Part shown: positions 1 to 64,000 of the stretch, one piece after another
How positions within the stretch are numbered: position 1 is the first letter of the stretch
How the letters are laid out: the number at the start of each line of letters is the position of its first letter
Assembly: GCA_003132505.1 (NCBI GenBank)
Contig: PKXY01000007.1
Location: 79,856-143,855, forward strand
Direction of reading: 5' to 3'
Source: Solirubrobacterales bacterium
Lineage (GTDB): Bacteria > Actinomycetota > Thermoleophilia > Solirubrobacterales > Solirubrobacteraceae
Length of the DNA stretch: 64,000 bases
Notes under the pieces: model-generated
What the model saw: only the letters and a program-made list of their open reading frames with translations
What the model was told of the DNA's origin: nothing
The model's database searches: none
Program-made: the position numbers and the translations under genes

Positions 1-20
1 CCTCGGCGCATGCGCCGAGG
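1..20. repeat. Perfect 20-base palindrome after the GH27 gene
   Basis: Bases 1-20 equal their own reverse complement. In RNA this can fold as an 8-9 bp GC stem with a minimal loop. It lies just past the stop codon of the leftward alpha-galactosidase gene, so a transcription terminator or 3' mRNA stabiliser is the simplest reading. Any following T-run would be outside the window. Confidence 0.5.
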
Positions 21-27
21 CGGACCG

Positions 28-1323
28 CTAGCCCGGTGAGACGATGAACACGACCGTCGAGTCCGACGGAACGCTGGCGCTGATCGCACCGCTCGTCGAG
101 CTCGTGCCGCCGGCCCAGACGTTGGCGAGGTTGTAGCTCGACGCCGATGGGATGCCGATCGCGCTGGCGCTCGTCGAGATCGTCAGCGTCGAGTCGCCGA
201 TGTTGAGCAGAGCCACGGCGTACTTACCGTGCTCGAGCGGCTTGATCCAGGCTTCGCCGTTTGCCGAGGCGGGTGTGCTCGCGACGGCGGCCGGCGCCAC
301 CTGCACGCCCTGGCGACCCTTCTTGTCCTGGTCGATCGCGATCATCTGCGGGTTGGTCAGCGTCGCGAGGCTCGGCGGCGAGAGCGTCGACAGGTTCACG
401 CTCACCATCAGCGGTGCAGCGAGCATCGCCCACATGCTGAACTGCGTCTGGAACTGGGCGTCGCTCAGACCGAGATCGGGGCCGAGGTAGTCGGGGTCGT
501 TCCAGTGGCCGGGACCGGCCGCCCTGGGCTCGGTCGCGTCCGCGTCGAGGTTGCGCACGACCGAGCTCCACGGGACGCCGGTCGGCGAGCCGACGTCCGT
601 TTCTGTCCGCCAACTCGTCCCGTCCGACGGTCCGAACGAGAACGATTCGAACACCGAGTTGGCGAAGCTTGGGAAGCCATTGCCGACCTGTCCGGGCTGC
701 GGGAAAACGCAGATGTTGAGCATCATCGCCCGATGGCTCGCGTTGTTGACGATCGCCTTGTGGATCTGTCCGTAGGCGACTGACGGCTTGAGATGGAGGT
801 CGTCGCCGCCGCAGAAGTCGACCTTCACCGCGTCAAAGCCCCATTTGGCGAAGGTGTTGATGTCCTGCTGGTAGTGACCGTACATCCCCTCGTTGACGCC
901 GCCGCAGCCGTTGATCCCGGCATCGGTGTAGAGCCCTACCTTGAACCCCTCGGCGTGGAGCGTGGCGGCGAGCCAGGCCATGCCGTGGGGCCACTCGGTG
1001 GGATTGATCGCGATCTGCCCGTTCCCACTGCGCTTGCCCTGCCACCAGCCGACGTCGAGCCAGATCAGCCGGTAGCCGGCCTTCTGGAGCCCGCTCGTGA
1101 TCAGGTTGCTGGCCTGCTCGAGGACCGTCGACTCGCTGATCCGGGCACCGAAGGCGAAGTATGTGTCCCAGCCCATGTAGGGCGTGGCCGCAACGACCTT
1201 CGCGGTCTTCGCGCTGGCCGCCGGGGAGAGCGAGCAGGCGAGCAACGCGCCGGCCAGCAGTGACGCAACGATCCGCCAAGCACGCGCTCGCCGCCGCGCG
1301 TGCCGGCCTGGCTCAGGCGGCAT
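28..1323 (-). CDS. Secreted GH27 alpha-galactosidase
   Basis: A 431-residue exported glycoside hydrolase of family GH27, predicted to release terminal alpha-galactose (melibiase type). Residues 1-38 form an Arg-rich n-region, hydrophobic core and Ala-X-Ala site; an LLAC stretch at 27-30 makes lipidation possible. The barrel starts at MGWDTY. The nucleophile is the Asp of VKVDFCGG (about D169), the acid/base Asp lies in WRTETDVG (about D243), and the family GPGHWNDPD segment follows. A short beta-sandwich closes the protein. The start overlaps the upstream secreted repeat protein by 11 bases, so the two are probably translated together. Alpha-galactosidase versus another GH27 specificity (for example alpha-N-acetylgalactosaminidase) cannot be settled from motifs. 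Confidence 0.9.
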   Translation of the reverse strand: MPPEPGRHARRRARAWRIVASLLAGALLACSLSPAASAKTAKVVAATPYMGWDTYFAFGARISESTVLEQASNLITSGLQKAGYRLIWLDVGWWQGKRSGNGQIAINPTEWPHGMAWLAATLHAEGFKVGLYTDAGINGCGGVNEGMYGHYQQDINTFAKWGFDAVKVDFCGGDDLHLKPSVAYGQIHKAIVNNASHRAMMLNICVFPQPGQVGNGFPSFANSVFESFSFGPSDGTSWRTETDVGSPTGVPWSSVVRNLDADATEPRAAGPGHWNDPDYLGPDLGLSDAQFQTQFSMWAMLAAPLMVSVNLSTLSPPSLATLTNPQMIAIDQDKKGRQGVQVAPAAVASTPASANGEAWIKPLEHGKYAVALLNIGDSTLTISTSASAIGIPSASSYNLANVWAGGTSSTSGAISASVPSDSTVVFIVSPG

Positions 1324-3208
1324 GACGAGCAGCGTGATGGCCTCCCGTAAGCGTGATCGACTGCTTCCTGATCGTCCCGTTGACCACGCCGACGATCGTC
1401 CCGCTGACGGTCAGCGTCGCCTTCACGTGGTGCTTGCTCGACAGCAGCCGCCGGCCAGCCGCGTTCAGCGACATCGTCACCTTGACGCTCGCGCCGATCG
1501 CGAGCCTTTCCGTCTTCGAGCCGATCGCGACAATGTGGTGTCCTGAGCCGACCGTGATACGCAGCGAGATCGTGCACTGCGAGAGTGCCTGCGGCGAGCA
1601 GGTGATGGTCGTCGTCACGGCCTCGCCGCTGACCGACGCCTTGGCGACCGTCGTCTCGTCGATCGTGCCGAGGGTCTCCGCCGGAACCGACACGTAGCCG
1701 CTGCTTGAGCCCGCCGTGCCGCCGTCACCGCTGACCATCACGTTGCAGTAGAGATGGTGCGACTCGTCGGCCAGCGCGACCACGTAGGTGCCGGCGGTGG
1801 CGCCGGCGATCGTCGTCGTGTCGCGAACCCACTTGTAGGTGAGGGTCAGACCGGCGGGGATGCTCGAGCCGACGTTGCAGGTGAGCTTGTCGCCGACCGC
1901 CGGGGTGCCACTTATCGACACTGACGGCCGCAGCGGCGCCGCCGTCGTGAACGTCGCGTTGGCGCCGCTGGTCGTGCCATCGCTGCTCGTGGCGACGATC
2001 TGGAAGTCGTACGCAGTGCTCGCAGTGAGGCCGCTGAGTTGGGCGGTGACGGTCTGGGCGCCGCCGGTCGCCGACGGCGTGCTCGAGCACGGCACGCTGG
2101 CGCCGTAGGCGGTGCTCGTCCCGTAGCTGAAGCTGCAGCTCGTGATCGTTGCGTCGTTCGGCGTCACGGTTGCGCTGAGCGTGGTGGTCGTCTGTGCGAT
2201 CGCGCTGGCGGCGCCGGTCGTGACGGTCGGCGCCGGCAGCGTCGCCGTCAGTGCGTCGGCGCCATCGACTGCCGCGCAGAGGCCGTCTGAGACGCAGGAG
2301 ACCGCGGTCAAGCCTGTGACGTCCGGCGCTGCTCCGCTCCAGGACGGCGGCGTGGACGCCGGATCGTCGCTCTCGTAGATGTCGCCGTGGGAATCCCCGG
2401 CGATACAGAACGCGCCGGTCGTGCAGCTCACAGCGGTCAGTCCGTGGGAGCTGATGCGTGTCGCGCTCCAGGTCGAGGTGCTGGAAGCTGGGGCGCTCGC
2501 GACCGCGTAGCCCGAGGAATCGACGGCTACGCACGTGGCGCTGGCCGAGCAGGAGACACCGGTGAGGCTGACGCCGTCGCTGTACACGGGTGTCCACGCT
2601 CCGGCGGTCGACGGCGTCGCGCTCACGAGGATGTTGCCGATCGTGTCAACCGCGACGCACAGGGCGCTGCTCGCACAGGAGACGCCGACGAGATCATTGC
2701 CGGAGTCGATGGTCCCCAACGAGGTCCAAGTGGTGCCGCCGTCGGTGCTGTAGATCGCGCCGCCGCTCGCATCGACCGCGAGGCAGAACGACGTCGTCGG
2801 GCAGGAGACGCTGGTCAGATTGTGCGTGTCCGTCGACGTTTCCGCGGGCCAGGTGCTGAGGCTCTGGGCGCTCGCCGTCGCCGTGATCGCGCCGGTGTCG
2901 CCGACGGCGACGCAGGACGTCGTCCCCGGCGCGCACGAAACGGCGAGCAGCGCGTGCGAAGCAGTGGTCCCGACATGCTGCCAGCTTGGCGTCGTCGAGC
3001 TTGGCGTCGTGTTGATGTAGGCGCTCGTGCCGGCGACGGCGACGCAGAGACCGTAGGACGGGCAGGAGACGCCGTCGAGCCCGGAGGCGACGGACATCGG
3101 CGAACTCCAGGTCGGCGCCGCTGCGGCGCCCGCCGACGTCGCCAGCGCAAGCGTCGTGGCGAGCGTCATCAAGACCGCGGCGCCGAGCCTGAGGCGGCGG
3201 TGGAGCAT
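1313..3208 (-). CDS. Secreted protein with seven Cys-pair repeats and fibronectin/Ig-like domains
   Basis: About 631 residues. The ATG at 3208 is preferred because it opens directly on a signal peptide (MLHRRLRLG, then an Ala/Leu core); the frame extends to 3349 but that leader is not signal-like. The N-terminal half has seven repeats of the form VSC-x(5-6)-C-[VLIA]-A[VG] spaced about 40-50 residues apart, which suggests a seven-bladed beta-propeller with one Cys pair per blade. A fibronectin III-like segment, an Ig-like segment (PSVSISGTPAVGDKLTC) and a C-terminal beta domain follow. No catalytic residues are evident; binding or display at the cell surface is likely. It is paired by overlap with the alpha-galactosidase. 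Confidence 0.75.
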   Translation of the reverse strand: MLHRRLRLGAAVLMTLATTLALATSAGAAAAPTWSSPMSVASGLDGVSCPSYGLCVAVAGTSAYINTTPSSTTPSWQHVGTTASHALLAVSCAPGTTSCVAVGDTGAITATASAQSLSTWPAETSTDTHNLTSVSCPTTSFCLAVDASGGAIYSTDGGTTWTSLGTIDSGNDLVGVSCASSALCVAVDTIGNILVSATPSTAGAWTPVYSDGVSLTGVSCSASATCVAVDSSGYAVASAPASSTSTWSATRISSHGLTAVSCTTGAFCIAGDSHGDIYESDDPASTPPSWSGAAPDVTGLTAVSCVSDGLCAAVDGADALTATLPAPTVTTGAASAIAQTTTTLSATVTPNDATITSCSFSYGTSTAYGASVPCSSTPSATGGAQTVTAQLSGLTASTAYDFQIVATSSDGTTSGANATFTTAAPLRPSVSISGTPAVGDKLTCNVGSSIPAGLTLTYKWVRDTTTIAGATAGTYVVALADESHHLYCNVMVSGDGGTAGSSSGYVSVPAETLGTIDETTVAKASVSGEAVTTTITCSPQALSQCTISLRITVGSGHHIVAIGSKTERLAIGASVKVTMSLNAAGRRLLSSKHHVKATLTVSGTIVGVVNGTIRKQSITLTGGHHAARHAA

Positions 3209-3385
3209 TCCGTCATTGCTGTCGCGCGTCCCAGTGCCTGTCACTGCTTTACTCGTAACGCATCGCATGCCGAATCGGAGCGGTGCAGCCGCGAGGCCGG
3301 CTCCCGCCCGATCATCCGAGGGTAGTGGATACCCAGCGAAACGCTGCAAGCGCTCGCCCTGCGTACCGCGTTAGGCTGGCGATCG

Positions 3386-4486
3386 TTGCTCGGGCTGATC
3401 CTCACGAACCTCACGCGTCGTCTCGGTCGGACCGTCCTGACGGCCTTTGGCGTCGGCGTCGGCGTCGCGACGATCGTCGCGCTGCTGTCGCTCAGCACCG
3501 GCCTCACGAACACCGCCGCCGGCCTCGTGCACCTCGGCGGCTCGGATCTCGGGGTGTTCCAGGCGGGCGTCGCCGACCCGACCGCATCGCTGCTGCCGAT
3601 GTCGGTCGTGGGTCGGCTCGAGCGCAACAGCGACGTCGCCGCGGCCACGCCGTTGTTGCTCGTCGTCAGCGCCGTGAAGGCCGATCCCTCCTCGATCGTC
3701 TTCGGCACGGAGCGCCACGGCTTCTTCCAGCGACGCCTGGTCTTTGTTTCCGGTCACCCCGCCGCCGGCGCGGAAGTCGAGGTCGGCGATCGCCTCGCGA
3801 GCCAGGTGCACCTTCATCCGGGCGGTTCGCTGACGGTCAGCGCTCACCATTTCACGGTCTCCGGCATCTACCACTCGGGCGTGCTGTTCGAGGATCTCGG
3901 GGCGGTTCTCCCGCTCGGCGTCGCTCAGCGAATCAGCGGCCGCCAGGGGGAGACGACGACGGTCGCCGTGGAGCTCGCGCCGGGTATCGCTCCCAGCGCA
4001 GCGAGCCGCGCGATCCGCTCGGAGCTACCGGGAACGCTCGTGATCGCCGACGCCGGCGAGGCCGCACGCGCCGGCGCCAACGAGGCACTGGTTCACAACG
4101 CGACGCTCGTGATCATCATCATCGCGCTGATCATCGGCGCCGTCAGTGTCACCAACACGATGGCGATGTCAGTGCTCGAGGGCCAGGGAGAGCTGGCCCT
4201 GCTGAGTGCAATGGGCTGGAGCTCCGGGCGGGTTGCGACGCTGATCGTCGGCGAAGGCCTTGGCGTGAGCCTGCTCGGCGCGGCGCTTGGTCTGCTGCTC
4301 GGCGTCCTCGGCAGCCAGCTGTTGGTCGATGCGATGGGCGTCGGAGCCTACGTTTCGCCGTCGATCACCGCTTGGGGTCTCGGGCGCGGGCTCCTCGTCG
4401 GCGTCTCGATCGGCGTGCTGGGCGGTATCTATCCGGCCTGGCGGATCACACGGATGCCGCTGCTCAGGGGCCTGGCAAGGGCCTAG
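3386..4486 (+). CDS. FtsX/MacB-type ABC transporter permease
   Basis: A 366-residue membrane protein with the four-helix FtsX/LolC layout. It has an N-terminal helix after LTRRLGRTVLTAFGVGVGVA, a roughly 200-residue extracytoplasmic domain, then three helices (LVIIIIALIIGAVSVTNTMAMS and two near the C-terminus) ending in YPAWRITRMPLLRGL. It starts at TTG. The probable ATPase partner lies on the opposite strand at 4616-5365, an unusual convergent arrangement. Transport of a lipoprotein, lipid or peptide out of the membrane is typical of the family, but the substrate cannot be read here. Confidence 0.85.
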   Translation: MLGLILTNLTRRLGRTVLTAFGVGVGVATIVALLSLSTGLTNTAAGLVHLGGSDLGVFQAGVADPTASLLPMSVVGRLERNSDVAAATPLLLVVSAVKADPSSIVFGTERHGFFQRRLVFVSGHPAAGAEVEVGDRLASQVHLHPGGSLTVSAHHFTVSGIYHSGVLFEDLGAVLPLGVAQRISGRQGETTTVAVELAPGIAPSAASRAIRSELPGTLVIADAGEAARAGANEALVHNATLVIIIIALIIGAVSVTNTMAMSVLEGQGELALLSAMGWSSGRVATLIVGEGLGVSLLGAALGLLLGVLGSQLLVDAMGVGAYVSPSITAWGLGRGLLVGVSIGVLGGIYPAWRITRMPLLRGLARA

Positions 4487-4520
4487 CGAAAACGGCCAGC
4501 GGAGCTGGCCGCTTTTTCGC
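4487..4520. terminator. Bidirectional intrinsic terminator
   Basis: A perfect 8-bp stem (CGGCCAGC 4493-4500, GCTGGCCG 4504-4511) with loop GGA has a T5 run on the right and an A4 run on the left. It therefore works in both directions. It separates the rightward permease gene from the leftward ATPase gene. Confidence 0.85.
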
Positions 4521-4615
4521 CAGGACCGCCTGAGGTTGTCGTAGTGCGCGGCGGCTCGATCAATGCGTGGCGAACCGGCGTGCGAAACGAATCGATCAGT
4601 CGGTCGCGCCCGACA

Positions 4616-5365
4616 CTACGTTGAGGCGCCAGGCGAGGGCGGCGAGCGGAGCTCGCCGCCGAGCACCCCATCGATGACCGTCAGCATGCGATCGGCTTGC
4701 TCGCCGACCTGGGCGTCGTAGGAGACGATGATCAGGGTCATGCCGCGGCGCGCGCGGAGCTCGGCGAGGAGGTCGAGGATCCGCTGCGAGGTGGCCGAGT
4801 CGACAGCCCCGGTCGGCTCGTCGGCGAGCAGCAGGCGGGGCTCGTTGGCGAGCGCGCGCGCGAGCGCGACGCGCTGGCGCTCGCCGCCCGAGAGCTCGGC
4901 GGGCAGGTGCTCGGCACGGTCGACCAGGCCGACCTCGGCGAGCAGCTCGAGCGCGCGCGCGCGACGCTCGGAGCGACGTATGCCGGCGCCGATCAGCGCC
5001 ACCTCGATGTTTGCGCTCGCAGTGAGGTTGGCGAGCAGGAAGTGTTGCTGGAAGACGAAGCCGACGAGCTCGCGACGGTGGCGAGGCGCCCCCGGCTCGC
5101 GCCAGACCTCGCGTCCGTCGATCAGGACGCTGCCGCTGGAAGGCTGGTCGAGTCCGCCGATCAGGTTCAGCAGCGTGCTCTTGCCCGACCCGGATCGCCC
5201 CGTGATCGCGAGCATCTCGCCGGGATCGGCGTGCAATGTCGCGTCGGCGAGGGCCTGCACCGAGCCGTAGCGCCGGCTCGCATGCTCGACGACGACCTCA
5301 GCCCCTGCGCTCGTCGCTCTCCTCGCCGGCGGCCGCGCCGCCGGCGTCGCGCTGGCCTGGCTCAT
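4616..5365 (-). CDS. MacB/LolD-type ABC transporter ATPase
   Basis: A 249-residue ABC ATPase. It has Walker A GRSGSGKST, signature LSGGERQRVALARAL, Walker B LLLADEPT and a switch-region YDAQVGEQADR, where the usual H-loop His is replaced by Tyr-Asp. Sequence style matches the LolD/MacB/FtsE branch, which works with FtsX-type permeases. The matching permease is the converging gene at 3386. Its ATG overlaps the stop of the upstream secreted protein by 4 bases (ATGA), so the two are translationally coupled and the secreted protein may be an accessory or substrate. Confidence 0.9.
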   Translation of the reverse strand: MSQASATPAARPPARRATSAGAEVVVEHASRRYGSVQALADATLHADPGEMLAITGRSGSGKSTLLNLIGGLDQPSSGSVLIDGREVWREPGAPRHRRELVGFVFQQHFLLANLTASANIEVALIGAGIRRSERRARALELLAEVGLVDRAEHLPAELSGGERQRVALARALANEPRLLLADEPTGAVDSATSQRILDLLAELRARRGMTLIIVSYDAQVGEQADRMLTVIDGVLGGELRSPPSPGAST

Positions 5366-5814
5366 TTCGCCCCCGCGCTGATTGCCCAGTCGAGCTTCGC
5401 GGTGTGGCCGGCGTCCTCGATCACGATCTGCAGCGTCAACGGTTCGCCCTTCGCGTCGGGCGGGAAGACGAGGTTGTCGCTGAAGTGCCCCGTGAACGTG
5501 AAGCGCTTGTTGCTTCGCGGGTACTGCGTCGAGACGACCGTGAAGCCGAACAGGAACTGGTACTCGGCGCCGGCGTGCGCCGGCTTGCCGTCAAGCGTCG
5601 CGCTCACCTCGAGCGGCCACTTCGCGTTGATCTTCGGGTCGTGCGTGCTCGGTACCATCGTCGCCAGAAGTGGACCGGAGCTGGCACTGCAAGGCTGGCC
5701 CGCCACCGCCGCTTTGCTCGCGCACGAGACCGTCTTCGCCGCCTTGGCGCCGCCGGCAAGCACCAGACACGCCACCGTGACAGCTGCGCTCGTCAGCAGG
5801 GACGACGGCCGCAT
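5362..5814 (-). CDS. Small secreted protein coupled to ABC ATPase
   Basis: A 150-residue exported protein of unknown function. The ATG at 5814 is chosen because an AAGGAG box lies a few bases upstream; an in-frame ATG at 5844 lacks this. The signal peptide MRPSSLLTSAAVTVACLVLAGGAKA ends at an Ala-X-Ala site, and two Cys in the mature N-terminus could form a disulfide. The rest looks beta-rich, with no recognised motif. It is the first gene of a two-gene unit with the ATPase at 4616 and takes the place where a MacA-like adaptor often sits, but it has no adaptor features. Confidence 0.7.
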   Translation of the reverse strand: MRPSSLLTSAAVTVACLVLAGGAKAAKTVSCASKAAVAGQPCSASSGPLLATMVPSTHDPKINAKWPLEVSATLDGKPAHAGAEYQFLFGFTVVSTQYPRSNKRFTFTGHFSDNLVFPPDAKGEPLTLQIVIEDAGHTAKLDWAISAGAK

Positions 5815-5859
5815 CGCTCTCTCCTTGACCAACGGCACGGTCAAAGACCGATCATAGTC

Positions 5860-7659
5860 CTAGGAGGCGGCCGCTTCCGCGGCCGCCTCAGCGTCCTCGA
5901 GACGGCGCTCGAGGAGATCGAGCCCGCGGTCCCAGAAGCCGGGATCACCGAGGTCGAGGCCGACGATCGCAACGAGCTCCTCAGGGCTGCGCGAGCTGCC
6001 GCTCGCCAGCAGCTCGAGGTAGCGCTCCTCGAACGCCGGACCGGTCTCGAGGTAGCGCTCGTAGAGCGAAAGGGCGAGCAGCTGGCCGTAGGCGTAGGCG
6101 TACACGTAGCCGGGACTGCCGATGAAGTGGGGGACGTAGGACCACCAGCAGCGGTAGCCGTCGGTCAGCTCGACCGAGTCGCCGAGCAGCTGCTCCTGGC
6201 TCTGCGTCCACAGCTCGCCGAGGCGCGCGACTGACAGTTCACCGGAGTCACGACGCTCGTTGTGGACCAGATCCTCGAAGCCGTTCATCGCGATCTGCCG
6301 GAACACGGTCGCGATCGCGTCCTCGATGTTCTCGGCGAGCAGCGCGAGACGCGCGGCGGGGGTTGGCGACGCGTCGAGCAGCCGCTCGAATGTCAGCGTC
6401 TCGCCGAACACCGACGCGGTCTCCGCGAGCGTCAGCGGCGTGTCCTGGTGAAAGATGCCCTGGCTGGCAGCCAGGGCAAAGTGGACGCCGTGGCCGAGCT
6501 CGTGGGCGAGCGTCAGCGCGTCGCGCCGCCGGCTCGTGTAGTTGAGCATCACGTAGGGGTGGACCGAGGGGACTGTGCCGCTGGCGAACGCGCCGCCACG
6601 CTTGCCCGGACTGGGCGGTGCGTCGATCCACTGCTCGTCGAAGAACCGCTCGACGATCCCCCCCAGCGTCGAGGAGAAGCCGCCGTAGACGTCCTGCACG
6701 AGCGCGCGGGCTTCGGCCCATGGCACCGTCAGCTCGTCGCTCTCGAGGGGAGCGATCCGGTCGTAGTCGGCAAGCCGATCGAGGCCGAGCAGTCTTGCCT
6801 TCAGCCGGTACCAGCGACGCGGCAGCTCGTTGCGCGCGCGCACCGCTGCGACCAGCGCCGCCACCGACTCGTCGCTTGCCTCGTTCGAGAGGTTGCGCGC
6901 CGCAAGCCAGTTCGGGAAGGAGCGCAGCCGGTCGTCGGTCGCCTTGTCGACGAGCAGGGCGTTGAAGATCGAGGCGCGCGTGCGCAGTCCCGGCTCGAGC
7001 GCCTGGGTGATTGCCTCGGCCGTCGTCCGCCTGATCTCGCGCGAGGGTGAATGGAGGCGGCTCAGGGCGATGTCGAGCGTCGCCGGCTGCTCGAGCTGCA
7101 CCTCGATCGCGCTGGTCTGCTCATCGAACAGCCGGGTCCACGCGGCGTGCGCGGTGATCGCCTTCTCGGCGAGGATCAGCTCCTCGGGCTCGCTCAGCAA
7201 ATGCGGGCGATAGCGGCGCAGGTTGCGCAGGTGATGGCGGCAGAAGTCGAGGCCGTCGGCGGACAGCAGCTCCTCGGCGCGGGCGTCGTCGAGCGCGGTC
7301 CACTCCAGCTCGAAGAACAGCAACAGCGTTTCGAGCTTCGTACCGCGCTCCTGGACGCTCTGCAGCAGGGCGCCGCGCTGCGGATCGGCCGTGTCGGTCG
7401 AAAATCGCAGGCCAGCATAGGAGCCCGCGCGACCGACCAAGTCGTTGATCGCTCCGAGCTCCTCCATGGCTTCCCCTAGGCCGGCGCCGTCGATCGTTTG
7501 GAGTGCGCCGCGGTAGCGCTCGGCGAAGGCCTCCGAGCGCTCGAGCGCCTCGTCGAGCAGCGTGCCGACGCGTTCCTCGCCCTGACCGTCGAGCAGATCG
7601 GCGAGGTTCCAGTGAACCTCCTCGTGCGAAACGACGGTGCTCATGTCAGAGCGCAGCAT
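5860..7659 (-). CDS. pepF: M3 family oligoendopeptidase (PepF-like)
   Basis: A 599-residue zinc metallopeptidase. The HEXXH site is LAHELGHGVH, near residue 383, with the downstream Glu in the TASVFGE segment that completes the zinc site in the family. Size and the MNGFEDLVHNERR and YVYAYAYGQLLALSLY regions fit PepF/M3B oligoendopeptidases, which cleave short cytoplasmic peptides. There is no signal peptide. A second ATG at 7644 (MSTVVSHEEVHWNL) could be the true start; neither has a clear ribosome site. It diverges from the 65-residue gene at 7753. Confidence 0.9.
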   Translation of the reverse strand: MLRSDMSTVVSHEEVHWNLADLLDGQGEERVGTLLDEALERSEAFAERYRGALQTIDGAGLGEAMEELGAINDLVGRAGSYAGLRFSTDTADPQRGALLQSVQERGTKLETLLLFFELEWTALDDARAEELLSADGLDFCRHHLRNLRRYRPHLLSEPEELILAEKAITAHAAWTRLFDEQTSAIEVQLEQPATLDIALSRLHSPSREIRRTTAEAITQALEPGLRTRASIFNALLVDKATDDRLRSFPNWLAARNLSNEASDESVAALVAAVRARNELPRRWYRLKARLLGLDRLADYDRIAPLESDELTVPWAEARALVQDVYGGFSSTLGGIVERFFDEQWIDAPPSPGKRGGAFASGTVPSVHPYVMLNYTSRRRDALTLAHELGHGVHFALAASQGIFHQDTPLTLAETASVFGETLTFERLLDASPTPAARLALLAENIEDAIATVFRQIAMNGFEDLVHNERRDSGELSVARLGELWTQSQEQLLGDSVELTDGYRCWWSYVPHFIGSPGYVYAYAYGQLLALSLYERYLETGPAFEERYLELLASGSSRSPEELVAIVGLDLGDPGFWDRGLDLLERRLEDAEAAAEAAAS

Positions 7660-7752
7660 AAAGAGGCCGCCAAACTGGCATTCGCGCTAGCGGTTCCGTC
7701 CGAGCGCATTGATCTGATGTGCGCGGTGCAACCACGGCACCGGGAGGTGGCG

Positions 7753-7950
7753 ATGGCGGTCATACCGAAAACGGCGACGGCGAGCGAACAGGCAAGGGCG
7801 CAGGCCTTCGTGGAGCTGGGCTTCGACACGACGCAGGCGCTGATGCTCGCGGCAACACGCGACGCGGGCGAGCACGTCGAGCTCGACGCCGTGCGAGAAC
7901 TGCTCGACCGCGGCTGCCCGCACAAGCTCGCGTTGCGGATCCTCGTCTAG
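7753..7950 (+). CDS. Hypothetical 65-residue protein
   Basis: A short rightward gene starting ATG after a good ribosome site (GGGAGG, 7742-7747). The product (MAVIPKTATASEQARAQAFVELGF and so on) is mostly helical and Ala/Leu-rich and ends in LALRILV. It has no signal peptide or membrane segment, and I do not recognise a family. It ends 11 bases before the convergent ABC-2 permease gene. Codon use matches its neighbours. Confidence 0.5.
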   Translation: MAVIPKTATASEQARAQAFVELGFDTTQALMLAATRDAGEHVELDAVRELLDRGCPHKLALRILV

Positions 7951-7961
7951 GGGCGAGGGAG

Positions 7962-8714
7962 CTAGGCCCGACGGGCTTCCCAGGAGAAGCCGCGGACCGC
8001 GAGCACGACGCCGACGAGCGCCCAGAATCCGATCACGGCGAGCGCGGTGAGGTGGTGGTTGATGTCGCCGTGACCGGCGACGAGGCCGCCCGTGAGGCCG
8101 TTGATCAGTGGCTCCAGCGGCAGCGCCTGTGCGATGTCGCGGAGGAAGCCGGGGACGTGCTTCACGTCGAAGAACACGCCGGAGACGAGGATCACCGGCA
8201 CGAAGACGCTGTTGACGACCGCGGGCGCCGCCTCGAAGCTTGGGATCGCATATGACAGCGAGGCTCCGAGAAGGGCGAAGGCGGCGACGCCGGCGAGCAC
8301 GAAGACGACCAGCGTCAGAGGCTGCGGCGGCCAGCCGAGGTTGAAGAAGATCCGGCCCGCGACGACGACGATCGCGATCTGGATCGCGGTGTTCGTGACG
8401 GCGTTTAGCGCCAGACCGCCGAGGTAGACGCCGCTCGGCAGCGGCGTGCCGCGAATGCGCTTCAGCACGCCCTGCTCGCGCATGAAGGTGAGGTTGTAGG
8501 CGAGCGCGGTAAAGGTGGTTGACATAACGCTCATGCCGGCAATGCCCGGAACGATCACATCGAGCTCGTTCTGGTGGCCGCTGACGATCGCCCCGAACAG
8601 CGCGAGGAAGATCAACGGCAGCAGGAAGTTGAAGAACGCGGCGCTCCGGTTGCGCCAGAACAGCCGCCGCTCGAAGCGATACTGGCGCCAGAGCGCCGCC
8701 GCGTTGCTAGGCAT
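7962..8714 (-). CDS. ABC-2 type transporter permease
   Basis: A 250-residue membrane protein with six predicted helices and the ABC-2 layout. After a cytoplasmic N-terminus (WRQYRFERRLFWRNR) come a first helix, the GIAGMSVMSTTFTALAYNLTFMREQGVLKRIRGTPL coupling region and four further helices. It overlaps the ATPase gene by 8 bases and forms a DrrAB-like exporter with it. The substrate is unknown; drugs, lipids and polysaccharides are all seen in the family. Confidence 0.9.
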   Translation of the reverse strand: MPSNAAALWRQYRFERRLFWRNRSAAFFNFLLPLIFLALFGAIVSGHQNELDVIVPGIAGMSVMSTTFTALAYNLTFMREQGVLKRIRGTPLPSGVYLGGLALNAVTNTAIQIAIVVVAGRIFFNLGWPPQPLTLVVFVLAGVAAFALLGASLSYAIPSFEAAPAVVNSVFVPVILVSGVFFDVKHVPGFLRDIAQALPLEPLINGLTGGLVAGHGDINHHLTALAVIGFWALVGVVLAVRGFSWEARRA

Positions 8715-9579
8715 CGGCGGTCAGCTCCAGATAGATGTCCTCGAGGCTCGGCCGCGTGACCGAGAGCGATCGCAACTGCTCGCCGCGGGCGAGGGCGGCG
8801 CCCGTCAGCTCGTGCAGCAGCCGCGTCGGATCATCGGTCTCGATCACGGTTGGGTCGCCGTCGCCGTTCGCGTAGGCGACGCGGTAGCGCGACCCGCCGC
8901 CGACTCCGAGCTCGCTCGGTGAGCCCTCGGCGAGGATCCGCCCGCCCTTGATGATCGCGACGCGATCGGCGAGTTCCTGAGCCTCGTCGAGGTAGTGGGT
9001 CGTCAGCAGCACCGTCTTCCCGAGCTCGCGCAGCGAACGGATCGTCTGCCACGCGCCACGGCGCGCCGCGGGGTCGAAGCCGGTCGTCGGCTCGTCGAGG
9101 AAGATCAGCTCGGGATCGCCGACCAGCGCAAGCGCGAGGTCGAGACGGCGCCGCTGTCCGCCGGAGAGCGTGCGGGCGCGCGCGTCGCGCTTCTCGGTCA
9201 GGCCGGCCAGCTCGATCACCTCGTCGACGTCGCGCGGGTGCGGATAGAAGTGCGCGAAATGGCTGAGCGATTCGGCGACGCTCGCGTAGTTGTAGATCCC
9301 GCTGCTCTGCAGCACGATCCCGACGCGCGCGCGCAGCTCGCGCGGGCGGTCGTTGGGGTCGAACCCGAGGACGCTGACGTGCCCGGCACTGCGCTCGCGG
9401 TAGCCCTCGAGAATCTCCACGGTGCTCGTCTTGCCGGCTCCGTTCGGACCGAGCAGGCCATATATCTCGCCGCGCCGAACCGTGAACTCGATCCCCCGCA
9501 CCGCCTCGAGCTCCCCGTAGCTCTTGCGCAGGTCACGGACCTCGATCGCCGTCTCCACGCTCGCCACGCCGCCAATCAT
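8707..9579 (-). CDS. ABC-2 exporter ATPase (DrrA/CcmA-like)
   Basis: A 290-residue ABC ATPase. Walker A is GPNGAGKTS, signature LSGGQRRRLDLALAL, Walker B LIFLDEPTTGFDP, and the H-loop lies in LLTTHYLDEAQELADR. The roughly 70-residue C-terminal extension is typical of DrrA-type drug/lipid exporter ATPases. The first gene of a two-gene operon, it overlaps its permease by 8 bases. Confidence 0.92.
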   Translation of the reverse strand: MIGGVASVETAIEVRDLRKSYGELEAVRGIEFTVRRGEIYGLLGPNGAGKTSTVEILEGYRERSAGHVSVLGFDPNDRPRELRARVGIVLQSSGIYNYASVAESLSHFAHFYPHPRDVDEVIELAGLTEKRDARARTLSGGQRRRLDLALALVGDPELIFLDEPTTGFDPAARRGAWQTIRSLRELGKTVLLTTHYLDEAQELADRVAIIKGGRILAEGSPSELGVGGGSRYRVAYANGDGDPTVIETDDPTRLLHELTGAALARGEQLRSLSVTRPSLEDIYLELTADA

Positions 9580-9757
9580 CCCAAGATCAGGCCAAACAAA
9601 GCCATCGCGCAGCTAGATCACGGCGCGACCGGACCTACACGGCTCGGCCCACGAGCTCCGAAGCCAAGCGCCGGCTCCACAACTAACCGCCACGCCTGGC
9701 ACAACAAGGCGCTAGGCCACAGCGGCCCCTACGCGCAAGCGGCCGATGAGTCCCGCG

Positions 9758-9794
9758 GAATTTCTCAGCGGCCGCAACGCGGCGCTGAAAATTC
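9758..9794. terminator. AT-flanked hairpin downstream of the 91-residue gene
   Basis: An imperfect hairpin pairs GAATTT-(C)-TCAGCGGCCGC with GCGGCGCTGAAAATTC around the loop AAC, with one bulge in each half. It follows the stop of the leftward gene at 9800 and probably ends that transcript, although no T-run follows on the minus strand. The rest of 9580-9799 shows no gene. Confidence 0.45.
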
Positions 9795-9799
9795 TCGCG

Positions 9800-10075
9800 C
9801 TACCAGCCACCGCTCCATTCACTGCTCCGCTCTCGCGCCTTGCGCGCGTCGTCGCGGGCGTGCTTGCGCTTCTCGAGGTGCGCCTGAAGCAGGCTCGCAA
9901 AGCCGACGAACAGCGGGAAGAAGATGATCAGGATGAAGCCGCCCCAGGTCACGTCCGCGTCGCTCGTCTCACCGAGCAGGCCTTCGCCACCGACTGCGAA
10001 CGCGGCCGGCGCGATGACCAGCAGGGCGACGAGGGTTGCACTGCTTGCGAGGATCAGGCGCCGCATCGCGCGCAT
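9800..10075 (-). CDS. Small membrane protein, signal plus one helix
   Basis: A 91-residue protein with an N-terminal signal-like segment (LILASSATLVALLVIAPAAFA), a short acidic linker, a second hydrophobic helix (WGGFILIIFFPLFVGFASLL) and a strongly charged cytoplasmic tail (HLEKRKHARDDARKARERSSEW). The start may be Met1 or Met4. It diverges from the ABC-F gene at 10114 with a 38-base gap. I do not recognise a family. Confidence 0.6.
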   Translation of the reverse strand: MRAMRRLILASSATLVALLVIAPAAFAVGGEGLLGETSDADVTWGGFILIIFFPLFVGFASLLQAHLEKRKHARDDARKARERSSEWSGGW

Positions 10076-10113
10076 CGTATCGGAGCGAACCGCGGGTGCA
10101 TACCATCAGAGTC

Positions 10114-12024
10114 ATGGCCGTTTGCATCGCATCCAACCTCTCGAAGGACATCGGCGGGAAGCCGTTGCTGCGCGGCGTGTCGTTCAAGCTGGAAGCGCGC
10201 GAGCGGATGACGATCGCCGGCCGCAACGGGGCGGGCAAGACGACACTGTTGCGCATGCTTGCGGGCGAGCAGTCGCTCGACGGCGGCGAGCTCAGCTTCG
10301 CGAAAGGCGTGCGCGTCGCGCTCCACGATCAGCGACCACCGCGCGATCGCAAACGCTCGGTCGAGCAGTACCTGCTTTCCGGTTGCGCAGCCGAACTCGC
10401 GATCGAGGCGCGGCTCGCGCGACTGGAGAGCGAGATGGCCGGCGGTGCGAGCGACGAGGCCACGCTCCAGCGCTACTCGAGAGCGCAGGCCGAGCTCGAT
10501 CACCACGGTGGCTACCTCTGGCGCACTCGCGCCTGGGAGGTGGCGCGCGGCCTCGGCTTTTCGGAGGCGGACCTGGCCCGCGACCTGGCGACGCTCTCGG
10601 GCGGCGAGCTGACGCGCGCGTCGCTGGCGCGGGCGCTCGCAACGCGACCCGACCTGCTGCTGCTCGACGAGCCGACGAACCACCTCGACGTCGAATCGCT
10701 CGAGTGGCTTGAGCAGGCGCTCGTCGCATTCGAAGGAGCGATCGCACTGGTGGCGCACGACCGCTGGTTCCTCGAGACCGTTGGCACCGCGGTGCTCGAG
10801 CTGGAGGCCGGCCGCAGCCGCTTCTTCCCCGGCAGCTGGCACGCATGGCGCGCGGAGCAGGCGGCGCGCGAGCTGGCGCTGGGGCGTGCGATCGAGCGCC
10901 AGGAGGCGGAGATCGCGCGGATCGAGCGCTTCGTGGAGCGCTGGGGCGCGGGCACGCGTGCGCGCCAGGCGCAGTCGCGCAAGAAGCAGCTCGAGAAGAT
11001 CGAACGGATCACGCGGGCGCCGGCGGACGGCGCCGGCTTATCGTTCGCCTTCGGCGAGGTCGAGCGGAGCGGCCGTGTCGTGTTCGCGCTGGAGGACGGG
11101 ACGATCGAGGTCGGCGATCCGCCGATCACGCTGGCCGCGCATTGTGAACTCTGGCTCGAACGCGGCGAGCACGTTTCACTCGTCGGGCGCAACGGCGCCG
11201 GCAAGACGATGTTGATCGAGACGCTCGTCGGCTCGCGCCCGCTCGCCTCCGGCAGGCTCAGCCGCGGACACAACGTTCAGATCGGCTATCTGAGCCAGCA
11301 CGGAGAAGAGCTCGGCGGCGACGGCAGCGTGGTGCAGGCGGCGCAGCGCGCCACCGGCCTCACGCCCGGCAAGGCTCGCGCGCTGCTCGGTCGCTTCCTC
11401 TTCAGCGGCGAGGACGCCGACAAGCCGCTCGCCGCCCTCTCCGGTGGTGAGCGTCGCCGGCTCTCGCTGGCGATCCTCGTCAGCGGCGGCGCGAACGTGT
11501 TGATCCTCGACGAGCCGACGAACCACCTCGACATCGAATCCCGCGAGGCCCTCGAAGACGCTCTGCGGGCCTTCGACGGCGCTGTCCTGCTGGTCACCCA
11601 CGATCGCGCCCTGCTGGACGCGGTCGGCTCGAGGACCGTCGCCCTCGAAGACCACACCCTGTACAGCTACGGCGGCGGCTGGCCGGAATACGTCCGCGTC
11701 CGAGCCGAACGCCAGCAGAATGGCGCGAGCGAGGCGCCGCAGCCGCGACCGCCAGCATTACGAGACGATCCGCCAGAGCAACCGCGCCCCGCCAAGCAGC
11801 CGCGAGTCAAGGCCGCCACCGCGAGTAAGAATCGCGCTCGTCAGGAGGAGCAGGCGACAAGGGCGATCGAGCAGGCCGAGGCCGCGCTCGCCGCACTCGA
11901 AGACGAGCTGTCGCACCCCGCCGCCTGGGCGACGAGCTACGAGGCGGCGAAGAGCGCGGCGCGCCACACGGCGGCGCGCCGCGCCGTGGACGCAGCGTAC
12001 GCGCAGCTGGAGGCACTGCTCTAG
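10114..12024 (+). CDS. ABC-F family ATPase
   Basis: A 636-residue soluble protein with two ABC ATPase domains and no membrane segments. It has Walker A GRNGAGKT in both halves, signatures LSGGELTRASLARAL and LSGGERRRLSLAILV, and Walker B LLLLDEPTNHLD and VLILDEPTNHLD. The DEPTNHLD pair is diagnostic of ABC-F factors, which act on the ribosome (translation rescue or antibiotic protection). The charged linker (EIARIERFVERWGAGTRARQAQSRKKQLEKIER segment) is present, and the C-terminus is a coiled-coil-like tail (residues about 545-636). The ATG at 10114 is chosen since the domain begins immediately; upstream in-frame sequence overlaps the divergent gene. Confidence 0.92.
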   Translation: MAVCIASNLSKDIGGKPLLRGVSFKLEARERMTIAGRNGAGKTTLLRMLAGEQSLDGGELSFAKGVRVALHDQRPPRDRKRSVEQYLLSGCAAELAIEARLARLESEMAGGASDEATLQRYSRAQAELDHHGGYLWRTRAWEVARGLGFSEADLARDLATLSGGELTRASLARALATRPDLLLLDEPTNHLDVESLEWLEQALVAFEGAIALVAHDRWFLETVGTAVLELEAGRSRFFPGSWHAWRAEQAARELALGRAIERQEAEIARIERFVERWGAGTRARQAQSRKKQLEKIERITRAPADGAGLSFAFGEVERSGRVVFALEDGTIEVGDPPITLAAHCELWLERGEHVSLVGRNGAGKTMLIETLVGSRPLASGRLSRGHNVQIGYLSQHGEELGGDGSVVQAAQRATGLTPGKARALLGRFLFSGEDADKPLAALSGGERRRLSLAILVSGGANVLILDEPTNHLDIESREALEDALRAFDGAVLLVTHDRALLDAVGSRTVALEDHTLYSYGGGWPEYVRVRAERQQNGASEAPQPRPPALRDDPPEQPRPAKQPRVKAATASKNRARQEEQATRAIEQAEAALAALEDELSHPAAWATSYEAAKSAARHTAARRAVDAAYAQLEALL

Positions 12025-12034
12025 ATTTTGTTGG

Positions 12035-12382
12035 GTGAAGAACGCTCGGAACATCGCGATCCTCGTGGTGATTGCGCTTGCAGTCGTCGCGCTACCGGGC
12101 GGGCAGACCGCGGCCGGTGTCGCCTCGGCGGTGCTGTCCGTGGCGATATTTGCGCTGCTCGCCTACTTCGTTGGTCGGCTCTATCGCGATCGGCGCCTCG
12201 ACGTCTACGCGCTCGGCGACCGGGACCGCGGGATCTTCTATGCCGCGATCGTCGGGATCGTCGTGCTGCTCGCCGCTTCGCAGGAGTGGGACTCGACGGG
12301 CGGCAGGCTCGTCGAGCTTGGCGGTCTCGCAATCTGCGTTGGCGGACTGGTCCGCGCGTACCAGCTCTGGCGCAGCTACTGA
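12035..12382 (+). CDS. Four-helix-like small membrane protein
   Basis: A 115-residue protein from a GTG at 12035, ten bases after the ABC-F stop. Hydrophobic segments are NIAILVVIALAVVALPG, VASAVLSVAIFALLAYFVG, IFYAAIVGIVVLLAASQ and LVELGGLAICVGGLV, separated by an Arg/Asp-rich turn (RLYRDRRLDVYALGDRDR). The family is not recognised. It lies between ABC-F and uvrC on the same strand and is probably co-transcribed with both. Confidence 0.65.
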   Translation: MKNARNIAILVVIALAVVALPGGQTAAGVASAVLSVAIFALLAYFVGRLYRDRRLDVYALGDRDRGIFYAAIVGIVVLLAASQEWDSTGGRLVELGGLAICVGGLVRAYQLWRSY

Positions 12383-12421
12383 TCGCAGTTGACCCGCCCG
12401 CCGTCGCTCGAGGCCGGGGCG

Positions 12422-14284
12422 ATGCCTGATCTCGCCGAGCAGCGGCGCAAGCTCCCCGACCAGCCGGGCGTCTACCTGTTCCGCGACACGCGCGGTCGCG
12501 TGATCTACGTCGGCAAGGCGGTCTCGATCCGCAAGCGCGTCGCCTCGCACTTCCGTGCCGACGGGCGCGGCGGCGCGCTTGGCCACGACGCGATGGTCGC
12601 GGAGACCGACGCGATCGAGTACATCGTCTTCAGCGGCGAGGGCGAGGCGCTGCTTGCAGAGCAGGCGTTCATCAAGCAGTACCGCCCGCGCTTTAACATC
12701 CGATTGCGCGACGACAAGTCCTACCCGTTCATCGCGGTATCGCTCGACGAGGACTTTCCACGTGTCTACTTCACGCGCGAGCGTCACCGACGCGAACGCG
12801 CCTACTTCGGGCCGTACTCGAACGCCAAGCGCGTGCGCGACACGCTCGAGGTTCTCAGCCGCGTCTTCCTCGTGCGCTCCTGCACCGGCACCGAGCCCGG
12901 CCGCCGATCCGGCTCGCCGTGCCTCGATTACCACATCAAGCGCTGCGCTGCGCCCTGCGTCGACTACGTCTCGCGCGAGGAGTACCGCCGCGGCATCGAC
13001 GGCGTTGCGGAGTTCCTGCGCGGCAACTACAAGGGGATCGAGCGCCAGCTCGAGGATCGGATGAAGGCCGCGGCCGACGCCCAGGCGTTCGAGCAGGCGG
13101 CGGTCGAGCGCAACCGCCTCGCCGCCGTCCGCTCGCTGCTCGAGCGCCAGCGGGTTGCGAACTCGGCGGTCGGGACGCTCGACGCGATCGCCATAGCGCT
13201 CGCCGGGACCGACGCCAACGCCCAGGTCTTCCAGGTCCGTGACGGCGTGCTCTCCGACCGCCAATCGTTCTACCTGGCGAACGAGGGCGAGCGGCCGCAT
13301 GAGGAGGTGGTCGAGGAGTTCCTGCTGCAGTACTACGACACCGCCGCGTCGGTGCCGGCCCAGATCGTCGTCGAGCACGCCGTGTCGGCGGCGGCGGTCG
13401 CGGCGCTGTCGGCGAAGCGCGACGGTCCGGTGGAGGTCCGGGCCGCGGAGCGCGGCGAGAAGCGGCGCATCCTCGAGCTGGCCCAGCGCAACGCAAAGCT
13501 CGCACTCGAGGAAGACCAGCTCAAAGCCGAGCGGCGCCGAGAGCACCGCGCCGAGGCGCTCGACGGCCTGCGGCGGGCGCTCGAACTCGAAACCGTTCCG
13601 GTTCGCATCGAGTGCTTCGACATCTCCAACCTGATGGGCACGCACACCGTCGCCTCGATGGTCGTCTTCGAGGCGGGCGCGCCACGCCGCTCGGACTACC
13701 GCCGTTTCCGCATCCGTTCGCTCGACGGTCCCGACGACTTCGCGGCGATGGCCGAGGTGCTCGAGCGGCGCATGGCGAACTTCGAGCGCCAGGTCGATAC
13801 CTCCCCGCACGAGGCGGGCTACGACAGCAGCTTCGCCTCGCTGCCGAACCTGATCGTGATCGACGGCGGCAAGGGCCAGCTCACCGCGGGCCTCGCCGCG
13901 CTCGCACCGGCGCTGGACCGAGGGGTGGCGGTCATCGCGCTGGCCAAGCGGCTGGAGGAGGTGTTCCTACCGGGGGTGTCCGAGCCGCTTGCGCTCGCGC
14001 ACGACAGGCCCGAGCTGCAGTTGCTGCAGCGGATCCGCGACGAGGCGCACCGCTTCGCGATCACCCATCACCGCGCGCGCCGCGACCGCGCGATGACTGC
14101 CTCGCTGCTCGACGAGTTGCCGGGCGTCGGCCCGGCACGCAAGAAGGCCCTGATCAGCCACTTCGGCTCGCCGGAACAGGTGCTGGCTGCCAGTGCTGAG
14201 CAGCTCCAGTCGGTGCCGGGCCTGCCCGCGAAGGTCGGTCGCGAGCTGCACGCCCATCTGCACCGCCTGGGAGCGCGCGAGTGA
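12422..14284 (+). CDS. uvrC: Excinuclease ABC subunit C
   Basis: A 620-residue UvrC, which makes both incisions in nucleotide excision repair with UvrAB. An N-terminal GIY-YIG nuclease domain (PGVYLFRDTRGRVIYVGKA) is followed by a UVR motif region (about 200-240), the RNase H-like endonuclease domain (IECFDISNLMGTHTVASMVVF and VIDGGKGQL) and a helix-hairpin-helix pair at the C-terminus (LPGVGPARKKALISHFGS, VPGLPAKVGREL). The ATG at 12422 is preferred over the in-frame TTG at 12389. It leads directly into rapZ. Confidence 0.96.
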   Translation: MPDLAEQRRKLPDQPGVYLFRDTRGRVIYVGKAVSIRKRVASHFRADGRGGALGHDAMVAETDAIEYIVFSGEGEALLAEQAFIKQYRPRFNIRLRDDKSYPFIAVSLDEDFPRVYFTRERHRRERAYFGPYSNAKRVRDTLEVLSRVFLVRSCTGTEPGRRSGSPCLDYHIKRCAAPCVDYVSREEYRRGIDGVAEFLRGNYKGIERQLEDRMKAAADAQAFEQAAVERNRLAAVRSLLERQRVANSAVGTLDAIAIALAGTDANAQVFQVRDGVLSDRQSFYLANEGERPHEEVVEEFLLQYYDTAASVPAQIVVEHAVSAAAVAALSAKRDGPVEVRAAERGEKRRILELAQRNAKLALEEDQLKAERRREHRAEALDGLRRALELETVPVRIECFDISNLMGTHTVASMVVFEAGAPRRSDYRRFRIRSLDGPDDFAAMAEVLERRMANFERQVDTSPHEAGYDSSFASLPNLIVIDGGKGQLTAGLAALAPALDRGVAVIALAKRLEEVFLPGVSEPLALAHDRPELQLLQRIRDEAHRFAITHHRARRDRAMTASLLDELPGVGPARKKALISHFGSPEQVLAASAEQLQSVPGLPAKVGRELHAHLHRLGARE

Positions 14285-14320
14285 GGCGCGCGTCCGCGCG
14301 TTGCGCAACGATGAGTGTCG

Positions 14321-15262
14321 ATGCCCGGACCTTCTGCCGAGGTCGCGATTAGCCCGCTCGAGAAGACGAGCGAGGAGGGCTCCGCGCTCAAGGACCTCGT
14401 GATCATCACCGGCTTCTCGGGCGCCGGCAAGTCGACGGCGATGAACGTGTTCGAGGACGCCGGCTACTTCTGCGTCGACAACCTGCCGCCGCGGCTGATC
14501 GGGAGCCTGATCGAGTTGTTCGTTCACGCCGGGTCGAAGGTCGAACGCGCGGCGATCGTCTCGGACGTGCGCGGCGGCGAGTACTTCGACGCGCTGCTGA
14601 CGGTGCTCGACGACCTCCGCAGCCGCGAGCTCCGCCACCGCGTGCTGTTTCTCGACGCCGACGAGCAGACGCTGCGCAACCGCTATCAGGAGACCAGGCG
14701 GCGCCACCCGCTGGCGGGCGAGGGATCGGTGACCGACGGGATCGCTGCCGAGCGTCTCCAGCTCGAGCCGCTCAAGGAGCGCGCCGATCTCGTGATCGAC
14801 ACGACCGAGCTCTCCTCGCCGGCATTACGGGCCAGACTTGTCGAGGCGTTCCTCGGCGCCGAGCGGGCGACGAAGCTCGCCGTGACGTTTGCGAGCTTCG
14901 GCTTCAAGCACGGGCCGCTGCGCGACGCGGACCTGCTGATCGATGTGCGCTTTCTCGCCAATCCGCACTACGAGCCGGACCTGCGTGTGCTCGACGGCAC
15001 GGATCCGCGGATCGTCGAGTTCATCGACGGTGACGGTCGCCTGACGGAGCTCTACGCGCTGCTCGAGCCCTTGCTCGACTTCCTGCTCGTCCAGTACGTG
15101 GGCGAGGGCAAGGCCCATCTCTTGATCGCGATAGGCTGCACAGGCGGTCGTCACCGATCGGTAGCGGTGGTCGAACACCTCGCCGAGCGCTACGCCCGCA
15201 GCGAGGACGTTCACGTCCAGGTCGCTCACCGTGACGTAGCACGGGCGACCACGGACGGGTAG
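14321..15262 (+). CDS. rapZ: RNase adapter / nucleotide-binding protein RapZ
   Basis: About 313 residues. It has a P-loop GFSGAGKST followed by AMNVFEDAGYFCVDNLPPRL, characteristic of the RapZ/YvcJ family, and the C-terminal GCTGGRHRSVAVVEHLAERY. RapZ controls amino-sugar synthesis in E. coli by guiding RNase E; in Gram-positives the role of YvcJ is less clear. The ATG at 14321 is likely; a GTG two codons earlier is possible. In many Gram-positives yvcK and whiA follow this gene, but here gap follows directly. Confidence 0.93.
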   Translation: MPGPSAEVAISPLEKTSEEGSALKDLVIITGFSGAGKSTAMNVFEDAGYFCVDNLPPRLIGSLIELFVHAGSKVERAAIVSDVRGGEYFDALLTVLDDLRSRELRHRVLFLDADEQTLRNRYQETRRRHPLAGEGSVTDGIAAERLQLEPLKERADLVIDTTELSSPALRARLVEAFLGAERATKLAVTFASFGFKHGPLRDADLLIDVRFLANPHYEPDLRVLDGTDPRIVEFIDGDGRLTELYALLEPLLDFLLVQYVGEGKAHLLIAIGCTGGRHRSVAVVEHLAERYARSEDVHVQVAHRDVARATTDG

Positions 15263-15279
15263 CTGAAGCACGCTGATAG

Positions 15280-17513
<2,234 letters not shown>

Positions 17514-17523
17514 GGGGCATGCG

Positions 17524-18282
17524 TTGAGCCGCGGAACGCTGATCGCCGGCAATTGGAAGATGCACGAGACGGTGCCCGAGGCCGAGCAGCTGATCCAGGC
17601 GCTGCTGCCCCGGGTTTCGAGCCTCGACGGCGTCGAGATCGCAATCTGTCCGCCCTATACGGCGCTCGCACCGATGGTCGACAGCGCGCGCGGCTCACGC
17701 GTTGCGATCTTCGCGCAGAACATGCACGAGTCCGAGCGGGGCGCATTCACCGGCGAAGTCTCCGCGTCGATGCTGGTCGACCTGGGGGTCGGCGGTGTGA
17801 TCGTCGGGCACTCGGAGCGCCGTGCCTTTTTTGGCGAGACGGATTCGCGGCTCGCCCAGAAGCTGCCGGCGGCTCTGGCTGCCGGCCTCGTGCCGATCCT
17901 CTGCGTCGGCGAGAGTGAGGCGCAGCGGGCGGCGGGCGAGACCGAGGCGCACTTGCGGGCGCAGCTCGAGGCGGACTTTGCAGCTATCGAGCCGGCTCGC
18001 TACGCTGAGGTTGTCGTTGCCTATGAGCCGATCTGGGCGATCGGCACGGGTCGCGTCGCGACGCCGGAGCAGGCCCAGGAGGCGGTCAGCTTCATCCGTC
18101 AGGTGCTCGCCGAAACTTCCGCCGCGGGGGCGGCGCAAGCGAGGCTCCTCTACGGCGGATCGGTGACAGCCGATAACGCGAAGGAGCTGCTGGCGCTCGA
18201 CGACGTGGACGGGGCGCTCGTCGGTGGGGCATCGCTGAGCGCGGAGTCGTTTGCGACGATCTGCGCTGCCGCCCGCCAATGA
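17524..18282 (+). CDS. tpiA: Triosephosphate isomerase
   Basis: A 252-residue TIM-barrel isomerase. Catalytic Lys12 is in AGNWKMHET, His in VGHSERR, and Glu in VVAYEPIWAIGTG; the phosphate loop is YGGSVTADN. The start is TTG at 17524, set by a GAGGGG ribosome site that overlaps the pgk stop. The stop overlaps gpmI by 4 bases. Confidence 0.97.
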   Translation: MSRGTLIAGNWKMHETVPEAEQLIQALLPRVSSLDGVEIAICPPYTALAPMVDSARGSRVAIFAQNMHESERGAFTGEVSASMLVDLGVGGVIVGHSERRAFFGETDSRLAQKLPAALAAGLVPILCVGESEAQRAAGETEAHLRAQLEADFAAIEPARYAEVVVAYEPIWAIGTGRVATPEQAQEAVSFIRQVLAETSAAGAAQARLLYGGSVTADNAKELLALDDVDGALVGGASLSAESFATICAAARQ

Positions 18283-19784
18283 CCGACAGACAACCTCTTC
18301 CGGCGGTCTGCCTCGTGGTCCTCGACGGGTGGGGGATCGCCGCGCCGGGTCCCGGCAATGCCGTTGAGCTGGCTTCGACGCCGGTCTTCGACGCCCTGTG
18401 GGCGTCCTATCCGCACACCGAGCTGATTACCTGCGGGCGGGCTGTCGGGTTGCCCGAGGGTCAGATGGGAAACTCGGAGGTCGGCCATCTGAACCTGGGG
18501 GCGGGCTCGGTGGTGCGCCAGGACCTGACGCGGATCGATGACTCCGTCGCTGACGGAACGCTCGCCGCCAACGAGGTATTGCGGGCAGCTTTGGGGCGCC
18601 CCGGGCGGGTGCACCTGCTCGGCTTGGCGTCGCACGGCGGCGTGCATTCGTCGCTCGAGCACCTTCTCGCTCTGGTTGAACTCGCCGACGAGCTCGGCGA
18701 GGCGGACGTTGTGGTCCACGCCTTCACAGACGGGCGCGACACCGGACCGCACGACGGGCTCGCGGCGATTGAAGAGCTGGAACAGCGAGGCGTCCGCATT
18801 GCGTCAGTTGTCGGGCGGTATTTCGCGATGGACCGCGACAAGCGCTGGGATCGCGTGCAGAAGGCCTACGACCTGCTCGTCCACGCCCGCGCCGAGTACA
18901 GCGCCGAAAGCACCGGCGCCGCGATCAGCGAGGCCTACGAGCGGGGCGAGACCGACGAGTTCATCCAGCCCACGATCGTGGCCGGAGGTGTCCGGATCGC
19001 CGAAGGCGACCGGATCCTCTGCTTCAACTTCCGCCCCGACCGGATGCGCGAGATCGTCCAGGCGCTCGCCGATCCGGCGTTCACGGAGATCGACCGCGGT
19101 GGTGCGGCACCGGTTCGCGATCTCTCGATCCTGACCGAGTACGAGGAAGGCTGGCCGTATCCCGTGGCGTTCAAGCCGGAGCGGCCGGAGATCACGCTCG
19201 GCGCCGTGATCGCCGCCAGCGACGCTGCTCAGCTACACGTCGCCGAGACCGAGAAGTACCCGCACGTCACCTACTTCTTCAACGGCGGCGAGGAGTCACC
19301 GCTGGCCGGCGAGCGGCGCGAGCTCGTACCCTCTCCGCGCGACGTTCCGACCTACGACCACAAGCCGGAGATGAGCGCGCGCGCCGCAGCCGACGCGTTC
19401 TGCGCCGCCTGGACGGAGGACGCTTCGCGCTTCGCGATCATCAACTTCGCCAACGCCGACATGGTCGGGCACACCGGGGTGATCCCGGCCGCGGTGCGCG
19501 CGGTCGAAACCGTCGACGAGTGCCTGGCCCGCGTCGTGGCTGCGGTCCACGAGAGCGGCGGCGCTTGCATCGTCACCGCCGATCACGGCAACGCGGAGGA
19601 GATGCTCACCGCGGAAGGCACGCCGCAGACCGCCCACTCGCTCAACGTCGTGCCGATGATCGTCACCCGACACGGCGTGACGCTCGCGCCGGGGGGTGTT
19701 CTCGCGGACGTCGCGCCGACGGTGCTCGAGCTGCTCGGCCTCGAGCAGCCGCGCGAGATGACCGGCCGCTCGCTGCTCGTCTGA
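18279..19784 (+). CDS. gpmI: 2,3-bisphosphoglycerate-independent phosphoglycerate mutase
   Basis: A 501-residue metal-dependent mutase of the alkaline phosphatase superfamily, interconverting 3- and 2-phosphoglycerate. N-terminal LDGWG, the phosphorylated Ser in MGNSEVGHLNLGAG, AFTDGRDT, NFRPDRMRE, TYDHKPEMSA and the metal-binding TADHGNAEEM are all visible. The ATG overlaps tpiA by 4 bases. The operon thus covers four consecutive glycolytic steps. Confidence 0.97.
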   Translation: MTDRQPLPAVCLVVLDGWGIAAPGPGNAVELASTPVFDALWASYPHTELITCGRAVGLPEGQMGNSEVGHLNLGAGSVVRQDLTRIDDSVADGTLAANEVLRAALGRPGRVHLLGLASHGGVHSSLEHLLALVELADELGEADVVVHAFTDGRDTGPHDGLAAIEELEQRGVRIASVVGRYFAMDRDKRWDRVQKAYDLLVHARAEYSAESTGAAISEAYERGETDEFIQPTIVAGGVRIAEGDRILCFNFRPDRMREIVQALADPAFTEIDRGGAAPVRDLSILTEYEEGWPYPVAFKPERPEITLGAVIAASDAAQLHVAETEKYPHVTYFFNGGEESPLAGERRELVPSPRDVPTYDHKPEMSARAAADAFCAAWTEDASRFAIINFANADMVGHTGVIPAAVRAVETVDECLARVVAAVHESGGACIVTADHGNAEEMLTAEGTPQTAHSLNVVPMIVTRHGVTLAPGGVLADVAPTVLELLGLEQPREMTGRSLLV

Positions 19785-19858
19785 CGGCGCGCGTGGTGCG
19801 CGTGCAGCAGCAGGGCGTGCGGTTCGGCCCACAGTGCGTCCAGATCAATAAAACCCCG

Positions 19859-20479
19859 TCAGGCAGGTGGCGGCGGCGCGCCCGTCCGTGCGCCGCGGCG
19901 TCGGCGGATGATGATGACGCCGGCGACGGCGATCACCAGCGCCGCCGCGCCGATCAGGGCGTAGAGGCCGATGTCGGCGATGACGTTCTCGACCGCCTTG
20001 CCGCCGAAGTAGGCGGCGAGCGAGACGCTCGTTGCCCAGCCGATGCCGCCGAGCGCGTTCCACAGCAGGAACGAGCGCCAGGTCATCGTGCTCGCTCCGG
20101 CGAGCCACGAGGCCCAGACCCGCAACCCGGTGATCCAGCGGCCGAGGAAGACCGCCTTCGGGCCGTGGCGTTCGAAGAACGGGTCGCCGATCGCGATCAC
20201 GCGCTGGCGCTCCTCGTAGAAGCGGCCGGGACGCTCGAGCAGCCTGCGGCCGCCGCGACGACCGATCTGGAAGCCGATGTTGTCGCCGATGATCGCCGCG
20301 GCCGAGGCGAGGACGATCACGAGCACGATCGACAGTCGGCCGGAGCTCGCGGCGAGCCCGGCGAAGATGACGGCGGTTTCGCCCGGGAGCGGGACCCCGA
20401 GGGCCTCGACGGCTACCACCACCACGAGCAGTGGGTAGCCCAGGTTCTGCGTGACGCTGAGGAAGCTCGCGAGGACCAT
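19859..20479 (-). CDS. DedA family membrane protein
   Basis: A 206-residue SNARE-associated/DedA-type integral membrane protein. The typical VPLPGETAVIFAGLAA re-entrant region, GDNIGFQIGRRGG, and the conserved FERHGPKAVFLGRWITGLRVWASWLAG segment with its essential Arg residues are present. The family moves undecaprenyl phosphate or phospholipids and affects proton balance. The ATG at 20479 is used; the frame runs further upstream only through the antisense of tgt. It diverges from tgt with a 33-base gap. Confidence 0.9.
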   Translation of the reverse strand: MVLASFLSVTQNLGYPLLVVVVAVEALGVPLPGETAVIFAGLAASSGRLSIVLVIVLASAAAIIGDNIGFQIGRRGGRRLLERPGRFYEERQRVIAIGDPFFERHGPKAVFLGRWITGLRVWASWLAGASTMTWRSFLLWNALGGIGWATSVSLAAYFGGKAVENVIADIGLYALIGAAALVIAVAGVIIIRRRRGARTGAPPPPA

Positions 20480-20512
20480 TCGGCGCTTGCGCGGCTCTCT
20501 TAGGATCCCGCG

Positions 20513-21718
20513 GTGGACGCATTCTCCATCATCGCCCGCGACGGCGACTCGCTTGCGCGGGCGGGGGTGCTCGCAACCGCTCACGGTGACGTGCGAACGC
20601 CGGCGTTCGTTCCGCTTGCGAGCACTGCAAGTGTGCGCGGGCTCGCTGCGGCGGAGGTGGCAGAGCTCGGCTACGACATCGTGCTCGGCAACACGTTCCA
20701 TCTCTTCCTGCGGCCCGGCGGCGAGCTGATAGCCGGGCTCGGCGGGCTGCACGGCTTCATGGGCTGGGAACGGGCGATCATCACCGACTCCGGTGGTTTC
20801 CAGGTCTTTTCGATGGGCCACGGCACCGTCGCCGACGAGATCAAGGGACGCCGGGGCGGCGGCGGGGGCGCCGGCTCGATTCTCGCGATCGAAGAGGAGG
20901 GCGTGCGCTTCCGCTCCTACCTGGACGGCTCCGAGCGCTTCATCGCGCCCGAGACGTCAATGGCGGTGCAGGCTCAGCTCGGCGCCGACATCGTGCTCGC
21001 ATTCGACGAGTGCACGCCGTTCAACGTCGAGCGCGAGTACACGGCGCGTTCGACCGAGCGCACCCATCGCTGGCTTGAGCGCTGCCTGCGCTGGCGCGAG
21101 TCGCACGCCGCTGTCGACGGCTCGCTCTTCTACGGCATCGTCCAGGGCGGCGTGTACGAGGATCTGCGCGCGCAGTCGCTTGCCTCCGTTCTCGCGAGCG
21201 GCTGCGAAGGCGTTGCGATCGGCGGCTCGCTCGGGCGCGAGAAGGAGCAGATGTACGAGGTGGTCGAGTGGTGTACGCGTGGCCTCGAGGCCGCCGGGGC
21301 GGAGCGACCGCGGCATCTGCTCGGGATCGGCGAGGTCGACGACCTGATCCGCGGCGTCGAGCTCGGCATCGACAGCTTCGACTGCGCGATGCCGACGCGG
21401 CTGGGGCGCCACGGCGTCGCGCTCGTGCCTGAGCCGGCGAACCGCTGGCGGGTCGAGCTCGACCGACCGCGCTGGCGCGAGAGCGCGGAGCCGCTGCTCG
21501 AGGGCTGCCCCTGCCCGGCGTGTGCCGGCGGGCTGTCGCGCGCCTACCTTCACTATCTCGCGCGGGGCCGTGAGCTGACCGGTGCGCGCCTGCTGAGCGC
21601 CCACAACCTGACGTTCATCGCGCGGCTGATGGCCGACCTGCGGGCGGCGATCATCGCCGGGCGCCTGGCGGAGGTCGCCGGCGCGCTGCGCGCCGGCGCC
21701 GCGCCCGGGACGCTGTAA
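20513..21718 (+). CDS. tgt: tRNA-guanine transglycosylase
   Basis: A 401-residue enzyme exchanging guanine-34 for preQ1 in tRNAs with GUN anticodons (queuosine pathway). GNTFHLFLRPG, the base-binding DSGGFQVFS, FDECTPF, and GGSLGREKEQMYEVVEW are present, with the nucleophile Asp in DSFDCAMPTRLGRHG and the zinc-binding Cys set in CPCPAC. A short Gly-rich insertion (GRRGGGGGAG, about residue 120) lies in a normally variable loop. The start is GTG. No other queuosine genes are in the window. Confidence 0.95.
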   Translation: MDAFSIIARDGDSLARAGVLATAHGDVRTPAFVPLASTASVRGLAAAEVAELGYDIVLGNTFHLFLRPGGELIAGLGGLHGFMGWERAIITDSGGFQVFSMGHGTVADEIKGRRGGGGGAGSILAIEEEGVRFRSYLDGSERFIAPETSMAVQAQLGADIVLAFDECTPFNVEREYTARSTERTHRWLERCLRWRESHAAVDGSLFYGIVQGGVYEDLRAQSLASVLASGCEGVAIGGSLGREKEQMYEVVEWCTRGLEAAGAERPRHLLGIGEVDDLIRGVELGIDSFDCAMPTRLGRHGVALVPEPANRWRVELDRPRWRESAEPLLEGCPCPACAGGLSRAYLHYLARGRELTGARLLSAHNLTFIARLMADLRAAIIAGRLAEVAGALRAGAAPGTL

Positions 21719-21731
21719 CTGGTCAGTGTCC

Positions 21732-21766
21732 ATGCCGCTGGGGGTGTGATTCCTCAGCGGGCGCAT
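21732..21766. terminator. Weak hairpin between convergent tgt and kinase genes
   Basis: The arms ATGC-CGCTG (21732-21740) and CAGCG-(GG)-CGCAT (21755-21766) are complementary with a small bulge. They lie between two converging genes, where a shared terminator is expected. There is no T-run, so this is a tentative call. Confidence 0.3.
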
Positions 21767-21806
21767 CCGGCGAGCGACCTGCCCGGCCGGAATAGGCACG
21801 AAGGCG

Positions 21807-23065
<1,259 letters not shown>

Positions 23066-23069
<4 letters not shown>

Positions 23070-23623
23070 GGAGCGCTCGCCACCCCGCCCGCGTCGGCGC
23101 TGGTGCTGCCGCTGGGCCCGGTTGGCGCCTGCGATCCGCCGCCGGGACCGACCGTGCCGGAGCTGCCCGTCGATGTGCCGCTCGGTCCGGTCGACGTGCC
23201 GCTCGGTCCGGTCGACGTGCCGCCTGGGCCGGTTGAAGTGCCGCTCGAGCCTGTGCTCAGGCCCGTCGTATGGCTCGTGCCGGTTGAGCCGCTCGAGCCC
23301 GTGTGCGTGTGTGTGTGCGTCGTCGAATGGCACTGCGTGCGCGCCGTGTTGTCGAGCTCCTCATAGCCGCCCAGCAGGTTGTCGCGGAGCCTGGTGTTGA
23401 CGCTCGAGGGCAGCGTGCTGATGTCGGTGAAGACATCATTGAGCGCCGTTTGCGTGGCGCCGCAGCTGTGCTCGGAGAGGGCCGACTCGAGCGCGCTGAG
23501 GTCGTTGCCGAGGACGACTGCATCGCTCGAGGGGATCAGGCCGGCAGAGGACCCGCCGCCGCAGGCCGCCAACAGGATGGCGCTGAGAAGAGTCGCGCCG
23601 ATCAGTCCGGGGGCGCGTCTCAC
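23066..23623 (-). CDS. Lipoprotein with Thr/Ser/Gly/Pro repeat tail
   Basis: A 185-residue predicted lipoprotein. The GTG at 23623 lies in a GTGA overlap with the upstream phosphoesterase stop. The lipobox LAAC sits near residue 20, followed by a GGGSS linker. Residues about 30-95 form a helical domain with two Cys. The rest is low-complexity: a THTHTHT stretch, then GTSTGPS-type seven-residue repeats, resembling a flexible cell-wall-spanning tether. The stop overlaps the kinase start by 4 bases. No enzymatic motif is seen. Confidence 0.75.
23171..23254. repeat. 21-base tandem repeats inside the lipoprotein gene
   Basis: Four consecutive 21-base units (two nearly identical at 23171-23212, two diverged) encode the seven-residue GTSTGPS/GTSTGPG repeats of the lipoprotein tail. 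They keep the reading frame and would allow length variation by slippage. Confidence 0.7.
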
Positions 23624-24351
23624 TGACCGTGCTCCAAGCGTTCGGCCATCGACGCCGGCAGGTCGGCGGCGCGGATTGCGTCGGCCGCGCCGGCGATGTC
23701 GTACTCGCAGCGGTTGAAGCGAGCGGTTTCGCCGTCGAGATCGAGCAACATCCAGGCCGCGCGCGGGTCGCCGTCGCGCGGCTGGCCGACGCTGCCGGGG
23801 TTGAGCAGCCATTCGCCGCCACCGATCGCGACCCCACTCCCGGCGGGACGCAGCTCGCCGGTTGCCGGCTCGCCGCCCCCGCGATCGAAGCTCAGCGCCA
23901 CGTGCGAATGGCCGACGAGGCAGACGCGATGCTCCTGCGCATCGAGGCAGAGATCGGCGAGCGCCGCCGACAGGACGTACTCCCACACCGGCTCGCGCGG
24001 GCTGCCGTGGAAGAGCCCGATGTCCTCGCGCGCCCCCGACGGGCTCAACGTGGCGATGTATTCGATGTTCTCGTGCGTCATCACCTGGCGCGTCCAACGG
24101 ACGGCAGCGCCGGCAGCACCGGAGAAGTCGGCCAGGGGAGTCTCACCGGCGACTGCGAGATCGTGGTTTCCGGCGAGGCAGATCACGGTCTGATCGCGCG
24201 CGAGCTCGACGCAGGCGTCGGGCTCTGCGCCGTAGCCGACGAGGTCGCCGAGACACCAGATCTCATCGACGGAGCTGCCCGCGATGTCTCCGAGCACGGC
24301 CTCGAGCGCGTGCCTGTTTGCGTGAATGTCAGAGATGATTGCGACCCTCAT
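23620..24351 (-). CDS. Calcineurin-like metallophosphoesterase (YfcE/MJ0936 type)
   Basis: A 243-residue cytoplasmic phosphoesterase. Metal motifs are SDIHANRHAL (D-x-H), LGDLVGYG (GD) and GNHD, with C-terminal GHSH and the closing LLNPGSVGQPRDGDPRA. This layout fits small phosphodiesterases of the YfcE/MJ0936 group. The ATG at 24351 is used since the frame upstream is antisense to the M48 gene. It heads a three-gene operon (phosphoesterase, lipoprotein, kinase) with 4-base overlaps. The substrate is unknown. Confidence 0.88.
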   Translation of the reverse strand: MRVAIISDIHANRHALEAVLGDIAGSSVDEIWCLGDLVGYGAEPDACVELARDQTVICLAGNHDLAVAGETPLADFSGAAGAAVRWTRQVMTHENIEYIATLSPSGAREDIGLFHGSPREPVWEYVLSAALADLCLDAQEHRVCLVGHSHVALSFDRGGGEPATGELRPAGSGVAIGGGEWLLNPGSVGQPRDGDPRAAWMLLDLDGETARFNRCEYDIAGAADAIRAADLPASMAERLEHGQ

Positions 24352-24470
24352 CGAGCCCGGCGTACCGGGCCCTTGTTGCCGGCGCGCGCCCCCGCAGTCT
24401 TGCAGTCCGTGCGGCCGTGAGGCGCCAGGGAGCTTCGGGCGGCGCTCGGGCGCTGCATTACTGTGGGTGG

Positions 24471-25697
24471 ATGGTACTGCAGAGCGCGAACCACGACTGG
24501 CTTGCGGGCCTCGCGGCAACGACCGTCGTAGCGGCGGCCGGCTCGCTCGCGCTGGGCCCGCGCGGCGGGGTGGTCCGCGCGGCGGCCGTGGCGGCGAACG
24601 ACTACTTCGACGAGGCCGACATCGAGCGCGCGCGACGCTACGAGCGCCCCCAGCGCGCGCTGCACGCAGCAAATGCTGCCGTCGCGGCGGCCACGCTGGC
24701 ACTGCTCGTGCGGCTGCGGGCCGGGACTGCGCTCCGGCGGCGCTCCGCCGCGATCGCGGCAGCCGACGGCGCCGCCCTCTCGCTCGCGCTGACAATCGCC
24801 GGCCTGCCGCTTGGCTCGCTGGCCCGCAAGCGTGCGCTCGAAGCGGGCATCGCGACCCAGTCCTGGCGCGGCTGGGCGGTAGACGTGGTGAGGGGCGGCG
24901 CGCTCGGCGCCAGCTTCACGGGCGGCGGCGCCGCCGCGGTCCGCCTCCTGATGATCAGCGCCGGCGAGCGCTGGTGGCTCGCAGCCGCTGCCGGCTCCAC
25001 CGCGGTGATGATCGTCGGCACGTTTGCAGCCCCGATCCTGCTGGATCCAATCTTCAACGACTTCACGCCGCTGCCGCCGGGCGAGCTGCGCAGCTCCGTG
25101 CTCGAGATAGCGGATCGCGCGGGCGTGACAGTCAGCGAGGTCTTCAGCGTCGATGCGAGCCGGCGCACCTCGCAGGTCAACGCCTACGTTGGCGGGATCG
25201 GCGCGACGCGCCGCATCGTCCTCTTCGACACGCTGCTGTCGAGCTTCAGCGCCGCGCAGACGAGCGTCGTCGTTGCCCACGAGCTCGCTCACGTCCGCCA
25301 CAACGACGTGCCGCGTGGCCTGCTGTTCGCTTCGATCGTCACCCTGCCGGGGGCGTACGCCGTCGCTCGCCTCGCCGAGCGGATCGACGCCGTGATCGGC
25401 CGCTCGGAGCCAACGACGCTACCCGCGCTGGCGCTCGCCGGCGCCATCGTTGCGACCTTCGTCGGCCCGTTCGCGAGCCGGCTCTCGCGCTCGGTGGAGC
25501 GGCGAGCCGACGGGTTGGCGCTCGAGCTGACAGACGACGCCGAGGCGCTGATCGCATTCGAGCAGCAGATCACGGGGTCCAATCTCGCCGATCCCGATCC
25601 ACCGCGCTGGCGCTCTCTGCTGTTTGCGTCGCATCCCCCGGCCGTTGAGCGGATCGGCGCCGCCGTCGCCTACGCGGCCGCCCGGCAACCCGGCTGA
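24471..25697 (+). CDS. M48 family (Ste24-like) membrane metalloprotease
   Basis: A 408-residue membrane protease with about four N-terminal hydrophobic segments before the catalytic domain. The zinc site is HELAHVRHND, and the third ligand Glu is in ERRADGLAL. FNDFTPLPPGELR and NAYVGGIGATRRIVLFDTLL match CAAX-protease-1/Ste24-type M48 enzymes. It may clear misfolded or clogged membrane proteins. The ATG at 24471 is used; the frame extends to 24339 without signal features. Confidence 0.9.
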   Translation: MVLQSANHDWLAGLAATTVVAAAGSLALGPRGGVVRAAAVAANDYFDEADIERARRYERPQRALHAANAAVAAATLALLVRLRAGTALRRRSAAIAAADGAALSLALTIAGLPLGSLARKRALEAGIATQSWRGWAVDVVRGGALGASFTGGGAAAVRLLMISAGERWWLAAAAGSTAVMIVGTFAAPILLDPIFNDFTPLPPGELRSSVLEIADRAGVTVSEVFSVDASRRTSQVNAYVGGIGATRRIVLFDTLLSSFSAAQTSVVVAHELAHVRHNDVPRGLLFASIVTLPGAYAVARLAERIDAVIGRSEPTTLPALALAGAIVATFVGPFASRLSRSVERRADGLALELTDDAEALIAFEQQITGSNLADPDPPRWRSLLFASHPPAVERIGAAVAYAAARQPG

Positions 25698-25700
25698 GCG

Positions 25701-26015
25701 CTACTCCTCGCCGTCGCCGGCGTCGCCCTGGAACTCTGGCAGGTTCTTGATCCCCTCGCGCGCGGTCCAGCGCGAGTAGTTGTCCTCGAGCGCGGTGATC
25801 AGCTCGCGTGCGAAGCGCGGCGAGAGGTTGATGCGCGACACCACGACGCCCGGTATCTCGCCCGACTCGACCTCGTGGTCGACACGCGCGAACGTGATCG
25901 TGAACTCGTAGTCGGAGTGGCTGATGTTCGCGAAGTTGGCGTAATGCCCGGCCATCACCTCCGGCGAGAGGTGGATATTGATCTGGCGCTCGCCGCCTGG
26001 CTGGTCGGTGCTCAC
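25701..26015 (-). CDS. DUF3467 family protein
   Basis: A 104-residue soluble protein starting GTG. The INIHLSPEVMAGHYANFANISHSDYEFTITFARV core, then VVSRINLSPRFARELITALEDNYSRWTAREG, matches the DUF3467 family as I know it. Function is unknown; family members are small and single-domain. It diverges from rlmH with only 19 bases between start codons, so the promoters must overlap the coding regions. Confidence 0.85.
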   Translation of the reverse strand: MSTDQPGGERQINIHLSPEVMAGHYANFANISHSDYEFTITFARVDHEVESGEIPGVVVSRINLSPRFARELITALEDNYSRWTAREGIKNLPEFQGDAGDGEE

Positions 26016-26034
26016 GCGCCTAGTATCGCAAGCC

Positions 26035-26442
26035 GTGCGCCTCCTCGTGATCTCGGTCGGGCGTCTGCGGGCGCCCTACGTCGACGATGTCGCCCATTAC
26101 GCGAAGCTGCTCGGACGCTACGCGCGGCTCGAGCAGATCGAGCTGCGCGACAGTGAGCGGGTTGCCGCGCGGCTTGGCGAGCGCGACTTCGTCTCGCTGC
26201 TGGCGAGCGATGGGGACACGTACACGAGCAAGGCGTTCGCCGGCTTCCTCGAGCAGCGAAGGATGTCCGGTCGCGACCTGGCGTTCGTTATCGGTAGTGC
26301 GCACGGGCTGGAGCTCGAGCGCGCCGACCATCGCCTCTCGCTCGGGTCGCTGACTCTGCCACACCAGCTCGTCCGGGTCGTGTTGCTCGAGCAGCTCTTC
26401 CGCGCGCACAAGATCATCGCCGGCGAGCCGTACCACTACTGA
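26035..26442 (+). CDS. rlmH: 23S rRNA pseudouridine-1915 N3-methyltransferase
   Basis: A 135-residue SPOUT-family methyltransferase. The trefoil-knot SAM loop is FVIGSAHGLE and the family C-terminus RAHKIIAGEPYHY is exact. It methylates pseudouridine 1915 in helix 69 of 23S rRNA. The start is GTG at 26035, adjacent to RLLVISVGRLR. It probably shares a transcript with argS. Confidence 0.93.
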   Translation: MRLLVISVGRLRAPYVDDVAHYAKLLGRYARLEQIELRDSERVAARLGERDFVSLLASDGDTYTSKAFAGFLEQRRMSGRDLAFVIGSAHGLELERADHRLSLGSLTLPHQLVRVVLLEQLFRAHKIIAGEPYHY

Positions 26443-26468
26443 ACTGAGCGTCGGTAGTGTGGCTGAGG

Positions 26469-28091
26469 ATGGGACCGGTCGAGCATCTGCATGAGGCAGT
26501 GCGCGGAAGCGCGGCCTCGCTCGTCGGTGGCGACTGTGCGCTCGCGGCTGCGGTCAAGCTCGAACGCCCGCCGCGACCGGAGCTCGGCGACTACTCGACG
26601 AACGCCGCGCTGCTGCTCGCGCCGCGGCTCGAGTCCTCACCGCGCGAAGTCGCGGGTCGCCTCGGAGCGGCACTCGAAGCACGGCTTGGCGGTGCCCTCG
26701 ATCGGACCGAAGTGGCGGGCCCAGGCTTCCTCAACCTGTTCGTCAGCGATCAGTGGCTGATCGACGCGCTCACCGGCGTGATCGCGGCCGGCGAGCGGTT
26801 CGGCGCGGTCGAGATCGGAGCCGGCGAGTCGGCCAACCTTGAGTTCGTCTCCGCGAACCCGACCGGACCGGTCCATATCGGTCACGCACGCGGCGCGGCC
26901 TACGGCGACGCGCTCGGCCGGCTGATGAGCTTTCGCGGCTACGACGTGACGCGCGAGTTCTACGTCAACGACTACGGCAGCCAGGTCCGCAAGCTGGGTG
27001 AGTCGGTACGCGCTCTGGCGCTCGGCGAGCCGGTGCCGGAGGACGGCTACCACGGGGACTATGTCGCGACGCTCGTGCCGGGCGAGCGGGCACGGACGCT
27101 CGATATCGACGAGCTCTCGCACGAAGCTCTGGCGGCGTGCCTGGCTCAGATCCGTGTCTCGCTCGAGCGCTTCGGGGTCAGCTTCGACGTCTGGTTCTCG
27201 GAGCGCTCGCTCCACGACGGCGGCGCGGTCGAGGCGGCGCTCGCGCGGCTCGCCGAGCTGGGGGAGACGTTCAGCCAGGAAGGAGCGCTGTGGCTTCGAA
27301 CGACCGCGCGTGGCGATGATCGCGATCGCGTGCTGATTCGCTCCGACGGGCAGCCGACCTATTTCTGCTCGGACATCGCTTACCTCGAGAACAAACGCTC
27401 ACGCGGTTTCGACCGTCTGGTCTACGTCTGGGGCTCGGACCACCACGGTTATGAGCCGCGGATGAAGGCGGCATGGGAGGCGCTCGGTGGCGACCGCGAC
27501 GCCGTCGAGCTGATCGCGTTCCAGTTCGTTCACCTCGTCGTCGGCGGCGGCGCGCGGACTGCGATGTCAAAACGCGAGGGCGAGTACGTGACGCTCGACG
27601 AGCTGGTCGAGCGTGTCGGCGTGGACGCGGCACGCTGGTTCCTTCTGGCTCGCTCCCACGACACGACGGTCGAGCTGGATGTGGAGCTCGCGACGCGTCA
27701 GAGCAGCGACAACCCTGTCTACTACGTGCAGTACGCGCACGCGCGCATCGCCTCGATGCTCGCGAAGCTCGAGCCTGGTCGTGTTGAGCGGGCGCTCGGC
27801 GCGCTCGTGGCCGTCGAGCCGCTGCATCCCTCGGAGCGCACACTGCTCAAGCGCCTGCTTGCTTTTCCCTACGATCTTGCTGACGCGGCGGAGCGCCGGG
27901 CGCCGCACCGTATTGCCGCGAGCGCGCTCGAGATCGCGCAGGAGTTCACCGCCTTCTACCGCGACTGCCGCGTCGTCGGGGCTGAGCCGTACGAGACGGA
28001 GTCGCTGCGGATCGCAATCGCGCGCGCGGCGCAGCAGACGCTCGCGACGGCGTTGGGCCTGCTCGGCGTCAGTGCGCCCGAGGCGATGTGA
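26469..28091 (+). CDS. argS: Arginyl-tRNA synthetase
   Basis: A 540-residue class I synthetase. The N-terminal add-1 domain, the HIGH motif in SANPTGPVHIGHARGA, the SDIAYLENKRSRGFDRLVYVWGSDHHGY segment, MSKREGEYVTLDELV (KMSK equivalent) and a C-terminal DALR anticodon-binding domain (QYAHARIASML onward) are present. The start is taken as ATG 26469; a GTG four codons earlier is equally possible. It is shortly downstream of rlmH. Confidence 0.96.
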   Translation: MGPVEHLHEAVRGSAASLVGGDCALAAAVKLERPPRPELGDYSTNAALLLAPRLESSPREVAGRLGAALEARLGGALDRTEVAGPGFLNLFVSDQWLIDALTGVIAAGERFGAVEIGAGESANLEFVSANPTGPVHIGHARGAAYGDALGRLMSFRGYDVTREFYVNDYGSQVRKLGESVRALALGEPVPEDGYHGDYVATLVPGERARTLDIDELSHEALAACLAQIRVSLERFGVSFDVWFSERSLHDGGAVEAALARLAELGETFSQEGALWLRTTARGDDRDRVLIRSDGQPTYFCSDIAYLENKRSRGFDRLVYVWGSDHHGYEPRMKAAWEALGGDRDAVELIAFQFVHLVVGGGARTAMSKREGEYVTLDELVERVGVDAARWFLLARSHDTTVELDVELATRQSSDNPVYYVQYAHARIASMLAKLEPGRVERALGALVAVEPLHPSERTLLKRLLAFPYDLADAAERRAPHRIAASALEIAQEFTAFYRDCRVVGAEPYETESLRIAIARAAQQTLATALGLLGVSAPEAM

Positions 28092-28094
28092 GCG

Positions 28095-28556
28095 TCAGTC
28101 GTAGCGCGCGAGATCGGCGTCGAGGCGCGCCGCGTCCTCTTTGCTGAGCGCGCTCGGTCCGGGTTCGCCGGCCTCTCCAGGCGGCGGGCGGTTTCGCCGC
28201 CAGCGTGGCAGCAGCACGACCAGCGCTGCCAGCAGCCCCAACACGACGACCACCGGCACGATGTAGACGGTCAGGTCGAAGCCCTGAGCCGGGGGTAATG
28301 CCAGAACGGCGGTTCCGTACTGAGCGACCAGCACGCGCTTGATCTGCGAGAGCGTGTCGCTGCGATCGATCAGCTGCTGGATGAAGGCGCGCTCGTCGTC
28401 GGCCTGCGCCGACTGAGCGTTGCTCAACGGGATCTGGCACGTCACGCACATCACATACGGGAGGACCGCCTGCATCGAAGTCCGCTGCTTGACGGCTGCC
28501 GCGCTGTTCGGAACGAGGGCGAGCAAGAGCAGCGCGAGGAGGCCGCCGCGTCTCAC
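28095..28556 (-). CDS. ccmH: Cytochrome c maturation protein CcmH (NrfF-like)
   Basis: A 153-residue exported thiol protein. The N-terminal signal is followed by VMCVTCQIPL (C37, C40), the redox CXXC of CcmH that reduces apocytochrome c heme sites, then a helical bundle (FIQQLIDRSDTLSQIKRVLVAQYG) and a C-terminal membrane anchor (VYIVPVVVVLGLLAALVVLLP). The GTG at 28556 overlaps the ccmG-like stop by 4 bases. The remaining ccm genes in this window lie 25 kb away. Confidence 0.9.
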   Translation of the reverse strand: MRRGGLLALLLLALVPNSAAAVKQRTSMQAVLPYVMCVTCQIPLSNAQSAQADDERAFIQQLIDRSDTLSQIKRVLVAQYGTAVLALPPAQGFDLTVYIVPVVVVLGLLAALVVLLPRWRRNRPPPGEAGEPGPSALSKEDAARLDADLARYD

Positions 28557-29113
28557 GTGTGGGCGGCCTGTTGAATCGCGGCGGTCAACCACGGCAGGCT
28601 CGTGATCTGACCGCGAGAGATCGCAACCACCCGGAGCTGGCGGTTCAGCACGAACGTTTCGGGCAGCTGCGCCGTGCCGTAGCCCTCCGCATAGGAGCCG
28701 TCGATATCGCGCAGGTTGGGAAAGGTGAAACCGAAATGCTTGATCGCGCCGAGCGATTTGCCGGTCAGGTCCTTGTAGGTGATACCGACGATCGTCCCCT
28801 CGTGGTGGCTGGCGAGCAGGTCCTGCGCCCGCTCGAGCAGACCAGCCTCGGCGTTGCAGGTGGAGCACCAGGAGGCCCAGAAGTTGACGACGACGACACC
28901 GCCACGCCAGTGCGTCAGCGCGGCCGATCGGCCAAGGACGCCGTCGAGCACGGGCAGGGCCGTCGACGCGTTCGGCGCCGGCGGGTGGTGTCCGGCCTCG
29001 ATCGCCGCGTCGAGCGCGCGGCTCGTGCCCTGCTTCGTTAGTCCGTAGACGAGCATTGCGACGAGGGCCGCCCCAACTAACACGGTGACGATCGGGCCGA
29101 GCCTGCGCTTCAC
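28553..29113 (-). CDS. ccmG: Thioredoxin-like CcmG/ResA protein
   Basis: A 186-residue membrane-anchored thioredoxin-fold protein. The N-terminal anchor is VTVLVGAALVAMLVYGL; the active site is WCSTC (C83, C86) and the cis-Pro segment is AQLPETFVL. It supplies reductant for heme attachment together with CcmH. The start is GTG, only 38 bases from the divergent tRNA-Gly gene. Confidence 0.9.
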   Translation of the reverse strand: MKRRLGPIVTVLVGAALVAMLVYGLTKQGTSRALDAAIEAGHHPPAPNASTALPVLDGVLGRSAALTHWRGGVVVVNFWASWCSTCNAEAGLLERAQDLLASHHEGTIVGITYKDLTGKSLGAIKHFGFTFPNLRDIDGSYAEGYGTAQLPETFVLNRQLRVVAISRGQITSLPWLTAAIQQAAHT

Positions 29114-29151
29114 TCCCGCAAGCCTAGACGTCTAGGATCCCCCCGGAGCCT

Positions 29152-29222
29152 GCGGGATTAGTTCATCGGTAGAACGCGAGCTTCCCAAGCTCGAGAGACG
29201 GGTTCGATTCCCGTATCCCGCT
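29152..29222 (+). tRNA. tRNA-Gly (anticodon CCC)
   Basis: A 71-base cloverleaf. Acceptor GCGGGAT pairs with ATCCCGC, discriminator T. The D arm contains GTTCATCGGTAGAAC; the anticodon stem CGAGC/GCTCG encloses loop TTCCCAA, so the anticodon is CCC (reads GGG). The T arm is ACGGG-TTCGATT-CCCGT. CCA is not encoded. Its 3' end is duplicated at 39929. Confidence 0.95.
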
Positions 29223-29225
29223 TCG
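29203..29225. repeat. Putative attL at the 3' end of tRNA-Gly
   Basis: The last 20 bases of the tRNA plus TCG (29203-29225) recur with 22 of 23 identities at 39929-39951, in the same orientation. The intact tRNA on the left and a 3' fragment on the right is the usual footprint of tyrosine-recombinase integration. Just inside, TTGTCGCA occurs twice 11 bases apart (29264-29271, 29275-29282), as arm-type sites might. Confidence 0.65.
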
Positions 29226-29770
29226 AGGAAATACCTGCAAATCTGTTGTTTTCGGGGTCGTCGTTGTCGCATTATTGTCGCAAGTTGGCGAGAGAAATGC
29301 CTCCGAAGAGCGCGATTCCGACGCTCCGATGACCGGTGAGGAGCGGTTTCGGGGGGCCGTCCACGCGTCGAAGCGAGAGCGGGCGAGAGACGGCTCTCAC
29401 CGTTCGGTCAAGCGATCACGCCAGAGTCGTCCCGTCCGGGGACGACTGCCCCTGCCATCCAAGCAGGAGCGAGCCACCGGCACGCTCACCCGCTGCTGCG
29501 TGTCGTCCGTGGCGAGCGTCTGACGCGACGTTCAGCAGACTGCTCGTTATCGCGCTGAGCGACAACGCGACCTCGATGTGCGCGGGCTGCTCCTTTGAAT
29601 GCAATCGCCAGCTGATGCGACTGCCGGTGAGTCCTTTCCCGCCGGCGCGCCATTCCGTTGAATGAGCCCAGATTGGGAAAGCAGTCGTCTGCGAGATCGC
29701 GGTTTCCGAAACCAGCGGCCGGCGCTCCGCCGCGCAGCCTTTGAGGACCCCGAACTCCGCTGACGCCGCG
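29226..29770. other. Non-coding stretch next to tRNA-Gly
   Basis: I find no convincing gene here. Open frames are short, lack ribosome sites and have non-protein-like composition. It contains the TTGTCGCA direct repeat near the tRNA and a short perfect palindrome GGTTTC-C-GAAACC at 29701-29713. Composition is more mixed than the flanking core genes. Decayed island DNA is a reasonable reading. Confidence 0.4.
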
Positions 29771-29956
29771 CTACCGGCCTGAGCCGGCCGTCAAGATCCG
29801 CCGGAGCAGGTACAGATCAAGGACCAGGGGGACGACGAACACCAGGCCCCACCAACGTCCCGTGGCGCAGAGCACAACGATGACGACGGTGATCCAACCG
29901 GCCAGCAGCAGCCGGATCACCAGCGATGACTTCCGGTGTCGCAGATCCCAGTTCAT
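29771..29956 (-). CDS. Small two-helix membrane protein
   Basis: A 61-residue protein, MNWDLRHRKSS followed by hydrophobic LVIRLLLAGWITVVIVVLCATG and WWGLVFVVPLVLDLYLL, ending in a basic tail. The ribosome site is poor, so expression is uncertain, but the two clean helices and a charged N-terminus look protein-like. It sits near the left end of the putative island. Confidence 0.45.
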   Translation of the reverse strand: MNWDLRHRKSSLVIRLLLAGWITVVIVVLCATGRWWGLVFVVPLVLDLYLLRRILTAGSGR

Positions 29957-30122
29957 TCTTGCCGCACGGTACTTCCGACCGCCCGGACAGGTATAGCCAG
30001 CCCATGAAGCGAAACAGCTAATGCCCGCTCGTCGCGCAAGGCGGCCACGTAAGCGGCCAGAGTCGCGTTGTCGCTTTGTCTCGGAGGAGGCGCGCGGTGC
30101 ACGCGAAGTTCGAGCTGCCTGA

Positions 30123-30800
30123 CTAGCGCGGCGGCTCGGCGAGCTTGTTCGCGTACGCGTAGCGCACGGCCTGCGCGCGGTCGCGCAGGCCGGCCTTTGC
30201 GAACAGGTGGTTGATGTGCGACTTCACGGTCGTCGGGCTGACGACCAGGCGCTCGGCGATCTCGGCGTTTGTCAGTCCGTCGGCGATCAGCGCGAGCACT
30301 TCGGCCTCGCGTCGCGTCAGTCCGTCTGGCAGCGTGGACTCATCGCAGGCGGGCGGCTGAGCGTTCGGGGTCGCGAGTGCCGCGACGACGTGGTGCTGGA
30401 TCGCCGGGTCGAGGGCCGCTTCGCCGGCGGCGACGCTCTTGATCGCGGCGGCGATGTCCTCACTGGAAGCGTCCTTCGTTAGGTAGCCGCGCGCGCCGGC
30501 GCGGAGCGCGCCGATCACGCTCTCGTCGTCGGCGTAGGTGGTGAGCGCGATCACTCCGACTCGGGGGTCGTGAGCAGTGATCGCACGCGTTGCCTCGATC
30601 CCGTCCATCCGTGGCATCCGCAGGTCCATCAGCACCACGTCCGGTGAGTGCGCTGCCACGGCCGCGCAGGCTTCCTCCCCGTCGCAGGCGGTTGCGACGA
30701 GCTCTACGCCCCGGAGCAGTCGGAGTAGCGTCGCGAGGGCCTCGCGCACGAGCCGCTGGTCGTCGGCGAGGACCACGCGCACGACGCGATCAGCTGCCAC
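30123..30800 (-). CDS. NarL/LuxR-family response regulator
   Basis: A 225-residue regulator. Receiver domain at residues 1-120 with acidic pair DD (13-14), phospho-acceptor D59 in VVLMDLRMP, and the LTTYADDESV and LTKDAS (Lys switch) segments. The HTH at the C-terminus is LTRREAEVLALIADGLTNAEIAERLVVSPTTVKSHINHLFAK. The start is GTG 30800, overlapping the sensor kinase stop by 11 bases. It likely binds the dyad at 32039-32114 to control both itself and the divergent export genes. Confidence 0.92.
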   Translation of the reverse strand: MAADRVVRVVLADDQRLVREALATLLRLLRGVELVATACDGEEACAAVAAHSPDVVLMDLRMPRMDGIEATRAITAHDPRVGVIALTTYADDESVIGALRAGARGYLTKDASSEDIAAAIKSVAAGEAALDPAIQHHVVAALATPNAQPPACDESTLPDGLTRREAEVLALIADGLTNAEIAERLVVSPTTVKSHINHLFAKAGLRDRAQAVRYAYANKLAEPPR

Positions 30801-32004
30801 TGCCGTGCCCGTCGAAGCTTGGGATGCGTAGCTCGACGCGGAACCCGTGCGGCGTTGGCGCCGCGAGCAGGCTGCCGCCGAGCAGCTCCGCGCGTTCACG
30901 CATTCCGACGAGCCCGTAGCCGCCGCCCGTCTCGCTCGCCGGCGCAAGATGTGGTGTCGGCGCCGCCGCCCGGTCCTCCACGACGAGCACCGTCGCGTCG
31001 TCGTGGTAGTCGAGTCTGACGTCGACTGCGTCTGGCACCGCGTGGCGGCGCACGTTGGTCAGCGCCTCCTGGGCGGTGCGGTACACGGCGAGGCGTGCGT
31101 CAGGCGGCAGGTCGCGCGGCTTGCCGCTCACCTCGAGTGAGACCGGTAGGGCGCTCTGTTCGCTGAATCCGTCCACCAGCGCCGCCAGTCGGTCCGGCCC
31201 GGGCATCTCATCGCCACGCGCCGCGGCAACCGCCTGGCGTGCCTCGTCGAGGCCGCTGGCCGCCAGGTGGTGGGCGGTGTCGAGCGCACGAGCGAGCTCA
31301 CGGTCGACGTCCTTTTCATGGGCTAGCAGGCGCGTGCTCTCCAGGTGAAGCGCCAGCGCCGATAGCGAGTGCGCGAGCACGTCGTGCAGCTCGCGCGCGA
31401 TCCGCCCGCGCTCGGCTGCCACCTGCGCGCGCGCCTCGGCGACCGATGAGAGCTCGAGCGCCTCGTGCTGCGCGCGCACGTGCCGTAAGAGTCTCAGCAC
31501 GAGGAACCACGGCAGCGTTCCGAGGATCAGCAGCGAGGCGGTTGCCGGCAGCGCGTCTTTGATACCGGCGACGATGAGCAGGGCGCCGTCTGCGATCGCG
31601 AGCGTGACGGGGCCTGAGACGCGTCCGAATCGGAGGGCTGCCACGACGGCCACGAAGTAGGGGCCGGTCTGCCACGACGCGTTGTGCTGCAGCAGGTCAT
31701 CGGCCACCGATGCGGCGGTCATTGCCATGACGAGGAGGAACATCTCTGGCTCGCCGATCCGCTTCGAGGGGCTGCTCGCCGCGATGAAGCCTCCCCCGAC
31801 GGTTACGACGAAGCCGACCGTCGCGATCAGGACCGCCAGGCCGGTTCCGTGCAGTCCCGGGTGCGGGCTCGTCGTCAGGGCCTTCAGCACTGCCGCCGCG
31901 ATGACGACCGAGGCGATCGCGCGCAGCGTCACGACCTCGCGCATCGACGCGATCGGGTGCGTGGATCCGCCGTTGCGATACCAGGTCTTCAGTGCACTAA
32001 GCAT
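30790..32004 (-). CDS. DesK/NarX-type sensor histidine kinase
   Basis: A 404-residue membrane kinase. About five or six helices fill residues 30-175 with little extracellular sequence, so it probably senses within the membrane. The HisKA_3 box is GRIARELHDVLAHSLSALAL (His207), and the ATPase region contains QEALTNVRRHA and GYGLVGMRERAELLGG. It is transcribed with the response regulator and divergently from the peptide and ABC genes. The layout resembles LiaFSR/DesKR-style envelope or antimicrobial sensing. Confidence 0.92.
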   Translation of the reverse strand: MLSALKTWYRNGGSTHPIASMREVVTLRAIASVVIAAAVLKALTTSPHPGLHGTGLAVLIATVGFVVTVGGGFIAASSPSKRIGEPEMFLLVMAMTAASVADDLLQHNASWQTGPYFVAVVAALRFGRVSGPVTLAIADGALLIVAGIKDALPATASLLILGTLPWFLVLRLLRHVRAQHEALELSSVAEARAQVAAERGRIARELHDVLAHSLSALALHLESTRLLAHEKDVDRELARALDTAHHLAASGLDEARQAVAAARGDEMPGPDRLAALVDGFSEQSALPVSLEVSGKPRDLPPDARLAVYRTAQEALTNVRRHAVPDAVDVRLDYHDDATVLVVEDRAAAPTPHLAPASETGGGYGLVGMRERAELLGGSLLAAPTPHGFRVELRIPSFDGHGSGS

Positions 32005-32015
32005 CCCGCCGGGAA

Positions 32016-32137
32016 AGGGTACGGCCCGCGTGCACGGCTGTCATCGGCTCTCGGGTGGCCTGCCCGTCTCCACCCACGGGTGGAGACACAAGTTCGACCC
32101 GTGCGCCGATGACAACGCGAGTGCGTCTGCCTAGGCT
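32016..32137. promoter_or_regulatory. Mirror-image divergent promoters in a nested dyad operator
   Basis: The outer arms TGTCATCGGC (32039-32048) and GCCGATGACA (32105-32114) are perfect complements; extending them gives about 17 of 20 matches. An inner perfect 10-2-10 inverted repeat lies at 32066-32087 (arms GTCTCCACCC and GGGTGGAGAC). Rightward: -35 ATGACA (32109-32114), 17-base spacer, -10 TAGGCT (32132-32137). Leftward: -35 ATGACA (complement of 32039-32044), 17-base spacer, -10 TACCCT (complement of 32016-32021). Both -35 boxes are part of the outer arms, so one bound regulator could control both transcripts. The leftward transcript would have almost no leader. Confidence 0.7.
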
Positions 32138-32168
32138 GCCGAGAGTCCCCAAGACGAAGGAGAACACA

Positions 32169-32246
32169 ATGATCCTCATCCCCCTCTTTGCCTACCTGAT
32201 GCGTGCCTGGCGCCGTCGCCGCGCCAGTCGCGTAGCGGCTGCCTAA
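32169..32246 (+). CDS. 25-residue hydrophobic/basic peptide ahead of an ABC transporter
   Basis: ATG at 32169 follows an ideal AAGGAG ribosome site (32157-32162). The product starts MILIPLFAYLMRAW, a short hydrophobic helix, then RRRRAS and a small tail. It is the first reading frame of the transcript from the 32109/32132 promoter and ends 41 bases before the ATPase gene. It could be a membrane micropeptide partner of the transporter, its substrate or a leader peptide. The sequence does not decide among these. Confidence 0.6.
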   Translation: MILIPLFAYLMRAWRRRRASRVAAA

Positions 32247-32287
32247 ATGACGACACTCGTCGCGGCCCGTCGAGATCAAGGAGTGAC

Positions 32288-33022
32288 ATGAACACTCAAA
32301 CACCAGCCGCACACACCGTCGCGCTTACGAAGGCCTATGGCGCTGGCGAGACGGCGGTGCGCGCGCTCGACGGCATCGACGTCGCGTTCGAGCGCGGTCG
32401 CTTCACAGCTGTTATGGGCCCTTCGGGCAGCGGCAAGTCGACGCTGATGCACTGCATGGCGGGGCTCGACGCGCCGAGTGCGGGGCAGACCTACATCGGC
32501 GAGCGCGAGCTCGGTCAGCTCGATGACTCTGAGCTGACCGAGCTGCGCCGCGACCAGATCGGCTTCGTCTTCCAGGCCTTCAACCTCGTGCCCACGCTGA
32601 GCGCGGGCGAGAACATCACGCTGCCTTTGAATCTCGCCGGTCGGAGCGTCGATCGTGAGTGGTTCGACTATCTCGTCGGCGCGCTGCGCATCGCCGACCG
32701 CCTCTCGCACCGTCCGAGCGAGCTCTCCGGCGGCCAGCAACAGCGCACTGCCTGCGCGCGCGCACTGATGTCTCGGCCTGAGCTGCTCTTTGCGGACGAG
32801 CCGACTGGCAATCTTGACTCGAACGCCTCCGCCGAGGTGCTCGAGTTCCTGCGGCGCTCGGTTGACGAGCACAGGCAGTCGATCGTCATGGTCACGCACG
32901 ATCCGCGCGCCGCCGCCCACGCCGACCGCGTGGTGTTCCTCGCCGACGGGAGGGTCGTCGGCGAGCTCGCCTCGCCGACAGCGGATTCGGTGCTCGAGCA
33001 AATGCGGAAGCTGGGTAGCTGA
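32288..33022 (+). CDS. MacB/LolD-type ABC transporter ATPase
   Basis: A 244-residue ABC ATPase. Walker A GPSGSGKST, Q-loop FVFQAFNLVPTLSAGENITLPL, signature LSGGQQQRTACARAL, Walker B LLFADEPTGNLD and H-loop MVTHDPRAAAHADRV are intact. The start ATG follows AAGGAGTGAC. This branch powers FtsX-type permeases, and such a permease (frameshifted) starts two bases after its stop. Control by the divergent two-component system is likely. Confidence 0.93.
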   Translation: MNTQTPAAHTVALTKAYGAGETAVRALDGIDVAFERGRFTAVMGPSGSGKSTLMHCMAGLDAPSAGQTYIGERELGQLDDSELTELRRDQIGFVFQAFNLVPTLSAGENITLPLNLAGRSVDREWFDYLVGALRIADRLSHRPSELSGGQQQRTACARALMSRPELLFADEPTGNLDSNASAEVLEFLRRSVDEHRQSIVMVTHDPRAAAHADRVVFLADGRVVGELASPTADSVLEQMRKLGS

Positions 33023-33023
33023 G

Positions 33024-35556
33024 ATGCGCGCCATCACGCTCAAAGGCGTGCTCGCACGCAAGCTGCGCCTCACCCTCACGGCGCTCTCGATCGTGCTGGG
33101 GGTGACCTTCGTAACCGGCACGCTGATCCTAGGCGACACGCTCAATCGCACGTTCGACAACCTGATCGGCACCGTCTACCAGCACGTCAGCTTCGAGGTT
33201 CGTGGCGACGCGAAGCTCGTCAGCACCACCAACGCGGCCGCGGCTGGTGTCGACAGCACCGCGTTTCGCAGGCCCGTCCCACACTGTCCTGACGGCGGTT
33301 CGCCAGGTGCCCGGCGTCGCGTTCGCCTACGGATCCGTCGGTGGCTACGCCCAGTTCGTTGACCACGCCGGCAACGCGATCGGCAACGCGCGCAGCGCCG
33401 AGGGGTTCTCGTTCGACCCAAACCCGAACCTCTCAGCCGTTCACATCGTCGCGGGCCACGCGCCGGTCGGTCCGCACCAGGTCTTGATGGATCTCGGCAC
33501 GGCGCACAAGCACCACTTCGCGACCGGCCAGCAGGTCCGCGTGCTGCTTCCCGGTAAGCCGGAGACCTTCACGATCTCCGGGCTCGTCAAGTTCGGCAGC
33601 GCCGACAACCTCGCTGGGATCTCGCTCGCCGCCTTCTCACTGCCAGTTGCCCAGCAGCTCTTCAACTCGCGCGAGTACTACGACACGATCAACGTGCTCG
33701 CCAAGCACGGCGTCGACAACGTCGCGCTGCAGCGGGCGATCGCGCGCGTCCTGCCGCCCGGCGTTCAGGTCGTGAGCGGCCAGGAGATCGCGAGCGAGTA
33801 CTCGAACGCCATCAGCAGCGCGCTCTCGTTCATCACGACGGCGCTGCTCATCTTCGCCTTCATCGCCCTGTTCGTCGGTGCGTTCACGATCTTCAACACC
33901 TTCTCGATCACGGTCGGTCAGCGCACGCGCGAGCTCGCCCTGCTGCGCGTCGTCGGCGCGAGCCGCCGCCAGGTCTTCCGTTCGGTGCTCGCCGAGGCCG
34001 CCGTGACGGGGCTGGTCGCATCGCTGATCGGCATCGGGCTTGGCGTGCTCGCCGCGCTCGGGCTCAAGGCGTTGCTCGGGGCCTTTGGCATCACCCTGCC
34101 CTCCTCGCCGCTCGTCTTCGAGGCGCGCACGCCGATCGTCGCGCTCGTGGTGGGTGTCGGCGTGACGGTCGTGGCGGCGATCGCGCCGGCGCGGCGCGCC
34201 GTCAAGATCCCCCCGGTCGCGGCGCTTGTCGCACAGCTCGAGGACCAGCGCGATTCGCTGCGCCGACGCATCGGCCTAGGCAGCGGCGTCGGCATCGTCG
34301 GCCTCATCTGCCTGCTCGTAGGCTTGACCGAGCCCTCGATCGGCCTCGTCGGGCTTGGCACGCTGGCGCTGTTCGTCGCGACCGCGATGCTGATGCCGAT
34401 CGTCGCCCGCCCGGCCGCTGGGGTGCTCGGGCGCCCGCTGGCAGCGCTGCGCGGAATGCCGGGCCGCCTCGGCCGCGAGAACTCGATGCGCAGCCCCCGC
34501 CGCACGGCTCAGACAGCCTCCGCGCTGATGGTCGGGATGGCGCTCGTCTCGACGATCGCCGTGCTCGGCTCATCGCTTGGCAGATCGGCGACGAGCGAGG
34601 TCAATCGCGCCGTTGCCGCCGACTATCTCGTGACCTCGGGCAGCGTCAGCCGTGAGGTCGCGCCGACGATCGCGAAGCTTCCCGGAGTCGAGACGGTCTC
34701 GACCGTCTACGAGGGCCAGTTCGACTTCAAGGGCTCGCTCTCGAGCCTGCACGCGATCTCGCCGGTGCACCTGTCGCGCACGCTCACCTTGCAGCTGACC
34801 GCCGGGACGGCGGCCCCAGCGCTCGCCGCCGAAGAGCTTCTGATTGACAGCGAGACCGCCAGCTCGAACGCCCTACACGTCGGGTCGGTGGTTCCCGTCG
34901 ACTTCGCGCAGACCGGCCCGACGCAGATGCGGATCGGCGGGATCTACATGCAGAACCCGCTCGTCGGCAGCTTCGTCATCTCCGACAAGCTCTTCGTCTC
35001 GCACTTCGACAACCCGCTACCGGTTGCCGACCTCGTGCGCACCACCACGGGCGCCACCGGCGTCGACCGCGAGCTGAACCGCGCGCTCGCGCCCTACGCG
35101 AACCTTACGATCCAGTCGCGCTCGCAGTTCGAGCAGAAGTCCCAGTCCCAGGTCAACCAGCTGCTCGGCCTGATCTACGTGCTGCTCGCGCTCGCGATCG
35201 TGATCGCCCTGATCGGGATCGTCAACACGCTGATGCTCTCGGTCTTCGAGCGCACGCGCGAGATCGGCCTGCTGCGCGCGGTCGGGATGAAGCGCCGCCA
35301 GGTGAAGTCGATGATCCGCTCCGAGGCCGTCATCATCGCCCTGCTCGGCGCCGTCGTGGGCATCGTCATCGGCACCGGTCTCGGAGTCGCGCTGAGCTGG
35401 TCGCTACGCAACAACGGCGTCACCGTCATCTCCGTCCCGCTCGGCAGCTTGATCCTGTTCCTCGTCCTCGCGGCGCTGCTCGGCTTGGCGGCCGCGAACT
35501 GGCCCGCGCGGCGCGCCGCCAACCTCGACGTGCTGGCCGCTATCGCGACCGAATGA
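33024..35556 (+). pseudogene. MacB-like ABC permease with an internal frameshift
   Basis: Residues from ATG 33024 read MRAITLKGVLARKLRLTLTA and continue as a normal FtsX-family N-terminus to AFRRPVP near 33279. The homologous continuation (TVLTAVRQVPGVAFAYGSV) is then in the next frame and runs unbroken to 35556. One extra base, or two missing, between about 33270 and 33290 explains this. The remainder has the duplicated FtsX core (IFNTFSITVGQRTRELALLRVVGAS and VNTLMLSVFERTREIGLLRAVGM) with about eight helices in total and two extracytoplasmic domains. No slippery heptamer is obvious. It may be a true mutation inactivating the exporter or a base-call error; the reading frame is otherwise fully conserved in style. 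Confidence 0.8.
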
Positions 35557-35660
35557 GCTGCCTACGCGGGCGTGGGCTGTGCGCGTTCAGCCCGATCTCG
35601 CCGCGCACCGCGACGCTCCCTCATCGCGTTAAATCCGACCTCGAACGATAGGAGACCGAA

Positions 35661-35834
35661 ATGAGAACTTCACGCTACTGGCCGTTAATCCTCGTCGCGG
35701 TGGGCGTCGCCCTAATTATTTTTGCCCTTATCGTCACCTCGGCGTCGAGGCTCGTCTTGGTCGTCGGTGGGGTAGCGATCGTGTCGGGCGTCGTTAGAGG
35801 GATCGCTCGCGCGAGGCATGAAGAGCCTAAATGA
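35661..35834 (+). CDS. 57-residue two-helix membrane protein
   Basis: ATG at 35661 follows a GGAG box. The product has a basic start (MRTSRYW), two hydrophobic segments (PLILVAVGVALIIFALIV and LVLVVGGVAIVSGVV) and a basic/acidic tail. It ends the transcript of the MacB-like operon or has its own promoter in the 104-base gap. The family is unrecognised; its size and shape echo the 61-residue protein at 29771. Confidence 0.55.
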   Translation: MRTSRYWPLILVAVGVALIIFALIVTSASRLVLVVGGVAIVSGVVRGIARARHEEPK

Positions 35835-36282
35835 AGGCTCTCGTTTACGCCTGTGCTGGCGAGCGTGGCTGGGACATGGCGATACGCTCGTGGTGCGTTC
35901 GACGCGAGCGGCCGATCGTTCGCGCCGGACGACCACGCACGTGCTGCTCGCTCCGACCGACTGAGCGACCAGCGCACTCACGAAGCGATCCAAGAGCGAC
36001 AGCCCGATGACGTCCAAGCTGGCTTTGCGCTCCGGACGAACTGCGATCGTGTCGCGACAAGGCCACCGGACGCCGCTCGCGCCGGCCGAAGCAGAAGCGC
36101 TCGCATCGTTGACGGTCTGACCTGCAGGTCGTCCAACTCAGGCGTCTCGCTCGCTCCGAACGGGCGCCTGGTTTCCGCGCAACGCAGGTTTGAGCATCCG
36201 GTTCGTAAGAGACGCGTCGTGTGCCGGAAGCAGGTGTTGGGACCGGCGATTCTGGGTGGCAAGCCGCTCGCGGAACGGGGCT
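35835..36282. other. Stretch without a supported gene
   Basis: Open frames on both strands here are Arg/Ser/Pro-rich with no ribosome site or known motif. Base composition is lower in GC than the surroundings in places. I see neither an RNA gene nor a clear mobile element remnant. Confidence 0.35.
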
Positions 36283-36903
36283 TTAAGCACCGGTCACGCA
36301 TGTTGCTCGGTCGAAGATCGTGACTGCTTCGCGGGCGTATTGGTCGACGTCGAACGCTGGGTTGGCCAGTCGGCCGAGCGCCGCGTCAATGACCGCCCGG
36401 ATCGCGATCGCCATCGCATTCGGATCGAAGTCGGTTCGGAAATCGCCGGCGGTCTGGAAGCGCGTGAGCAGCTCGGCGAGGATGTGGACGCCCGCGTCGG
36501 GGTTGCCAGTGAATGGGCTCTTGGCGCCGGCGATCGTCGCGCGTACGATCTCTAGGAGGGCGTTGAGCTGATTGGGGTTGTCGCGCATGAACTCGAGGTT
36601 GGACTCGATGTAGGCGCGCAGCATGTCTGGGCCGGTTGTTTGCGCTTCGATGCGAGGCTGCATGTAGGCCCTCGCTTGTTGGAGCACCTGGCTGACGATC
36701 TCGGCGATCAGGTCGTCTTTGCCGGCGAAGTGGTAGCTGATCACGCCCTTGCTGATACTGAGCCGTAGCGCGATACGCGAGAGCGAGGCGTTCTTGTAGC
36801 CAACTTCGGCGACGGTCTCGATCGCAGCCTCAACGATCTGCGCCCGTCTGGCGCTACTCACAAACGAGCGGTCATCGCCCGTGTTCTTTGACCGCACGGC
36901 CAA
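36283..36903 (-). CDS. TetR family transcriptional regulator
   Basis: A 206-residue regulator. The N-terminal HTH reads RRAQIVEAAIETVAEVGYKNASLSRIALRLSISKGVISYHFAGKDDL, typical of TetR. The C-terminal ligand domain is all-helical and not assignable. The start is TTG 36903, or GTG 36897. It diverges from an ABC-2 exporter and probably represses it; a dyad overlaps its own start codon. Confidence 0.92.
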   Translation of the reverse strand: MAVRSKNTGDDRSFVSSARRAQIVEAAIETVAEVGYKNASLSRIALRLSISKGVISYHFAGKDDLIAEIVSQVLQQARAYMQPRIEAQTTGPDMLRAYIESNLEFMRDNPNQLNALLEIVRATIAGAKSPFTGNPDAGVHILAELLTRFQTAGDFRTDFDPNAMAIAIRAVIDAALGRLANPAFDVDQYAREAVTIFDRATCVTGA

Positions 36904-36904
36904 A
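36887..36904. promoter_or_regulatory. Candidate TetR operator
   Basis: TTTGACCG-CA-CGGCCAAA (36887-36904) is an inverted repeat with one mismatch per arm, overlapping the TetR start codon. A second related pair, GGTTTTG (36922-36928) with GGCCAAACC (36938-36946), lies just upstream of a TAGCGT -10-like box (36952-36957) for the exporter. Shared TTTG/CAAA half-sites suggest one protein binds both. Assignment is inferred from position. Confidence 0.45.
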
Positions 36905-36982
36905 AATTAGCACGCCACGCAGGTTTTGTGTCCGGGTGGCCAAACCATTGCTAGCGTTGGCGAAGTGAGTTCGGGGCAGTCT

Positions 36983-37981
36983 ATGACAGGCGCACCGGAG
37001 AAGCGATCCCGCTCCGCGGCCAGCTCGCTCGCCCCAGCGCCGGGCGATCATGCGCTTACGGTTGAGCGTCTGAGTAAGCGCTTCGGCGACCGTGCTGCTT
37101 TTGAGGACGTTTCATTTGAGGTCGGCTACGGCGAGGTGTTCGGCTTCCTGGGTCCGAACGGGGCGGGCAAGACCACGACCGTGCGCACGTTGGGCACGCT
37201 GATCGCCCCCAGCTCCGGGACGGCGACGGTCGCCGGGATTCAGCTGACCGCGGACAACGGCCCGTCGATCCGTGCGCGGATCTCGATCATGCCGGAGTCA
37301 CCGGGCCTGTATCTGCGCCTGACGGTGATGGAGAATCTGCAGTGCTTCGCCGGGCTCTACGAGCTCGACGATGTCCGTGGACGGATCGAGCGTGCGCTGC
37401 GGTCGGTCAACCTTCTCGACCGCGCGGGAGACCCGTGCGGCTCGCTCTCGAAAGGCTTGCGCCAGCGGGTCGCGCTCGCGCGGGCGCTGCTCAACGATCC
37501 GGCGGTTCTGTTCCTTGACGAGCCGACTTCGGGCCTCGATCCCGTGGCGACGCGCGAGGTCCACGATCTGATCGGCTCGCTTCGCGAGTGCGGGGTCACG
37601 ATCTTCCTCACCACGCACCGGCTTGAGGAGGCCGAACGGCTGTGCGATCGGGTGGCCATCCTGAGTACGACGTTGCGACTGATCGGCCGGCCCGACGAGC
37701 TACGTCAGCGGCTGTTCAGGCGCTCTCTGGACGTGCGGGTCCGTGCGCCGCTCGAGGACCTCAAGGTCGTGCTCGGCGCTCTGCCCGAGGTCGAAGGATG
37801 GGAGCAGACTGCCTCTGGCTACACGCTGAACGTCTCGGACCCCGACCTCGCAGCTCCAGCCCTCGCGCGAGCACTCGTCGCAGCCGGCGCCGACATCCTC
37901 TCGATCGCCGAGTCGCGCCACTCACTCGAGGACGTCTACCTCGAGCTGCTCGACGAGGACGTCGAGGCGAAGCGACCGTGA
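36983..37981 (+). CDS. ABC-2 exporter ATPase
   Basis: A 332-residue ATPase. Walker A GPNGAGKTT, signature LSKGLRQRVALARAL (the LSKG variant), Walker B VLFLDEPTSGLDP, H-loop FLTTHRLEEAERLCDR, and a C-terminal domain of about 110 residues as in NatA/DrrA exporters. ATG 36983 is used; GTG at 36965 and 36926 are alternative starts. Its stop overlaps the permease GTG by 4 bases. Confidence 0.9.
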   Translation: MTGAPEKRSRSAASSLAPAPGDHALTVERLSKRFGDRAAFEDVSFEVGYGEVFGFLGPNGAGKTTTVRTLGTLIAPSSGTATVAGIQLTADNGPSIRARISIMPESPGLYLRLTVMENLQCFAGLYELDDVRGRIERALRSVNLLDRAGDPCGSLSKGLRQRVALARALLNDPAVLFLDEPTSGLDPVATREVHDLIGSLRECGVTIFLTTHRLEEAERLCDRVAILSTTLRLIGRPDELRQRLFRRSLDVRVRAPLEDLKVVLGALPEVEGWEQTASGYTLNVSDPDLAAPALARALVAAGADILSIAESRHSLEDVYLELLDEDVEAKRP

Positions 37982-38712
37982 GCTTCAGCAGGCGACGCGT
38001 CGCGGCGATCACCGTCAAAGAGCTGCGCGACTACCGGCACAACCGCTTCGTGATCGGCACGATGGCGTTCCTGCCGCTGCTCTTCATCATCCTGCCGATC
38101 GTGCAGCTGCTCATCGCCCCGGCGGTTGCGGCCAGCCCCGAGCTCACCGACCGGGTCGGACTGTCGCTGCTGTACATGCTGGTGATTCCCGCCGTCGTCC
38201 CGTCAACCCTGGCCGCCTATTCCGTGGTCGGAGAACGCGAGCAGGGCACGCTCGAGCCGGTCTTGATCACCCCGATCCGCCCCGAGGAGTTCCTCGTCGG
38301 CAAGGCGCTCGCAGTCGCCGCCCCGACGATCACGATCGCCTACGCGATGTTCGGGATCTTCCTCGCCGCCGCCAAGCTGTTCGCGAGCCCCGTCGTCTCC
38401 TCGGCCGTCTTCGCGGGCTCACACGTTCTGGTCCAGCTGCTGTTCACCCCGTTGCTCGCCGGCTGGTCGATCTGGGTCGGGATCGCGATCTCCGCCCGCT
38501 CGAGCGATATCCGCGCCGCCCAGCAGCTCAGCATCCTCGCCAGCCTGCCCCCGCTCGCGATCATCGCCCTGATGCAGTTCAAAGTCATCACGCCGTCGAC
38601 CGGCCTCGCACTCGCGCTCGCCGTAGCACTACTGATCGTCGACACCCTAGGGTGGCGGGCGGTCGCGGCGATCTTCGACCGCGAACGACTCATCACCGGC
38701 ACACGTGGATGA
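37978..38712 (+). CDS. ABC-2 exporter permease
   Basis: A 244-residue membrane protein from the GTG inside a GTGA overlap. Six hydrophobic segments and the VVGEREQGTLEPVLITPIRPEEFLVGKALA coupling region match ABC-2/NatB-type permeases. The partner ATPase is immediately upstream and a TetR regulator diverges. The substrate is unknown. Confidence 0.88.
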   Translation: MSFSRRRVAAITVKELRDYRHNRFVIGTMAFLPLLFIILPIVQLLIAPAVAASPELTDRVGLSLLYMLVIPAVVPSTLAAYSVVGEREQGTLEPVLITPIRPEEFLVGKALAVAAPTITIAYAMFGIFLAAAKLFASPVVSSAVFAGSHVLVQLLFTPLLAGWSIWVGIAISARSSDIRAAQQLSILASLPPLAIIALMQFKVITPSTGLALALAVALLIVDTLGWRAVAAIFDRERLITGTRG

Positions 38713-38785
38713 CCGTCACCGGCAGGTTGGCGTCCGTCGCCGAGCACCCACAGAGAACGCCCGTCACAACAGGAGGAGATCAGCA

Positions 38786-39091
38786 ATGTCCGCAACGCTG
38801 AAGCTGACGCACAAAACCATCGGCGTGGAGATCCGCCGCGGCCCGTACGACGTAGTGCTCGACGGCGAGCGTGTCGGATCACTCGAGCTGAACGACCCGA
38901 TCGAGACACCGATCGAACCAGGACTTCACACCCTGCACGTCCGCAGTGGCCGGAACTCCAGCCGCACCAAGACCTTCAACGCCGCCGAGGGCGAAACCGT
39001 CGCCTTCCGATGCAGCGGAAAGAGCATCCTGCCGATCTTTCTCCTGTCCTTCGTCGTTCCCAGCCTGGCACTCTCGCTCCATCGCGAGTAG
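38786..39091 (+). CDS. Small PEGA-like protein with C-terminal membrane helix
   Basis: A 101-residue protein with a perfect AGGAGGAG ribosome site at 38771-38778. The body, VEIRRGPYDVVLDGERVGSLELNDPIETPIEPGLHTLHV, reads like a PEGA-type beta-sandwich (PYDVVLDGxxVG, then PGxHxLxV). A membrane helix follows (ILPIFLLSFVVPSLALSL). It lies 73 bases after the ABC-2 permease on the same strand, so it is likely part of the TetR-controlled unit. The role is unknown. Confidence 0.65.
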   Translation: MSATLKLTHKTIGVEIRRGPYDVVLDGERVGSLELNDPIETPIEPGLHTLHVRSGRNSSRTKTFNAAEGETVAFRCSGKSILPIFLLSFVVPSLALSLHRE

Positions 39092-39351
39092 CCGCGGCTC
39101 CCGAGTCAGAGCGCCATCGGACCGCCCGGAGACGCTGGTAACCAATCGTCGGTCTAGTCGCCGACACCGCGTGTCGCGCGGGAGCATGCCGTGCCGGGAG
39201 GAGAGCGAGACCGTTTCGCCGTGATCTCCACTGCCTGCTCCTCGCCACAAGCAGGCGCGTCGCCGGCCGGAGACGAGGCGCATGCAAGGGACGAGCTGCA
39301 GCACTCTGAGCCGCGCCAATCGAGACGCTCGCTTTGCCGGGCGAAAGGAGC

Positions 39352-39408
39352 TGCGTGACTGGAGCCCCACTGCGTGACTGGAGCCCCACTGCGTGACTGG
39401 AGCCCCAC
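39352..39408. repeat. Three exact 19-base tandem repeats
   Basis: The unit TGCGTGACTGGAGCCCCAC occurs three times head to tail (39352-39370, 39371-39389, 39390-39408), followed by degenerate CGTGACTG copies to about 39430. Each unit holds an imperfect palindrome TGGAGCCCCA. There is no gene here. The whole stretch 39092-40125 lacks a supported gene and carries these repeats, the hairpin at 39486 and the right tRNA fragment. Confidence 0.85.
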
Positions 39409-39485
39409 TTCGTGACTGCTCCGGCGTGACTGCGACAACGTGTTGGGCTCGCGCTCCGCGGCGAGTGACCGCCTGCGTTCATCTG

Positions 39486-39510
39486 TAAGTCAGCCCTCAA
39501 GGCTGACTTA
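39486..39510. repeat. Perfect 10-bp hairpin
   Basis: TAAGTCAGCC (39486-39495) and GGCTGACTTA (39501-39510) pair perfectly around the loop CTCAA. No T-run follows. Further GC-rich inverted repeats follow up to about 39600. It may be a terminator, a recombinase site or part of a structured RNA. Confidence 0.6.
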
Positions 39511-39928
39511 ATCGCCAAACAGCTCCGGGAGCGGCGGCTGTCACGGCCGCCACGAGCGATCTTCGGAGCGCGCGGCTGTGCGCGGCCTTTACAGCCGATG
39601 CTCGCGGAGCTACACGGGGGCTCAGGCGCCCGCCACCCGCTCCCGCCGAGCCTCCCGCCGCCGCCCCCAACGTGGACGGCTCCCTACGCGCGGCTCGCTG
39701 CCCAGGTCGGCCTCGACGAAGATCTCGCTGCGGCCTTCGCTCGCGCCGCGGAATTCCTGGGCCCCCGTTCTCGACGGGAGCGCCGCCGGTCATTGGGATC
39801 CGGAACGCGCCAGCTGGGCGACGTAGACGCGCGTCCGTGTCGCAATTTCGTGTGATTCCACATCATCTGAGAGCACCTGAGAGCCCGAAAACACTGGCTT
39901 TGTCAGCGGGGCTCACCCCAGATCCGCT

Positions 39929-39951
39929 TTCGATTCACGTATCCCGCTTCG
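39929..39951. repeat. Putative attR: fragment of tRNA-Gly 3' end
   Basis: This repeats 29203-29225 with a single difference (A for C at position 9 of the repeat). Upstream there is no anticodon arm, so it is not a tRNA gene. CTGAGAGC occurs twice, 10 bases apart (39867-39874, 39877-39884), just inside this end, mirroring the paired repeats next to the tRNA copy. It marks the likely right end of a 10.7-kb island. Confidence 0.65.
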
Positions 39952-40125
39952 GTTTCCGATCATCCGCGCTCATTACCCGACGGCGATCGCCATTCCAGCG
40001 CACTGCAGGTTGAGCGTCGTAGCGGGGCGATACTCGAACGATCGAGCGCCAGGACCGGCGGCAGGCGTCCCAAATCGGACGCCGCCGCACTTCGCGAGTC
40101 TCGGCGCGTCCTATGATCAGCGCGC

Positions 40126-41196
40126 ATGGACTACCGAACTCTGGGTGGCACGGGAATGCAGGTCAGCCCGCTGTGTCTAGGCGCGATGATGTTCGGTGCC
40201 TGGGGCGAACCGGACCACGACGCGTCGATCGCGATCATCCATCGCGCGCTCGATGCCGGGATCAATTTCATCGACACCGCCGACGTTTACTCGCAGGGCG
40301 AGTCGGAGATCATCGTTGGCAAGGCACTCGCCCAGGGCCGTCGCGACAACGTCATCCTCGCGACGAAGTTCCACGGCCAGATGGGGATCCCGGTCGACAC
40401 TCCCGCATTTGGACCGCCACAAGGCGATCCGAACATGCGCGGCAATTCGCGGCGCTGGATCATCAAGGAGGTCGAGAACAGCCTGAGGCGGCTCGGCACG
40501 GACTGGATCGACCTCTACCAGGTGCACCGACCAGAGCCGGACACTGACATCGAGGAAACACTGTCGGCGCTGACCGACCTTCAGCGCCAGGGCAAGATCC
40601 GCGCGTTTGGCTCCTCGACGTTTCCGGCGCACGAGGTCGTCCAAGCGCAATGGGTTTCGGAGCGCCGCGGGCTGGGTCGGTTCGTGACCGAGCAGCCGCC
40701 GTATTCGATCTTGGTCAGGGGCATCGAAGCCGATCTGCTTCCCCTTGCCGAGCAGTACCAGCTCGGGGTGATCCCCTGGAGCCCGTTGGCCGGTGGCTGG
40801 CTGACCGGGCGCTACCGCAAGGGCCAGGCCACACCAACGTCGCGGCGCGGTGAGCGGCTGCCGGCTCGCTACGACCTTTCGATCCCCGAGAACCAGCGCA
40901 AGCTCGACGCCGCCGAGGAACTCGCTGTGCTGGCTGAGGAGGCCGGTATCCCACTCGTCCATATCGCGCTGGCGTTCGTCGCGCAACATCCGGCCGTCAC
41001 GGCGCCGATCATCGGTCCGCGGACGCTCGAGCATCTCGAGTCACAGCTCGGCGCGGCCGAGGTCACGCTCTCGGCCGACGTCCTCAACCGAATCGATGAG
41101 ATCGTGCCGTCCGGCGTCAGCATCTCCCGCTTCGATGAGGGCTACGTGGCAGCGGCCCTGTCCGACCCGTTGCTGCGTCGCCGACGCACGACCTGA
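40126..41196 (+). CDS. Aldo/keto reductase
   Basis: A 356-residue NADPH-dependent oxidoreductase. The catalytic tetrad is visible: Asp in FIDTADVYSQGESE, Tyr four residues on, Lys in ATKFHG and His in YQVHRPEPDTD. C-terminal APIIGPRTLEHLESQL is the cofactor region. The family includes YajO/general stress protein 69 types; the substrate is unknown. ATG at 40126 follows a TATGAT -10-like box closely, so the transcript may have almost no leader. Confidence 0.9.
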   Translation: MDYRTLGGTGMQVSPLCLGAMMFGAWGEPDHDASIAIIHRALDAGINFIDTADVYSQGESEIIVGKALAQGRRDNVILATKFHGQMGIPVDTPAFGPPQGDPNMRGNSRRWIIKEVENSLRRLGTDWIDLYQVHRPEPDTDIEETLSALTDLQRQGKIRAFGSSTFPAHEVVQAQWVSERRGLGRFVTEQPPYSILVRGIEADLLPLAEQYQLGVIPWSPLAGGWLTGRYRKGQATPTSRRGERLPARYDLSIPENQRKLDAAEELAVLAEEAGIPLVHIALAFVAQHPAVTAPIIGPRTLEHLESQLGAAEVTLSADVLNRIDEIVPSGVSISRFDEGYVAAALSDPLLRRRRTT

Positions 41197-41399
41197 GCCG
41201 CGACGAGCTTGTCGAAGCAGACGTCTCGCGCGGCGTTCAACGCGCTCAGATGCCGCGATGGCGAGGTACGAATCGCGCCGGACAGGGAGAGGGGGCGCGC
41301 TGACAGCACCGCCGGATGCTCTGGAACGAACGACCGGCGGGCTGGACGCGTCAGCTCGACCGTGTCGGGCTCAGGCTCGCGGCGTGACAGAGTTCGACG

Positions 41400-42557
41400 A
41401 TGGCGGCGATCCTCAACTCCGAGCTGACCGATCTGCCGATCGAGCGGTTGCGCCGTCGGCGCAGCGCTAAATGGGTTCGCTACAGCGCTGACGTGCTGCC
41501 GGCCTGGGTGGCTGAGATGGACTTTCCGCTCGCCGAGCCCGTCAAGCTGGCCCTGACCGAGGCGGTCCAGCTGGACGACTGCGGCTACGCCTCGCCGCAC
41601 GATCTCGGTCTGGCAGAGGCCTTCGCCTACTTCGCCGAGAGTCGTCTTGGCTGGAGCGTCGACGCGGCGCGGGTCTCCCCGAGCATGGATGTGGTTGGCG
41701 CGATCAGATCGCTGCTCAGGCTGCTCACGCAACCGGGCCAGAGGGTCGTGATCAACACGCCGGTCTACCCCCCGTTCTTCGCCGTGATCGAGGAGCTCGG
41801 CTGCGAGCCGGCCGAGGCGCCGTTGGCTCCCGAGGGACTCGATGTAGAAGCGATCGAGCGGGAGTTCGCCGCAGGGGCCGTCGCCCTGCTCCTGTGCAGC
41901 CCCCAGAATCCGACCGGTGACGTGCCGACCCGCGAGCAGCTGGTCGCGCTAGCTGATGCGGCCGCGCGTTACGGCGCCTGGGTGCTGGCTGACGAGATCC
42001 ATGCGCCGCTGGTTCTGCCGGGCGCTCGGCACGTGCCGTTCCTGAGCGTCTCGGAGGCGGCGAGCGAGCACGGCATCGCGTTGTGGTCGGCTTCGAAGGC
42101 GTTCAACATCGCCGGTCTCAGTTGCGCCCAGATCGTTACCGCGTCAGCGAACGCCTCCGAGGTGATCGGGCGACTTTCGTTCGCCGACACGCACTGCGGT
42201 CATCTCGGTGCGATCGCCACGATCGCTGCATTCCGCGAAGGCGGACCGTGGCTGGACGACGTCGTCGCCGTGCTCGACCACAACCGGCAGCTGTTGGCAG
42301 CGCTGCTGGCTGAGCGCTTACCTCAGGTCGGTTATGCACAGCCCCAGGCCAGCTACCTGGCGTGGCTCGACTTGCGCGCGCTCGAGCTGGGCGAGGATCC
42401 GGCTGGCGCGATCCTCGAGCGCTGCGGCGTGGCTCTGAGCCCCGGACCGAGCTTCGGTCGTCAGGGCGCCGGGTTTGCGCGGCTCAACATCGGGACTTCG
42501 CCGGCGCTGGTCGAAGAGGCGGTCGAGCGAATCGCGCGCGTGCTGCAGCGTGTCTGA
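41400..42557 (+). CDS. MalY/PatB family PLP-dependent aminotransferase / cystathionine beta-lyase
   Basis: A 385-residue fold-type I PLP enzyme. LPAWVAEMDFPLAEPV at the N-terminus is the PatB/MalY signature; SPQNPTGDV, ADEIHAPLVL and the PLP Lys in SASKAFNIAGL follow, with the substrate-binding Arg in FARLNIGTSP. The group mainly cleaves cystathionine or cysteine-S-conjugates. It is just downstream of the aldo/keto reductase and converges with the LacI gene. Confidence 0.88.
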   Translation: MAAILNSELTDLPIERLRRRRSAKWVRYSADVLPAWVAEMDFPLAEPVKLALTEAVQLDDCGYASPHDLGLAEAFAYFAESRLGWSVDAARVSPSMDVVGAIRSLLRLLTQPGQRVVINTPVYPPFFAVIEELGCEPAEAPLAPEGLDVEAIEREFAAGAVALLLCSPQNPTGDVPTREQLVALADAAARYGAWVLADEIHAPLVLPGARHVPFLSVSEAASEHGIALWSASKAFNIAGLSCAQIVTASANASEVIGRLSFADTHCGHLGAIATIAAFREGGPWLDDVVAVLDHNRQLLAALLAERLPQVGYAQPQASYLAWLDLRALELGEDPAGAILERCGVALSPGPSFGRQGAGFARLNIGTSPALVEEAVERIARVLQRV

Positions 42558-42590
42558 TGTCGCTGCCCGTTCCGGCGTATCCGGCAGCGA

Positions 42591-43658
42591 TCACGCGCTA
42601 GCGGCTAGCTCAGCGCACTCGCCGGTCGAGCCGCGGACGATGAGCTCGGTTGCGAGCTCGACGTGGACCGCCTCCAGTTGGCGGTTCGCGAGCAGGCGTG
42701 TCAGCAGACTGACCCCCATGCGGCCCATTTCGGCGAGCGGTTGGCGCACGGTCGTCACCGCTGGTCTGAACAACTCAGATTCGGCGGTGTCGTCGAAGCC
42801 GACGATCGAGACATCCTCGGGGACGCGCAGATTACGCGCGAACGCTGTTTGCATTGCGCCGATCGCCAACTGATCGCTGAACGCGAAGATCGCAGTCGGT
42901 CGCTCCGCGAGATCGAAGAGGGCCGACGCCGCAACTGAGCCGCCGAGCACATCAAACTCCGACTCGATCACAAGTGCCGGGTCGGGCCGCACGCCGGCGG
43001 CAGCCAACGCGGCGTTGTAGCCACGAGCGCGCTCCTGGGTTGCCATCAGGCCAGTCGGGCCGGTGATCGCCGCGATGCGGCGGTGGCCGAGACCGAGCAG
43101 ATACTCCATCGCCTGCGCCGCTCCGGACGCATTGGCGGCCGATACCGTCGGCACTTGCGCCCCGATGCGCGTGCGCGGGTCGACGACGACGAAGCGAAAA
43201 CCGTGGGTCATCAGCCCGCGTAGCTCGCTTGGTGATTCCTCGGGCAGGATGAGCACGCCGCCGTCGGTGGTGCCATGAACGAGGCGGGCGAGCAGCGAGA
43301 CCTCACGATCGTGCTCGTGGAGGGTCGGGCAGAGCACGATTCGCATGTCGTGCTCATACAGTGCATCGGCGACCCCGGCGACGATTACCGAGAAATACGC
43401 CGGGTGGATTCGCGGAACCGTCACCCCGATCAAGCCGGTTCGACCGCTCGAGAGACCGCGTGCGGATCGACTCGCCGTATAGCCGTGCTCGCGGATCACG
43501 TGCTCGACGGCGCGGCGCGTTTTCGCCGAAACGTAGCCGCTGTTATTTACGACGCGGGAGATCGTCGCCGTCGAGACGCCGGCGATCTCTGCGACGTCGC
43601 GGATCGTTACCCGCTGTGCGGATCTGCTGCGTGTCTCAGTTGCGGCGCTGGAAGGAAT
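42591..43658 (-). CDS. LacI family transcriptional regulator (non-canonical start)
   Basis: The HTH is complete: VTIRDVAEIAGVSTATISRVVNNSGYVSAKTRRAVEHVIREHGY, followed by a periplasmic-binding-protein-like sensor domain to the stop. In frame upstream of the HTH there is no ATG, GTG, TTG or CTG before the stop codon at 43670-43668. ATT at 43658, seven bases after AAGG, is the best available start and gives about 355 residues; starting later at the GTG at 43499 would remove the HTH. A frameshift or base error at the very 5' end is an alternative. Position suggests it represses the divergent beta-glucoside operon. Confidence 0.8.
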   Translation of the reverse strand: MPSSAATETRSRSAQRVTIRDVAEIAGVSTATISRVVNNSGYVSAKTRRAVEHVIREHGYTASRSARGLSSGRTGLIGVTVPRIHPAYFSVIVAGVADALYEHDMRIVLCPTLHEHDREVSLLARLVHGTTDGGVLILPEESPSELRGLMTHGFRFVVVDPRTRIGAQVPTVSAANASGAAQAMEYLLGLGHRRIAAITGPTGLMATQERARGYNAALAAAGVRPDPALVIESEFDVLGGSVAASALFDLAERPTAIFAFSDQLAIGAMQTAFARNLRVPEDVSIVGFDDTAESELFRPAVTTVRQPLAEMGRMGVSLLTRLLANRQLEAVHVELATELIVRGSTGECAELAASA

Positions 43659-43659
43659 G

Positions 43660-43672
43660 TGTAAACCTTACA
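43660..43672. promoter_or_regulatory. LacI-type operator candidate
   Basis: TGTAA-ACC-TTACA is a perfect 5-3-5 inverted repeat, close to the common LacI/GalR-family consensus TGTAAACGTTTACA. It lies immediately upstream of the regulator's proposed start and so would autoregulate it. Confidence 0.5.
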
Positions 43673-43758
43673 TGTACGCGACGGGCCTGTCAAAGCAGCA
43701 AATGCCCAACAACGGCGGCGTTGCGGCGTCGAGCGGCTGGCGCTGGCACGGTACACGC

Positions 43759-43787
43759 TTGACTCCTGACAAAGCGCCTGTTAGCGT
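43759..43787 (+). promoter_or_regulatory. Promoter of the beta-glucoside operon with flanking dyad
   Basis: TTGACT (-35, 43759-43764), a 17-base spacer and TAGCGT (-10, 43782-43787) fit a housekeeping sigma promoter. CGCCTG (43775-43780) and CAGGCG (43791-43796) form an inverted repeat bracketing the -10, a natural repressor site. The transporter operon starts 71 bases downstream. Confidence 0.6.
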
Positions 43788-43858
43788 TTTCAGGCGACCG
43801 TCCGCGCCGGGGAGCTCGGCGGTCGAGCTTCGTTTGACGGGCAGGAAGGGGAGAGGGA

Positions 43859-44842
43859 GTGCGGTTCATCGTCCGCAGGCTTGGGTTCTATGTCGTTGCC
43901 GCGTGGGTCGCGGTGACGGTCAATTTCTTCATCCCGCGTGCCCTGCCGGGCAACGCCGTCCAGGCGATGATGGCCAAGTTCCAGGACCTCCCGCCCCAGG
44001 CCTACCACGCTCTGGAGCTCCAGTTCGGTACCGGTCATCAAGGCAGCCTGTTCCACCAGTACTTCGGCTACCTCGGCAACCTGCTGTCCGGAAATCTCGG
44101 CACGTCCGTGATCGCCAGCCCGGCCTCGGTCGTTTCGGTCCTTCGCGCGACGGTCCCGTGGACGCTCGCGCTCGTCGGTACTGCAACGATCATCAGCTTC
44201 GTCCTCGGCACGATGCTCGGGATCGTCGCGGCATGGCGCCGCGGCGGCTGGCTCGACCGGTCACTACCGGCGTTCACCTTCATTCAGGCGACGCCGTACT
44301 TCTTCTTGGCGTTGCTCCTGATCGAGCTCTTCTCCCTGAACTGGCACATCTTCCCGTTTGCCAACGGCTTCGCGCTTGGCGACGTCCCCGGCTGGAATTG
44401 GCCGTTCATCGGCAGCGCGCTCTACCACTCGATCCTGCCGGCATTGACGATCGTCATCACATCGATGGCCGGCTGGATGCTGCAGATGCGCAACGTGATG
44501 ATCACGACGATTGGCGAGGACTACGTGCTTGCGGCGCAGGCCAAAGGGCTCAAACCGCGCCGGATCATGTTCACCTACGCCGCACGCAACGCGATCCTGC
44601 CAAACATCGCGGGCTTCTCGCTCGCCATCGGCTTCGTCGTCGCCGGCGCCTTGATCATGGAGTTCGTGTTCTCCTACCCGGGCGTCGGCTTGACGCTTTA
44701 CAACGCGGTGGTGTCGGACGACTATGCCCTGATCCAGGGGATATTCCTGGTCATCTCAATGGCCGTGCTGCTCGCCTGTCTGCTGGCTGACATCGTCTAC
44801 GTGATCGCCGATCCGCGCGCGCGCACCAGGGCGGCCTTCTGA
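43859..44842 (+). CDS. Opp/Dpp-type ABC transporter permease 1
   Basis: A 327-residue DppB-like permease. The N-terminus MRFIVRRLGFYVVAAWVAVTVNFFIPRALPGNA is standard, and the EAA-type loop is DYVLAAQAKGLKPRRIMFTYAARNAILPNIAG. Six helices. The start is GTG after GGGGAGAGGGA. Given the GH1 enzyme and LacI regulator in the locus, a cello-oligosaccharide or other beta-glucoside is a likelier cargo than peptides, as known for some Opp-type sugar transporters. Confidence 0.9.
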   Translation: MRFIVRRLGFYVVAAWVAVTVNFFIPRALPGNAVQAMMAKFQDLPPQAYHALELQFGTGHQGSLFHQYFGYLGNLLSGNLGTSVIASPASVVSVLRATVPWTLALVGTATIISFVLGTMLGIVAAWRRGGWLDRSLPAFTFIQATPYFFLALLLIELFSLNWHIFPFANGFALGDVPGWNWPFIGSALYHSILPALTIVITSMAGWMLQMRNVMITTIGEDYVLAAQAKGLKPRRIMFTYAARNAILPNIAGFSLAIGFVVAGALIMEFVFSYPGVGLTLYNAVVSDDYALIQGIFLVISMAVLLACLLADIVYVIADPRARTRAAF

Positions 44843-45809
44843 TGGCTGTCGCTGCCATTGCCCCACCCGTGGGCCTCGCGACCCCCGCACCGGTCCATCG
44901 TCGCGGCCTGATCCGATCGCTGCCGCTCAAGGCCAAGGTCGGCGGGGCCATCCTCGCCTTCTACATACTGATGGCGATCATCGGACCGACGATCGCTCCC
45001 GATAATCCGAGCACGCAGACAGCCACGGTGCTCGGTGCGACCGCGCCGAGCCTGCATCATCTGCTGGGTACCACTTCGTTCGGTGAGGACGTCCTCTCGC
45101 AGCTGCTCGTCGGCATGGGCTCGACCGTCTTGCTCGGACTGCTCGTCGGCGCGATCGCAACGGTTGTCGGGACGCTCGTCGGGACGACGGCCGGCTACCT
45201 CGGCGGCGCAGCCGATGAGGGGCTGTCGCTGCTCGCCAATGTGTTCCTCGTGCTGCCGGCGCTGCCGCTGCTGATCATCGTGCTCGCCGAGTCCGGGTCG
45301 AGAAGCGGACTGGTTGCCGAAGCGATCGTCCTCAGCGCGCTCGGTTGGGCCTGGGGGGCGCGCGTGATTCGCGCGCAGACGCTGACGCTCCGGAGCCGCG
45401 ACTTCGTCGCCGCCGCTCGTGAGAGCGGCGAGCGGACCTGGCGCATAATCCTCTTCGAGATCCTGCCGAATGAGGTCAGCCTGATCGCCGCGAGCTTCGT
45501 CGGCACCGTGCTCTACGCGATCCTGACGTCGGTCGTGCTCGCTTTCATCGGCGTCGTCAGCCTTACGACCTGGAGTCTCGGTACGATGCTCTACTGGGCA
45601 CAGAGCCAGGAGGCGGTCACGCTCGGCGACTGGTGGTGGTGGATACCGCCTGGTGCCGCGGCCGCCACCTTGGGCATGGCCCTCGTGCTGCTGAACTTCG
45701 GCCTTGATGAGCTGGGCAACCCGCGGCTCCGCGACACGCGCGGTCGCAAGCGCCGCGGCCGCCAGCAACGGCCGTCGGACCCGACGCCCGTCGTGCGCGA
45801 GGCCGGCGC

Positions 45810-45813
<4 letters not shown>
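44842..45813 (+). CDS. Opp/Dpp-type ABC transporter permease 2
   Basis: A 323-residue DppC-like permease, with the ATG sharing one base with the stop of permease 1. The cytoplasmic N-terminus is followed by a first helix (VGGAILAFYILMAIIGPTIAP), the HHLLGTTSFGEDVLSQLLVG segment typical of DppC, and an EAA loop, SRDFVAAARESGERTWRIILFEILPNEVSLI. A basic tail ends the protein. Its stop overlaps the next gene by 4 bases. Confidence 0.9.
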
Positions 45814-46945
<1,132 letters not shown>

Positions 46946-46949
<4 letters not shown>

Positions 46950-48037
46950 GCGAGCAGCGGCCGATCGACGAAGACTTCACCTCCGCGGCGTCCGGCGTCG
47001 GACCGCTCGTGCTGGAGGCACGGGAGCTGTCCAAGGATTTCCGAATCGGCAGCGGCCGCCAGGGCGCGATCCTCTCGGCAGTGCGGGCGGTGTCGCTGCA
47101 GCTGCACCGCTCCGCGGTCGTCGCGCTCGTCGGCGAGAGCGGATCCGGCAAGTCGACAGTCGCCAAGCTGCTCGCGGGGCAGGAGACGCCGACCGCCGGC
47201 GAGATCCTGCTCGACGGCGAGCCCGTCACGCCGTCGCGCCGTCGCTCGTTCCGCCAATACAAGAGCGAAGTGCAAATGGTCTTCCAGGACCCGTTCGCCT
47301 CGATCAACGCCGTGCACCGAGTGCGCTACCCGTTGCAGCGCGCGGTCCGGCTGCACCAGCACGGGCTCGGCCGCAAGCAGGTGGCGAGCGAGCTGGTCCG
47401 GCTCCTCGAGGAGGTTCGTCTAACGCCCGCCGAGCAATATCTCGACCGCTTCCCGCACGAGCTCTCGGGTGGGCAACGTCAGCGCGTAGCGATCGCCCGC
47501 GCCCTCGCGGTCAAGCCACGAGTGTTGCTTGCCGATGAGCCGGTCTCGATGCTCGACGTCTCGATTCGCCTCGAGGTGCTCGACGTAATCGATCAGCTGC
47601 GCCAGCGTTTTGAGCTTGCAGTGCTCTACATCACTCACGACATCGCCTCGGCGCGCTACTTCGCGGACGAGACGCTTGTGATGTACGCCGGCGAGATCGT
47701 GGAACGCGGGCCGTCCGAGGACCTGACACAGCAGCCGGCGCATCCCTACACCCAGCTGCTGCTCGCCTCGGCGCCCGATCCCGACCATCTCGGCGAGTCG
47801 ATCAAGACGGTTCCAACGCGCGAGCTGCGCCGCGCCCAGAGCGCTTTCATGACGAGCGTCGGCTGCCGCTTCGCGCCGCGCTGTCCATTCGCCGACGACC
47901 GCTGCCGCGCGGAAGCGCCGCCGCTCCTGGCGATCAACGCCAAGCGCGCCGCTGCCTGCTGGCGGCTCGACGTCGCGGCCCCCGAGCTTGTCACCAACCA
48001 GGGAGAAGAGGAGAGGAGCGTGCCACTGAAAGCCTAG
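46946..48037 (+). CDS. Opp/Dpp-type ABC transporter ATPase 2
   Basis: A 363-residue DppF-like ATPase starting at the GTG within a GTGA overlap. Walker A GESGSGKST, MVFQDPFASINAVHRVRYPL, signature LSGGQRQRVAIARAL, Walker B LLADEPVSMLD (Val replaces the usual Thr after Pro), H-loop YITHDIASARYFAD. The C-terminal VGCRFAPRCPFADDRC is the paired Cys motif. Confidence 0.92.
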
Positions 48038-48179
48038 TTCTGCCGTGCCAGTAGCCCGCCGCCACGTACAGAGGTAGTGACGGCGGGCCCTGACGCAGTA
48101 CGGCGCGTGCCACACACGCACCGACGATACGAACTACATGCTGCGCATGGGAATGCGCAAAAGAAAGGTACAAGACGAA

Positions 48180-49877
48180 ATGACTTTGAAGACCCTAAAG
48201 ACGCGGAGGTTGAGGTTCGCCTGCGCAGCGGCGGTGACTGCCGCAGCGACGGCAGTCATGTTCGCGGGTGCCGCCCTGCCTAGCGCGTCAAGCGCGAAGC
48301 TGGCACACGCGGCAGCTGGCGCCGTCCTCACGATGGAGTCGAGCCCGGAGACGACGGTTACGCAGGACTTCAACCCGTTCGTCCAGTCCGCTGGCGCCTA
48401 CTCGATGGGCGTTGACTCGCTCATCTACGAGCCGCTGATGCAGTTCGACGAAGCACAGCCGACCCATGCCCCCTACTACATGGTCGCGACCGCGTACAAG
48501 TGGGGTCCGGGCGGCAAGTCGATCACGTTCACGATCCGCAGCGGCGTGAAGTTCTCGAACGGCTCGCCGTTGACGCCTGCCGACGTGGCGGCCACGTTCA
48601 CCATGCTGCAGAACAACGCCGATGTCAACCAGTACGCGATCCCGATCACCGGGGCCAGCGTGTCCGGTCAGGACGTCACGGTCACGTTCTCCACATCGCA
48701 GTACACCGACCTGCAGGACCTCGCCTCCGACACGTACATCGTTCCGTCGTCGATCTGGAGCGGGGTTGGCGATCCGGGCAAGTACACAGACGCGAACCCG
48801 GTCGGCTCGGGCCCGTACGTTTTCAGCTCGATCACCCCATCCGGAATCACGCTGACCGCCAACCCGAACTACTGGGGTACGGTCAACGTTCCGACGGTTG
48901 AGTTCCCGATCTACGCGTCCAACACGACAGTGCTGAGCGCCCTGACGTCCAACTCGCTCGACTGGGCGGGTAACTTCCTCACCGGACTGAAGGCCGCGTT
49001 CATCACGCCGTCCCCATCAACCCACCACGACTGGTTCCCGGGAACGCAGACCAACACCATCTACCCGAACCTGACCAAGTTCCCGACCAACCTGCTGCCG
49101 GTCCGCGAGGCGATCAGCCTTGCGATCGACCGCACGAAGATCAGTGCGATTGGTGAAGCGGGCCTCGAGCCGCCAGCAACGAACGCCAGCGGCCTCGAGC
49201 TGCCGGCCTTTGCCGCCGACTTGGCTGCGCCGCTGAAGGCCAAGAAGTACGCACTCTCGGGGAACGCCAACCCGAAGGCCGCGGATGCGGTGCTGAAGGC
49301 CGCCGGATACAAGTTGAAGGGCGGCTTCTACTACGCCAAGGGCAAGAAGATCGTGCTCACGATCATCGACCCGGCCGCGTACACCGACTACGCCGCGGAT
49401 GACGCAGTCATCGCCAGCGACCTGAGGGCGGCGCATCTCGATGCGACGTTCAACGGCATTGCCACGACGGCGTGGGCGTCTGACATCGCTAACGGCGATT
49501 TCTCGTTGACGCAGCACTGGTCAGAGACCGGAATCCTGCCGTACGCGACCTACGACGGTTGGCTTGACAGCAAGCTGATCACCAAGCCGAACTCGAGCGA
49601 GAACTTCGAGCAACTGAGCAACCCGACGATGGACAAGGCTCTGGCCAAGTTGGCGTCGCAGACCACCGTGGCCGGTCAGGTTAAAGAGCTGACACCGATC
49701 GAGGAGTTCGTTGCCAAGGACTTGCCGGTCATTCCGACGGTCTACGGAGCAGCGTTCGATGAGTACAACTCGTCGAGCTTCTCGGGCTGGCCGACCCCGT
49801 CTAACCCGTATGAAAGCGGGCAGCCGGGTTCGCCGGAGAACGAGATAGTCGTGCTGCACCTCAAGCCGACCTCCTAA
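48180..49877 (+). CDS. Family 5 extracellular solute-binding protein
   Basis: A 565-residue binding protein for the transporter just upstream. The ATG at 48180 opens on a signal peptide (MTLKTLKTRRLRFACAAAV, then AGAALPSASSAKLAHA); frames from 48138 or 48153 are possible. No lipobox Cys is evident after the signal, so anchoring is unclear. SBP_bac_5 features include FNPFVQS, GPGGKSITFTIRSGVKFSNGSPLTPADVAATF, GSGPYVFSSITPSGITLTANPNYWG and AISLAIDRTKIS. A strong stem-loop follows the stop. Confidence 0.92.
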   Translation: MTLKTLKTRRLRFACAAAVTAAATAVMFAGAALPSASSAKLAHAAAGAVLTMESSPETTVTQDFNPFVQSAGAYSMGVDSLIYEPLMQFDEAQPTHAPYYMVATAYKWGPGGKSITFTIRSGVKFSNGSPLTPADVAATFTMLQNNADVNQYAIPITGASVSGQDVTVTFSTSQYTDLQDLASDTYIVPSSIWSGVGDPGKYTDANPVGSGPYVFSSITPSGITLTANPNYWGTVNVPTVEFPIYASNTTVLSALTSNSLDWAGNFLTGLKAAFITPSPSTHHDWFPGTQTNTIYPNLTKFPTNLLPVREAISLAIDRTKISAIGEAGLEPPATNASGLELPAFAADLAAPLKAKKYALSGNANPKAADAVLKAAGYKLKGGFYYAKGKKIVLTIIDPAAYTDYAADDAVIASDLRAAHLDATFNGIATTAWASDIANGDFSLTQHWSETGILPYATYDGWLDSKLITKPNSSENFEQLSNPTMDKALAKLASQTTVAGQVKELTPIEEFVAKDLPVIPTVYGAAFDEYNSSSFSGWPTPSNPYESGQPGSPENEIVVLHLKPTS

Positions 49878-49892
49878 CGCAACCAAGGTCGA

Positions 49893-49922
49893 AGCCCCGC
49901 TCCCGCGTCTGGGAGCGGGGCT
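49893..49922 (+). terminator. 12-bp stem-loop between binding protein and beta-glucosidase
   Basis: AGCCCCGCTCCC (49893-49904) and GGGAGCGGGGCT (49911-49922) pair perfectly around GCGTCT. No T-run follows, so it is more likely an mRNA-protecting or attenuating hairpin than a full stop. It would raise the level of the binding protein message over that of the downstream enzyme. Confidence 0.75.
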
Positions 49923-49955
49923 ACGGCCCCTCCTTCAGAAAGGAAGCAGATCACG

Positions 49956-51383
49956 ATGACCGCGAGCAATGTCAACGGCTCGGGCGAGGTTGCGCGCCCG
50001 TTTCCGGAGGGTTTTCTCTGGGGAGTCGCGTGCTCGTCGTACCAGATCGAGGGCGCGGTTCATGCCGACGGGCGGGGACGTTCGGTATGGGACACCTTCA
50101 GTCACACTCCGGGCAAGGTGCTCCGGGGTGACACGGGCGACATCGCGTGCGACTTCTACAACCGCAGCGACGAGGATCTCGACCTGCTGATAGCGCTCGG
50201 CGTCGCCGCGTTTCGCTTCTCGGTCGCCTGGCCCCGCATCCAGCCCACCGGCAGTGGCGCGGTCAACCAGCCGGGCCTGGACTTCTACCGCTCACTCGTC
50301 GAGCGGCTGCTGGCTCGCAACATCGAGCCAGTCCTTACCCTGTACCACTGGGACCTGCCCCAGTCGCTGGAGGACCTCGGCGGTTGGGCCAACCGCGACA
50401 CCGCTGAGCGCTTCGCCGACTTCACACAGATCGTCGCCGAGGGGATCGGAGACTTCGGCGGCATGTGGATCACGGTGAACGAGCCCCAGGTGGTCGCAAG
50501 CCACGGCTACCGGACCGGGGAGCATGCGCCGGGCCATACCGATGACGCCCTCGCGGCCGCGGCGACGCACCATCTGCTGCTGGGTCACGGCCTGGCCCTC
50601 CAACGGCTGCGGAGCGCCCTGCCGGCGGCGCGCGTTGGAATCACGCTGGACCTGCACGCGGTTCGTGCGCAGGATGCCGAGGCCGAGGCGGCGGCGGCGG
50701 TAGCCGAGGCCGAGCAGAATGGCCTGTTCCTCGATCCGGTGCTGCAGGGGCGCTATCCGGCACTAGCGCGTGAGCACATCCTCCCGCCGGCGTCGCTGAT
50801 CGAGGATGGCGACATGGAGCTGATCAGCGCTCCGATCGACTTTCTCGGTATCAACTACTACTCCCCGGTGTACGTGAAGCTCACTGACACGAGTGTCCCG
50901 CACGCCGACGAGACGCCGATTGCAGGCCTGCCCGGAGTTGCGACCTACATGCCCATCGAGCTGCCGCGCACCTCGATGGGCTGGCTTAGCGAGCCCGACG
51001 GCCTCTACGACACGCTGATTGCCGTCGCCGCGGATCTGCCGCCTGGCTGCAAGATGTACATCACCGAGAACGGCTGTGCAGCCGAGGACTACGTCAATCC
51101 CGAGGGATCGGTGGAGGACGTCGAGCGCATCGAGTACCTGCACGGACACCTCGCGGCGGCGTGGCGCGCCATCCAGGACGGCGTTCCGCTTGCCGGCTAC
51201 TTCTACTGGTCGGTGTACGACAACTTCGAGTGGGGCTGGGGCTACCAGAAGCGCTTCGGGCTCGTGTTCGTCGAGTTCGAGAGCCAACGGCGGCTCCCCA
51301 AGCGAAGCGCATCGTTCTACCAGGGGGTGATGAGCGCGAACGAGCTGCCACCGCTCGACCTGCAGATCGCGTCGACGACCTGA
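49956..51383 (+). CDS. GH1 beta-glucosidase
   Basis: A 475-residue family GH1 enzyme without a signal peptide, so it acts on imported beta-glucosides. N-terminal FLWGVACSSYQIEGA, acid/base Glu in TVNEP (E176), nucleophile Glu in YITENG (E371), and the YFYWSVYDNFEWGWGYQKRFGLVFV aglycone region are intact. ATG follows an AAAGGAAG ribosome site. It closes the LacI-transporter locus. Confidence 0.95.
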   Translation: MTASNVNGSGEVARPFPEGFLWGVACSSYQIEGAVHADGRGRSVWDTFSHTPGKVLRGDTGDIACDFYNRSDEDLDLLIALGVAAFRFSVAWPRIQPTGSGAVNQPGLDFYRSLVERLLARNIEPVLTLYHWDLPQSLEDLGGWANRDTAERFADFTQIVAEGIGDFGGMWITVNEPQVVASHGYRTGEHAPGHTDDALAAAATHHLLLGHGLALQRLRSALPAARVGITLDLHAVRAQDAEAEAAAAVAEAEQNGLFLDPVLQGRYPALAREHILPPASLIEDGDMELISAPIDFLGINYYSPVYVKLTDTSVPHADETPIAGLPGVATYMPIELPRTSMGWLSEPDGLYDTLIAVAADLPPGCKMYITENGCAAEDYVNPEGSVEDVERIEYLHGHLAAAWRAIQDGVPLAGYFYWSVYDNFEWGWGYQKRFGLVFVEFESQRRLPKRSASFYQGVMSANELPPLDLQIASTT

Positions 51384-51790
51384 GTCCGACATCTTCGGGG
51401 CGTCTTGGAAGCTGACTCGCGTGTGTGTGCCGCCGGACCCGCGCTGACTCACGTACGCCCAACGCGGCTCACCCGTATCTGTGCGCGCGACCGAGCGTAG
51501 ACCCGGGCGTGAGCCATCCCCCCGATCCAGTGTTACGGTCCGCTGCTCGCGCTCGGTGGGCTGAACCGGCCAGCGGCCCGCTTCGGGGCCTGCGTCAGCG
51601 AAACACTCGACGCGCCGCAGGCCGTGTCTGCTGGGCCGGTATGGGTAGGGTTGAAGCTGTGGTACTCGGGTCCTACAGAGATCGCTTAGCGGCCATGGGG
51701 CCGCTCTTCAAGCGGCCCGATGCTCAGCGCCCTGTGGGGTAGAGAACGCTCGAGCCTCCGGACGAATCCGCGACCGGTACCCGGTCAGAA
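51384..51790. other. Intergenic stretch before the GT-C/ccm operon
   Basis: No supported gene. A 7-bp hairpin (AGCGGCC 51688-51694, GGCCGCT 51699-51705, loop ATGG) lies about 85 bases before the next start and could shape the 5' leader. I cannot pick a convincing promoter. Confidence 0.35.
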
Positions 51791-53629
51791 GTGACGCCCA
51801 GCGGGGCTGTCGCCGTGCAGGGGGCGGTCACGGCGCCGGCTCGCTCGCGGCTCAGCCCCGAGGCCCTTGCTCGCTGGGCGCGCGGATTACCACGCGCCGC
51901 GCTGGCGGTTGCTGCGCGGCAGCTCCCGGCGCTGGCTGCCGGCGTGGCCGCGGCGATTCCGGTGATCGTCTCCACGGTTCACGCCGTCCAGGCCGGCTGG
52001 GAGCCCGATGGCGACGACGGGATCATCCTGACGCGGGCGCTCGACGTCTTCAGCTCGCACAGCCCGCTCATCGGCCAATACTCGGAGGCCGGAAACGTGA
52101 CCGGGCAGATAGTTCACAGCCCGGGGCCGATGCTTTACTGGCTGCTCGCGATCCCGGTGCGGCTGGGTGGGCCGGCGAGCGCCGCGATCGCGATGGGCGT
52201 CGTCAACACGCTCTGCATCGTCGGCTGCGTGATGCTGGCACGGCGGCGGGGCGGCCTCGTGTTGATGTTCGCGGTGTCGATCGGCATAGCGCTGATGTGC
52301 CAGTCCCTGGCGGCTGAGATCTTCCATGACGTCTGGAACCCCTCCGCGGCGATGTTCCCGTTCCTGCTCCTCATCTTCCTCTGCTGGTCGCTCGCCTGCG
52401 GCGACTACCGGTTGCTGCCAGTGGTCGTGGTCGTCGCGAGCTTCGTCACGCAGACGCATCTCACGTATCTCGCGCCGACCGTAGCGATTGTCGTCATCGG
52501 CCTCGTCGGGCTCACCATCGTGCGACTCTTGCCCTGGTGGAGCGCTCGCCGGGCCGGTGCGGCGCGGCCGGCGCGCGTCATCTGGCGCTGGACGGTTCTC
52601 GCGGTGCTCGTCCTCGGGCTCTGCTGGAGCGCGCCGCTGATCGATGAGCTCGAGCACAGTCCCGGCAACCTGTCGCTGATCGTCACGACGGTCAACGACC
52701 GCGGCAGCACTCTTGGTCCGCACGTTGGCTGGAACGCGGTGGTCCGGGCGATCGGCTTTAAGCCGTGGTTCCTCTATGTGCCGAAGTCCGAGTGGGCGCG
52801 CAAGCGGAGTGTCCGCAGCACTCCTGCGAGCGGTCAGACCGACTCCGCGCTGGCGCTGCTCGCGTTGCTGGCGCTGATGGGCCTCGGAATGTGCCTCGGG
52901 CTTGGGGCCGACGCGGCGAACACCCCGGCGGCGCCGCTCCTGGCCGGCACACTCGGCTACACGATGTGGTGGGGCTCCCAGCTCGGTCTCTGGGTGTGGC
53001 TGGTTGTTGCGTGGTCGATCTGGTGCCTGCTCGCCTGGCTCGCCCGCCTGGCATGGCCGCGCCTGCTCGCCATGGCGCACGGATCGGAGCCGACGCTGCC
53101 GCGCGCCGTGGCCGTGTCCGCGACGATCGCTGTTGTGCTCGCCGGCGTCCTTGGCACCGCCGGCGTCGGCCGCGCGGTCGCCAATGCCGAGCGCCCTGAC
53201 TCGCATGTTCGCGAGTACGTGCCGACGACGACGATCGGGCGCGCGCTCGTGGCCGCGCTCCCGAGCCGGCGGTCGATCGACTACGAGCTCGGTCGGCTCG
53301 ACCTCGCGACCCAGCCGATCGAGCCGGCGATCCGCTTCTGGCTGGTCAAGCACGGCGACCGTCCGCTCGCCAACGGCTCGCTGCCGCGCCTCGGCCCGTA
53401 TTACCAGCTCTACCACCGCCACTACACCTGGATCGTCTATCTCGGCAACGGCACGGCGCGCCATCCGCGGTTGCGGCTCGTCGCGCGCGTCCACTTCCAC
53501 GACCAGTGGGGCCCCGAAACGCTGAGCGCCTGGGTCGGGCGAGCGCGAGTGGCACGACCCCAGCCAGCGGCGCGGCCGGGACGCCGCAACCGCGGCCGAG
53601 CCCGTGCGGTAAATTCCCGACCGCGATGA
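51791..53629 (+). CDS. Polytopic membrane protein, GT-C glycosyltransferase-like
   Basis: A 612-residue protein with about ten to twelve hydrophobic segments. An acidic EPDGDDGIILTRALDVF motif after the first helix and a large first extracellular loop resemble GT-C enzymes that use polyprenyl-linked sugars, but the match is by layout only. A soluble extracellular domain of about 100 residues precedes the basic C-terminus. The start is GTG. The stop overlaps ccmE by 4 bases, so it belongs to the ccm transcript. Confidence 0.6.
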   Translation: MTPSGAVAVQGAVTAPARSRLSPEALARWARGLPRAALAVAARQLPALAAGVAAAIPVIVSTVHAVQAGWEPDGDDGIILTRALDVFSSHSPLIGQYSEAGNVTGQIVHSPGPMLYWLLAIPVRLGGPASAAIAMGVVNTLCIVGCVMLARRRGGLVLMFAVSIGIALMCQSLAAEIFHDVWNPSAAMFPFLLLIFLCWSLACGDYRLLPVVVVVASFVTQTHLTYLAPTVAIVVIGLVGLTIVRLLPWWSARRAGAARPARVIWRWTVLAVLVLGLCWSAPLIDELEHSPGNLSLIVTTVNDRGSTLGPHVGWNAVVRAIGFKPWFLYVPKSEWARKRSVRSTPASGQTDSALALLALLALMGLGMCLGLGADAANTPAAPLLAGTLGYTMWWGSQLGLWVWLVVAWSIWCLLAWLARLAWPRLLAMAHGSEPTLPRAVAVSATIAVVLAGVLGTAGVGRAVANAERPDSHVREYVPTTTIGRALVAALPSRRSIDYELGRLDLATQPIEPAIRFWLVKHGDRPLANGSLPRLGPYYQLYHRHYTWIVYLGNGTARHPRLRLVARVHFHDQWGPETLSAWVGRARVARPQPAARPGRRNRGRARAVNSRPR

Positions 53630-54033
53630 ATCCAGGCCGCAAGCGGCAGATGCGCCTCGTCGTCTCGCTCACGCTCGCGGTGCTGCTCGCGGCCGGCCTC
53701 ATCTATACGAGCTTTTCCGCTGCGGATGAAGCTCTGACACCGACGCAGCTGCTCGTACGCGCCAAGCCTGGCGACGACTATGAGCTGACCGGCACCGTCG
53801 TCAAGGGTTCGGTCCGCCATCTGGCGAACGGCGTGCTCGACTTTCGGCTGGCCGACCGCGCCGGCGGCGCGCGGAGCGTGCCGGTGAGCTACACGGGGGC
53901 AGTGCCGGACCCCTTCCGCGTCGGGCGTGAGCTGATCGTAACCGTCGCCAAGCGCGGGTCGGGATTCGTCGCCGTGTCGGGATCGATGGTCACGAAGTGT
54001 CCGTCGAAGTACAGCCCGGCGAAGTCGGCGTGA
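53626..54033 (+). CDS. ccmE: Heme chaperone CcmE, CXXXY variant
   Basis: A 135-residue periplasm-facing heme carrier. N-terminal anchor (RLVVSLTLAVLLAAGLIYTSF), then the OB-fold typical of CcmE (ELTGTVVKGSVRH, LDFRLAD, VPVSYTGAVPDPFRVGRELIV). The heme-binding motif is CPSKY (C125, Y129) in place of the usual HXXXY, so heme would attach through Cys. The ATG overlaps the GT-C-like stop. ccmF follows after 16 bases. Confidence 0.9.
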   Translation: MNPGRKRQMRLVVSLTLAVLLAAGLIYTSFSAADEALTPTQLLVRAKPGDDYELTGTVVKGSVRHLANGVLDFRLADRAGGARSVPVSYTGAVPDPFRVGRELIVTVAKRGSGFVAVSGSMVTKCPSKYSPAKSA

Positions 54034-54049
54034 TCGCAGCGGCCAGCTG

Positions 54050-56233
54050 ATGGCCGTCGTCGGCCGCGCTGCACTGATCCTGGCGCTGCTCACGACGCTG
54101 TTCGGGATCGGGGCCTCGATCTACGGTGCACGACGCGGTCGGCGCGAGTGGGTCGATGCGGGTCGCCGCTCGGTCTACGCGCTGCTGGCGATCCTCAGCG
54201 TCGCCTTCGCGATCCTCGAGGTTGCGTTCATCAACAACGACTTCGCCTACAACACGGTCGCCAACAACTCGAGCATCACGACGCCGCTCTTCTATCGCGC
54301 CGCGGCGATGTGGGGGTCCCAGGAGGGCTCGCTGCTGCTCTGGGTCTGGCTGCTCTCGCTATGGTCGAGCCTCGCGGTGTTCCTGACGCGCAACCGGATG
54401 CGCGAGGTTGTGCCTTACGCGGTGTCGGTGCTACTTGGCTTCGGCGCGTTCTTCAGCTCGCTGCTCGTGTTCTTCGTTTCGCCGTTTGCGTTGACCTCGC
54501 CAGCCCCGGTCAACGGCGCGGGCCTGGATCCGCTGCTGCGCAACCCGAGCATGATGATCCACCCCCCGATGCTCTACTCGGGGTACACATTCTTCACGAT
54601 CCCGTTCGCCTTCGCGGTTGGCGCGCTCATCACGCGGCGCGTTGACGCCGAGTGGATCCAGGTGACGCGGCGCTTCGCGCTCGGCTCATGGCTCTTCCTC
54701 GGGCTCGGCATATTGCTGGGAGCGCGCTGGGCCTACTACGAGATCGGCTGGGGTGGCTACTGGGGTTGGGACGCGGTCGAGAACGCCGCGCTGATGCCGT
54801 GGCTGATCAGCACGGCGTTCCTGCACTCGGTCATGATCCAAGAGAAGCGCGGGATGCTGAAGATCTGGAACGCGTCGCTCGTGCTGGGCGCGAGCACGCT
54901 GGCGATCGTCGGCACGTTCCTCGTGCGCTCGGGCGTGCTCAACTCGATCCACGCGTTCGGCGCTTCGACGCTCGGCGTGCCGTTCGTGATCCTGATCACC
55001 GCGATGGTGACCGGCTCGATCTACCTTGTCGTCAGCCGCCGCGAGGTGCTGCGCAGCGAGCACCAGCTCGACTCGCTCTTTTCGCGTGAGGCCGCCTTCA
55101 TGCTCAACAACGTGCTGCTGGTCGGCCTGACGTTCGTAATCTTCTGGGGCACGTTCTTCCCGCTCATCTCAGGCGCGCTCACCGGCACCGAAAGCGAGGT
55201 CGGTGCGCCATGGTTCGATCGCTACACGGTGCCGCTTGCGCTGATGCTCGTGCTGCTCTCGGGCATCGGTCCGGTGATCCCCTGGCGGCGGGCGACGCTC
55301 GCCAACGCGCGTCGCAACTTCACGCTGCCGCTGCTCGCCGCGCTGGCGATGCTGGTCGCGTCGTTCACGCTCGTCCCGATCTCCTCCTCGCCGGCCACGG
55401 TCGCGCTGTTCTGCTGCGCTGTGTTCGTCTTCGCCGCCGTTGGGCAGGAGTTCTGGCGCGGCTGGCGCGTGCGGCGCGCGACCTCGTCGGACACGCCGCC
55501 GGTCGCCCTGCTGTCGATGGTCCGGCGCAACCGCCGGCGCTACGGCGGCTACATCGTTCACGTCGGCGTGGCCGTGCTGTTCATCGGCGTCGCGGCTTCG
55601 GCGACCTTCCAGCGGAGCCACTACGTCCAGCTCAAGCCCGGGCAGAGCGACGTCGTCGCCGGCTACACGATGAAGGTCGTCCGTCCGACGGCGGCGATCG
55701 TCACCGACCCGACGAGCACTGGCGCCCTGCTCACACTCGGCGCGATAGTTCGCGTGTCGCGTTCTGGACACTACGTCACGACGCTCCACCCGACCGCCGA
55801 GTTCTTCCCCGATCCGAGTGGCGCCGAGGGCCCAGTCGGGAGCCTGATCGGCGGCGACTCGGTCAGCGAGCTAAGCCTCGACTCGAGCTTGAGACGTGAC
55901 ATATCCGCGGCGATCGACGCCCCCTCGGTGCAGCAGGCTATCCAGGGGGAGATCAACAGGGCCAACTCCCTCGTCAACACCGACAGGGTCGGCCCGAGGA
56001 AGCGGTTGACTCTCTCCTACGTCCTGCTCGCAGCGATCGCCCACGGCTACCTGACGAACACGCCGGCGGCGCAGTTCAAGCTGACGTCCTCGCCGCTCGT
56101 CATGTGGCTCTGGATCGGCGCGTTGATCGTGTTCGCCGGCGGGCTGACCGCGATCTGGCCGACCGGGGGCGCCACGGCGCGTGTACGGGCACGCTATTTC
56201 GCCCGCGTGGCCCAGGAGCTCGGCCGCGCCTAG
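54050..56233 (+). CDS. ccmF: Cytochrome c heme lyase subunit CcmF
   Basis: A 727-residue membrane protein with about 15 helices. The WWD-like heme-handling motif is GWGGYWGWDAVENAALMPWL, preceded by MWGSQEGSLLLWVWLLSLW and MIHPPMLYSGYT with a conserved His; LHSVMIQEKRGMLKIWN and RRRYGGYIVHVGVAVLFIGVAAS are also family features. It transfers heme from CcmE to apocytochrome c together with CcmH. Confidence 0.94.
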   Translation: MAVVGRAALILALLTTLFGIGASIYGARRGRREWVDAGRRSVYALLAILSVAFAILEVAFINNDFAYNTVANNSSITTPLFYRAAAMWGSQEGSLLLWVWLLSLWSSLAVFLTRNRMREVVPYAVSVLLGFGAFFSSLLVFFVSPFALTSPAPVNGAGLDPLLRNPSMMIHPPMLYSGYTFFTIPFAFAVGALITRRVDAEWIQVTRRFALGSWLFLGLGILLGARWAYYEIGWGGYWGWDAVENAALMPWLISTAFLHSVMIQEKRGMLKIWNASLVLGASTLAIVGTFLVRSGVLNSIHAFGASTLGVPFVILITAMVTGSIYLVVSRREVLRSEHQLDSLFSREAAFMLNNVLLVGLTFVIFWGTFFPLISGALTGTESEVGAPWFDRYTVPLALMLVLLSGIGPVIPWRRATLANARRNFTLPLLAALAMLVASFTLVPISSSPATVALFCCAVFVFAAVGQEFWRGWRVRRATSSDTPPVALLSMVRRNRRRYGGYIVHVGVAVLFIGVAASATFQRSHYVQLKPGQSDVVAGYTMKVVRPTAAIVTDPTSTGALLTLGAIVRVSRSGHYVTTLHPTAEFFPDPSGAEGPVGSLIGGDSVSELSLDSSLRRDISAAIDAPSVQQAIQGEINRANSLVNTDRVGPRKRLTLSYVLLAAIAHGYLTNTPAAQFKLTSSPLVMWLWIGALIVFAGGLTAIWPTGGATARVRARYFARVAQELGRA

Positions 56234-56266
56234 GCGCCGCGGCCCGCACGGGCACGCGAGTCGCTG

Positions 56267-56542
56267 ATGGTGGTCCTGGTGATCGCGCTGATCGCGCTGC
56301 TGCTCGCGTTCCTCGTCTGGTTCGTGAGCGCCCCGCTGCGCAAGCCAGCAAGGCTCGAGCCGGCGGCCGCCGGGGACCGGCGCGCGCTGGAGGCGGCACG
56401 CGCGTCGAAGTACGCCGAGATCCGCGACACCGAGCTCGACTACCGCACAGGCAAGCTGTCCGAGGAGGACTTCCGCGCGCTAGACCGCCAGCTGCGCGCC
56501 GAGGCGGTCGAGATCCTTCGCTCGCTCGACGAGCTGCGCTAG
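56267..56542 (+). CDS. Small membrane protein resembling the CcmI N-terminus
   Basis: A 91-residue protein with one N-terminal helix (MVVLVIALIALLLAFLVWFV) and a charged coiled-coil (ASKYAEIRDTELDYRTGKLSEEDFRALDRQLRAEAVEIL). That pattern matches the first part of CcmI/CycH, without the TPR domain. It follows ccmF in the same direction and probably takes part in cytochrome c assembly. Confidence 0.7.
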   Translation: MVVLVIALIALLLAFLVWFVSAPLRKPARLEPAAAGDRRALEAARASKYAEIRDTELDYRTGKLSEEDFRALDRQLRAEAVEILRSLDELR

Positions 56543-56554
56543 CCTTTTACGCGC

Positions 56555-56797
56555 ATGCAGGCGCTCTTCTCAACCACGCAGGTTCTGATCTGCGTCGTCC
56601 TGATCCTTCTGATCCTGATGCATTCGGGCAAGGATACGGGCCTGTCCGGCGCGTTCGGCGTCGGCACCGGCGTCGGTCCGCTCGGCGGCGGATCACTCGT
56701 CGAGCGCAACCTCAACCGCTGGACGATCCTGTTCGCGCTCCTGTTCGTGGCGAACACCATCCTGCTGCTGAAGCATCCGTGGGGGGGAAGCGGCTGA
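56555..56797 (+). CDS. secG: Preprotein translocase subunit SecG
   Basis: An 80-residue two-helix protein. STTQVLICVVLILLILMHSGKDTGLSGAFG and ERNLNRWTILFALLFVANTILLL are the SecG signature helices flanking a Gly-rich loop. It assists SecYE. In many Gram-positives secG follows tpiA; here it follows the ccm genes, 37 kb from the glycolytic operon. A terminator follows directly. Confidence 0.9.
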   Translation: MQALFSTTQVLICVVLILLILMHSGKDTGLSGAFGVGTGVGPLGGGSLVERNLNRWTILFALLFVANTILLLKHPWGGSG

Positions 56798-56822
56798 AAA
56801 ACCGCGCTTCGCGCGGGTTTTC
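56797..56822. terminator. Intrinsic terminator after secG
   Basis: CCGCGC (56802-56807) and GCGCGG (56811-56816), loop TTC, are flanked by A5 on the left and T4 on the right. It ends the ccm-secG transcript. Confidence 0.85.
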
Positions 56823-56959
56823 ACCGCTATCGCAAGCAGCCGCGCGGCGGCATCGATCGTCGGGACTCGTCGCTGCGGCCCCGAGTATTCGCGGCCGCGC
56901 AGGTCAACCGCTGCCGCCGAGAGCGCCACGTCACGTCCGCCACCACGTTTCGGGGCGAC

Positions 56960-57000
56960 GGCGGAATTTGTCGTCGCGAAGCGACGAGCAAATTGCCGCC
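56960..57000. terminator. Long hairpin at the end of the FKBP gene
   Basis: The arms 56960-56977 and 56981-57000 pair along about 18 bp with two single-base bulges and the loop GAA. The stem contains AATTTG/CAAATT and abuts the stop codon of the leftward FKBP gene. It is probably its 3' end structure. The stretch 56823-56959 holds nothing else. Confidence 0.6.
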
Positions 57001-57584
57001 TACTTGACTGCCAGCAAATCGATGATGAAGATCAGCGTTGCGTTGGCGGGGATCGTGGGTGGTGAGCCTTTCGTCCCGTAGCCGAGCGACGGGGGGATGA
57101 TCAGCTCGCGGCGGCCGCCGACGCGCATACCGACGACGCCCTCGTCCCATCCCTTGATGACGTCGCCCACGCCGAGCTTGAACTGGAACGGCACGCCCTT
57201 CGGGCCGCCGTGGCTCCAGGAGGCGTCGAAGACCTTGCCGTTCGTGTAGAGCGCCCCAACGTAGTCGACGGTCAGCTCGTCGCCGCTCTTGGCGACGGCG
57301 CCGGTGCCGCTGATGAGGTTCTTGGTCGTGAGCGTGGTCGGTGCCGGTGTGCTCGGCACCGTGATCTTCGGCTCCTTCGACAACGGTCCGGAGCTGGGTA
57401 CCGAGGCGCTCGTGCTCGTGGACGGGCTCGAGGTCACCGGAATCTTGGTCTTCGGCGGCTTGAGCGTCTGCGCCTGATGCGGAGCAGGAACGATGTTGTT
57501 GGTGTCCGCGTAGTTGGTCGAGCCGCAGGCTGCCAGCGCCACCGCCGAGGCCAGCGTGAGGAGGGGGAGCAGTCGGGCGCGCAT
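57000..57584 (-). CDS. FKBP-type peptidyl-prolyl isomerase lipoprotein
   Basis: A 194-residue exported lipoprotein. Signal with lipobox LAAC near residue 20, then a Thr/Ser/Pro linker (about 40-85). The FKBP domain follows: GDELTVDYVGALYTNGKVFDASW, GVGDVIKGWDEGVVGMRVGGRRELIIPPSLGYG, IPANATLIFIIDLLAV. The active-site aromatic and Asp residues of the family are present. It folds secreted proteins at the membrane face. Confidence 0.93.
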   Translation of the reverse strand: MRARLLPLLTLASAVALAACGSTNYADTNNIVPAPHQAQTLKPPKTKIPVTSSPSTSTSASVPSSGPLSKEPKITVPSTPAPTTLTTKNLISGTGAVAKSGDELTVDYVGALYTNGKVFDASWSHGGPKGVPFQFKLGVGDVIKGWDEGVVGMRVGGRRELIIPPSLGYGTKGSPPTIPANATLIFIIDLLAVK

Positions 57585-57669
57585 CGGCCGGGAAGGCTAG
57601 CGGACTCGCGACCGGCCGGTGCCGCTCGACGTTCGTGGCCGCCTACCTTCGTAATACCATCGGCCCGCA

Positions 57670-58908
57670 GTGGGCGGAGTGGAACCAACGCAAGCGAAGC
57701 CGGTGGAGCGGCGTTGGGGTGCGGTCGCCGCCTACGCGCTGCTGGCCGCTTCGACGCAGCTCCTCTGGCTCACATATGCACCGCTGACGACCGCGTCAGC
57801 GCACCATTACCGCGTCTCGGAAACGGCGATAGGCTGGCTCGCGGAGCTCTTCCCGCTGCTCTATGTGGTGCTGGCGATTCCAGCGGGGCGTCTGCTCGAC
57901 CGCTCCTTTCATCGCTGGCTCGCGGTTGGAGCCGTGCTCACCGCCGCCGGTGGCGTCGTCCGGCTCGCCGGCGACGACTACGCCTGGGCGCTTGCCGGGC
58001 AGGTCCTGGTCGCGATCGCGCAGCCGCTCGTGCTGAACGCCGTGACGAAGGTCGCGGCGGAGTACCTGCCCGCGTCGCTGCGCCCCCACGGCATTGCGGT
58101 CGGCTCGGCGGGGATCTTCGGCGGGATGCTGCTTTCGCTCGTACTGGGGACAGCGCTCGGAGGCAAGGAGATCGCCACGCTGCTTGTCATCCAGGCGGTG
58201 TTCGCGGTGCTCGCGGCGCTGGTGCTCTGCTCGCAGCTCCGCCGTCGCGGTGCCGGCTCGCCTCAGAAGGAGGCCGTCGCGGTCGGCGTGGCGGCGCTCC
58301 GAGCCGTCTGGGCCGATCCGGGCGTGCGCGTCATGAGCGGGCTGCTGTTCCTCGGCTTCGGCGCGTTCATCGCTCTCACGACGTGGCTCCAGGCGCTGCT
58401 GCACCACTACCACGTCTCGGCGAACGCCGCCGGCAGCCTGCTCGTTGGCATGGTGCTGGCCGGCGCCATCGGCTCGGCCACGCTGCCGCCCCTGCTCGTG
58501 CGCCGTCGGGCCGAGCGCTCGGTCATCGCGGCATCGATCGCCGCTGTCGTGGTGGGTGGCATTGTGCTCGCGTTCGCTCATGGGATCGCGATCGACGCGG
58601 TGGTGCTGGTGCCGATGGGATTCCTTTTGCTGACCGACCTTCCGGTCGTGTTAGAGCTGAGCGAGCGCGGCGCCGGCAGCGCGGCCGGAACGGTGACGGC
58701 GCTGCTGTGGCTCTCTGGCCAGCTCGGCGGCCTCGTCCTTGCACTCGCGGTCCAGGTGCTCGTGCACCATCCGATGGCTGCGTTCCTCCTGCTCGCCGCT
58801 GTCGGGGCGTGCGCCGTGCCACTGCTCAGCCGGCTCGGCCCGGTGCTGGCCGCTTCCCGCCACCAGCCGGTCGGCGCAGCGTCCGAGAGCATGGCTGCGG
58901 TCGGCTGA
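57670..58908 (+). CDS. Major facilitator superfamily transporter
   Basis: A 412-residue protein with twelve predicted helices. An IPAGRLLDRSFHRWLAVG loop between helices 2 and 3 is the MFS motif A in a diverged form, and SLLVGMVLAGAIGSATLPPLLVRRRAERS is the matching loop in the second half. The start is GTG. The substrate is unknown; the layout is closest to eukaryotic-FLVCR-like or drug exporters, which I cannot separate. The 158-base inverted-repeat element begins just after its stop. Confidence 0.88.
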   Translation: MGGVEPTQAKPVERRWGAVAAYALLAASTQLLWLTYAPLTTASAHHYRVSETAIGWLAELFPLLYVVLAIPAGRLLDRSFHRWLAVGAVLTAAGGVVRLAGDDYAWALAGQVLVAIAQPLVLNAVTKVAAEYLPASLRPHGIAVGSAGIFGGMLLSLVLGTALGGKEIATLLVIQAVFAVLAALVLCSQLRRRGAGSPQKEAVAVGVAALRAVWADPGVRVMSGLLFLGFGAFIALTTWLQALLHHYHVSANAAGSLLVGMVLAGAIGSATLPPLLVRRRAERSVIAASIAAVVVGGIVLAFAHGIAIDAVVLVPMGFLLLTDLPVVLELSERGAGSAAGTVTALLWLSGQLGGLVLALAVQVLVHHPMAAFLLLAAVGACAVPLLSRLGPVLAASRHQPVGAASESMAAVG

Positions 58909-58909
58909 C

Positions 58910-59067
58910 TCAGAACCTGTTTTAAAATGCGGATTCGGCCCAGTACCGGCGCTGGATCGCCACCGCTTACCTTGCCGATTCCCAGCTACCTGCTGCGGCA
59001 CCGTGGGTAGCCCAGGGTGGTCCTGAACCGCCCCGCGGTCGCACCCTCATTTTGAAACCGGTTCTCA
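58910..59067. mobile_element. 158-base element with imperfect terminal inverted repeats
   Basis: The outer 31 bases of each end match at about 24 positions when one is reverse-complemented (left TCAGAACCTGTTTTAAAATG, right complement TGAGAACCGGTTTCAAAATG). The T-rich/A-rich blocks stand out in this GC-rich DNA. No coding capacity. It fills the whole space between two converging genes, and its right terminus supplies the TGA stop of the serine hydrolase gene. A miniature inverted-repeat element is the best fit; a shared 3' structure is the alternative. Confidence 0.5.
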
Positions 59068-60219
59068 GCCGTAGGCGGCGGCCTGGATCTCGCGGTGCAC
59101 GCGCGGCAGGCTCGAGCTTTCGAACTGGCGCTGCGTCAGCACGATGACGACGAGATCGGCGGCTGGATCGACGAGCCACGACGTTCCGAGACCTCCGTCC
59201 CAGCCGAATGCGCCCGAGTCGGTGACGGCCTGGCAGAAGCCCCACGAGCGACCCTTGAAGAACTCCGGCCCCAGGCCGCCGGCGGCCTTCTGCGCCGCCG
59301 TCAGCTGATCGCTCGTCATCGCGCGCACGTGATCGGCGCTGAGCACCGCCGCGCCGCCGGCGAGCAGCATTCGCGCGAAGGCGAGGAGGTCGTCGACGGT
59401 CGACACGAGGCCCGATGCGGCGTCGGCGAACCTCGGCGGTCGGCTCCAGCTCCCGTTTGGCTCGTCAACGACCACCAGGCCGTCCGGTGACGGGCGGTAG
59501 GCGGTTGCGAGCCGGTCAGTGTCGCGCGTCCAGAAGCTCGTGTCGCGCATGCCGAGCACGGCGAAGATGCGCGTTTCAAAGACGTCTGCGAGTGGCTCGC
59601 CGGCAGCTCGTGCGAGCAGCACGCCGAGCACCGAGGCGCCCGTGTTGTAGAGCCAGCGCTCGCCTGGCTGGCAGAGCAGCGGCAGTGAACCTAGTCCTGC
59701 GATCCAGGTGTCTGGGTCCGGCTGGACGTCGGGCGCCGGTGGGCCGAGCGTCGCCAGGTGCAGCTCCTCGCTCGCCACAGCGACGGGCCAGGGCTCGGAT
59801 GCGGTGAACATCTCGAGAACCATCCCGAACCCGAACGTGAACGTCAGCAGGTCGCGGACGGTGATCGCCCGCTCGGCCGCCACGGTATCGTCGAGCGGGC
59901 CGTCCATCCGCGCCAGCACCCGGCGGTGCGCGAGCTCCGGCAGCAGCCGATCGACGGGCTCGTCGAGGGCGATGAGGCCTTCCTCCACGAGTGCGAGGGT
60001 CGCCACGGCAGCGACGGGCTTCGTCGTCGAAGCGATTCGGAAGAGCGAGTCCCGTGCGACGGGCCGGCCACCAACCGACAGGCGACCGAGCGCCTCGACG
60101 TGCACGTCGTCGCCGCGCGCTGCGAGGGCGACGAGCCCGGGGATCCGCTCGTCACCGATCTGTCGCTCTGCCGCCGCGTGGATGCCCGCGATCGCGGCGT
60201 CGCTGAGTCCGGCCGCCAC
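59065..60219 (-). CDS. Serine hydrolase, class C beta-lactamase-like
   Basis: A 384-residue penicillin-binding-protein-fold hydrolase. Catalytic SXXK is STTK in FRIASTTKPV; a Tyr motif lies in WLYNTGASVLG, and a His/Trp-rich GFCQAVTDSGAFGWDGGLGTSW segment replaces the KTG box, as in esterase-like members. No signal peptide, so a cytoplasmic esterase/peptidase is more likely than antibiotic resistance. The GTG at 60219 lies just past the VOC gene stop; the frame upstream is antisense to other genes. Confidence 0.88.
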   Translation of the reverse strand: MAAGLSDAAIAGIHAAAERQIGDERIPGLVALAARGDDVHVEALGRLSVGGRPVARDSLFRIASTTKPVAAVATLALVEEGLIALDEPVDRLLPELAHRRVLARMDGPLDDTVAAERAITVRDLLTFTFGFGMVLEMFTASEPWPVAVASEELHLATLGPPAPDVQPDPDTWIAGLGSLPLLCQPGERWLYNTGASVLGVLLARAAGEPLADVFETRIFAVLGMRDTSFWTRDTDRLATAYRPSPDGLVVVDEPNGSWSRPPRFADAASGLVSTVDDLLAFARMLLAGGAAVLSADHVRAMTSDQLTAAQKAAGGLGPEFFKGRSWGFCQAVTDSGAFGWDGGLGTSWLVDPAADLVVIVLTQRQFESSSLPRVHREIQAAAYG

Positions 60220-60221
60220 GC

Positions 60222-60626
60222 CTAGTCGATCGCGGCCGGTGGACTCGGCTGCAGCATGCTCAGGCGGTTTCCTTCGGTGTCGATAAAGGCCGCATACAGC
60301 CCGACGCCCTCGATGTCCTGCGTCGGCCCGGACAGCCTGCCGCCGGCGGCCTCGACTGCCTGCGCGGCCCGCTCGATGTCTGCAACGGCGATCACCACCG
60401 ACGGCGCCTGCGACTCGGCCACATCGGCGCGCAGAAAGATCCCGCCGTTGATCGCTCCCGGCTGCGTCGGTCGTCCGCTCTCCCCGGACTCGGTGGTGGT
60501 GACGACGGTATAGCTTCCCATCTCCGGGCCGAGCATCTGCACGTCCCAGCCGAACGCCGCTGTGTAGAACGCGGCAATCCGTTCGCGATCGTCGGCCGGC
60601 AGCTCGAAGTGGACTACTGGATCCAT
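60222..60626 (-). CDS. VOC (glyoxalase/bleomycin resistance-like) protein
   Basis: A 134-residue single VOC unit pair. HFELPADDRERIAAFYTAAFGWDV and the C-terminal GVGLYAAFIDTEGNRLSMLQ are typical. His6 and the Glu of DTEGNR could bind a metal. ATG follows a GGGAGAG ribosome site. It is co-transcribed with the serine hydrolase downstream. The substrate is unknown. Confidence 0.87.
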   Translation of the reverse strand: MDPVVHFELPADDRERIAAFYTAAFGWDVQMLGPEMGSYTVVTTTESGESGRPTQPGAINGGIFLRADVAESQAPSVVIAVADIERAAQAVEAAGGRLSGPTQDIEGVGLYAAFIDTEGNRLSMLQPSPPAAID

Positions 60627-60822
60627 GTGCGTGCTCTCCCTCTCGTCTGGCGGGTCGCTGAACTATGCCAGTCGTTTGGACGTGCGCGACGAAGCGCCCG
60701 CTGGATGAGGCGCCCTGGAGCGCGACCGCTTCGTGTGCGTGCCGCGGCCGTGATGGCGTACTGGCGCATCCGATCGATCTGCTGGCATACACTGAAACCA
60801 CCTGCGAAGGGAGGCGGAGGCG

Positions 60823-60993
60823 ATGGACGAAGGCGCAGATCAAGAAGACGGTGACGCAGAGCACGGCGGCGAGCACGTCGCCGGTCGACGACCCGTTTCT
60901 CTTACCGAGTATCAGTCGCGGACCCGCAATCAGGCCGCGCTGGTGCGCGAATCGCTCGTTCGCTGTCCGGGCGCGGCTGACGGCGCCGAGTAG
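60823..60993 (+). CDS. 56-residue hypothetical protein
   Basis: ATG at 60823 preceded by a strong purine-rich ribosome site (GGGAGGCGGAGG). The product begins MDEGADQEDGDAEHGGEH, an acidic stretch, then YQSRTRNQAALVRESLVR, a basic amphipathic helix. It ends five bases before the convergent dehydrogenase gene. The ribosome site is the main support; the family is unrecognised. Confidence 0.45.
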   Translation: MDEGADQEDGDAEHGGEHVAGRRPVSLTEYQSRTRNQAALVRESLVRCPGAADGAE

Positions 60994-60998
60994 CCCTC

Positions 60999-61958
60999 CT
61001 AGCCGTTGAGGACGCGTACCGGGGCGCCGTCGAGCCAGGCCTCGATGTTCTCGACGATTTCGCGGTAGAAACCGGTGTAGGTGTCGATGCCGGCGTAGCC
61101 GACGTGGGGCGTCACCAGCGTGTTGGGTGCACATCGGAGAGGGTGCTCGCGCGGCAGCGGTTCCTCGTCGAACACGTCGAGCGCCGCGCCGGCGATCCTG
61201 TTCTCGTAGAGCGCGGCGATGAGTGCATGCTCGTCGATTATCGGGCCGCGCGATGTGTTGACCAGATAGGCGGTCGGCTTCATCACCGCGAGCTCGCGCG
61301 AGCCGATCAGCCCACGCGTCCGATCGCTGAGGCGCGTGTGGATCGAGACTACGTCTGCACACTCGAGCAGCTCGTCCCTGCCAACCGGTTCGACACCAAG
61401 CTCGCGCGCTCGCTCGACGTCAAGGTTCTGGCTCCACGCGACCACGCGCATCTCGAACGCCGCGCCGTAGGCGGCGACGCGTGCACCGAGCCGCCCGAGG
61501 CCGATCACCCCGAGCGTGCGCCCCGCGAGCTCGGGACCGATCGTGGTCTGCCAGCGGCCCTCGCGCACATTGCGATCCTCCTCGCAGATGTGACGCGTCA
61601 GCGCGATGATCAGTCCCCACGTGAGCTCGGCCGTTGCGCTGCCGCCGATGCTGGTGCCGCAGACCACCACGCCCAGCTCCCGGGCGGCCTGGATGTCGAT
61701 CGCCGCGTTGGCCATGCCCGTCGTCGTGAGCAGTTTCAGGTTCGTCAGACGCTCAAGCCGTTGACGTGTGAACGGCGTGCGCTCGCGCATCGCCACGACG
61801 ACGTCGAACGAGGCGAGCCGCTCGGCGAGCGCGGCGTCGTCCTCGAGGTGGTCCGTGAACGTCTCGAGCGCGATGCGTCCGGTGAGGCGATCCCACGACT
61901 GGAAGCCGCGAGCGAGGTCCTGGTAGTCGTCGAGCACCGCCACCGCTGGAACCGTCAT
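60999..61958 (-). CDS. D-isomer-specific 2-hydroxyacid dehydrogenase
   Basis: A 319-residue NAD-dependent dehydrogenase. Rossmann motif GVIGLGRLGARVA, catalytic Arg in SIHTRLSDRTRGLIG, Glu in VFDEEPLPREHPL and His in VTPHVGY. Similar to phosphoglycerate dehydrogenase-like and glyoxylate reductase-type members; no ACT domain, so probably not serine biosynthesis. The ATG at 61958 is used since the catalytic domain begins there. Confidence 0.9.
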   Translation of the reverse strand: MTVPAVAVLDDYQDLARGFQSWDRLTGRIALETFTDHLEDDAALAERLASFDVVVAMRERTPFTRQRLERLTNLKLLTTTGMANAAIDIQAARELGVVVCGTSIGGSATAELTWGLIIALTRHICEEDRNVREGRWQTTIGPELAGRTLGVIGLGRLGARVAAYGAAFEMRVVAWSQNLDVERARELGVEPVGRDELLECADVVSIHTRLSDRTRGLIGSRELAVMKPTAYLVNTSRGPIIDEHALIAALYENRIAGAALDVFDEEPLPREHPLRCAPNTLVTPHVGYAGIDTYTGFYREIVENIEAWLDGAPVRVLNG

Positions 61959-62052
61959 CTGAGGCGGGAGCCTAGCTCGGCGAAGGACATGCGGAGCGCA
62001 GACAGCGGACGCGCTATAAAGATGTCTACAGCAGGTCGAACGAGGATCGAGA

Positions 62053-62727
62053 GTGCACGACATATCGCTTGACAGCACGCTCAACGATTCGGGTGGCGGC
62101 GCATCGCGCAGCGAGTTGCTGCGCGCCTCGCCGCCGATGTTCCGCTGGCCCTGGCTCGATCGCTTGTCCCGCGTGCACCCGGTCGTGGTGCCGCTGATCT
62201 ACCTGCCGGCGATCGCGGTCCTCGCCGTGCTCGGGGCATCGCACATCGCGGCGGCGAGCTTCGCGATCGCCTGCGCCTGCGGCTACGCGTTCTGGACCTT
62301 CTGTGAGTACTGGATCCACCGCGTCGTGTTCCACTTCGAGCCCGAGGACGGAATCGGTGCGCGGCTGCACTGGATGGTGCACGGCGTTCACCACGATCAC
62401 CCCAACGACCCATTGCGGCTCGTGATGCCGCCCGCGGTCTCGATCCCGCTTGCAGCCCTCTTCCTCGGCCTATTCGTGCTCGTCGTCGGCGCGCCGCTTG
62501 GCTGGGCGGTCGGCGCCGGCTTCCTCGCTGGATACCTCTTCTACGACATGCTCCATTACGCCCTGCACCACCACACCGTGCCGCGCACTGGCATCGAGCG
62601 GCGCCTGCGAGAGCTTCACATGCGCCATCACTTCGAGGACGACAGCCACGGCTACGGGATCAGCGCGCCGTGGTGGGACTTCGTCTTCGGGACACTGGCG
62701 CGCCGCAGTCGCGAACGCCCGCGCTAA
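62053..62727 (+). CDS. Fatty acid hydroxylase / sterol desaturase superfamily protein
   Basis: A 224-residue di-iron membrane enzyme. His clusters HRVVFH, HGVHHDH, HYALHHH and HMRHHF supply the metal ligands; about four helices surround them. The HGVHHDHPNDPLRLVMPP segment is close to fatty acid 2-hydroxylase (Scs7-like) sequences, so hydroxylation of membrane fatty acids is likely. The start is GTG. Its stop overlaps the convergent gene by 4 bases. Confidence 0.9.
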   Translation: MHDISLDSTLNDSGGGASRSELLRASPPMFRWPWLDRLSRVHPVVVPLIYLPAIAVLAVLGASHIAAASFAIACACGYAFWTFCEYWIHRVVFHFEPEDGIGARLHWMVHGVHHDHPNDPLRLVMPPAVSIPLAALFLGLFVLVVGAPLGWAVGAGFLAGYLFYDMLHYALHHHTVPRTGIERRLRELHMRHHFEDDSHGYGISAPWWDFVFGTLARRSRERPR

Positions 62728-63377
62728 GAGCTCCGGACGTGCTCGATCGCGCCGTAGGTGATCAGCGCGGTCTGATACAGGCAGCCGTACGCGGCCGCTG
62801 AGCCGACGAGCGACTGCATCGTCTGGACAGCCACGTCGGAGCACTGGCTGGAACTCCGGCTCGCACGCCAGGAGGTCGTCGCCGGGTAGTCAAGCGCGAG
62901 TGCCGGCAGCCACGTTGGTACGGCGAGCGCAAGCACCTCGCCCTTGACGACCCGAATCGGATCTGCGAGCCGCACGCTCGCAGTCGTTCCGAAGTCGGGC
63001 TGCAGGTGGACCACCGGGCTGAGCGCCTCGAGCCTGTAGTCGAGCCCGCCGACGTGGCGCAGGACCGCGAGCGCGGCTCGGGCTGTCCCTCCCTCATGCT
63101 TGTCGAAGTAGTGGATTTCGCCCGGGCTCGGGAGCGCCAGCGTCACCGACCAGGACCTGATCGATCCATCCCGCCTGATCTTGAACGGCCCGCTGTCGTT
63201 GCTGTCCTTGATCTGGATCGCGGTGGTTCGAGAGATCACGGCGCAGGGGCTCACAGGGCAGCTGGGCTGGCTCACCACACCGCTGTTGGCGATCGAAATC
63301 TCCGCCGCAGGCGCGGCTGCCGGGATGCCGAGGCTGAGCGCCGCTGCGGTGAGAGCTGCGAGGAGACTCTGTTTCAT
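62724..63377 (-). CDS. Secreted protein of unknown function
   Basis: A 217-residue exported protein. Signal MKQSLLAALTAAALSLGIPAAAPAAE, then a beta-rich domain with four or five Cys (for example QPSCPVSPCAV and SSSQCSDVAV). GEIHYFDKHEGGTARAALAVLR and LALAVPTWLPALAL look structured, but no family is recognised. The ATG at 63377 is used for the signal peptide. Confidence 0.7.
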   Translation of the reverse strand: MKQSLLAALTAAALSLGIPAAAPAAEISIANSGVVSQPSCPVSPCAVISRTTAIQIKDSNDSGPFKIRRDGSIRSWSVTLALPSPGEIHYFDKHEGGTARAALAVLRHVGGLDYRLEALSPVVHLQPDFGTTASVRLADPIRVVKGEVLALAVPTWLPALALDYPATTSWRASRSSSQCSDVAVQTMQSLVGSAAAYGCLYQTALITYGAIEHVRSS

Positions 63378-63456
63378 CGGGGTTCGCGACAACCGTAGCG
63401 TGCGCGCAAGCGGCTCCCACGGAAACCAAAACCGTGCCTGCGCTACGTTTCTCGCG

Positions 63457-64000
63457 GTGACCCGCCTTGCGAGGAGTGACATCGACGTGTTTCCGCTCTG
63501 CCTCGGCGGCAACGTGTTTGGCTGGACGGCGCCGGAAGCGGCGTCGTTTGCGGTGCTCGACGCCTACCACGAAGCGGGCGGCAACTTCATCGACACGGCG
63601 GACACATATTCGGGTGGGGAGTCGGAAACGATCATCGGCAACTGGATGGCCGCGCGCGGCAACCGGGACCGCGTAGTCGTCGCGACCAAGGTGGCGAAGT
63701 GGTCGGCCCGTCCCGGGCTCGGCGCCGGCAACGTCCGCTCGGCAATCGAGGACTCGCTGCGGCGCCTGCGAAGCGACTACGTCGACATCTACTACGCGCA
63801 CGAAGACGACAGGAACACGCCGCTCGAGGAGTGGCTCGGCGTTTTCGACGAGCTCGTCAAGTCGGACAGGGTGAGGGCGATCGCGCTCTCGAACTTCACG
63901 GCCGCGCGCGTCGACGAGGTGCTCGCGGTCTGCGAGCGCGACGGACTGACGCGGCCGATCGCGCTCCAGCCGCCTTACAGCCTCGTCGAGCGCACCGAGT
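63457..64000 (+). CDS. Aldo/keto reductase, 3' end beyond the window
   Basis: 181 codons are visible from GTG 63457 and the frame is still open at the window end. TRLARSDIDVFPLCLGGNVFGW, GGNFIDTADTYSGGESE (Asp and Tyr of the catalytic tetrad), VVVATKVAKW (Lys) and IYYAHEDDRNTPLEEWL (His) identify the family. It is a different subgroup from the reductase at 40126 (short loop after ATK). It diverges from the secreted protein gene. Confidence 0.9.
   Translation, partial: MTRLARSDIDVFPLCLGGNVFGWTAPEAASFAVLDAYHEAGGNFIDTADTYSGGESETIIGNWMAARGNRDRVVVATKVAKWSARPGLGAGNVRSAIEDSLRRLRSDYVDIYYAHEDDRNTPLEEWLGVFDELVKSDRVRAIALSNFTAARVDEVLAVCERDGLTRPIALQPPYSLVERTE

What the first reader, a model, noticed from the sequence alone, without database searches (positions are those of the whole stretch)
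32016..32137. Mirror-image divergent promoters built into a nested dyad
The sensor kinase and the peptide/ABC operon appear to be read from two ATGACA-N17 promoters. Each -35 box is the tip of one outer arm (TGTCATCGGC / GCCGATGACA). A second perfect 10-2-10 inverted repeat sits at the centre, 17 bases inside each arm. A single operator complex could switch export genes and its own regulator together. Symmetry this complete is unusual; seen directly, with the regulator assignment inferred from the adjacent NarL-type gene.
Basis: partly seen in the sequence, partly recalled or inferred. Interest (0 to 1): 0.72.

Follow-up and report, generated by a model that had tools for sequence, protein, structure and literature searches.

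The report
Shared switch for sensor and exporter
Between a bacterial stress-sensor pair and an exporter operon lies a symmetrical DNA switch, conserved across the Actinomycetota, where the sensor's own partner protein most likely binds to turn on both neighbours; the type of switch is known, but I found no earlier description of this one.

Summary
Comparative evidence turns it into a conserved operator-promoter. The core is a NarL-type 7-2-7 dyad, TCCACCC-N2-GGGTGGA. Each promoter also has a weaker proximal 7-2-7 site (TCNRCCC-N2-NNGCCGA) running into its -35, with the -10 at a fixed distance. The element turned up in 68 genome loci, nearly all Actinomycetota, often beside the same HisKA_3 kinase/NarL-family regulator pair, although the output gene differs (MacB-type ABC, DrrA-type ABC, small membrane protein, unlinked MMPL exporter). 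Core-to-GCCGATG spacing falls into two classes one helical turn apart (18-21, 28-31), placing the core near -68.5 or -78.5; E. coli NarL activates from -67.5 and -77.5. In a protein-first test 5 of 7 close regulators and 0 of 33 paralogues carry the core. A recognition-helix Asn marks 35 of 36 operator-linked regulators. Best reading: phosphorylated regulator binds the shared core plus a proximal site on either side and activates exporter and its own kinase/regulator operon. Exact mirror symmetry is special to this genome (both gaps 20). Binding and activation remain untested.

The parts
32069..32084 (.). Core operator, perfect 7-2-7 inverted repeat TCCACCC-AC-GGGTGGA (centre 32076.5), shared by both promoters
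   Evidence: only exact copy in the 2.75-Mb genome; conserved in relatives
32094..32109 (+). Proximal site of the exporter promoter, TCGACCC-GT-GCGCCGA (centre 32101.5, 25 bp from the core); right half runs into the -35
   Evidence: heptamer 1 is TCNRCCC in most of 62 sites; mean complementarity in this register 4.0 of 7 against 2.0 in shifted registers
32044..32059 (-). Proximal site of the kinase promoter, GCCACCC-GA-GAGCCGA (centre 32051.5, 25 bp from the core), degenerate
   Evidence: left-hand units also present in L055, L066, L069, L075, L107, L118
32109..32137 (+). Predicted promoter of the exporter operon: ATGACA-N17-TAGGCT; predicted start of transcription near 32145
   Evidence: TANNNT sits 19-21 nt after GCCGATG in 44 of 62 homologous sites and only once elsewhere within 60 nt
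32016..32044 (-). Predicted promoter of the kinase/regulator operon: ATGACA-N17-TACCCT; predicted start near 32008, nearly leaderless
30790..32004 (-). Sensor histidine kinase (HisKA_3, HATPase_c), hydrophobic N-terminal half
   Evidence: Pfam
30123..30863 (-). NarL/LuxR-family response regulator (Response_reg + GerE), recognition helix TTVKSHINHLF; upper coordinate is the reading frame used here, the true start codon is uncertain
   Evidence: Pfam; PDB relatives VraR, DevR, NarL; helix comparison
32169..32246 (+). Small ORF MILIPLFAYLMRAWRRRRASRVAAA with GAAGGAG ribosome-binding site, first gene of the exporter operon
   Evidence: homologue MILVLPLIGYFVRAWRRRRAARPVTG directly behind the same operator-promoter in L079/L210
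32288..33022 (+). MacB-type ABC transporter ATPase
   Evidence: Pfam PF00005; 75% identical to the L055 ATPase beside the same operator
33024..35556 (+). FtsX/MacB-type permease, read in two frames with a shift near 33277-33284

Best explanation
This is a bidirectional operator-promoter for an autoregulated two-component export system. The membrane kinase (30790-32004) phosphorylates the NarL-family regulator encoded beside it. A regulator dimer binds the perfect central 7-2-7 site (centre about -68.5 from each predicted start), and further dimers bind the weaker 7-2-7 sites that run into each -35 (centre about -43.5). From there the regulator recruits RNA polymerase to both promoters and raises the exporter operon and its own kinase/regulator operon together. 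Shown by sequence: the sites, their spacing, their conservation and their co-inheritance with this regulator clade. Inferred: binding, the need for phosphorylation, activation rather than repression, and the signal (probably a membrane- or envelope-active compound).
For: Core, outer unit and -10 are kept in related loci even where the output gene is unrelated. Class-level pattern scan: 10 sites in 8 of 399 genomes, reversed control 0. 68 loci in genome contigs, nearly all Actinomycetota. Spacing quantised at 18-21 or 28-31: 59 of 68 actinobacterial sites, binomial p about 7e-26, against 2 of 10 hits in other phyla. Protein-first sample: 5 of 7 regulators at 56% identity or more carry the core, 0 of 33 at 44-51%; Fisher p 3e-5. 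Kinase-ranked loci: L002-L006 and L009-L011 carry the core or a symmetric variant, L012-L029 none within one mismatch. Tree: 33 of 36 operator-linked regulators fall in one 37-row clade (support 98) whose other 4 members have degenerate or no detected cores; 6 label changes against 28.4 shuffled. Asn in the recognition helix in 35 of 36 linked regulators; of 54 unlinked ones 4 have it and all 4 are in the same clade. Gordonia regulators outside the clade have both the Asn and the core. NarL of E. coli binds 7-2-7 sites and activates ogt from -44.5, -67.5 or -77.5 (PMC7419079).
Against: No binding, expression or start-site data. The proximal sites are degenerate, the left one in the window more so (3 of 7 complementary). 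Transcription starts are predicted from leaderless start codons and may be off by a few bases. The pattern used to collect the genome-contig loci was designed from this operator, so that set is not an unbiased sample of the clade. Klenkia sites (L080, L111, L114) and MMPL sites lie away from a clade regulator. Position alone cannot exclude repression.
Confidence: 0.82

Rival explanations
1. Same operator and same regulator, but the bound regulator represses one or both promoters because the proximal sites overlap the -35, and the signal relieves the block.
For: The proximal half-site GCCGA reaches into the -35 on both sides. NarL-family regulators can also repress (own knowledge).
Against: The core is 25-35 bp further upstream and held on two helical phases, which suits contact with polymerase from upstream better than a simple block; the -10 hexamers are weak and the -35 region is conserved as GCCGATG rather than TTGACA, as in activator-dependent promoters; the positions match those at which NarL activates.
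Confidence: 0.13
2. The dyad is bound by a different, non-adjacent regulator (for example another LuxR-family protein or the nearby TetR at 36283-36903), and adjacency to the two-component genes is incidental.
For: Some copies stand away from a clade regulator: MMPL sites in L072, L077, L086, L115 and Klenkia sites.
Against: 0 of 33 paralogue loci against 5 of 7 orthologue loci; co-inheritance on the tree; helix signature; 7-2-7 geometry is that of NarL. Two assemblies with unlinked MMPL sites (SZAS-9, SZAS-10) also have the regulator with its own operator (L071, L065), so those sites fit trans targets.
Confidence: 0.04
3. Chance or a non-regulatory palindrome: hairpin terminator, cruciform or transposon end repeats.
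For: High G+C sequence yields inverted repeats; the window has more 10-bp arms with short gaps (14) than shuffles (2.5).
Against: Concentric pair absent from all shuffles; conserved across genera with fixed spacing; genes diverge, so neither predicted transcript contains the core.
Confidence: 0.01

Closest known systems
NarL at the Escherichia coli ogt promoter (PMC7419079)
   Same: NarL-family regulator; 7-2-7 inverted repeats; one site abutting the -35 (-44.5) and one upstream (-77.5); activation also works from -67.5. Here predicted centres are -43.5 with -68.5 or -78.5.
   Different: Different half-site (TCCACCC; the NarL consensus is TACYYMT, own knowledge); Asn instead of a Lys in the recognition helix (NarL residue from own knowledge); one upstream site serves two divergent promoters; many starts look leaderless.
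LnrJK-LnrLMN of Bacillus subtilis (polyene-induced two-component system and ABC exporter, PMC7472640)
   Same: Two-component system controlling a neighbouring ABC exporter; LnrJK is of the HisKA_3/NarL kind (own knowledge); DrrA-type ABC outputs in L065, L066, L069, L075, L107, L117, L118 resemble it in content.
   Different: lnrJKLMN is collinear, with a promoter before lnrL, not a shared divergent dyad; the window's exporter is MacB/FtsX type; no homology test to LnrK was run here.
VraR, DevR/DosR, DesR (NarL-family regulators with solved structures)
   Same: Nearest solved relatives of the window regulator with the same two-domain plan; VraR and DesR belong to envelope or membrane stress systems (own knowledge).
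   Different: Distant in sequence and, as far as I know, with different target sequences.

Membership tests
NarL/FixJ-family response regulator | CheY-like receiver plus GerE/LuxR helix-turn-helix | tested here: met
   Response_reg 9.6e-29 and GerE 1.1e-18; PDB hits VraR, DevR, NarL
NarL-type 7-2-7 operator | Two inverted heptamers separated by 2 bp | tested here: met
   TCCACCC-AC-GGGTGGA at 32069-32084; conserved, including the doubly changed variant TCAACCC-N2-GGGTTGA in L006 and L009
NarL-type 7-2-7 operator | Located where NarL is known to activate (about -44.5, -67.5, -77.5) | tested here: met
   Spacing classes 18-21 and 28-31 plus fixed -10 and start codon give about -43.5, -68.5, -78.5; starts of transcription are predicted, not measured
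NarL-type 7-2-7 operator | Bound by phosphorylated cognate regulator | not testable with these tools
   Needs footprint or gel shift; only co-inheritance shown
E. coli NarL recognition sequence | Half-site TACYYMT | tested here: not met
   Half-site here is TCCACCC: same geometry, different sequence
LnrJK-LnrLMN type exporter system | ABC-2 type exporter with DrrA-like ATPase | tested here: not met
   Window exporter is ABC_tran plus FtsX/MacB_PCD; some relatives (L066, L069, L075) have DrrA-like ATPases instead
LnrJK-LnrLMN type exporter system | HisKA_3 kinase and NarL-family regulator next to the exporter | tested here: met
LnrJK-LnrLMN type exporter system | Induction by polyene-like membrane-active compounds | not testable with these tools
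   no expression data

The most novel reading that the evidence does not exclude
A phylum-wide regulatory module in which one regulator clade and one operator stay fixed while the output is swapped: MacB-type ABC, DrrA-type ABC, small membrane proteins, a TMEM175-like channel, distant MMPL exporters and a conserved arginine-rich micropeptide. One Asn in the recognition helix sets the operator code, and the core may sit on either of two helical phases. The micropeptide would be a co-regulated modulator of the sensor or exporter.
Probability: 0.4. Interest if true: 0.62.

Novelty: new variant of a known kind. Interest (0 to 1): 0.5.

Why it matters
It gives a concrete, testable regulator-operator pair for an apparently uncharacterised sensor family that occurs across the Actinomycetota, including Streptomyces and Micromonospora. 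The operator lets one read off regulons (unlinked MMPL exporters already appear), predict leaderless start sites, and test a one-residue specificity determinant. The back-to-back arrangement also asks whether one upstream dimer can serve two promoters at once.

Tried and rejected
Sigma-70 consensus scan found no promoter: hexamers too far from the E. coli consensus, so the promoters rest on conservation instead. Terminator-like hit on the minus strand at 32109-32094 judged chance: it lies upstream of the leftward -10, outside both predicted transcripts. Scan for further targets in the own genome with TCNACCCNNNNGCCGATGAC: beyond the two units at this locus only three other one-mismatch hits, not followed up, so no second target is claimed. 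Searches for AbeABCD and for papers printing the motif gave nothing on this system; only open-licence papers are held, so absence is weak evidence. Peptide search over 299 class genomes: only G256 (same sequence as L079) is convincing; most others look like chance matches to arginine-rich frames. First idea that GCCGATG is a third direct-repeat half-site (11-bp period with TCNACCC) gave way to the proximal 7-2-7 reading, which the register test supports.

Full report
WHAT IS THERE. Outer arms TGTCATCGGC (32039-32048) and GCCGATGACA (32105-32114) enclose a perfect 10-2-10 repeat (32066-32075/32078-32087) with 17 bases on either side, all on one centre. ATGACA-N17-TAGGCT points right and ATGACA-N17-TACCCT points left. 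In shuffles that keep dinucleotide frequencies a concentric pair with arms of 8 or more never appeared in 20,000 versions of the intergenic region, nor one with arms of 9 in 1.28 Mb.

SURROUNDINGS. Leftward: a HisKA_3 histidine kinase (30790-32004) and an overlapping NarL-family regulator (30123-30863). Rightward: a 25-residue ORF with a good ribosome-binding site (32169), a MacB-type ABC ATPase (32288-33022) and an FtsX/MacB-type permease. The genome is a 2.75-Mb, 45-contig assembly. Two genomes that the tool places in the same family have contigs of exactly the lengths of Conexibacter sp. S30A1 (3,458,291) and Solirubrobacter phytolaccae (47,832) records, so the window most likely belongs to the Solirubrobacteraceae in the broad sense (inference).

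CONSERVATION. Kinase relatives were collected by protein similarity alone. L003, L004, L005, L010 and L011 all carry TCCACCC-N2-GGGTGGA upstream, followed by a TCNACCC...GCCGATG unit, although what lies on the other side is a DrrA-type ATPase (L003-L005) or another membrane protein (L010, L011) rather than a MacB-type ATPase. L006 and L009 carry the doubly changed but still symmetric TCAACCC-N2-GGGTTGA in the locus. A scan of 399 genomes of the class found the core plus CGCCGATG in 8 genomes at 10 sites, with no match for the reversed pattern. Although a gap of 5-30 was allowed, the exporter side used 20 (once 18) and the kinase side 28.

BREADTH. One scan of genome contigs with TCCACCCNNGGGTGGAN{15,45}GCCGATG gave 68 loci: Streptomyces, Kutzneria, Micromonospora, Gordonia, Klenkia, Solirubrobacter, Conexibacter and many Solirubrobacterales assemblies, plus about ten hits in other phyla that look like chance. 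In the actinobacterial set 59 of 68 gaps fall in 18-21 or 28-31 (binomial p about 7e-26 against an even spread), while only 2 of 10 hits in other phyla do. The two classes differ by about one helical turn.

PROMOTER ANATOMY. In 62 non-redundant sites, TANNNT begins 19-21 bases after GCCGATG in 44 and only once elsewhere in the next 60 bases. Start codons often follow at +32 to +34, so many of these genes look leaderless. Upstream of GCCGA, in exact 7-2-7 register, stands a heptamer TCNRCCC; complementarity between the two heptamers averages 4.0 of 7 against 2.0 in shifted registers. Each promoter therefore has a proximal degenerate 7-2-7 site that runs into the -35, and shares a perfect 7-2-7 core with the opposite promoter. 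Taking the leaderless start as +1, proximal centres lie at about -43.5 and the core at about -68.5 (gap 20) or -78.5 (gap 30). In the window the three centres are 32051.5, 32076.5 and 32101.5, exactly 25 bp apart. Ten other loci have units on both sides, most often with gaps 20 and 28, so exact mirror symmetry is peculiar to this genome while the bidirectional plan is general.

WHICH PROTEIN. A protein-first test across 296 genomes of the phylum separated orthologues (56% identity or more) from paralogues (52% or less). The core was found in 5 of 7 orthologue loci outside this genome and in 0 of 33 paralogue loci; the reversed sequence gave 0 in 335 kb. The two orthologue loci without it keep scattered half-sites (L170, L172). 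On a tree of 90 regulators, 33 of the 36 operator-linked ones fall in one supported clade with four members that have degenerate or no detected cores; the label needs 6 changes against 28.4 when shuffled. The recognition helix reads TVK[ST]H[IV]N in 35 of 36 linked regulators; among 54 unlinked ones only the four clade members have that Asn, the others mostly Gly or Ser. The exception, L111, has its regulator several kilobases from the site. Two Gordonia regulators outside the clade have both the Asn and the core, while their near relatives in the tree have neither, which hints at convergence. By ungapped alignment with NarL the Asn lies at the position I recall as Lys192, a DNA-contacting residue (own knowledge).

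MECHANISM. NarL of E. coli binds 7-2-7 sites as a dimer and activates ogt from -44.5, -67.5 or -77.5, by contact with the polymerase alpha subunit (PMC7419079). The positions inferred here match within about one base. I therefore read the window as two ogt-like promoters back to back that share the upstream site. Phosphorylated regulator on the core and the proximal sites would switch on the exporter and its own operon together, a positive feedback loop. Repression remains possible because the proximal sites touch the -35. The signal is unknown; by analogy with LnrJK (PMC7472640), and with VraSR and DesKR (own knowledge), a membrane-active compound or membrane disturbance is likely.

REGULON. 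In this genome the core occurs once without mismatch: the circuit looks local. In assemblies SZAS-9 and SZAS-10 the kinase/regulator/ABC locus (L071, L065) and a separate MMPL-type exporter gene (L086, L077; family confirmed by Pfam on the near-identical L072) carry the same operator, so the regulator probably acts in trans there. The small peptide has a homologue directly behind the same promoter in L079/L210, without an ABC gene after it, which argues that it is a real product.

LIMITS. All of this is sequence comparison. Start sites are predicted. The genome contigs sample was drawn with a pattern modelled on this element; the protein-first tests are the unbiased part. The literature held is open-licence only, so 'not described before' is provisional.

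VERDICT. A real, conserved, autoregulatory operator of a known general kind (NarL-family 7-2-7 control) with an apparently undescribed sequence, a shared bidirectional layout and swappable outputs.

Noticed in passing
window 33277-33284: The FtsX/MacB-type permease is read in two frames: residues 17-125 of the L055 homologue match one frame and 124-885 the next. Assembly error or a broken exporter; not decided.
   Followed up: partly
window 32169-32246; L079 3319; L210 1495: A conserved 25-26 residue peptide with a hydrophobic N-terminus and an RAWRRRRA core is the first product of the operator-driven transcript; in L079/L210 it stands without an ABC gene behind it.
   Followed up: partly
L072, L077, L086, L115, also L059 and L061: MMPL-family exporter genes (Pfam confirmed for L072) carry the same core operator with a TCCCCCC proximal heptamer and gap 28-30, with no kinase/regulator found in the fetched stretch: probable trans targets.
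   Followed up: partly
L055 313, L069, L075 6446, L118: ABC ATPases of two different types (MacB-like and DrrA-like) begin with the same stretch M[FLI][ST]NS[LV]DAAVA, as if the promoter and the start of the gene were kept while the rest of the exporter was exchanged.
   Followed up: no
L054, L078 (Gordonia): Regulators outside the main clade have both the recognition-helix Asn and the core operator; their near relatives in the tree lack both. Possible convergence.
   Followed up: no
L080, L111, L114 (Klenkia): Core operator with gap 18 before a conserved start ATGGAGAACGTGTCG; the regulator found in L111 is not of the clade and lacks the Asn.
   Followed up: no
window 36283-37981: A second divergent pair close by: TetR-family regulator (36283-36903, minus) and DrrA-type ABC ATPase (36926-37981, plus).
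   Followed up: no
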